Part shown: positions 1 to 32,784 of the stretch, one piece after another
How positions within the stretch are numbered: position 1 is the stretch's first letter
Layout of the letters: each line of letters begins with the position of its first letter
Translations under genes and position numbers: made by a program
NCBI GenBank assembly: GCA_025351745.1
Contig: JANXVI010000464.1
Location: 1 to 32,784, forward strand
Reading direction: 5' to 3'
Length of the DNA stretch: 32,784 nt
From: Rhodoferax sp.
GTDB lineage: Bacteria; Pseudomonadota; Gammaproteobacteria; Burkholderiales; Burkholderiaceae_C
Notes under the pieces: model-generated
What the model saw: the letters and a program-made list of their open reading frames with translations, nothing else
What the model was told of the DNA's origin: nothing
The model's database searches: none

Positions 1-45
1 CCTGTTTTTTATCGAAATGCGGGCCGGTATAGCGCCCACACGCCA

Positions 46-84
46 AAGAAAAAAACCCCGCTACCGAAAAAGATAGCAGGGTTT
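46..84 (-). terminator. Rho-independent terminator of tRNA-Thr
   Basis: Read on the minus strand, the arms at 84-74 and 63-53 pair over 11 bp with one mismatch around a T-rich loop. They are followed at once by a run of T residues (52 down to about 46). The hairpin lies 12 bases past the 3' CCA of the tRNA, the expected place for an intrinsic terminator of a single-gene tRNA transcript. It is seen directly in the sequence; activity is inferred. Confidence 0.75.
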
Positions 85-96
85 AAATATCTGTCG

Positions 97-172
97 TGGT
101 GCCGCTTAACGGAATCGAACTGTTGACCTTCTCCTTACGAAGGAGCTGCTCTACCAACTGAGCTAAAGCGGC
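97..172 (-). tRNA. tRNA-Thr (anticodon CGT)
   Basis: This is a 76-nt cloverleaf on the minus strand. The acceptor stem is 172-166 with 107-101, the discriminator A is at 100, and CCA is encoded at 99-97. The D stem is GCTC/GAGC, the anticodon loop is TTCGTAA giving anticodon CGT, and the T loop is TTCGATT. The anticodon arm and variable region closely resemble E. coli thrW, the CGU threonine tRNA that reads ACG codons. A G-A mismatch closes the top of the anticodon stem, as in thrW. It stands alone with its own terminator. Confidence 0.95.
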
Positions 173-209
173 TATAGGTAGCGCCGCTCCCGAGAGACGG
201 CGAAAGGCG

Positions 210-238
210 ATTTTACACACTAAATTTGTGTAAAAAGT
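210..238 (-). promoter_or_regulatory. Probable promoter of tRNA-Thr, with a 9-bp inverted repeat
   Basis: On the minus strand a good -10 element, TAAAAT, occupies 215-210. This puts the expected transcription start about 30 bases before the tRNA 5' end at 172. The matching -35 (about 238-233, ACTTTT) is weak. A perfect inverted repeat, TTTTACACA at 211-219 and TGTGTAAAA at 227-235 with a 7-base spacer, covers the spacer and -10. It could be an operator or a coincidence of AT-rich promoter DNA. The rest of 239-530 holds no gene I can support. Confidence 0.4.
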
Positions 239-530
239 GTGTATGACAGGAGAAGGTTGTCACATGGCACTATGTTTCCAAACTTGCGTGTTGACGTACT
301 AGCCTTGTGACGCCAACCTAACTCACGCAATTGTGCAAGGAAAGTGCGCAAAACCGTTGGCATTGTGCTGCGCGCCTGGCTTTTACACGGAGCCGAAATT
401 GCTGTTCATGCCCCGGTCGCTAGTATGCGTAGGGTAGTGGACGTGCATATGCCGACAGATATGTGGCAATTCGTACTGGGAAAAAGTGGATTTCAACGGC
501 CAATGGGCCACTCGTTGTCGATGTTCCCGT

Positions 531-1535
531 TTAGCCTTCCAGGTGGTAGCGCGTCACGCGCTCCACTTCGTTTTTGGAGCCCAGTGCCACGCTGACGCGC
601 TCATGCAGTTTGCCGGGCTGGATGTTCAAGATGCGTTCCTTGCAATTGGTGGCGGCACCACCCGCTTGTTCGACGATCCAAGCCATAGGGTTGGCCTCGT
701 ACATCAGGCGCAGCTTGCCGGGCTTCTCGGGTTCGCGCTTGTCCCAGGGGTACATGAAGATACCGCCGCGGGTCAATATGCGGTGCACGTCGGTCACCAT
801 GCTGGCGATCCAGCGCATGTTGAAATCCTTGCCGCGCACACCGTCTCTGCCTTGCAGGCATTCGTCGATATAGCGCTTCACCGGGGCGTCCCAGTGGCGC
901 ATATTGCTCATGTTGATGGCAAATTCCTTGGTGTCTTCTGGGATGCTCATCTTCTCTTGCGTCAACACAAACGAACCTTGTTCGCGGTCCAGAGTGAACA
1001 TGGCCACGCCGTTGCCCACGGTCAGCACCAGCGTGGTCTGCGGGCCATAGACGCAGTAGCCAGCAGCCACCTGTTTGCTACCTGCTTGCAAGAAATCTTG
1101 CTCCGACACGCCAGCACCCTCGGGTTTTTTCAGCACGCTGAAAATGGTGCCGATGCTGACATTGACGTCGATGTTGCTGGATCCATCCAGGGGGTCAAAC
1201 AGCAGCAGGTATTCGCCCTGCGGGTAGCGGTTGGGCACCAGGTAGATGCCTTCCATTTCCTCGCTGGCCATGGCCGCCAGGTGGCCGCCCCATTCGTTGG
1301 CTTCGATCAGCACTTCGTTGGAGATGATGTCCAGCTTCTTCTGGATTTCACCCTGGATGTTTTCGCTGTCGGCCGTACCCAGCACGCCACCCAAGGCGCC
1401 CTTGTTGACAGCATGGCTGATGCTCTTGCACGAGCGGGCCACCACTTCCAACAACAGGCGCAGTTGGGCGGGGATGGAGCCGTCTACGCGTTGCTCTTCA
1501 ACCAGGTAGCGGGTCAGGGATATTTTTTGGGCCAT
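531..1535 (-). CDS. fbp: Class I fructose-1,6-bisphosphatase
   Basis: This gene encodes the cytosolic enzyme that hydrolyses fructose-1,6-bisphosphate to fructose-6-phosphate in gluconeogenesis and, in autotrophs, the Calvin cycle. The protein has 334 aa, normal for class I. Visible hallmarks are the metal-binding SEE at residues 91-93, DPLDGSSN at 114-121, and the C-terminal substrate-binding [10 protein letters not shown] segment. A TTG 12 bases upstream is also open, but the ATG at 1535 (MAQKISL) is preferred because GAGA lies just upstream and the protein then starts as the family does. The ATG lies 8 bases after the stop of pepN, so the two are surely co-transcribed and perhaps translationally coupled. 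There is no sign of a neighbouring cbb operon, so a gluconeogenic role is the default. Confidence 0.95.
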
Positions 1536-1543
1536 GGGGATTC

Positions 1544-4276
1544 TCAATCTGCGAGGGCGCGGTCAATGACCTCGCGGACGTCGTTGGAGAGGTCCGACTT
1601 GGCGGCCACGCGGGCCAGTGCCTCCCGGGCGGCGCTGCGGTAGGGCTCGGCCAGGCGCTTCCACCGGTCTAGCGCGCGTGCCAGTCGGGCGGCCACTTGC
1701 GGGTTGATTCCGTCCAGCTCGATCACGCGCTCGCTCCAGTACACATACCCTGCAGCGTCAGCGCGGTGGAAGCCGCCTGGGTTGGCATTGCAGTAGCTGA
1801 AGATGACGCTGCGCGCGCGGTTGGGGTTGCGGATGTTGAAGTCGCGGTGGACCATCAATTGGCGCACGGCGGGCAGCACGTTGCCACCTCGGTCGGGCGC
1901 ACCGGCTTGCATGGCAAACCACTTGTCCAACACCAGATCTTCGTTTTTGAACAGCGCATGGAAGCGTGCCAAGGCCGGGGCGGCAAGGGGGTGACTGCTG
2001 CTAACCAGTGCCTGAAGGGCATTGGCGCGGTCGGTCATATTGCCGGCATCCTTGAAGCGTTGCAAGGCCTTGCCGGGCCATACTGCATCACCGTTCTGTT
2101 GGGCAGCCAGGCACAGGTAGCACAGCGCCATGCCGACCAGGGCGCGGCGGCCCGATGAGGTGGCGTCTGGGCTGTAGCCACCGATGTCCTGGTGTGCCTC
2201 AAAGGCCCATTGCCAGTCCGCCTGCAAGCTGGTTGCGATCTGCATGCGCATGGCTTCGCGCACCCCATGGATGCGCTGTGGGTCCACCACGTCGAGTTGT
2301 TCGGCAATGTAGGTTTCGCTGGGCAGCGTTAGCACCAGGTCTTTGAACGCCGCGTCGAGCGTTGGGTGGCGCAGCACGCTGCGCATGGCCTCGATGTATG
2401 CATCATTTAGGACGGTAGCCCTTGTGGAATTTGGGTGAGCTGCTATCGCATTTATAGCACTTCGCAGTGCTAAGCGTTGACCCGCTTCCCAGCGACTGAA
2501 TGGATCAGTGTCATGGGCCAGTAGCGTGAGCAACTGCGCATCGGAGTAGTCATAGTCCAGTAGCACGGGTGCCGAGAAGCCGCGCAGGATGGAGGGCACG
2601 GGTTCTTCGGCCACGCCGGTGAAGGTGATGCTGGCGGTCTCACCTGTCATCACAAACAGGTGATTGTTGGCTGGCACGTCGGTGCCGCCTTGTACTGTGA
2701 GGGGAATGTCTGCACCGGTGTGGCTGCCCACCAGGCCCAGTAGTACCGGGATAACAAAGGGCTCATGGTGTTCCCGGTTGGTGGTGGTGGAGCAAAATTG
2801 CTTGAACGCCAGTGTGTAGGTCTGGGTCGCTGCGTCGTAGTTGCTGCTGGCAGACAGATGGGGAGTGCCCGCCTGGCTGTACCAGAGCTTGAACTGTGGC
2901 AGCAACTGGGCCAGACTGGAGCCAGGGTTGGCATCCGCCATGCTTTGCGCAAAGTCGTCGCAGGTCACGGCCTGGCCGTCAAAGCGCTCGAAGTACAGCT
3001 TCATGCCCCGCGCAAATCCTTCTCGGCCAGAAGGATCGTTGGGCCCTTCGGTAGCCAGCGTCTGCATCATGCGCACGACCTCGGCACCTTTTTCGTAAAT
3101 GGTGACGGTGTAGAAGTTGTTGATCTCGATATAGCTGTCCGGGCGCACCGGGTGGGCCATGGGGCCAGCGTCCTCCGGGAACTGGGCGGTGCGCAGTACG
3201 CGCACGTCTTCGATGCGTTTAACGGCGCGGGCCGAAGCCTCGCCACACATGTCCTGGCTGAATTCCTGGTCGCGGAACACAGTCAGGCCTTCCTTCAGAC
3301 TCAGCTGGAACCAGTCTCGGCAGGTGATGCGGTTGCCGGTCCAGTTGTGGAAGTATTCGTGCCCGACCACGCTCTCGATGTTGGAGAAGTCAGCGTCGGT
3401 GGCGGTGGCCTGGCTGGCCAGCACGTATTTGGAGTTGAATATGTTCAGGCCCTTGTTCTCCATGGCGCCCATGTTGAAGTCGGCGGTGGCGACGATCATG
3501 AAGCGTTCCAGGTCCAGCGGCAGGCCGAAGCGGGCTTCGTCCCAGGCCACGGATGCCATCAACGAATTCATCGCATGTTCGGTTTTGTCCAGGTCGCCTG
3601 GGCGCACGAACACCTGCAGCAGGTGGTCTTTGCCGGCCCGGCTGGTGATGCGCTGCTCGCGCGCGACCAGTTGGCCTGCGACCAGTGCAAACAGGTAACA
3701 AGGCTTCTTGTGTGGGTCAACCCACTTGGCGAAGTGGCGACCGTCTTCCAATTTTCCGCTATCGACCAGGTTGCCATTGGACAGCAGCACCGGGTACTTG
3801 GTCTTGTCGGCGCGCAGCGTCACGGTGTACATGGCCATCACATCCGGGCGGTCCAGGAAGTAGGTGATACGCCTAAAGCCTTCAGCCTCGCACTGCGTGA
3901 AGAACGAGTCGTTACTGGTGTACAGCCCCGACAGCTTGGTGTTCTTGCTCGGTGCGCAGGTCGTGAAAATCTCTAACTGGAAGGGCTCGTGGCCTTCAGG
4001 CAGGTTTTCCAGCACCAGACAGTCGCCTTCCATCTTGAAAGACGTGCCCTGGCCGTTCACCAGCACGCGCGCCAGGTTCAGCTCTTCGCCATCCAGCTTG
4101 AGTGCCTGCGGCGGCACGTCCGGGTTGCGGCGCAGCAGCATTTTGTTCAGCACGCGGGTCTTGGCCGGGTCCAGATCAAAAGTCAGCTCCACCGTGTCGA
4201 TGTGGTACGCCGGGGCCGCGTAATCAGCTCGTTTGATGACGACGGGTGCGCCTTCGTTGTCGTGTAGTTGCAGCAT
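1544..4276 (-). CDS. pepN: Aminopeptidase N (M1 family zinc metallopeptidase)
   Basis: This is a broad-specificity cytosolic aminopeptidase that trims N-terminal residues from peptides late in protein turnover. The 910-aa protein has the M1 signatures: the exopeptidase motif GAMEN at 270-274, the zinc site HEYFH at 306-310, and the third ligand Glu in KEG at 329. The C-terminal half matches the DUF3458/alpha-solenoid part of bacterial PepN. The start at 4276 is preferred over an upstream start at 4315 because GGAG sits seven bases before this ATG. The stop is 8 bases before fbp. Around residues 607-620 the chain contains a mini-repeat insertion ([15 protein letters not shown]) encoded by the repeat described separately. 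It falls in the helical C-terminal region and leaves the frame intact. Confidence 0.95.
2417..2459 (-). repeat. Intragenic mini-repeat, copy A (in pepN)
   Basis: Read on the minus strand this copy has the form TGCT-N10-TAGC-N16-ACAAGGGCT, followed by ACCG. The same blocks with exactly the same spacing occur at 7779-7821 and 9189-9231. It lies within pepN on the coding strand. GCT is a codon, so it adds Ala-x3-Ile-Ala-x6-Thr-Arg-Ala without a frameshift. Confidence 0.8.
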
Positions 4277-4339
4277 GTTGTTCTCCAGATTATTTATGGG
4301 GGCAGCGCGGTACACGAAGTGACAAGTGTGGGGGCCATA

Positions 4340-5444
4340 TCAGACGCCCTGTTTTAGAGACGCTTCGATGAACACATCGAGGTCGCCATCCAAAACTTTT
4401 TGCGTCGCGGATACCTCGACATTGGTGCGTAGGTCTTTGATGCGGCTGTTGTCGAGTACGTAAGAGCGGATCTGGTGGCCCCAGCCCACATCAGTCTTGG
4501 TGTCTTCCAGCTTTTGCTGGGCTTCTTGTTGCTTGCGCAGCTCGAAGTCATACAGGCGCGAACGCAGGCGCTTCCAGGCGACATCGCGGTTGCCGTGCTG
4601 GCTGCGGCCGTCCTGGCACTGCACCACGATGCCGGTCGGGATGTGGGTCAGGCGCACCGCCGAGTCGGTTTTGTTGATGTGCTGGCCACCGGCGCCGCTG
4701 GCGCGGAAGGTGTCGGTGCGCACATCGCTGGGGTTGATCTCGATCTCAATCGAGTCATCAATTTCGGGATACACGAACACGCTGGCAAAGCTGGTGTGGC
4801 GACCACCGGAAGAGTCGAAGGGCGACTTGCGCACCAGTCGGTGCACGCCGGTCTCGGTGCGCAGCAGGCCAAAAGCATATTCGCCTTCGATCTTGATGGT
4901 TGCGCCCTTGATGCCAGCCGTGTCGCCCGCAGTCTCGTCTTCTATGGTCGTTTTGAAGCCCTTGCGTTCGGCGTATTTGAGGTACTGGCGCAGCAGCATG
5001 CTGGCCCAGTCGCAGGCTTCGGTGCCACCGGCGCCGGACTGAATGTCCAGGAAGCAGTTGAGCGGGTCGGCCGGGTTGCTGAACATGCGGCGGAACTCCA
5101 GGCCCTCGATGATGGCGGCCAGCTTGGCGGTCTCGCCCTCTATTGTCTTCAGACCGGCTTCGTCGCCGTCTTCCTTGGACATGTCGAACAATTCGAGGTT
5201 GTCAGACAACTCGCTTTCCAGCTCGGTGATGGTGACCACTACGCCATCCAGTGCTTTCTTTTCCTTGCCCAATTCCTGGGCGCGCTTGGGGTCGTTCCAG
5301 ACGGTGGGGTCTTCTAGCGATGCAACAACGGTGCGCAGGCGCTCGGCTTTGGCATCGTAGTCAAAGATACCCCCGTAACTCTTGGGTCCTTGCGGTCAGG
5401 CCGTTGAGTTGGGTGCCGATGAGGTTGATGCGTTCGATTTCCAT
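4340..5444 (-). CDS. prfB: Peptide chain release factor 2 with programmed +1 frameshift
   Basis: RF2 ends translation at UGA and UAA codons on the ribosome. The gene is read as two segments: 5444-5364 (27 codons, [10 protein letters not shown] to CTT) and 5362-4340. One T at 5363 is skipped at the in-frame TGA (5363-5361). The slippery site is the classic GGG-TAT-CTT-TGA-C, preceded by a Shine-Dalgarno-like CGGGGG run. RF2 therefore controls its own synthesis: when RF2 is scarce the ribosome slips and full protein is made. The product has 367 aa. The UGA-reading tripeptide SPF is at 207-209 and the catalytic GGQ at 252-254, preceded by RASGA with Ala where E. coli K-12 has Thr. ORF callers miss the first 57 residues and start at a TTG at 5272. 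AGGA upstream of 5444 is a plausible ribosome binding site. lysS, often found next to prfB, is not adjacent here. Confidence 0.96.
5359..5378 (-). promoter_or_regulatory. prfB +1 recoding site
   Basis: On the minus strand the purine-rich SD-like CGGGGG is followed by TAT CTT TGA C. The CTT-TGA slippery pair occupies 5366-5361. Zero frame is open from 5444 to the TGA, and the +1 frame is open from there to 4340. Translation after the shift continues as [10 protein letters not shown], which matches RF2, so the site is intact and needed. Confidence 0.95.
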
Positions 5445-5497
5445 GGTGCTACTGTCCTAAACGGTGAATTTTGGGAATAACCTGCCATTTTAGGTGG

Positions 5498-5513
5498 GAC
5501 GGCACCTGCCGTC
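5498..5513. other. Short stem-loop between the lipase gene and prfB
   Basis: GACGGC and GCCGTC form a perfect 6-bp stem with a 4-base loop, starting just after the stop of the patatin-like gene. No T-tract follows on either strand, so an intrinsic terminator is doubtful. It may slow transcription or protect the upstream mRNA. Confidence 0.3.
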
Positions 5514-5516
5514 GAT

Positions 5517-6653
5517 TTATCGGTGCGGCACGCGCAGATCGTCCAGATAGTCCCGCCCGATGTTGATGCTGGACGAAGACCCCAAGTGGGCATATTTCGT
5601 GGCCAGCCAACGCTTGGCGCAGGCTGCGCCCAGGTCGCGCAGTGTGTGGATGAGCTTGGCGTCCGTGGCCGATTTGGTGGATGCGGCAAAACCCTCCAGA
5701 ATTTCGCCGCCATCAATGCGGTGCATCAACACGTTCTTGTAGCGCAACGGGTCCAGCTTGCCCTCCATCAGCAGTCGCTTGACAAAATCTATGGCGCGCA
5801 TCTCGGCAATCAGCGCCGCGTTGAACGTGATCTCGTTGAGGCGGTCCATGATGTCGCCCGCTGACGTGGGCAGCTTGTCGCGTTTGATGGGGTTGATTTG
5901 CACCAGCACCACGTCGCTGCTGTCGCACTCGTAGATCAGCGGGTGAATGGCGGGGTTGCCCGAATAGCCGCCGTCCCAGTAATGTTCGCCATCGATCTCT
6001 ACCGCCCGAAACACCGTGGGCAGGCAAGCCGATGCCATAACCGCTTTGGCGGTGAGCCGCTTGCCCGAAAAGACTTCGGCCTTGCCGGTGGTAACGGTGG
6101 TGGCCACTACGAATACCTTCAGTGCCTTGAAGGCCGCCAGCCGGTTGAAGTCGATTTTGTCTTCCAGAAATTTCTGCAGGGGGTTGATATCCAGCGGGTT
6201 GCTTTGGTAGGGAGACACATTGGCGGACCAGAAGCTGGCCATGGCGTCTGTGAACATCTGGCCGGGAGATGGCCCTGCTGCGGTCCCGCCGAAGCCGCCA
6301 AACAGCACGTCAAACGGCGCACGCTGGGCCTGCGAGATGGATGAGCCCATGGCACCCATGTCCACAATGCCCTCCCAAAACGCCGACAACGACGCCCGTG
6401 CCGACTCTTTCATCTTCGCTGGGGGCTGACCCTCTGCTTGCGCGAAGCCATGGGCTAATGCGACTGCGTTCATGGCCCCCGCACTGGTGCCGCTGATGCC
6501 TTCAAATGCCACGCGGCCATCTTCTAACAAAGTGTCTAGAACGCCCCAGGTAAAGGCGCCGTGTGAGCCGCCGCCTTGCAATGCAAGGTTGACGCGCGGC
6601 GGGGTGGCATTGGGTAGTGGCGCGGGGTGCGTCAGGTCAGATGGGATATGCAT
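5517..6653 (-). CDS. Patatin-like phospholipase
   Basis: This is a predicted serine lipid acyl hydrolase of the patatin/RssA group, acting on membrane phospholipids or other acyl esters. It has 378 aa. The anion-hole glycine motif GGGSHG is at 27-32, the nucleophile elbow GTSAG at 55-59 (Ser57), and the catalytic Asp sits in DGG at 227-229, so the Ser-Asp dyad is complete. No signal peptide is seen, so it is probably cytosolic or peripheral. It follows the alpha/beta hydrolase gene by 24 bases on the same strand and precedes prfB by 72 bases. No strong ribosome binding site precedes the ATG, and coupling to the upstream gene is possible. The true substrate cannot be read from the sequence. 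Confidence 0.88.
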   Translation of the reverse strand: MHIPSDLTHPAPLPNATPPRVNLALQGGGSHGAFTWGVLDTLLEDGRVAFEGISGTSAGAMNAVALAHGFAQAEGQPPAKMKESARASLSAFWEGIVDMGAMGSSISQAQRAPFDVLFGGFGGTAAGPSPGQMFTDAMASFWSANVSPYQSNPLDINPLQKFLEDKIDFNRLAAFKALKVFVVATTVTTGKAEVFSGKRLTAKAVMASACLPTVFRAVEIDGEHYWDGGYSGNPAIHPLIYECDSSDVVLVQINPIKRDKLPTSAGDIMDRLNEITFNAALIAEMRAIDFVKRLLMEGKLDPLRYKNVLMHRIDGGEILEGFAASTKSATDAKLIHTLRDLGAACAKRWLATKYAHLGSSSSINIGRDYLDDLRVPHR

Positions 6654-6677
6654 GACCCGAGGGTAGCAAAGTTCTGC

Positions 6678-7592
6678 CTAAGCAATAAAACGCTCTATGA
6701 GCCCCGCCAAAATATACGGCTGGTCGTGGTGCATCATGTGGCCGGCATCGTGTATCAGCGCGATCTCGACGTTGGGGACGCTCTTGATGCGTTCGTGGTA
6801 CTGCTCTAGCGTGAACTTGCCTTTCCACCACAGGTCCAGGCTGTTGTCGGAAGCTTCCACTGCCAATACTGGCATGTTCAGCCGGCTGTACAAGGCCAGC
6901 ACTTCTTCGGACTGGTAGAGGTGCGCGCTGATGACCTTGTGCGCCGGTTGGCCCAGAATGGTCCACTTGCCATCGGCGTTCTCGGTGGCCCAGTGCCTGG
7001 ACAGCCAGTCGGCTTTGTCCTGGCTCAAGCGGGGGTTGGTCTTCATCAGGCGTCGGGCCACGCCGCTGACTGCGTCGTATGCGCGCAAATCCATTTCGCC
7101 GCGGTGCAGCTTCTTCAACTCGTCCATCCACTTGGCATACCGCGCCGGTGCCATGTCGGGTGTGGTGGCGGGCAAGCCAAACCCTTCCAGGTTGACGAGG
7201 CGGCGTATGCGCTCAGGGCGCACACCGCCATACAGCATCACGACATTACCGCCCAGGCTGTGGCCGACCAGGTTTACGGGGCGGTCGGGGGCGTAGTGGT
7301 CCAGCAAAAAATCCAGGTCTGCCATGTAGTCAGGGAACCAGTAGTTGTCGACTTCGCCTGACGGGGTTTTCCCGTATCCCCTCCAGTCGGGCGCGATGAC
7401 GTAATGGTCTTGTTGGAACGCGTCTACGACGAATTGGTAACTGGCCGCCACGTCCATCCAGCCATGGACCATGACCAGCGGGATTTTGTCGGAGGAGGGT
7501 TCGCCCCAGATCTGCACGTGGTACTGCAGATTGCGTATAGGGACAAACTCGCTTCTGGATGATCTTTTGACTTGGTACATTTGCTCCATCAT
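6678..7592 (-). CDS. Alpha/beta-fold hydrolase
   Basis: This is a 304-aa single-domain hydrolase. The oxyanion region is MVHGWMD at 41-47, the nucleophile motif GHSLGG at 110-115 (Ser112), and a C-terminal HDAGHMMHHDQP segment at about 281-292 holds the catalytic His near 285. This is the pattern of carboxylesterases, epoxide hydrolases and related enzymes; the substrate is unknown. It has no signal peptide. The start codon is only 13 bases from the divergent acyl-CoA synthetase start, so each promoter must lie inside the other gene or one start is mis-set. An ATG four codons later is possible, but GGAG would be only 3 bases from it. A patatin-like lipase follows downstream, so a lipid or ester role is plausible inference. 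Confidence 0.85.
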   Translation of the reverse strand: MMEQMYQVKRSSRSEFVPIRNLQYHVQIWGEPSSDKIPLVMVHGWMDVAASYQFVVDAFQQDHYVIAPDWRGYGKTPSGEVDNYWFPDYMADLDFLLDHYAPDRPVNLVGHSLGGNVVMLYGGVRPERIRRLVNLEGFGLPATTPDMAPARYAKWMDELKKLHRGEMDLRAYDAVSGVARRLMKTNPRLSQDKADWLSRHWATENADGKWTILGQPAHKVISAHLYQSEEVLALYSRLNMPVLAVEASDNSLDLWWKGKFTLEQYHERIKSVPNVEIALIHDAGHMMHHDQPYILAGLIERFIA

Positions 7593-7605
7593 ACGGAGCC
7601 ACGGG

Positions 7606-9417
7606 ATGCCAGTCAGTCAAAACCGAGACAAATCAACGCCTGCCAATAGCGTAGACCTCCCCCCTACAGCCGGGGTGCCGGATATCTATGCCCATTTGCA
7701 CAGCAGTTTCACCTGGGCCGTGCCGCAGACCTTCAACATTGCTGAAGTGTGTTGCGCGCGCTGGGCGGCCCAGCCGGATGCTATGAAAAATATAGCTATA
7801 CACGAATACTCCACGAGGGCTGGAGGCACTTTTTTCTCATACGCCAAGCTGCAGGAACAGGCCAATCGGCTGTCCAACGCGCTGCTGGCGCATGGTGTAG
7901 CGCGCGGCGACCGCGTGGCCATCGTCATGCCCCAGTGCTTTGAGACGGCGGTGGCGTACATAGCCGCGCTGCAAATGGGCGCTGTGGCCATGCCCCTGTC
8001 GTTGCTGTTTGGGCCGGACGCACTGGAATACCGCCTGCAAGACAGCGAAGCGGTGGTCGCCATCGCCGACCACGCTTCATTGTCAGACCTGCGACTGGCA
8101 CGCAAGCACTGCCCCATGCTGCGCACCGTGATCGGCGTGGGTGCGCCTGACGCCGTGCAACACATGGCCGACTGTGACTTTGCGGACGCACTGGCCCAGT
8201 TCAGCACACGGTTTGCGCCTGCGCTGACCACGGCGGACGAGCCCGCCATCCTGATCTACACCAGCGGCACCACCGGCAACCCCAAAGGCGCACTGCTGGC
8301 GCACCGGGCGCTGATCGGCAACTTGCCCGGCTTTGTCGCCAGCCAGAACTGGTTTGGCTTTGACCCCCTTGCCGAAGGCAGTACAGATGCCGTCTTCTGG
8401 AGCCCCGCTGACTGGGCGTGGACCGGCGGATTGATGGATGCGCTTTTGCCTACGCTGTACTTTGGCCGCCCCATCGTTGCCTACAACGGGCGCTTCGCGC
8501 CGCAGACTGCGCTGGAGCTCATGGGGAGTTGTGGTGTGACCCATACTTTTCTGTTCCCGACCGCCCTCAAGGCCATGATGAAGGCCTTTGCGGGCACGCC
8601 CGAGCGCACGGTACGCCAGCAGTTCGAGCTCAAGCTGCAGGCCATCATGAGCGCGGGAGAGGCCGTGGGCGATGCAGTATTTGCGTATTGCGAGCATCAG
8701 TTGGGTGTCAAGCCGAACGAGATGTTTGGCCAGACCGAGATCAACTACATCGTCGGCAACTGCAACGCCTTGTGGCCCTCCAAGCCCGGCAGTATGGGCA
8801 TGGGCTACCCCGGCCACCGCGTGCAGGTGATCGACGAGGTCGGCAACGAATGCCCGGTAGGCGTTCCGGGGGATGTCGCGCTCAACCGGCTCGACGTACA
8901 CGGCCAGCCCGATCCCATCTTCTTTTTAGGCTATTGGAAGAACGAGGGCGCGACCGATGCCAAGTTCACCGGCGACTGGTGCCGCACCGGCGATATGGCC
9001 GTGCGCGATGCTGATGGCTACCTGTGGTTTCAGGGTCGCAGTGACGACGTTTTCAAGTCCGCCGGTTACCGCATCGGTCCTGGCGAGATCGAGAACTGTC
9101 TGGTCAAGCACCCCGCCGTGGCCAACGCCGCTGTCGTGCCAAAGCCCGACCCCGAGCGCGGTGCGCTGGTCAAGGCCTATGTCGTCATTGCTCCTGATTT
9201 TGTAGCAACTTGTGCAGGCGATACGAGGGCTACCGCCGAATTACATGAAAGCTTGACGGTGGAATTGCAATCCCATGTCAAAGGCCTGCTGGCGCCTTAC
9301 GAGTACCCCAAAGAGATCGAATTTGTGGACGCCCTGCCCATGACCACCACCGGCAAGGTGCAGCGCCGTGTGCTGCGCCTGCAAGAGGAGGAGCGCTATG
9401 CAGCGACCCGCGTTTGA
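7606..9417 (+). CDS. AMP-dependent acyl-CoA synthetase (acetyl-/medium-chain type)
   Basis: This enzyme activates a carboxylic acid with ATP to an acyl-adenylate and then to the CoA thioester. It has 603 aa. The P-loop-like IYTSGTTGNPKG lies near 215-227, the MFGQTE core motif in the middle, WCRTGDM and the hinge region after it, and the acylation-domain lysine in TTTGK is Lys584. The start at 7606 is chosen over an upstream in-frame start at 7471 because GGAG stands 7 bases before it and the earlier part overlaps the divergent hydrolase. It most resembles the ACSM/Acs-like branch rather than long-chain FadD, which is inference. Two in-frame mini-repeats add residues near 59-72 and 529-542; the second sits in the mobile C-terminal domain before the catalytic lysine. 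Confidence 0.9.
   Translation: MPVSQNRDKSTPANSVDLPPTAGVPDIYAHLHSSFTWAVPQTFNIAEVCCARWAAQPDAMKNIAIHEYSTRAGGTFFSYAKLQEQANRLSNALLAHGVARGDRVAIVMPQCFETAVAYIAALQMGAVAMPLSLLFGPDALEYRLQDSEAVVAIADHASLSDLRLARKHCPMLRTVIGVGAPDAVQHMADCDFADALAQFSTRFAPALTTADEPAILIYTSGTTGNPKGALLAHRALIGNLPGFVASQNWFGFDPLAEGSTDAVFWSPADWAWTGGLMDALLPTLYFGRPIVAYNGRFAPQTALELMGSCGVTHTFLFPTALKAMMKAFAGTPERTVRQQFELKLQAIMSAGEAVGDAVFAYCEHQLGVKPNEMFGQTEINYIVGNCNALWPSKPGSMGMGYPGHRVQVIDEVGNECPVGVPGDVALNRLDVHGQPDPIFFLGYWKNEGATDAKFTGDWCRTGDMAVRDADGYLWFQGRSDDVFKSAGYRIGPGEIENCLVKHPAVANAAVVPKPDPERGALVKAYVVIAPDFVATCAGDTRATAELHESLTVELQSHVKGLLAPYEYPKEIEFVDALPMTTTGKVQRRVLRLQEEERYAATRV
7779..7821 (+). repeat. Intragenic mini-repeat, copy B (acyl-CoA synthetase N-terminus)
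   Basis: It has the form TGCT-N10-TAGC-N16-ACGAGGGCT. The codon frame gives Ala-Met-Lys-Asn-Ile-Ala, then six residues, then Thr-Arg-Ala, the same frame as copy A. It is on the coding strand of its host gene, at a loop where related synthetases have a short, variable stretch (the last point is from memory of the family). Confidence 0.8.
9189..9231 (+). repeat. Intragenic mini-repeat, copy C (acyl-CoA synthetase C-terminus)
   Basis: It has the form TGCT-N10-TAGC-N16-ACGAGGGCT, followed by ACCGCCGAATTA. The first N10 block has lost the A-rich character of the other copies, but spacing and all conserved blocks are identical. It is in frame and encodes Ala-Pro-Asp-Phe-Val-Ala, six residues, Thr-Arg-Ala. 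Confidence 0.8.
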
Positions 9418-9496
9418 GGCTACGCCGTGGCGTCGTATCCGTTGGTTGGCATGGAGCCAGTGGCGGGCTTTGGCCAAAGGGGCTGGCGCTATTTAG
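9398..9496 (+). CDS. Possible 32-aa small ORF overlapping the synthetase stop
   Basis: The ORF starts with ATG inside the last codons of the acyl-CoA synthetase gene and ends at a TAG that overlaps the convergent lipoprotein stop. The peptide is basic and rich in Trp and Arg (PWRRIRWLAWSQWRALAK). GAGGAG lies 4 bases before the ATG, but this comes from a run of Glu codons in the upstream gene, so the ribosome site may be accidental. No family is recognised, and it could be chance. Confidence 0.15.
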   Translation: MQRPAFEATPWRRIRWLAWSQWRALAKGAGAI

Positions 9497-10326
9497 GGAC
9501 GGCCCAGGTCCATGGTCCAGTACAGGCCGTAGGTGGATGCATCGTTACGCTTGCAAGCGACTGCAATATCCTGGTACACGGGGTTCATGAGATTCTGACA
9601 ATGGCCTGGGCTGTTGATCCAGCTGCGCATCACTGCCTCAACTGTGGGCTGTCCCGCCGCAATGTTTTCGCCTGCTGCCGAAAAGCCATAGCCCACCGCC
9701 GCCATGCGCGTGGTCAAGGTGCTGCCGTTGGAACCGACATGCGAAAAGAAGTTGTGGTTAGCCATGTCGCTGGAGTGGCCGCTGGCCGCGCGCAGCAGTA
9801 CGCTGTTCCAACTAAGCGGACCCGTGGCACGATAGATGGTTGTCCCGCAGACTGCGCCGGCTGCGCGCAGCGCGTTGATACGATTCAACAATTCGGCCTG
9901 AATTCCGCTGGGCCCGTTTAGTCCACAACTGTCCTGATCGGTAGCCGTCGGAGCAACCGGCGCAGTGGGCGTCGGCTTGGGAGCAGGAGCGGGAGCGGGA
10001 ACTGGAACTGGAGCTGGTGCTGGTGCTGTTGCAGGAGCTGGAGCAGGAGCAGGAGCAGGAGCAGTTGGAACTGGAACTGGAACGGCAATAACCGGCTGGG
10101 GTACTGGGGTCGGCGCAGGCTGCGACCGGTCAGCATCCGCTTGCGGTGCTATGACGATGACGGGGGGTGCCACAACCACCGTGGCGGGAGCTGCTGCGCC
10201 GGTGGAGTTGATTTCGCCACCGCCACCGCCACCGCCACCGCCACCGCCACCGCAGGCGGCCAAGCTAACGCACAGGCAAAGCGTCAGATACGAACGCACG
10301 ACGCTTTGATGTTTTTGATCGATCAT
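9493..10326 (-). CDS. CAP-domain (SCP/PR-1-like) lipoprotein
   Basis: This is a predicted exported lipoprotein of 277 aa. The N-terminus has a hydrophobic signal ending in the lipobox LAAC with Cys25 as the acylation site, so the start at 10326 is preferred to the TTG-type start upstream at 10422. Twelve consecutive glycines follow, then a long Pro/Ala/Val linker, then a CAP domain in the last 130 residues. Within the domain a His in HSSDMA, GENIAAG and SPGHCQN match the CAP cavity residues. Bacterial CAP proteins are secreted or surface-bound and of largely unknown role. The Gly tract is encoded by six perfect hexamer repeats. It converges on the acyl-CoA synthetase, with no clear terminator in the 75-bp gap. 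Confidence 0.85.
   Translation of the reverse strand: MIDQKHQSVVRSYLTLCLCVSLAACGGGGGGGGGGGGEINSTGAAAPATVVVAPPVIVIAPQADADRSQPAPTPVPQPVIAVPVPVPTAPAPAPAPAPATAPAPAPVPVPAPAPAPKPTPTAPVAPTATDQDSCGLNGPSGIQAELLNRINALRAAGAVCGTTIYRATGPLSWNSVLLRAASGHSSDMANHNFFSHVGSNGSTLTTRMAAVGYGFSAAGENIAAGQPTVEAVMRSWINSPGHCQNLMNPVYQDIAVACKRNDASTYGLYWTMDLGRP
9985..10090. repeat. Low-complexity Ala/Pro/Val linker DNA
   Basis: Imperfect GGAGCA/GGAACT-type hexamers repeat through this stretch and encode the Pro-Ala-Pro-Val linker of the lipoprotein on the minus strand. The tract is simple-sequence in nature and likely varies in length between strains. Confidence 0.7.
10215..10253. repeat. Hexanucleotide microsatellite (CGCCAC)6
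   Basis: Six perfect copies of CGCCAC are followed by a partial copy. On the minus strand they encode the twelve Gly residues right after the lipidated Cys. A change in copy number would alter the tether by two residues per unit and never break the frame. Confidence 0.9.
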
Positions 10327-10524
10327 CGGGGAATTGAGACTCAAAAAAGGAAAGACCGGGCATTCTGCATCGCGTTGGGACGTCCGGCCGACCCATCTTG
10401 TAAGTGAACGTACCGCTTCCATTCAACGGCGCACGACCCCAAATGTCTGTGAAACGTCACCCCGTGCCTACTGGCAGTGATGGTGCACTAACGAGGGGGA
10501 AAACGCCCATTCACCCGGGGTCTG

Positions 10525-11607
10525 CTAATTACGCACGCTGCTTGCTGATGCCGATGGCGCTCCCTGATCGATACGGTTAACCAGCAAATCGGCGTAATTA
10601 TCGTTTCCCAAATTGATGCGTATGCGCACGGGCAGGTACTGCATGCTGGGTGCAAACCATATTTCAGCATTGATAACGCCGCGTGGATTGGCGATGGGGC
10701 GAGGACGCAAATAGAAGGCGGGAACCGCACCAAATTCCGGAATCTGAAGTGTTTCCAGTGCCACCACATCGTACGTCCACACGTTCATTTGTTGAGGTCG
10801 AGCCAGCCACAGCGGTACCTGGGAACCCACCACCAGGGGTTGTCGCCCTGTGGAGAAGCGCCGGGCCAATTCGACAAACTGGCTCGCGGTGTCCTGCAGC
10901 CCCAGCGGTTTGGCCGTCGTGCTTCCGTCATCGAACGTAACATTCGCACTGTCCAACGTCAGATGTCTCACACCCCGTGAATGCCGCTCTTCATAAACAC
11001 GTGGCTGCAAACCCTCGTCGGTTAACTCGCCCTGGCTAATCAGCGTCGCCGTAAAAAACACTGCCACACGCAAATCCACATGTACTTGGTAGTGCCCGTC
11101 GATGTGCTGCCACTGAACCTGTCCTGAGCCATAGAAATCTCCGCGGTAGTAGCCTTTCAGGTCGTACGACAGGCGAGTGTCTGCGGGCCAACTGTTGGCC
11201 GCTTCATCTGCATGCGTCTCTGGCAGTTCCGCGGCTTCGGGCTTAGGGTGGCTGGCACTTGCAAGGGGCGGATCGGACGCCACCGACCCGGGTCCTGGTG
11301 CCTCGGGCTCTGGTCTTTCGTCAGTCGCCAGTTCCGTTTGCACAAAGGCCGTACTCGTTGCTGCCGCGACCCGGGGCGCAGTGGCCTTTCGGTGAGGGGA
11401 GCGTTTCGGAATCGCAGTGGCTACCGGTTGAATCACACGCATGAACAGCGGTTGGGGCATCAGCGTAGCTGTTGAGCCACCCGTGACTTGTGCCCGCAGC
11501 CAGTCCAGCGCCACCCAATGCACGGCCACAACCAAGACCAGCAGTAAAGCGAGCCATCCCAGGGAGGTTGGTTTGAGCGAATTGAATCTCTGTGTCACAG
11601 CCGCCAT
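10525..11607 (-). CDS. DUF3108 domain-containing protein
   Basis: This is a 360-aa envelope protein of unknown function. One N-terminal membrane segment (GWLALLLVLVVAVHWVALDW) anchors it. A low-complexity, probably periplasmic, linker rich in Pro, Glu and Ala follows to about residue 140, then a beta-rich DUF3108 domain with RLSYDLKGYYRGDFYGSG and a GVRHLTLDSANVTFDDG block. The start at 11607 is chosen because it directly precedes the membrane segment; the longer frame to 11694 has no matching character. The N-terminal arrangement recalls TonB-like anchored proteins, but no TonB C-terminus is present. It precedes the CAP lipoprotein gene on the same strand by about 200 bases. Confidence 0.75.
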   Translation of the reverse strand: MAAVTQRFNSLKPTSLGWLALLLVLVVAVHWVALDWLRAQVTGGSTATLMPQPLFMRVIQPVATAIPKRSPHRKATAPRVAAATSTAFVQTELATDERPEPEAPGPGSVASDPPLASASHPKPEAAELPETHADEAANSWPADTRLSYDLKGYYRGDFYGSGQVQWQHIDGHYQVHVDLRVAVFFTATLISQGELTDEGLQPRVYEERHSRGVRHLTLDSANVTFDDGSTTAKPLGLQDTASQFVELARRFSTGRQPLVVGSQVPLWLARPQQMNVWTYDVVALETLQIPEFGAVPAFYLRPRPIANPRGVINAEIWFAPSMQYLPVRIRINLGNDNYADLLVNRIDQGAPSASASSVRN

Positions 11608-11755
11608 TGTTACAACACCGCAATATGGCCCCGATGGCATCCGGCGTCCATATCCATCGGCGTGGTTGCGCTGGGCGTGAAGCGGTGCCCACACTTGCGG
11701 TACAAAATCGAGCCCCGGCTATGCTGCCGCGCCCGGAGAAGGAGCAGAGTCCTGG

Positions 11756-12054
11756 CTACTTCCAGCGCAGCGCCCGCTTCTCTACCAGATACCACGACAG
11801 ACCGGCCAATGCAAAGGTGACGACCGTGCTGGCCAGCGCCAATGCGCCGTAGCACGTGATCTCGTACGGCAGGGACCACAACGCGCCGTTGACCGCAATC
11901 GGCATGGGGTTGGCCTAGAACACGTCAGGCAAAGGGCCAACGGTTCGTTTGCGGCACGCGCGCCCAGCGGATAGTAATGGCTCAATAGCTCAATAGCACC
12001 TCCCACGCCGCGAACGGGCGCAGGATGTCAAAGCGGTTGTCGTGTCGGTTCAGG
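11756..12054 (-). pseudogene. Remnant of an acyltransferase-3 (OafA/YrhL-like) gene
   Basis: Translation on the minus strand shows pieces of a membrane acyltransferase in the right order but broken. The N-terminal piece reads NRFDILRPFAAWEVLLS. A tandem duplication of an 8-bp unit (11980-11995) then shifts the frame. Removing one copy restores EVLLSHYYPLGARA. After about 20 further residues the frame is lost again. A second piece in another frame reads NPMPIAVNGALWSLPYEITCY and jumps straight to the C-terminal helix GLSWYLVEKRALRWK with a stop at 11756. Intact family members have about 350 aa with roughly ten membrane helices, so most of the gene has been deleted. Such enzymes O-acylate surface sugars. 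The remnant begins right after the stop of the kinase gene. Confidence 0.8.
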
Positions 12055-12057
12055 AGG

Positions 12058-13812
12058 CTACAGCCGCGCGGGCGCTGTAGCCGGGAACGACACGGTAAAG
12101 CATGTTCCGTGTCCCGGGGTTGATACAACGGTCAATTTTCCGCCCATCAGCGAGGTGACGATGCGGTGGGAAATGGCAAGCCCCAGACCCGAGCCCCCTT
12201 GGCCCAAACGGGTAGTGAAGAACGGGTCGAATATGCGCGACAGGATGGCCAGTTCCATGCCCACGCCGTTGTCGACTACCGTCAAATGCACACATCCGCT
12301 AGTGGCATCCTGCGTTGCCTGTAGCGTGATGGCTTCACCGGTTGCACCGACGAAACCATGCACGACGGAGTTCTGGACCAGGTTGGAAATGACCTGGCCC
12401 AATGGGCCCGGAAAACCATCGCATTCAATGCCAGCTGGCACCTCGTTGCGTATCTGGACGGTGGCCGGCAACTTCTCGGTCGGCCCCAGCGTCTTGAGCA
12501 CGTCTTCAACTACATCATGTAGCTTGAACTGGCGGCGCCGTTGCGATGTTTGGTCCACCGCTACTTGCTTGAAACTGGCGATCAGGTCGGCGGCCTTGCG
12601 GCTGGCGCTGACTTGAAACTCACTGACCTCGGCCAGAAAATTAAGAAAATTGTGCAAATCAGCGCGCTTCAGACCTTCACCTGTCGCCACCGTGCTGAAC
12701 TCGCGCACCCGGTCTTGCAAGGTGCTCGACAACATCAGCACATTGCCAATCGGAGTGTTGAGTTCGTGCGATACGCCTGCTACCAATGACCCCAGGGACG
12801 CCAGCCGTTCGGACTCCACCAGTTCCTCTTGAGACTGCTTTAGCAAGGCAAGCATCGTGCTGAGTTCCAGCGTGCGCTCTGCCACACGTTTCTCTAGGTT
12901 TTCGTTGAGTTCCTGGCCATGCAGCATGGATTCGCGCAACTGCCGCTCACGCTCTTTGGCCTCTGTGATGTCGCTGAGGCGCAGCAGACAGCCTTCTTGC
13001 AGGGGGGCGCAGTAGATGGAAAACCAGCGCCCCACACCCATCGGAGCTGTCAGGATGTAGCGCTCTTCTTCCAGTTCACAGGCATCTGTCAGTGAGCGCT
13101 GGCACATGCCTGAGAAGCCCAGTTCATGCCAGCGGGGCAGGGCTTGGGCGACTGGACGTCCGACGATGTTGGTGTTCGGTGCCTCTGCCAAGCTGGCCAT
13201 GGTCTTGTTAGCTACCAGGACCATCCAGTCGGTTTGCCCTGGAGTCTCGCCCACGACGCGTCGCAGCGCAAGAATGGCATCGCGGCTGCCATCCAGCACA
13301 GCATCCAGCAAGTGAGCCCGCATCTCCAAGGGTTGGTTGTATACCACCAGGGCCAGCGTGCCGTCGGCGTGCTGCAACGGAAAGATCAAGCGCTCCCATG
13401 TGTAGACAGAGGCGGCCCGGTCCGAATAATGCAACGTGTAGAGAGGCCGCCGTTGCGCTTGCACGCTGCGGTAGCAATCGAGGAAAAATTCTGCCAGCAC
13501 ACCACCAAACTCCGAGACCCGCCTGCCGGTCATATTGGTCTGGCTGTGGCGGCTGATTTCTGCGCCGTAATGCAGGTATTGAAAATCTCCATCGTCGAGT
13601 GACTTCAACACCATGACCATGGGCGCGAAGCGTTGCAAATGTGCCGCTGTTTGCTCCTCATGCAGCGCGAAATCGCCAAAGGCGGGGAGGTCAGAGTCGA
13701 TTCTGGGCAGCTGTTGCCAGGCAAACAGCAAGGCCAGCACATCCGGATTGGCGACGGCTTCCTCGATACCTTCCCAAACCTTGCGATGCCAGAACGGCGT
13801 TTGTGTCGTCAT
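12058..13812 (-). CDS. PAS-domain sensor histidine kinase
   Basis: This is a 584-aa cytosolic kinase with no membrane segment. An N-terminal PAS_5-like region (about 50-190, with LHYGAEISRH and TGRRVSEF) is followed by a second PAS-type region to about 310, a short coiled coil (ENLEKRVAERTLEL), a HisKA domain with His349 in SHELNTP, and a HATPase domain (NLVQNSVVHGF; FDPFFTTRLGQGGSGLGLAI). All catalytic boxes are intact. It has no receiver of its own. The nearest partner is the REC/HD-GYP gene upstream on the same strand, 242 bases away, so phosphotransfer to that protein is a reasonable guess. The start at 13812 (MTTQTPFW) is preferred to a TTG at 13875, although neither has a good ribosome site. 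Confidence 0.88.
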   Translation of the reverse strand: MTTQTPFWHRKVWEGIEEAVANPDVLALLFAWQQLPRIDSDLPAFGDFALHEEQTAAHLQRFAPMVMVLKSLDDGDFQYLHYGAEISRHSQTNMTGRRVSEFGGVLAEFFLDCYRSVQAQRRPLYTLHYSDRAASVYTWERLIFPLQHADGTLALVVYNQPLEMRAHLLDAVLDGSRDAILALRRVVGETPGQTDWMVLVANKTMASLAEAPNTNIVGRPVAQALPRWHELGFSGMCQRSLTDACELEEERYILTAPMGVGRWFSIYCAPLQEGCLLRLSDITEAKERERQLRESMLHGQELNENLEKRVAERTLELSTMLALLKQSQEELVESERLASLGSLVAGVSHELNTPIGNVLMLSSTLQDRVREFSTVATGEGLKRADLHNFLNFLAEVSEFQVSASRKAADLIASFKQVAVDQTSQRRRQFKLHDVVEDVLKTLGPTEKLPATVQIRNEVPAGIECDGFPGPLGQVISNLVQNSVVHGFVGATGEAITLQATQDATSGCVHLTVVDNGVGMELAILSRIFDPFFTTRLGQGGSGLGLAISHRIVTSLMGGKLTVVSTPGHGTCFTVSFPATAPARL

Positions 13813-14054
13813 GCTGGTGAGAGCAGCCAAAGAAGCTGCACGTACATTGCACAACCGCCATATCCAATGGACCAATCGTCGCGTGAGTCATGATCAGCGT
13901 GGTGTTGCATAGACTGTTTGGGTGAGACTCTCGATTTTGATCATACCCGAGGGGGAGCCTGACTGTTTAACGTTTGCTGGCACTGTGGACTGCCAGAATG
14001 TGCTCGGGTCAGGTGTAGTGTGAACCCTGCAGGACTCTTGGAAATGCATGGGTG
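13813..14054. other. Intergenic region ahead of the PAS kinase
   Basis: This is a 242-bp gap between the HD-GYP stop and the kinase start, with no gene in it that I can support. On the minus strand a TATGAT element follows a TTAAAC at a 19-base spacing, a poor promoter candidate. No terminator hairpin with a T-tract is visible. Confidence 0.4.
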
Positions 14055-15188
14055 CTACGTATCCTCCGCATTCGTGTGCTGCTCTGCAACGGCCCTGCAC
14101 TGCGCCTCAATCGCCACAAAGGCATCCAGCACGTCCGGATCAAAATGGAAGCCGCGACCTTCGTTGATGATCTCCATGGCCGCTTCGTGCGTAAAGGCGG
14201 GTTTGTAGACGCGCTTGCTGATCAGTGCGTCGTACACGTCGGCGATCGCCATCAAACGGGCGGAGATGGGGATGGCGTTTCCGGCCAGACCTTCGGGATA
14301 GCCTGATCCATCCCATTTTTCCTGGTGTGAGTAGGCGATTTCCTTGGCGCACTGCAAAAACGGTACGGTTTTTCCCAGGCGGGTCTCGGCGCTTTCGATG
14401 GCTAGCTTACCCAGTGTGGTGTGCGTTTTCATGATCTCGAACTCTTCGGCAGTGAGTTTGCCGGGCTTGAGCAAAATGCTATCGGGGATACCGACCTTGC
14501 CAATGTCGTGCAGCGGCGCAGACTTGAACAGCCGATCGATCATCTCGTCATCCAGGTAATCACTAAAGCGTGGGTGGCTGCGCAGATGCTCGGCCAGCAG
14601 GCGCACATAGTGCTGCGTGCGAACGATGTGGTCGCCCGTTTCATTGTCGCGCGTTTCGGCCAATGAGGCCATGGTCAGAATGGTCACGTCCTGTACGTCC
14701 CGCAGCTCCGCGGTACGGCGCTGCACTTCGGCTGTGCGCCGCTGCACTTCTTGCTCCAGAAAGTCGTTCTTGTTGCGCAGAAAGTCAGACGAGGCCTTGA
14801 GCGTCAGATGGGTCTTGACCCGAGACATGACGATGGCCGGACTGATCGGTTTGGTGATGTAGTCCACTGCGCCCATTTCCAGGCCCATTTCTTCGTCGTG
14901 CTCTTCCGTGCGTGCGGTCAAAAAAATCACGGGAATGCCGCGGGTAGCCGGGTTGGTCTTGAGCTGGCGGCAGACCTCGTAGCCGTCCATGTCGGGCATC
15001 ATGATATCCAACAAAATGAGGTCAGGAGTCTTGTCGCTATTGGCAATTTTCAAGGCCCGTGCGCCGCTAGAAGCCACTTTTACAGTGTATTGGTCCTGCA
15101 ACAAATCGTTCATCAGAACAAGGTTGGCCGGTGTGTCATCTACCACCATGACGGTCTGGCGATCTTGGCGGGGGTTTTGAGTGTCCAT
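14055..15188 (-). CDS. REC/HD-GYP response regulator (cyclic-di-GMP phosphodiesterase type)
   Basis: This 377-aa two-domain protein has a receiver domain (1-125) with phospho-acceptor Asp61 in LLDIMMPD and the conserved Lys in ITKPIS. A helical linker with the repeated motif QRRTAE follows, then an HD-GYP domain with HDIGK near 227 and the GYP signature in EKWDGSGYPEG. HD-GYP proteins of this RpfG-like layout break down cyclic-di-GMP, and the metal-binding His/Asp residues appear present. The start at 15188 (MDTQNPRQ) is chosen because the receiver begins right after it. It lies 25 bases after the hybrid kinase stop, so the two are probably one operon and a phosphorelay pair, with motility or biofilm control as the likely output. 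Confidence 0.9.
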   Translation of the reverse strand: MDTQNPRQDRQTVMVVDDTPANLVLMNDLLQDQYTVKVASSGARALKIANSDKTPDLILLDIMMPDMDGYEVCRQLKTNPATRGIPVIFLTARTEEHDEEMGLEMGAVDYITKPISPAIVMSRVKTHLTLKASSDFLRNKNDFLEQEVQRRTAEVQRRTAELRDVQDVTILTMASLAETRDNETGDHIVRTQHYVRLLAEHLRSHPRFSDYLDDEMIDRLFKSAPLHDIGKVGIPDSILLKPGKLTAEEFEIMKTHTTLGKLAIESAETRLGKTVPFLQCAKEIAYSHQEKWDGSGYPEGLAGNAIPISARLMAIADVYDALISKRVYKPAFTHEAAMEIINEGRGFHFDPDVLDAFVAIEAQCRAVAEQHTNAEDT

Positions 15189-15213
15189 GATTTTTTGATG
15201 TGCTTGTTGGGGA

Positions 15214-18200
15214 CTACGATGGTTGGGGAAGTGTTGCGACCAACTCCAACGCGTCGTCGAGCGCCAGGGTTTCAATTGCGTTGCGGATGCGGAGAAACTG
15301 TGCACCCATCAAGGGCTCGAAGAGTGCGGCATGGTCCGCAAAATACCGCTGTGCATTGGCATCGTCACTGCGCAGCAAAGTACGCAGATGCTCCATCGCC
15401 TGCCGTGGCTGCGTAGGGTCTGCAGGGCCTGGGATTGTGGACCGGTTCGCTGCGCTATTTTGCAGTACGGGCTGTAAGGCCTGGAGCAATCGGTTCAGCG
15501 CATGCGCTACATCGGGCAGGTGGTTATTGGCCGTCGCCGTGCCATTGACGATTGCTTCTTCCAGGGTGTGGGCGGCACCGTGCAGGGCGCGCGCACCGAT
15601 GGTGCTGGCCAGGCCTTGGAGGGTATGGGCTGCGCGGTGCGCATCTTGGGTTCTGCCGTCCGCCAGGGCTCTTGCAATGTGTACGGTTGCATTGGCCTGT
15701 TCCGCGACGAAGCTATTGAGCAATGCCAAGTAGCGGTCCTCGCGACCCAGTACCCGGCGCAAGCCGGCATGCAAATCCAGACCTTCGATATGCGCCGGTA
15801 GCAAGTTAAATTCGGGTGCTGTGTCAGCGATTGCCCGCAGGCTGGGTTCTTGCGGTGCATCGGGCGTGACATGTTTCCAGGTCCAGCGCAGCAGGGTTTG
15901 GAACAACTGCTCAGGCTCTATCGGTTTGGCCACAAAGTCGACCATTCCGGCGTCCAGGCAGCGCTTGCGGTCCGCGTGCATGGCATTCGCCGTCATGGCG
16001 ATGATCGGAGTACCGGCCCAGCCGGGCAGGGCCTGCAAGGTGCGCGTCGCGTCTTCGCCGTCCATCTCGGGCATTTGCATGTCCATCAGGATCGCGTCAA
16101 ACGGTTGCGCCCGTGCCATCTCAACCGCCAGACGGCCGTTGCCCGCCACCATGACTTGCACACCGACATCGGCCAGCAATTCGCAGGCTACTTGTTGGTT
16201 CAGCAGGTTGTCTTCGGCCAGTAGCACCCGCACGCCACACAGACCTTCCAGGCCGAGCGCGGGCGCAACCCGTGCGCCATTGCCGAGTGGCGCGTCTGGC
16301 TGGGAGTCATCGGTCATCAAGCGGATCAGGGCGTCCAACAGCATGGATGGACTTACCGGTTTGGGCAACACCTCATGGATGCCCATGGCGGTGGCCTGGC
16401 CTAACAGGTCTTCGCGGGAATACGCTGTCACCATGGCCAAATGGGGCGTCTTGGCAAGGGGCAGGCTGCGGATACGGCCGGCCGCTTCCAGCCCGCTCAT
16501 GCCCGGCATTTGCCAGTCCAGCAACACGGTGTCAAAGGGTATCTTGGCGGCGCCGAGTGCATCCAATGCTGCTTGGCCCGACGGCACGTCGGTCACGTCA
16601 AAGCCCATTTGCTGGAGCACACCATGCATGACGGTGCGGGCATGATCATTGTCGTCCACCACCAGCACGCGCTTGCCGCGCAGATCTGGCATGGGCTTGC
16701 GCATGGCCTGGGGCGAAGTGCCCAGCCCCAAGCGGGCAGTGAACCAAAATGTCGAGCCCTGATCGATAGTGCTCTCGACTCCAACGGTGCCCCCCATCAA
16801 CTCGGCCAGTTGTTTGGAGATGGCCAAGCCCAGGCCCGTGCCACCATACTTGCGGGTGGTCGACGCATCGGCTTGCTGGAAGCTCTGAAACAACCGCCCC
16901 ATTTGCTCCGCAGTCAGGCCTATGCCAGTGTCGGTTACCGAAAAATGCAAGAGCACATCGGTGTTGGTGCGCTCAGACACCCGCACCACAATGGCTACTT
17001 CGCCGGTTGGAGTGAACTTGACTGCATTGTTGGCAAAATTGATCAAGATCTGGCGCAGTCGCAGCGCGTCGCCCACCAGGGCTTGCGGTACGTCAGGTGC
17101 CACATCGATGACAAACTCGAGTTGCTTCTGCGCGGCTTTTTCCGCCAATAGCGTGGCCACGTCGTCCATCAGGCCTTCGAGCATCATTTCTCCGTGCTCG
17201 ATCTGCAGCATGCCGGCTTCCACTTTGCTGAAGTCCAGTACGTCGTTGATGATGCCCAGCAAATGCTGACCCGATTGCTGAATTTTTTGCACGTAGTCGC
17301 GTTGCTGTGCGGTCAACTGGGTGCCCATGGCCAGGTAGCCCATGCCGATGATTGCATTCATTGGGGTTCGGATTTCATGGCTCATGTTGGCCAGGAAATC
17401 GCTTTTGTGCTGGTTGGCTGCCTCGGCCGCAGCACGGGCCTGCGAGACGGCGTTGAACATGGCCACGTTGTCGATGGCGATGACGGCCTGGTCCGCAAAT
17501 GTCTGCAACAACTCCACGTGGTGCGCCGGGAATAGCGCGACCTGCCTGCCCACCAATCGGATGATGCCGATGGCATGGCCCTCGCGCAGTAGCGGTACCA
17601 CCAAACAGGCGTGGTAGTTGCCGCGTTGTGCGAGTGCGCGCCCCTTTGCGTCCACCTCGCGCGCGGTTTGGGCGTCCATGACCTGCTGGGGAATTCCCAA
17701 CGCCAAGCTGTTGACCACCAAGGAGTCTTCGATCGCAGCCGGAAAGGATTGGCCGAGCGCAATGTTGTGGTCTCCTTCGGCGGGGCTGGAGGCTGCCAGG
17801 TGCAGCTGCTGGCCTACAACCCGTTGAATGGTCACGCAGTATCCGTTGACCAAGCGTCTGGCGCTCTGCACAATGGCGTCGAATACGGGTTGTACGTCGC
17901 CGCGCGACCGCGCAATCACGTTCAGAATATCTGCGGTGGCGGTTTGCTGCTCCAAGGCGTTGCGCGTCTCGCTGTACAAGCGCGTGTTTTGCAGTGCAAT
18001 GACGGCTTGGTCGGCAAAGGTCTCCAGCAGCGACACCTCTTTCGGCGAAAACTTTCCTACGGTGTCTCGCCCCACGTAGATCGTACCTATGCCTACGCCA
18101 TCGGAAACCAGCGGCACAAACAGAATGGACAGGGTGCCTGTTTTGCGACTGTTGCTGCGCAGCTCTTCGGTGGCGCCGGAATCGTTATGTACGTCGGCAA

Positions 18201-18639
18201 ACTGAATAGCACGCATTTCTTTGATGACCTGTCCGGTAACTGAGCCTGGCACCAGCTTGCTGGGTAGGCCCAAGGCCAGCTCTTGCGAGCCCGGCCCCAG
18301 GTGGGCGCCTAAATGCACCATGTCGCCATCTGTCATGTAGAGAATGCCGCCGTGTAAGCCAGTGAACAACTGGAAGGAGCTCTCTGTGATTTTTTCAAAC
18401 ACGGGTTTGGCATCGGCCATGGAGTTGCCCATGACGTGCAAAACAGATGCAGTGGCGTTCTGCTGGGCCAGCGCCTCTTTGGCTTCGGTCTGGCGCAGCG
18501 TGGTTTCGGCCATGCGGGCTGCGTGCTCCGCAGCGAGCTGGCGCTGCAACCCCGCATTGCGCACACCATAAAACCAGGCGACCAACACCGCGAAGACGCC
18601 AAAGGCGCCCACGGATAGTGCCAGTATGTCCACTTGCAA
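15214..18639 (-). CDS. Hybrid histidine kinase, GAF-GAF-HisKA-HATPase-REC-REC-HPt
   Basis: This is a 1141-aa sensor. One N-terminal membrane helix ([20 protein letters not shown]) is followed by a coiled coil and two GAF domains (about 50-215 and 225-395). Each GAF ends in a near-identical FADQAVIA block, a sign of internal duplication. The HisKA domain has His421 in [11 protein letters not shown], and the HATPase follows. Receiver 1 has Asp708 (LLDWQMPG), receiver 2 has Asp853 ([11 protein letters not shown]), and a C-terminal HPt has His1005 in [10 protein letters not shown]. All residues of a full phosphorelay are present. The likely target is the REC/HD-GYP protein 25 bases downstream. 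The start is a TTG with CAGG 5 bases before it; a GTG two codons later is the alternative. The signal is unknown; GAF domains often bind small molecules or haem. Confidence 0.92.
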
Positions 18640-18682
18640 CTAGACCTGCCTGGGGGTCATGGGATGCACAGCTTGTACGGGT

Positions 18683-21106
18683 CTAGGCCAGCTGCTTGGC
18701 CAGACGCTCCAGCTGCGAATGCAAGCCGGCCGTGTCTTGGGCTTCGTGCAGGATTTTTTCGGAGAGTTGTTGTATCTCACTGTCGCTGAGTTTGCCCCCG
18801 GCCATGGCGGTAATGATGCGGGGCGTCATCAGCGTGTGCAAATCGTTGATCCGCGCCGGCGCCACGTTTTGGGTTCCGCTTTGTGGGTAGGATTTGTCGT
18901 AAGAGCGCTGTAGCGCAGGCGATGTTGCGCGCGGTGTGTTGCGCTGTAGTACCCCTTCAAAGGTGGGGGCCTGTCGCACGCGTTGGCCCATGCACCAGCG
19001 CGATTGCGGCACACCGGCCCAGTGCAGCAAGGTCGCCAGTATCGACGTCGAGTCATAAGCCGTGGGGGTGCTGGAGCGGAAAACGGTTTGCTCTTTGATC
19101 CACGGCGAGACCAGGATCGTAGGCACGCGCACCCCCATGATGTCGTACTTGAAGCCATCGTTGTTGTCATTGGGCCAAGGGTTGGTCGCATAGGGCGGTG
19201 GCGCGTGGTCGTAGATACCGCCGTGCTCGTCGAAGGTGATGACAAACAACGTCTCTTTCCATCGGGGGCTGTTGCGGATGGCGTCGTAAATTTCGTTGAG
19301 CGCGATCTCCCCCGCCAGTGGGTCGGCGCCGGGGTGATACGACGTGGTGCCGGTCATGGCGATCCAGACCGGCTCCAAAAAACTAAACGCTGGGAGTTTG
19401 CCTGCCAGTGCATCCGCCTTGAACTGATCCACCGTTTGCAGAAAGCTGGTCGCGTTAGCGGTGATGGCCTTGTCTACCGATGGGATAGTGCCTTGCAAGT
19501 AGAGGTGGTAGGTGTGAACGAAATTCATCCACTCCACCGAGTGGTAGAGCTTCCAGTCGGTAAAGCCATTGGTCCACAGCGCTTTCCAGATCGATTGCCG
19601 GTGGGGCTGGGTAGGCCAGTATTGGTACGTGGTGCCGTTCTGAAAATTGTTGAGTTGCCCCAGTGCCGAGCCGGTAAAAGCAAAGGCTCGGTTGGGGTCA
19701 GTGGCGCTGGGCATGGAGCAATACCAGGCGTCCGAGATCGCAAAGTTGCGCCCCAGGCCGTTGAGGATGGGCAGCTGTTTGGGCGAGTAGGTCTGCATCA
19801 CCGCATGCACACCGTTGTTCCACACAAAGCCCGCCATGTTCGGCCTTTGGCGCAGTGCATAGCCGTTTTTTTGCCCCCAGAACAACTGGCGCATGACGTC
19901 GGACTTGTCGTGAAATGGGTCGTTGGGCAGAAAGTCCAAGTCCCACTCCTCGCTGAGTTGGCCGCCATGGTATTGGCTCAGCATCACCTTTTGCGGCGTC
20001 TTGTGGTCCTTGCCGCCGCTGGGGTCTAAGTTGTACATCTCGGTGCTAGCACCGTCAAATGGTGCATCGCTTCCGATGAAATTGATGCCGATGCCGGCCT
20101 TGTCGTAGAGCCAGCCGCAGACATGGTCGAAACTGCGGTTTTCCAGCATGATGTAGACGACATGCTTGATCTTGTCGCGCATGAAATCGATGGTGCCAGG
20201 AGTTTGGGCTTTCGCGGGGTTGATGGAGCGGGGCTGCTGCACCAGGGTCAAGGTCGTGGTGGCATCAAAGCCAGCAGGCAGGATGCCCTCGCGCACCGGC
20301 CCTACCAAGGGATCGGCTGCTGTGGGGTCGAATTTCCACAAGCGGTATTGACCGTTGCCGGGGACCCAATCCAAGACATAGTCCCCCATGGCGACCAATC
20401 GGTGCTGCGGGCCGATGTGCGGCCATGTGCCTGTTTGCAGGGCAGGCAACGCCAGCGGCATGATGGCTTGTGGGTCAAAGCTCCATAACCAGTATTCACC
20501 CGTGTCGGCAAGGCGGTCCAGCACGTAGTCGCCCAAGGGTAGCAACTCGTGGTCGAAATCTATGGTGTCGAACGAACCCTGTGGGGTGTACGGGAGTGGC
20601 AACGGATCGGTGCCCGGCGACGTGTTTGGATTCGTGGGGTTGGGGTCGAAGTTCCACAGTTGGAAGGTGCCACGTCCCATCGTAGGAATGACGTTGAGCA
20701 TGAAGCCGCCCAGCGGCAAGAGCATGAGCTGTTCGCCAGAGTCGTAGCTTTCCTTGGCGCCATCTGGATTGCCAAAATCGGCACGGTAACTCCAGAACTT
20801 GGCTTTGGTCCACAGCCCCTTCTGCAGGGCAGGCGCCATCAGCGGGTTCTCAAGGGTAGGGTCGAATTCAAAAAGCCGGTAGGGGAAGCAGGGCTGGTAG
20901 TCTTTGAGTGTCATGGGACCCCACTCCAGCAGGTACCGACCTATGGGTGCGATCGTGTGATCGCGGTCAAATTGCGCTTTGGACCCCAGTGGGATGGGGC
21001 GCAGAAGCTGTTCATGGTTCAGGTCAAACTGCCACAGTGCATAGGCGTCACTGTGGGTTTCGCGGCTGATGACATAGTCATCTACGGACGTAGCTGTGGT
21101 AGTCAT
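18683..21106 (-). CDS. Phosphoesterase (acid phosphatase/phospholipase C superfamily) with five N-terminal repeats
   Basis: This is an 807-aa protein. Residues from about 310 on form a phosphoesterase domain of the AcpA/phospholipase C family within the alkaline phosphatase superfamily. It has VYIMLENRSFDH with Glu322-Asn323, CSMPSATDPNR, and TFDEHGG with Asp626-Glu627, in positions that fit the metal and nucleophile sites of the family. The first 290 residues are unusual: five repeats of the form G-x-Y-hydrophobic-L-x-W, then Y-x-L-W-x-F-D-P, about 45-75 aa each. No signal peptide is visible, although most relatives are exported. The start at 21106 has GGGAGA at 8 bases. It is divergent from the DUF4336-like gene and sits 43 bases before the hybrid kinase on the same strand. 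The substrate (phosphomonoester or phospholipid) cannot be decided. Confidence 0.85.
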   Translation of the reverse strand: MTTTATSVDDYVISRETHSDAYALWQFDLNHEQLLRPIPLGSKAQFDRDHTIAPIGRYLLEWGPMTLKDYQPCFPYRLFEFDPTLENPLMAPALQKGLWTKAKFWSYRADFGNPDGAKESYDSGEQLMLLPLGGFMLNVIPTMGRGTFQLWNFDPNPTNPNTSPGTDPLPLPYTPQGSFDTIDFDHELLPLGDYVLDRLADTGEYWLWSFDPQAIMPLALPALQTGTWPHIGPQHRLVAMGDYVLDWVPGNGQYRLWKFDPTAADPLVGPVREGILPAGFDATTTLTLVQQPRSINPAKAQTPGTIDFMRDKIKHVVYIMLENRSFDHVCGWLYDKAGIGINFIGSDAPFDGASTEMYNLDPSGGKDHKTPQKVMLSQYHGGQLSEEWDLDFLPNDPFHDKSDVMRQLFWGQKNGYALRQRPNMAGFVWNNGVHAVMQTYSPKQLPILNGLGRNFAISDAWYCSMPSATDPNRAFAFTGSALGQLNNFQNGTTYQYWPTQPHRQSIWKALWTNGFTDWKLYHSVEWMNFVHTYHLYLQGTIPSVDKAITANATSFLQTVDQFKADALAGKLPAFSFLEPVWIAMTGTTSYHPGADPLAGEIALNEIYDAIRNSPRWKETLFVITFDEHGGIYDHAPPPYATNPWPNDNNDGFKYDIMGVRVPTILVSPWIKEQTVFRSSTPTAYDSTSILATLLHWAGVPQSRWCMGQRVRQAPTFEGVLQRNTPRATSPALQRSYDKSYPQSGTQNVAPARINDLHTLMTPRIITAMAGGKLSDSEIQQLSEKILHEAQDTAGLHSQLERLAKQLA

Positions 21107-21131
21107 GCCGATCGTCTCCCTGGTGCTTCAA

Positions 21132-21160
21132 TAGACACGGAAATTTGTCCACAGTATGGT
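21132..21160 (+). promoter_or_regulatory. Possible sigma-70 promoter for the DUF4336-like gene
   Basis: TAGACA at 21132-21137 and TATGGT at 21155-21160 are separated by exactly 17 bases, each matching the consensus at four of six positions. The predicted start lies about 45 bases before the ATG at 21213. It sits in the 106-bp divergent gap. No equally good promoter was found on the minus strand for the phosphoesterase. Confidence 0.35.
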
Positions 21161-21212
21161 AGAGTTTTTGGGGTCCGATGTGCTTTTTTTTCGACTCCAG
21201 GGAGAATTCAAA

Positions 21213-21929
21213 ATGCCAGACTTTGCCCTCGCCTTGCCACACGGCCCCATTCAGGAGGTGTTTCTCGGCGTTTTTTTTGTCACTGGAACCATGAAGACGG
21301 TTCTGATGGGCGCGCACTGGCACTTTAGTCGCAACATGACTATCGTGCGAGATGGCACCGAGCTGACCCTGATCAATACGGTGCGCCTGGACGATGCAGG
21401 CTTGGCACAGTTGGATGCTCTGGGAACGGTCAAGAACGTGATCAAGATCGGTGCACTGCATGGACTGGACGATGCGTTTTACAAACACCGCTACGGAGCC
21501 ACGCTGTGGGCACCTGCGGGCATGCCGCATGACAACGACCTCAACGCCGACAAACTGCTGGTGCCCGGGGGTGAGATGCCGTTCAAAGGTGCCAGCGTTT
21601 TTCTATTTGAGGCCACCAAGCTACCGGAAAGCATTGTGCGCATTGACCGCGAGGATGGCATTCTGGTGGCTTGCGATGCATTGCAAAATTGGGTCGGTCC
21701 CGATGCGTTCTTTTCAGACGAGTCGCGCAAAATGATGACCGATATGGGTTTTTTCCAAACCGCCAATATCGGCCCCGTCTGGAAGAAGATCAATGAACCC
21801 CAGGCGCAAGATTTTGTGCGCCTTCGCGCCATACCGTTTCGCCACGCCCTGTGCGGGCATGGCGTTCCCCTGCGCGACATCGCCCGCCAAGCCTTTGACG
21901 CGCGTTTTGGCGAGGTGTTTGGCATATGA
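21213..21929 (+). CDS. DUF4336-like (metallo-beta-lactamase-fold-like) protein
   Basis: This 238-aa soluble protein shows a sequence pattern (RNMTIVRDGTELTLINTVRL, then LDALGTVKNVIKIGALHG, then YGATLWAPAG) that recalls the DUF4336 group of metallo-beta-lactamase-fold proteins. The classical HxHxDH zinc motif is absent, so hydrolase activity is doubtful. The start at 21213 is preferred over 21156 because AGGGAGA lies 8 bases upstream and the longer form is atypical. No signal peptide is seen. It is divergent from the phosphoesterase and convergent with a secreted orphan, so the context gives no clear role. The family assignment is from memory of the pattern and is moderate. Confidence 0.6.
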   Translation: MPDFALALPHGPIQEVFLGVFFVTGTMKTVLMGAHWHFSRNMTIVRDGTELTLINTVRLDDAGLAQLDALGTVKNVIKIGALHGLDDAFYKHRYGATLWAPAGMPHDNDLNADKLLVPGGEMPFKGASVFLFEATKLPESIVRIDREDGILVACDALQNWVGPDAFFSDESRKMMTDMGFFQTANIGPVWKKINEPQAQDFVRLRAIPFRHALCGHGVPLRDIARQAFDARFGEVFGI

Positions 21930-21981
21930 AGAAGCCCCCGCCCCACAAAGGGCTGCAGGGCAAACGACAAGCGCTGGGATG

Positions 21982-23295
21982 TCAGGGCTTGGCCTGGTAG
22001 TCCGGCAGGGGGCAAACCTGGTTGTTGTGCTGTGCACACCAGTTCTGCGCCTGCAGTACGCTCCATTGCGCAAACTGGGGGCTTTTGTCTATCGTTGCGG
22101 TTGTGCACAACTGCACTGCTTGGTCTGATTCGGGTTTGGGGTTGGTATACGAAACTTGGCATGCAGCGGCAACCGCCACGGGATCAGCGTCTGGTTGGTC
22201 GCCCAAAGCCCTTGCAAAACACGCAGTGGCCAGATCCTGTGCAGCCATGGTGGTGATACCCGGCGTCGACGTACAGCTTTGGTAGACCGCTGCAATCGGA
22301 TGGTTCGCGCCCATGAATGCAGTCATTTTTTGCGGAGTCGCGGGTGACAGATTTGCGCGACCGGCCTTGAGAACCGCCGTGGGAGATTTGGGGTAGGCGG
22401 CGTTCCAGTAGCCGATTGCTTCAGAGCCAAAAACAATGATCGGTCGCGTGGTTTGATTGGGTGTGCCGCTGCTGCTTTGCGACACGAGCGCATCCAGCAT
22501 AGTCGGGATGTATGCGGAACCCGGTGCGCCAAAGTAGCGTAGCGCACTGGCGGTGGGGAAGCAGCCGCTCTCGCCACTGCCAGGTGCGGCGATTGGGAAG
22601 ATGTCTACCGTAGTGGTGTACAGCGTCCAGTCCGCCGGGCTGACCCCCACGGTAGTTAGCAGCCGCTGCCAGCGGTTCAACGTCGCATTGTTCAGGTAGT
22701 CGGATTGTTGCAGCGCCGAGTAGGGTGGGTAGTGCAGCAGCATCACCATTTTTTGCGACAGCATGGGCAGGCCCAGTGGCAAGTAAAACTGCCAGGGGCC
22801 AGAGCAGGTTAGGTTGGCGCCCTTTGGCTCCCAGCAGGCTGCGTCTTTGCTGTTTTGGCACGCCCGCACGCCCTTGAGTCCCAAGGCCCCGCGGCGCAGC
22901 CAAGCGCTTTGGGTGGCACCGTAGGCGCGTGCGTGTTGGTTGCTGGAATAGAAGCTCACCTGATAGCCTGTGGCGCCTTGCGGTGTGACCCGCAGGTTGC
23001 AAACATCTGTAATCTGGTCGCGGTTCAGCGAGTTTTGCAGGTAGAACTGGATGCTGCTGGCCACAGCCATGGATCGGTCATAGGCCGACTGGGAAGCGGT
23101 GTTTATGACGGGGTAAAGCCGGTCAATTTCTGTCTGGGTGCCCAGTGTGTAAGTGATCAGGGGTTTGCCATGGCACGGTGGCTCGGCAGCGGCAGGTGGG
23201 GAGCCTTCGGTGGAAGACTGGGCCAGTGCGAGGGTGCTGGAGAACGCAATGGCTGTCGCCAGCAGGACCCGAAATGTCAACGAAGCTTGGTGCAT
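21982..23295 (-). CDS. Secreted protein of unknown function
   Basis: This is a 437-aa exported protein. The N-terminus MHQASLTFRVLLATAIAFSS leads into a typical Sec signal ending ALAQ. The start at 23295 is chosen because the longer frame to 23343 puts a non-signal stretch in front. The mature part has about ten Cys residues, suggesting disulphide bonds in the periplasm or outside. It has no membrane helix beyond the signal and no recognised catalytic motif. Segments such as PWQFYLPLGLPMLSQKMVML and RPIIVFGSEAIGYW stand out as likely core strands. I do not recognise the family. It converges on the DUF4336-like gene with a 52-bp gap and is divergent from the tas-like gene. Confidence 0.7.
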   Translation of the reverse strand: MHQASLTFRVLLATAIAFSSTLALAQSSTEGSPPAAAEPPCHGKPLITYTLGTQTEIDRLYPVINTASQSAYDRSMAVASSIQFYLQNSLNRDQITDVCNLRVTPQGATGYQVSFYSSNQHARAYGATQSAWLRRGALGLKGVRACQNSKDAACWEPKGANLTCSGPWQFYLPLGLPMLSQKMVMLLHYPPYSALQQSDYLNNATLNRWQRLLTTVGVSPADWTLYTTTVDIFPIAAPGSGESGCFPTASALRYFGAPGSAYIPTMLDALVSQSSSGTPNQTTRPIIVFGSEAIGYWNAAYPKSPTAVLKAGRANLSPATPQKMTAFMGANHPIAAVYQSCTSTPGITTMAAQDLATACFARALGDQPDADPVAVAAACQVSYTNPKPESDQAVQLCTTATIDKSPQFAQWSVLQAQNWCAQHNNQVCPLPDYQAKP

Positions 23296-23518
23296 GGTGC
23301 ATATTCCCGTGAAGCAGCCGATGCGGCTGGGCTTGGTATACAACTGGTGCCTTCGTCGCCTCGGTTTGGGCCACTGAACCGCACGGCTCCAACAACGAAC
23401 GTATTCTGCTCCATATGCGACTGCTCGTATACCCGGCTTTGACCAAACTCGTCGCTTAACGGAAGGCGTTCATTTGCGCCACCTTTCCATGCATCCACTT
23501 GATCTCCCACACCATTCC
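23296..23518. other. Divergent intergenic region
   Basis: This 223-bp gap lies between the secreted orphan and the tas-like reductase and should hold both promoters. GTATAC occurs twice (about 23336-23341 and 23429-23434). I see no promoter with good spacing on either strand and no clear operator. Confidence 0.4.
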
Positions 23519-24583
23519 ATGAAAACCATTCAACTCGGCAGCAGCGATCTGCACGTCACCCCTGTCTGCATGGGCACTATGACCTTCGGTGAACAAGTCG
23601 ACGAATCCACCGCACACGCTATCATGGACCGCGCGGTGGAGCGTGGCATCAACTTTCTGGACACGGCCGAGATGTATGCCGTCCCACCCAGGGCCGAGAC
23701 CTTCAACGCCACCGAAAAGATTATTGGCAATTGGCTGTCAGCGCGCCCGGGTGGGCGCCAGAAGTTGGTGATCGCCACCAAGGTGGCAGGACCTTCACGC
23801 GGCATGCCGTGGGTGCGGGGCGGAAAGGCCGACTTGTCTGGTGAGGACATCATTGCCGCCTGCGACGGAAGCTTGCGCAGGCTCAAAACGGATGTCATTG
23901 ACCTGTACCAGCTCCATTGGCCCAACCGCGCGGTGCCGATGTTTGGCTCCATGTATTACAAGCCTGCCGACGACAGCGCAGTGACCAGCTTGCATGCGCA
24001 GTTGGAGGCTCTGGGTAAATTGGTCAAGGCTGGAAAGGTGCGCGCCATTGGTTTATCCAACGAGACGCCCTATGGCGTGCATGAAATGGTGCATTTGGCA
24101 GAGCAGCATGCCCTGCCGCGTGTGGCCACGGCACAAAATGTTTACAACCTGATCAGTCGCGGCCTGGAAAATGGTTTGGACGAGACCCTGCACCGACTCG
24201 GCGTGTCCTTTTTAGCCTATTCACCGCTGGCATTTGGGCTGTTGACCGGTAAGTACGACATAAGCGGCATCGACGGTCCCGCAGCACCGAAGGATGCCCG
24301 CATTGCCAAGTACGAATCCGTGCGCAAACAGCGTTGGGGTCGCAAAGAGTCGCTCGTCGCCGCCCAGCGCTACAACGCGTTGGCACTAGCCCACGGCCTG
24401 ACTCCCACCCAACTTGCGCTGGCCTTTTGCTACACCAAGTGGCAGGTAGCCAGCACCATCATTGGCGTGACATCGCAGACCCAGTTGGACGAGGATATCG
24501 ATGCGTTGGGCACGACGCTCGCGCCTGAGACGCTGGCGGCGATTGATGCGATTCGCTTGGAGTTGCGTGACCCGGCTTGTTAG
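23519..24583 (+). CDS. tas: Aldo/keto reductase, Tas family
   Basis: This is a 354-aa NADPH-dependent oxidoreductase of the AKR superfamily. It closely follows E. coli Tas: the opening LGxMTFGEQ, then INFLDTAEMYAVPPRAET, KVAGPSRGMPW and LYQLHWPNR. The catalytic tetrad is complete, with Asp48, Tyr53, Lys88 and His133. The C-terminal part has the cofactor-binding STIIGVTSQTQLDED region. The physiological substrate of Tas is not settled. The start at 23519 (MKTIQLG) fits the family; upstream in-frame starts at 23474 and 23489 would add an unrelated tail, but no good ribosome site marks any of them. It stands alone on its strand, followed by a pseudogene. Confidence 0.9.
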   Translation: MKTIQLGSSDLHVTPVCMGTMTFGEQVDESTAHAIMDRAVERGINFLDTAEMYAVPPRAETFNATEKIIGNWLSARPGGRQKLVIATKVAGPSRGMPWVRGGKADLSGEDIIAACDGSLRRLKTDVIDLYQLHWPNRAVPMFGSMYYKPADDSAVTSLHAQLEALGKLVKAGKVRAIGLSNETPYGVHEMVHLAEQHALPRVATAQNVYNLISRGLENGLDETLHRLGVSFLAYSPLAFGLLTGKYDISGIDGPAAPKDARIAKYESVRKQRWGRKESLVAAQRYNALALAHGLTPTQLALAFCYTKWQVASTIIGVTSQTQLDEDIDALGTTLAPETLAAIDAIRLELRDPAC

Positions 24584-24677
24584 CCACTGGAGACTCTCTG
24601 TGTCGGGACAATGTGTACGTTCGCCAAACAGGCTCTGCGATGATTCGCCCTGTCGCCGATCAAGCTTGCGAGGAGCG

Positions 24678-25322
24678 TGTTGTGTTTCGCCGAATGCGTC
24701 AGTCACCGTCGTTCTTTTGTGGCTATTGCAGTGCTGCGTCGCGGTGCTGATCCTCAAGGGCATTTGTGGCGCACAGCAATTGTTTGTGGTCCATGCCGAC
24801 GGCTTTTTCCGCCGTACGAAATGGTGGAGAGGGAGCAGATACGCGGTGTGCATATTGACTTGGTTCAAGCGGCGGACGACAAGCTGGGCGTCAGCGTGGT
24901 TTTTCGCAGCTATCCGTGGAAGCGCGCCATGATTATGTTGCAGCGGGGCGAAGCCGACGCCAACACTTATATGGGCAAGACGCCGGAACGCGAACAGTAT
25001 GGGGTTTTTGTCTAGGGAAATGTTCTCTCACGGACACTCAATGGTTTCTTGGCGCTCAAAGATCAGGCAAGCAAGATTGGCTGCTCTGGCGATAGGGAGT
25101 GTTTCGCGGGTGCGATACGTTGCCCAGAATCTGAACATCGCCGACAAAATTGTGTTCCTGCAACCTTATGCGCCATCGATCAACAACTACCTCGTATTTG
25201 CAAAAGCGAAAAGCCACGAACAACTGGCACAGCGCTTTGCAACCGCCATGGAAAGCGTTAAAAAATCGGGCGCGTATCTAGAAATCCTGAAGCGGTATCA
25301 CGTCAAAGCCGAAGATTTCTAG
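24678..25322 (+). pseudogene. Decayed periplasmic amino-acid-type binding protein (SBP_bac_3)
   Basis: Three frames together show a family-3 solute-binding protein. A hydrophobic signal-like stretch (VVLLWLLQCCVAVLILKGIC, then GAQQLFVVHADGFF) is in one frame. At the T5 run 24804-24808 the frame slips and continues as FPPYEMVEREQIRGVHIDLV up to GEADANTYMGKTPEREQYG, where a TAG at 25012-25014 stops it. The tail KIVFLQPYAPSINNYLVFAK and RFATAMESVKKSGAYLEIL lies in a third frame, ending at 25322. So at least two frameshifts and one nonsense codon are present, and the middle is shortened. One T inserted in the T5 run would rejoin the first two pieces. No permease or ATPase gene is nearby. Confidence 0.8.
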
Positions 25323-25364
25323 ACCGATATTCAGACCCCATGGTTTGCAGACCCAAAACCGGAG

Positions 25365-25736
25365 TTAGGTATGTTGTTGGGTTTCGCCAAATACGGACCA
25401 ACTGCCGAGTTCGTGCTTGTGTGCAAGGCGACGGATGAACCATGCGACGCTGAGACCAAAAAACACGCCGGTTGCCAGCGCAACATAGCGAGCTTCGGTC
25501 AACGACATGGTGCGATGGCCCTTGTTTCCCAGGTACCACGCGAAGACGCCAAAGATAATGCCAAAGAACGTGCCGCTGAATACGACAAGCGGCAAGAAAC
25601 CCATGTAGAGCGGCGGCGGAAGTCGCACGCCAATCGACCACATAAAGAGCCACAGAGGCGGGCATGCAGTTCCCGACCCTATGCCCTTATCAGCCATTTG
25701 CCGTTTGTATTCTTCAATTTTTTGTGTGTATGTCAT
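25365..25736 (-). CDS. DUF6404 family membrane protein
   Basis: This is a 123-aa small membrane protein. It opens with a charged segment ([19 protein letters not shown]) followed by a PPLW motif and two membrane helices ([21 protein letters not shown] and [16 protein letters not shown]). This layout matches DUF6404, a family of unknown function. The start at 25736 lies inside argH: the two genes overlap by 23 bases in different frames, pointing to translational coupling. A G-rich GGGGTGGGCGC stretch just before the ATG may serve as the ribosome site. Its function is unknown and coupling to argH may only reflect compact packing. Confidence 0.7.
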
Positions 25737-27192
25737 GCGCCCACCCCATCCGTGCGCGGTGCCGCGCGATTTGCGCATGCACCTGCACCGGTGCCGTGCC
25801 ACCCAGCGTCTTGCGGGCATTCAGCGAGCCGCGCAGACTCAGGCACTCGTAGACATCTTTTTCAATCATCGGATTGAATTCCTGCAGCACCGCCAAGGGT
25901 AGCTCGGACAGATCGCAGGCATGCGACGTGGCGGCTTTCACGGCGTGGGCCACGATCTCGTGGGCATCGCGGAACGGCAGACCCTTTTTCACAAGATAGT
26001 CGGCCAAGTCGGTAGCGGTGGCATATCCCTTGAGCGTGGCCTGTTCCATGGCGGGCGCGTTGACAGTGATGCCACCTTCCTTCACGCCCGTGGCCAGGTT
26101 CAACTGGCCGCCGACCATCTCGCTGAAGATGCGCAGCGTGTCTTTTAACGTGTCCACGGTATCGAACAACGGCTCCTTGTCTTCCTGGTTGTCCTTGTTG
26201 TAGGCCAGGGGTTGGCCCTTCATCAGCGTGATCAGACCCATCAGATGGCCGACGACGCGGCCGGTTTTTCCGCGGGCCAGTTCGGGCACGTCGGGGTTTT
26301 TCTTCTGCGGCATGATGGAACTGCCGGTGGTGAAGCGGTCGGCAATTTTGATGAAGCCGAAGTTCTGGCTCATCCACAGGATCAGCTCTTCGCTCATGCG
26401 GCTGATGTGCACCATGCACAGCGTGGCCGCCGAGGTGAACTCAATCGCAAAGTCGCGGTCGCTCACCGCATCCAGGCTGTTCTGGCAGACCTGGGGGTTG
26501 CCTTTTTCGTCGACCATGCCCAGCGTGCGGGCCACGCGTTCGCGATCCAGCGGGTAGCTGGTGCCGGCCAGCGCGGCGGCGCCCAGCGGCAAGCGGTTGG
26601 TGCGGGCGCGTACCTCGGCAAAGCGCTCGGCATCGCGGCTGAACATTTCCACGTACGCCAACATGTGGTGGCCAAAGCTCACAGGCTGGGCGACTTGCAA
26701 GTGGGTGAAACCAGGCACGATCACATCCACATTTTTCTCGGCGACTTCCACCAAAGACTTTTGGAGATCGATCAGTAGTTCGCCGATCAGGTCGATCTCG
26801 GCGCGCAGCCACAGGCGCACATCGGTGGCGACTTGGTCGTTGCGCGAGCGGCCGGTGTGCAAGCGCTTGCCAGCGTCACCCACCAGCTGGGTCAAACGGG
26901 CCTCGATATTCAGGTGCACGTCTTCCAGGTCCAGCTTCCATTCAAATTTGCCGGACTCAATGTCAGCCGTGATCTGCGCCATGCCGCCCCGTATGGAGGC
27001 GTGGTCCTCTGCATTGATGATGCCCTGTGCCGCCAGCATTTCGGCGTGGGCCAGGCTGCCGGTGATGTCGGCCTGCCACAGGCGCTTGTCAAAAAACACG
27101 CTGGAGGTGTAGCGTTTGACCAGATCGCTCATGGGTTCGGAGAACAGCGCCGACCAGGCTTGGGACTTTTTATCGAGTTGATTTTTGGACAT
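25714..27192 (-). CDS. argH: Argininosuccinate lyase
   Basis: This enzyme catalyses the last step of arginine synthesis, splitting argininosuccinate to arginine and fumarate in the cytosol as a homotetramer. The 492-aa protein carries the fumarase/aspartase signature [12 protein letters not shown] in the middle, [14 protein letters not shown], and [12 protein letters not shown]. It is somewhat longer than the usual 460-470 aa, with the extra length near the N-terminus ([18 protein letters not shown]). The start at 27192 is an ATG; the longer frame would begin with TTG at 27219. It is divergent from a LytS/AlgZ-type kinase with only 17 bases between the start codons, and overlaps DUF6404 at its end. 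The argH/algZ-algR neighbourhood is also known from Pseudomonas. Confidence 0.96.
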
Positions 27193-27209
27193 AGGGTGCG
27201 GGGCTGGTA

Positions 27210-28283
27210 ATGGGGTCAAAATCTGGGTTCATGAAAGACACCCAAATATTATCGGCGTTCCACGAGTTAGTCCCGCCCAACGACGAGCGGCCCTCCGGTT
27301 CGGCTCCGGTGGAGGCGGCCTTGGTGTTCGACGCTTGTCAGACGGGTGTGGTGCTGCGCGCCGTGTTGTTTGTGGAAGTTTGTGCCGGGGTTGGAGTGGC
27401 GTTCGCCGCCTTTGACCTAGTGGACTGGGTCATTCGCCTGGCGATGGTGACTGGGGGCGCCTTGCCAGCCACCCTGTCCTGGTTGCTGTTGGCTTGCCTG
27501 ACCAAGCGGCTGGTTGCGCGTTTGCCAGCAGCGATCCAATACACGGTGGCGGTTGCTATGGGAGCTGTCGCAGGGTTGTACGGCTGTGCCATGTTGGCCT
27601 GGTCGGGCTTGTTGGTGGGGCCGCCGTGGGTTGCAAGCGCCTTCAGCGGACTGTTGCTGTCTGGCATTCTGGTGGGAGCCTTGGTCATGCGCAGCAAGGG
27701 CCGCATGCCCGCCGATACGTCCGCCCGGCTGGCGGAGCTGCAGTCGCGCATACGGCCGCATTTTTTGTTCAACACGCTCAACAGCGCCATCGCCCTGGTG
27801 CGGGCAGAGCCTCCCAAGGCCGAGGCGCTGCTGGAAGATTTGAGTGATTTGTTCCGCGAGGCCTTGAATGACTCCGGCGAGCCGGTGCGCCTGGCCCATG
27901 AAATCGAGCTGGCGCAGCGCTACCTGGCCATCGAGCAGGTGCGCTTTGGCGAACGCCTGCGCGTGCAGTGGGCGATAGACCCGGCCGCCGATGACGCCAA
28001 ACTGCCACCGCTGTTGCTCCAGCCTTTGGTGGAGAATGCGGTACGCCACGGTGTGGAGCCCAGTGCACAGGGCGCCGACGTGCGCATTTCCACCCAACGC
28101 AGGGGTTCCATCGTGGTGATCAAAGTGACCAATACCGTGCCCAGCGGGCAGGGCGAGCAGGGCCAGGGGCTGGCATTGCGCAACGTGCGCGAGCGCTTGT
28201 CGCTGCTGCACGATGTGCAAGGGCAATTCAAAAGCGGCCTCAAGGATGGCGTCTACCAGGTGCGCATGGAGGTGCCTATATGA
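27210..28283 (+). CDS. LytS/AlgZ-type sensor histidine kinase
   Basis: This is a 357-aa membrane kinase of the His_kinase (PF06580) group. Four or five hydrophobic segments fill residues 45-165, then the phospho-acceptor His184 lies in [13 protein letters not shown], and a HATPase-like domain has [17 protein letters not shown]. This class lacks a classical HisKA domain. It overlaps the LytTR regulator by ATGA (28280-28283), so the two form a coupled pair. Position beside argH suggests orthology with P. aeruginosa AlgZ/FimS, which is inference. The start may be ATG 27210 or ATG 27231; neither has a strong ribosome site. The sensed signal is unknown. Confidence 0.88.
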
Positions 28284-29050
28284 CTGCCACGAACGGCCCC
28301 AGCATCGGTATCCTCAGAGCATTGGTCGTAGACGACGAAAGCCTGGCGCGAGTCCGCATGCGCACCCTGCTGTCCGACTGCACAACGCCTGCCGTACATT
28401 GCATGGGCGAGGCGGCCAACGCGGTGCAGGCCATGGAGATGCTGCATCACCAGGCTGTAGACGTGGCCCTCATTGATATCCACATGCCCGGTGCCGACGG
28501 CCTGACGCTGGCGCGCTCGATGCAGTCCTTGCCGCAGCCGCCCGCGCTGATCTTTGTCACGGCCCATGCCGAGCATGCCGTGCTGGCCTTCGATCTGGAA
28601 GCGGTGGACTACCTTACAAAGCCGGTGCGGCTGGAGCGTTTGCAGCAGGCGCTACAAAAAGTAGAGCGCATTGTGCAGACCCGACGAGGGCTAGCGGCCA
28701 CTTTTCCTCAAGAGGATGTGCTGATCATCCAGGAGCGTGGCCGCACTGAGCGCATTCCGATCCAGCAGATTCTGTACTTCAAGGCCGAACTGAAATATGT
28801 AACCGTGCGCACCGCCACGCGCAGCTACATTCTGGACGGCTCGCTCAATGAGCTGGAAGAAAAACACCGGACCGACTTTGTGCGCATCCACCGCAACGCC
28901 CTGATCGCGCGCCGCGCCGTGCGGGCGCTCGAGAAGCATTTTGACGCGGAAGAGGGCGAGGGCTGGGCGGTGCGGCTCAACGGTGTGGATGAATTGCTGG
29001 CGGTGTCGCGGCGGCAGTTGGCTGCGGTTCGGGGGTTGGTGTCGCGGTAG
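28280..29050 (+). CDS. LytTR response regulator (AlgR-like)
   Basis: This 256-aa regulator has a receiver domain with the acidic pair in VVDDES, phospho-acceptor Asp66 in ALIDIHMPG, and Lys in DYLTKPV. A linker (about 125-150) is followed by a LytTR DNA-binding domain (IPIQQILYFKAELKYVTVRT, then FVRIHRNALIARRAV). It is coupled to the upstream kinase by the ATGA overlap and is its natural partner. In AlgR the homologous domain controls alginate and type IV pili genes; the target here is unknown. A diverged mini-repeat copy lies at the receiver/LytTR linker. In related Pseudomonas and betaproteobacterial genomes hemC commonly follows, but it is not here. Confidence 0.9.
   Translation: MTATNGPSIGILRALVVDDESLARVRMRTLLSDCTTPAVHCMGEAANAVQAMEMLHHQAVDVALIDIHMPGADGLTLARSMQSLPQPPALIFVTAHAEHAVLAFDLEAVDYLTKPVRLERLQQALQKVERIVQTRRGLAATFPQEDVLIIQERGRTERIPIQQILYFKAELKYVTVRTATRSYILDGSLNELEEKHRTDFVRIHRNALIARRAVRALEKHFDAEEGEGWAVRLNGVDELLAVSRRQLAAVRGLVSR
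28650..28692 (+). repeat. Diverged mini-repeat, copy D (LytTR regulator linker)
   Basis: GCT-N10-GAGC-N16-ACGAGGGCT shows the exact spacing of copies A-C and an A-rich first block, with one change (TAGC to GAGC) and CGCT for TGCT. It lies in the interdomain linker in the sense direction but in a different reading frame (the GCT is split between codons). It may be a fourth copy or chance resemblance. Confidence 0.4.
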
Positions 29051-29274
29051 ATGGATGGCGCGGGACGGACCAGCTCGATTCAGCTCGCCACTTTACATAC
29101 CGGTGAGCCTTGCGGTAGATTTCACAGGCAACCTGAACATAGCATGCGCGATAAAACATGGCGTCGGCCTGATATTGAAATAGGCCTCGCACCAAGGCGC
29201 CAACGTCGAATTTCTGTGGCGCAAATGCCGTAAGTATTGCGGCGGATTACTACCTTTCGGAAGTGGGGTTTTAG
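29051..29274 (+). other. Intergenic region between the LytTR regulator and the caspase-like gene
   Basis: This is a 224-bp gap with lower GC than its surroundings in places. No hemC fragment, RNA gene or intrinsic terminator is visible. The ribosome site of the next gene is probably GTGGGG at about 29263-29268, 6 bases before the ATG. Confidence 0.4.
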
Positions 29275-31392
29275 ATGTCTAGTTTCATGCGAACCTTCCT
29301 GCTATCGACGTTCACACTCCTGTTCTGTGTTGGCGCCGTGTGCGCCAGTGAACGAGTCGCACTGGTCATTGGCAATGCCAACTACCGGGTAGCCAATCCA
29401 CTCAACAACCCACGAAACGATGCAGAAGGCATGGCCGCATTGCTGGAAAAGGCCGGCTTTCAGGTTGAACTGCAAATCGACGCCGACTTGGAGAAAATGC
29501 AAGTAGCCGTAGCGCGGTTTGGAAAATCTATTCGGGAAAAAAATGTTAAGTTTGGCCTGTTCTACTACGCAGGACACGGCTTGCAGCAAGACTGGCACAA
29601 CTACCTCATGCCAGTGTCCGCCAACATTCTCCAGGCTTCGGATGTGCCTACCCAGGCCGTCGATGTCAGCGATTTGCTGCGTTACATGCAGCAGCCCCAG
29701 GAGCAGCGAAGTTTTCTGGTCATACTGGATGCGTGCCGCGACAGCCCGTTTGCGAACGTCTATAAGCCGGCCGCCAAAGGCTTGAGCCAGTTTGATGCGC
29801 CGGTTGGCAGTCTGTTGGCATTTGCAACCTCACCCGGCAACGTCGCGCAAGACGGAGACGGAAGGAATGGGTTGTATACCGGCTACCTGCTGCGAGAGTT
29901 TGCCGTCCCTGGCGCACGGTTGGAAGACGCCTTTAAGCGGGTCCGCCTGAGCGTGCGCATGGCCTCCAAGGGGACGCAGATTCCTTGGGAAAGTACTTCG
30001 CTAGAAGAGGATGTTTTCATGTTTCCGGTGGCCGCAAAAAAGCTCAGCGAAGCGGAACGTGACGAATTGCTGGAAAACGAAATCGGAACGTGGCTGAGCG
30101 TCAAGAACAGCCGGGACCCTGAAGTGCTGGCAGGATTCATTCGTGCATTCCCCAGCGGAAGTGCCAGTGAATTGGCACAGTCGCGTTTGACCCGTTTGCT
30201 TACCGTTCAGAGGACCTTGAACGACGAAACTGCGCAAAAACCCATGTTGACCGCTACGCAGGCGGCCGACGCACCGGAGGCTGCGCGGCAGCGTGCAGCC
30301 GAAACGATGCAGAAGCAGTTGGCTGCACAGAAGGCAGAGCAAGAGCGCCTTCGACTCGCTCAACAAGAGGCTGATGCTGTATCCGAGCAAACGGCATTGG
30401 CCGCCAAACTCGCTTTGGCAGCGGAGCTTGAGTCGCAGCGCATTTCCGCAGCAAAGGCGCAGGCCGCCGTGGACGCCGCTGCCAGGGTGGTCGCTGCCCA
30501 GCGTGAGCAGGCGCAGCAGGCACAACAAGCGGAAAAATTGGCCGAAGCGACTGCGTTGACGGCCAAACTTGAAGCGGCCAAAGTAGCTGAAATCGCACGG
30601 CAAAGGGAGAAGCAGGCCCAGCTTGCTGCGGCCGAAGCCGCGCGGTTGGCAAGCTTGCGCGTTGAGCAAGAAACCCAGGATCGGCTGTTGGCCCATCGAG
30701 CCGAGGCGTCAAGCGTTGCGGCAGAACGCGAGGCGCAACTTCAACAATCGACTGCGCCGCAACTGGCGTCCGCAAAGCAAACCGTGTTTGCACCAGTGAA
30801 CACGCAAACCAAGCCTGCGATGCTAGAACCCACTCCCTATTTTAAAGGTTACAACGAGCATTTGCGCAAGTACGCCGTTGGAGATGAATTCACCATGCGG
30901 GTGATTGACCAGTTCTCCAAAACTGCCAAACCCCTGGTCTTGAAAGTCACACAGGTAGATGACAATGCAGATCGGGTTACCTACAACGATGGCGAATTTG
31001 TGTCGGACCTCATGGGCAATATCACCACCAACCAGCGCGGGGCACTGAGCACACCACGCCAGTTCTATCCGGCGGAATTGTTTGTGGGTAAGCGGTGGCA
31101 AACCCGCTTCAAGCAATCTCGCCCAAATGGCGTTGCCTACACCTTCAAGTACGACCTCAAGGTGGTCGGCAGGGAGCGGGTCACGGTGCCCGCAGGCACC
31201 TTTGACTGTTACAAAATCGAGGCCCGTGGCTTCAACATGGAGCTAAGCGCCAACCTGCAGCGCGACATTTGGGTTGCGCCAGGGGTCAACGCAGATATTG
31301 CACATGAAATCCGGGTTCGCTTGCGCAACGGCGCCTGGGATCAAAATGATCGGCAAGAGCTGGTGTCGTATGTTCAAACACAGCGACCCTGA
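29275..31392 (+). CDS. Secreted caspase-like (C14/metacaspase-type) protein with coiled coil and DUF3108-like tail
   Basis: This is a 705-aa exported protein. A Sec signal (RTFLLSTFTLLFCVGAVCA) is followed by a caspase-fold domain (about 26-255) with catalytic His101 in FYYAGHGLQ and Cys154 in LDACRDSPF, so the His-Cys dyad is intact. Residues about 255-310 are a helical segment, 310-500 a long Ala/Gln/Glu-rich coiled coil, and 525-705 a beta-rich domain. Its PAGTFDCYKIEARG motif is like that of DUF3108/TapB-type domains. The signal peptide places it in the periplasm or beyond, so it is unlikely to act like a cytosolic death caspase. Such proteins are found across Proteobacteria with unknown substrates. 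It is monocistronic in this window, and its base composition is slightly less GC-rich than the housekeeping genes. Confidence 0.85.
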   Translation: MSSFMRTFLLSTFTLLFCVGAVCASERVALVIGNANYRVANPLNNPRNDAEGMAALLEKAGFQVELQIDADLEKMQVAVARFGKSIREKNVKFGLFYYAGHGLQQDWHNYLMPVSANILQASDVPTQAVDVSDLLRYMQQPQEQRSFLVILDACRDSPFANVYKPAAKGLSQFDAPVGSLLAFATSPGNVAQDGDGRNGLYTGYLLREFAVPGARLEDAFKRVRLSVRMASKGTQIPWESTSLEEDVFMFPVAAKKLSEAERDELLENEIGTWLSVKNSRDPEVLAGFIRAFPSGSASELAQSRLTRLLTVQRTLNDETAQKPMLTATQAADAPEAARQRAAETMQKQLAAQKAEQERLRLAQQEADAVSEQTALAAKLALAAELESQRISAAKAQAAVDAAARVVAAQREQAQQAQQAEKLAEATALTAKLEAAKVAEIARQREKQAQLAAAEAARLASLRVEQETQDRLLAHRAEASSVAAEREAQLQQSTAPQLASAKQTVFAPVNTQTKPAMLEPTPYFKGYNEHLRKYAVGDEFTMRVIDQFSKTAKPLVLKVTQVDDNADRVTYNDGEFVSDLMGNITTNQRGALSTPRQFYPAELFVGKRWQTRFKQSRPNGVAYTFKYDLKVVGRERVTVPAGTFDCYKIEARGFNMELSANLQRDIWVAPGVNADIAHEIRVRLRNGAWDQNDRQELVSYVQTQRP

Positions 31393-31641
31393 CTGTGCCT
31401 CCGAGCCGCCGCCCCCTTCACTCCGTCCTTGGCTGTCAATGACTCTGTAACCAATTGAGCAGTGATGCCCTGACGGCAACCCAATGCGCTCAACTGCGCT
31501 GCCGTACGTACCCCAAGTGGTTGCTTGTTTTGAAGTCGGAAATGCCGCACGGGTTCGCCTGCCCACGCGGCACTTGGCAATGCGAAAGTCTCTTCTCGAT
31601 TGGGTTCGGATTTACCCATGGGGTGGGTGTGTCCAACTCCA
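31393..31641. other. Convergent intergenic region
   Basis: This 249-bp region lies between the caspase-like gene and the kelch gene, which face each other. Short open frames run through it on both strands, but none resembles a known family or has a ribosome site. No strong terminator hairpin was found. Confidence 0.35.
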
Positions 31642-32784
31642 TCAAGGCGCCATCTCCGCCGCTTTTGCAGGTTGGTTGACTGCGCCCCCGCCAAACACCA
31701 AGATCTTTCCGGCATTGGGCCCCGATGTAAGCACCGTTGCGGTGGCGCGCGTGCGGGGTATGGACATACGCGCAAACAGACTGAAGGTCTGGGTCGCGGG
31801 GTCGTAGGCTTCGACTGTGCCGTTGACCACCGATTCGCCACTCTCACCGCCGAAGACCAGTACCCGTCCGTCACCCAGCAAAGCGGCAGCGTGGTTGCTG
31901 CGCAGAACCGCCAACGTCGACGTGACGTTGCTGAACGTCCCGGTTGCGGGGTTGTAGAGTTCAGCGGTAGAGCGCGCGCCCACATTTTGATCACCGCCCA
32001 CGATCAGCACTTTGCCATCGGCCAAACGCGTGGCGGTATGGCCGTAGCGCGCTATCGACAAAGAGCCTGTATAGCTAAAAGACCCATTTGTCGGATCGTA
32101 AATTTCGACAGATGCGAGCGCGCCTGCGCCAGGGTCGGGTTGGTAGCCACCAACGATCAATATCCGTCCATCCAGCAGTGGGGTTGCGGTGAAAAGACCG
32201 CGGCTCGTCAAAAGCCCATTGTTTGCGGCGGTGAAGTTGTTGCTGATGGGGTCAAACAAGTCAACCGAACTGGTGGCGAGCCAACTCGGCACACCATAAG
32301 GTACCGGGCCGTTAAATCCACCGATGATCAGAATCTTGCCGCTGTTGGGGCCACTGCTCAACGCCACCATGCGATGGTGGATGCGCAAGACACTCATCGT
32401 GTTGGCTGCCGCAGTAGTAGTGCCGTTGCTCAGGTTCAGCACTTCAGCGGTCTTGCGCGCGGTCTGGTAGTCGTCCTTTCCGCCCGAGACCAACACGCGG
32501 TTCGCGTCAATCGCAACCGCTTCGGCGCTCACCCGAGGCAAAGACAGCGCTGGGCCGGCAGAAAAGCTGGCGCTGGCAGGACTGAATACGTCCGTGGTCA
32601 GTGCGGAAACCTGGCCCTGTCGATCGGCCTGTCCGCCTACTAACAAGACCCGACCATCCCCCAAAATGGCGGCAGCGTGGCCATAACGCATGCTGGCCGG
32701 TGTGCCAGATGTAGCGCCAAGTGTTGCGCCGGGCGCGGCAGTGACCTGTACCGAAAGTGCAGCGGTCTTGCTAGGGTCTGCCAC
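31642..32784 (-). CDS. Kelch-repeat protein (N-terminus outside the window)
   Basis: This is the last 380 residues of a longer protein; the frame is open through the right edge. Seven kelch motifs can be counted, each of the type RYGHAAAILGDGRVLLVGG with the paired Gly-Gly, spaced about 45-60 aa and enough for one beta-propeller. The first visible residues (VADPSKTAALSVQVTAAPG) look like the end of a bacterial Ig-like domain, so upstream Ig-like repeats and a signal peptide are likely outside the window. Such architectures are secreted or surface proteins that bind carbohydrate or protein partners. The first codon in the window is GTG but is probably internal. Confidence 0.85.
   Translation of the reverse strand: MADPSKTAALSVQVTAAPGATLGATSGTPASMRYGHAAAILGDGRVLLVGGQADRQGQVSALTTDVFSPASASFSAGPALSLPRVSAEAVAIDANRVLVSGGKDDYQTARKTAEVLNLSNGTTTAAANTMSVLRIHHRMVALSSGPNSGKILIIGGFNGPVPYGVPSWLATSSVDLFDPISNNFTAANNGLLTSRGLFTATPLLDGRILIVGGYQPDPGAGALASVEIYDPTNGSFSYTGSLSIARYGHTATRLADGKVLIVGGDQNVGARSTAELYNPATGTFSNVTSTLAVLRSNHAAALLGDGRVLVFGGESGESVVNGTVEAYDPATQTFSLFARMSIPRTRATATVLTSGPNAGKILVFGGGAVNQPAKAAEMAP

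Follow-up and report, generated by a model that had tools for sequence, protein, structure and literature searches.

Introduction

Several described families of dispersed DNA signals and repeats invite comparison with the motif presented here. DNA uptake sequences (DUS/USS) are about 10–30 bp long and contain a short core of about 9–12 bp. They occur in many dispersed copies, are over-represented on both strands and, in Neisseriaceae and Pasteurellaceae, form dialects that are uniform within a genome and differ between lineages. DUS dialects have been described as conserved within species and as following phylogeny (PMC3630211). Uptake sequences are reported to originate from point mutations in sequence that is already present (PMC1939737) or through recombination (PMC2397512), rather than by transposition. 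REP/REPIN elements are extragenic palindromes present in hundreds of copies and associated with RAYT genes. A pair of inverted REPs is said to flank every RAYT (PMC2817692), and the repeats themselves are described as a master sequence accompanied by near-identical copies (PMC8049555). Rickettsia palindromic elements, about 150 bp long (PMC10969869), are short repeats that are read as peptides within unrelated proteins. In Comamonadaceae including Rhodoferax, the Beta-proteobacterial repeat element BRE was described by Hot et al. in 2011 (PMC3110155); it is about 90 bp long with 69% GC in Bordetella, is often tandem and reaches at most 29 copies per genome (4 in R. ferrireducens), some of them wholly within coding sequences.

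The motif of this study shares features with several of these systems. Like uptake sequences, it is dispersed evenly over both strands and spelled in lineage-specific dialects. Like REP/REPIN elements, it occurs in hundreds of copies, belongs to a genus with RAYT genes and is found at the 3′ end of a RAYT gene in many motif-rich genomes. Like the Rickettsia elements, it is read as a peptide within unrelated proteins. In contrast to uptake sequences, however, it extends over 62 bp and is thus far longer, with fewer and more information-rich copies. It also differs from the Rickettsia elements in length and, compared by description only, from BRE. Searches of an open-access library for the motif itself, for uptake sequences in Comamonadaceae and Burkholderiales, for repeats of Rhodoferax and Comamonadaceae and for RAYT/REPIN gave no description of this 62-bp motif.

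Results

Motif copies in the window and in the genome

The window, i.e. the whole stretch of 32,784 nucleotides from a Rhodoferax sp. contig that was analysed here, had initially been annotated as carrying three 43-bp repeats with identical spacing, all in the sense orientation and in one codon phase of pepN and an acyl-CoA synthetase gene. Coordinates, strands, spacing and phase were confirmed, and none of 100 dinucleotide-shuffled versions of the window contained a match to the pattern. Alignment of first 33 and then 201 distinct copies revealed that the 43-bp units are part of a motif of about 62 bp (approximately position 0 to 62). The proposed pattern stood but its extent did not, and a fourth copy in the window had been missed. 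The relevant features are as follows.

1544..4315, minus strand: pepN, aminopeptidase N, host gene (TIGR02414 above cut-off)
2397..2460, minus strand: motif copy in pepN (55.6 bits; sense, frame 0)
7471..9417, plus strand: AMP-forming acyl-CoA synthetase, host gene (25 families listed, all below their own cut-offs)
7778..7841, plus strand: motif copy 1 in the acyl-CoA synthetase (69.8 bits; sense, frame 0)
9188..9251, plus strand: motif copy 2 in the acyl-CoA synthetase (53.3 bits; sense, frame 0)
28280..29050, plus strand: LytR/BtsR-like response regulator, host gene (below the families' cut-offs)
28649..28712, plus strand: fourth, deviant motif copy in the response regulator (49.4 bits; sense, frame 1)

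The fourth copy is missing the usual TAG of the motif, which normally closes sense frame 1.

The 5.1-Mb home genome (498 contigs, 91.7% complete, 6.85% contamination) contained 234 matches to the exact pattern, 116 on the plus and 118 on the minus strand, and no match to the reversed pattern. The earlier view of a genuine short repeat family, far more frequent than expected by chance, which proteins tolerate and selection or drive maintains, was right. A looser pattern yielded 369 matches. A weight matrix was scanned over 828 kb of DNA, comprising the window and overlapping home-genome stretches; as these were picked largely for holding copies, conservation at the positions of the search pattern is partly built in. 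The scan gave 201 distinct copies above 20 bits, and the reversed sequence gave no match at any threshold of 10 bits or more. Scores were sharply bimodal, with 178 of 203 matches above 40 bits and intermediate scores rare in the home genome. The motif carries 57.3 bits over about 62 positions, 39 of which hold at least 0.6 bit, and its conserved blocks are spread across the 62 bp with a strongest conservation period of 12.5, not about 10.5. The home-genome consensus is approximately tYGCTAYnnWWTnnRTAGCtgctnRCGCAnATTCCACGAGGGCTAGmGgCCnATTTtnCnTAAR. Copies occur in both orientations, within genes as well as between them.

Independence of the copies

Mean pairwise identity among the 201 copies was 0.58. 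Nearest neighbours had a median identity of 0.73, compared with 0.716 in simulated draws made independently at each position. A single pair (L006/L030) exceeded 0.85 and lies in a duplicated segment whose flanks are shared too; identical 64-mers had been collapsed, and a recheck revealed no separate exact duplicates hidden by this step. Mutual information was found chiefly between adjacent bases. The copies look as if each had been drawn independently from a single degenerate consensus and, given these identities and the single near-identical pair, no recent copying is seen in the 201-copy sample, which sets the motif apart from the master sequence of REP/REPIN populations. The inner stem pair, positions 5 and 13, varies without the covariation of a REP palindrome (TA 79, CA 45, TG 44 and CG 25 of 201). 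The outer stem bases are nearly invariant, and the second stem varies between genera. A hairpin or RNA element was rejected because the inner pair does not covary and Rfam has no match for the motif: at gathering score, the window and stretches L031–L034, L308 and L313 yielded only a tRNA (window 100–172, minus strand) and an anti-hemB RNA (RF02837; L032 260–345, minus strand).

Lineage-specific spelling

The strongest result of the analysis is the existence of dialects. They were tabulated for 18 home-genome sites with a motif in at least one relative, leaving out relatives' copies of 12 bits or less as scored with the dialect positions masked. Positions 37, 39 and 42 were A, G and T in 18/18 copies of the home genome and in 17/17 copies of the relative G202. 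The corresponding set of genome G206 comprises 15 sites, which come from the 16 hosts searched (of 30), from the window and, in one case, from a neighbouring position. Here, position 37 was G in 13, position 39 C in 14 and position 42 C in 11 of the 15. Over positions 36–42 the home genome and G202 thus read GAGGGCT, only two bases deviating among their 35 copies, and G206 mostly GGGCGCC. At the three sites known from the window, G212 and G214 mostly have GGGGGCT, G200 has A-GCGC and G208 is mixed.

The spelling at these three positions has changed together at unrelated loci even when the protein was altered. At nine sense sites of G206, the change replaces Arg by Gly in eight cases and by Ser in one, and at antisense sites Leu by Pro in four of five. 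Sense and antisense host genes are affected alike, and residues have been altered together across many genes.

The remaining positions tell a different story at the same sites. Agreement at the 25 low-information positions was 0.576 when copies of a shared site were compared and 0.392 across different sites (0/20,000 permutations), a difference to which protein conservation contributes as a partial confounder; dialect positions agreed to only 0.133 at shared sites. Agreement with G202 was 0.957 at high-information and 0.738 at low-information positions, so that fixed positions are better preserved than variable ones. Because the low-information positions keep site-specific ancestry, the copies have not been replaced as units. 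Concerted spelling combined with retained site ancestry points to a trans-acting reader of the motif.

Gene context, strand and frame

Copies were assigned to coding or non-coding surroundings by a home-made three-periodic coding model, which found the right frame for 87% of 240-bp pieces taken from its training set. It classified 193 of the 201 copies, the other eight having short flanks. In contrast to the extragenic REP/REPIN elements, 39 lay inside an open frame with coding sequence to either side of the copy; 86 had coding sequence on one side, 58 on neither, and 10 fell into other arrangements. The 39 intragenic copies comprised 19 in antisense frame 1, 16 in sense frame 0, three in sense frame 1 and one in sense frame 2, so that the single strand and single frame seen for the three initial copies do not hold genome-wide. 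All three copies in sense frame 1 are without the TAG that normally closes it.

Stop codons were examined in the 154 other classified copies. Stop-free copies numbered 104 for sense 0, 64 for antisense 1, 57 for antisense 2, 36 for sense 2, four for antisense 0 and one for sense 1. Scaled to 39, this predicts about 15 intragenic copies in sense 0, 9 in antisense 1, 8 in antisense 2, 5 in sense 2, 0.6 in antisense 0 and 0.1 in sense 1. Thus, stop avoidance explains much of the frame distribution. Two frames do not follow this expectation, antisense 2 with no copy observed and antisense 1 with 19, so the peptide also matters. The typical sense peptide is A-[IT]-x-x-[IV]-A-...-S-T-R-A and the typical antisense peptide L-A-L-V-E-x-A-x-x-A-T-K-x-[IV]-A. 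The host set used below consists of 32 of the 39 intragenic copies, after removal of one near-duplicate (L030) and of six below 39 bits, which are possibly not true copies.

Three positional roles were considered and rejected. A terminator or promoter role does not fit the neighbouring gene ends, which are mixed (64 five-prime, 42 three-prime). One-strand runs as expected of a polar (replichore) motif appeared among the matches listed, but opposite-strand copies occurred in the same stretches. On contig C1 of genome G259, strands are mixed with 30 of 54 neighbours co-oriented; in home-genome stretches 45 were alike and 34 not. Spacing on the G259 contig was not even (CV 0.84 versus 0.97 for random, P 0.13).

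In-place change and gain of codons at host sites

The repeats had been regarded as inserted into their host genes. Host-site lengths were compared with those of motif-free orthologues. The PepN site spans 63 bases between flanks in the home genome and 54, 54, 54, 57, 63, 63, 63 and 66 in eight motif-free orthologues of the same genus; nine genes from other families have 51–102 bases, five of them 57–60. The residues native to a site can be read from motif-free orthologues, and motif-free L148 encodes the same SAINAIA with other codons. Synthetase site 1 likewise has 63 bases in the home genome, versus 63, 63, 63, 60 and 78 in motif-free members of the genus and 54 in two other families. At synthetase site 2, the own 63 bases compare with 63 or 66 in six motif-free members of the genus, 33 in one and 27 in two other families. 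The latter short versions show that this loop did grow. At the window sites the copies are nevertheless no simple insertions, most motif-free orthologues from the genus being of similar length there. Synthetase copy 2 deviates at motif positions 4–5 because its Ala-Pro-Asp-Phe corresponds to the Ala-Pro-Glu-Phe of motif-free L176.

Sixteen of 30 host sites were looked up in five relatives, leaving out host groups 1 and 3 (14 of 30). This gave 62 rows at 17 sites, namely 15 of the 16, one neighbouring site and one probable paralogue (L361); the remaining host, L063_5006, gave no row. Among the 37 rows below 10 bits, length was equal to the home length in 11 and within 3 bases in 15, and the rest ranged from −84 to +45 bases, mostly shorter. 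The clearest gain is in ProA, gamma-glutamyl phosphate reductase, in which 22 extra codons carry an antisense motif (L067, around 14002–14065) and the motif-free rows of four relatives are all exactly 66 bases shorter. These extra codons seem to be shared with G202, whose homologous stretch (L367) carries a motif of 50.5 bits; G206 has no ProA copy. Over the searched host sites, the motif was found in 14/14 rows of G202 and, at 20 bits or more, in 10/13 of G206. Motif-rich genomes may also lack it at individual sites: there is no motif at PepN of G211 (−49.3 bits) and almost none at synthetase site 2 of G208 (0.9 bits).

Solved relatives point in the same two directions. PurK aligns without gaps to 10bm and 4e4t, and LigA to 2owo across the motif. 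MiaA is 3 residues shorter than 3crm and 8 longer than 2zm5. ProA is net 22 residues longer than 4ghk, as is aconitase compared with 2b3x (named iron-responsive element binding protein 1). The CCA enzyme had no solved-structure match at E 1e-20. We take 10bm, 4e4t and 4ghk to be Burkholderia, 2owo and 2zm5 E. coli, and 3crm Pseudomonas structures. Protein length at PepN, synthetase site 1, PurK and LigA is thus about that of motif-free relatives, and the extra length in ProA, aconitase and synthetase site 2 shows that some copies arrived with additional codons. In-place change and block gain both occur.

Distribution among relatives

Of 200 genomes of the family, 40 matched the home-dialect pattern; they represent 31 of 141 genera. 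Named genomes gave matches in at least 114 stretches. The 80 listed belong mainly to MAGs that bear the names Rhodoferax, Polaromonas, Comamonadaceae or uncultured beta proteobacterium, next to further names from Comamonadaceae and a few contigs with distant ones, for example Flavobacterium. In the genus itself, 26 of the 61 genomes had at least 15 matches with one of two patterns, a limit of our choosing by which we call genomes motif-rich; the other 35 had 0–9, with 6–9 in G232, G250 and G256 and 0–4 in the rest. A PepN and synthetase tree, calculated with motif columns unmasked and with node support of 37–100 on a weak backbone, placed motif-poor G207 beside motif-rich G212 (100) and G213 with G205 beside G206 with G200 (93). 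If the motif was ancestral to that clade, this placement implies at least two losses, and we infer that lineages nested among motif-rich ones have lost it.

Candidate readers

ComEC was present in 22/26 motif-rich and 33/35 other genomes of the genus and is not associated with the motif. The 99% complete genome G235 has 207 copies and no ComEC. Y1_Tnp (RAYT-type) genes were equally widespread (23/26 and 32/35). One RAYT gene, here called RAYT-A, encodes about 232 amino acids starting with MARLPRL or similar. A modified motif (above 0 bits) in opposite orientation lies at its stop codon in 16/20 motif-rich and 0/18 motif-free loci, scoring above 12 bits in 12 of the 16. This single copy on the 3′ side is unlike the two inverted REPs described for RAYTs. 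Five RAYT-A-like loci classed as 'other' by their start (motif-rich G253 and G262, low G232, motif-free G203 and G241) had no motif copy. The RAYT-linked copy of the home genome is weak (4.8 bits). A similar stop-codon placement was seen for 25 of 154 home-genome copies, corresponding to about 1% of genes at an assumed gene number. In G214, a second RAYT-like gene has full motif copies on both sides in the same orientation. The home RAYT is flanked by a different inverted repeat of the AATTGGGGTCGGATTCCAATTAA type (L368 2519–2541 and 3359–3381), which is possibly its true REP. A sequence like it recurs at other RAYT loci.

The residue aligned with the Tyr of YIDLNPVR, presumably the catalytic tyrosine, is Phe in motif-rich G206, G243, G268, G269 and G238 (genes L369, L376, L377, L395 and L399) and Ala or Ser in four motif-free genomes. 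Judged from the alignment, the enzyme may have lost catalysis where Tyr is replaced.

Discussion

We are confident that the copies are sites of one DNA motif of about 62 bp that is read in trans, evolves in place and bears dialects. How the dialects arise is a separate matter. A trans-acting factor would read the motif, and a shift in its specificity would cause all sites to follow. As with DNA uptake sequences, exchanged DNA with the right spelling would be favoured in uptake or recombination, so that the preferred spelling would spread site by site by molecular drive and protein changes would be a side effect. By analogy, such uptake-sequence-like drive would be the most likely mechanism, a preference that we hold tentatively. 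In this sense, the motif may work like a DNA uptake sequence dialect rather than be one. Its length, its information content, the block gains and a motif-rich genome without ComEC set it apart from uptake sequences and weaken the case for this mechanism, and the rarity of intermediate scores in the home genome fits badly with gradual in-place evolution. It is also conceivable, if rather doubtful, that the motif represents a new class of long chromosomal recognition motif (62 bp), read in trans and distinct from short uptake sequences as well as from REPs. Shifts in the specificity of its reader would then rewrite hundreds of sites in place, forcing Arg/Gly/Ser and Leu/Pro changes in unrelated proteins, and motif loss would let all sites decay.

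We rank second, as an unlikely mechanism, a REP-like repeat bound by a domesticated RAYT that once spread it, with binding keeping the copies and the dialect tracking RAYT specificity. The RAYT-A stop-codon copies, the doubly flanked gene of G214 and the strongly derived RAYTs of G206, G200, G243 and G268 speak for this reading. However, the 16 RAYT-A associations are not independent because the loci are related by descent, RAYT genes persist in genomes without the motif, and the repeat around the home RAYT is a different one. Moreover, the motif-rich loci of G253 and G262 lack a copy, the G214 copies are not inverted, the putative catalytic Tyr is Phe in five motif-rich genomes, and near-identical copies are limited to one pair.

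A binding site for an architectural or chromosome-maintenance protein, with many sites each under weak selection, would account for the even mixture of strands, for the presence in genes and spacers alike and for conserved blocks over the whole 62 bp. This explanation appears improbable, since it demands selection at each of several hundred sites on 39 positions, including those that change amino acids. Copies show no orientation order on the G259 contig or in home-genome stretches, unlike polar segregation motifs, and the conservation period is not that near 10.5. Ordinary gene conversion among old repeat copies would keep them alike within a genome and yield species-specific spelling, but is very improbable as variable positions a few bases away are unhomogenised and retain the ancestry of their site. 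Least credible is the initially proposed mobile, peptide-coding mini-element inserted in frame like the Rickettsia palindromic elements, to which the 66 bases missing from four relatives at ProA, the net length of ProA and aconitase and the on the whole shorter motif-free orthologues lend some support, but which is at odds with the lack of such a gap at PepN, synthetase site 1, PurK and LigA, with two strands and four frames, with the lack of recent copies and with concerted dialects at old sites.

Should the dialects prove to be genome-wide, residues in many enzymes of an environmental bacterial family would be set, lineage by lineage, by a signal in the DNA, a natural experiment on the extent to which DNA drive can prevail over selection on proteins. 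Either the biology of uptake sequences would then include Comamonadaceae, with a signal of unusual length, or a new trans-acting reader would come to light. With several dialects and with sister species poor in the motif, comparison and binding assays should be able to find this reader.

Two further observations concern a host gene and the motif itself. Many relatives of the synthetase can be aligned only from codon 40–65 onward (window 7471–7660), and four orthologues have in-frame stops within the aligned span; the first start of the synthetase open frame may be too early. In G178, which belongs to another genus, a 7-bp second stem GCCCTTG/CAAGGGC is possible where G206 has GCGC/GCGC, and the second hairpin may formerly have been a structure in some lineages.
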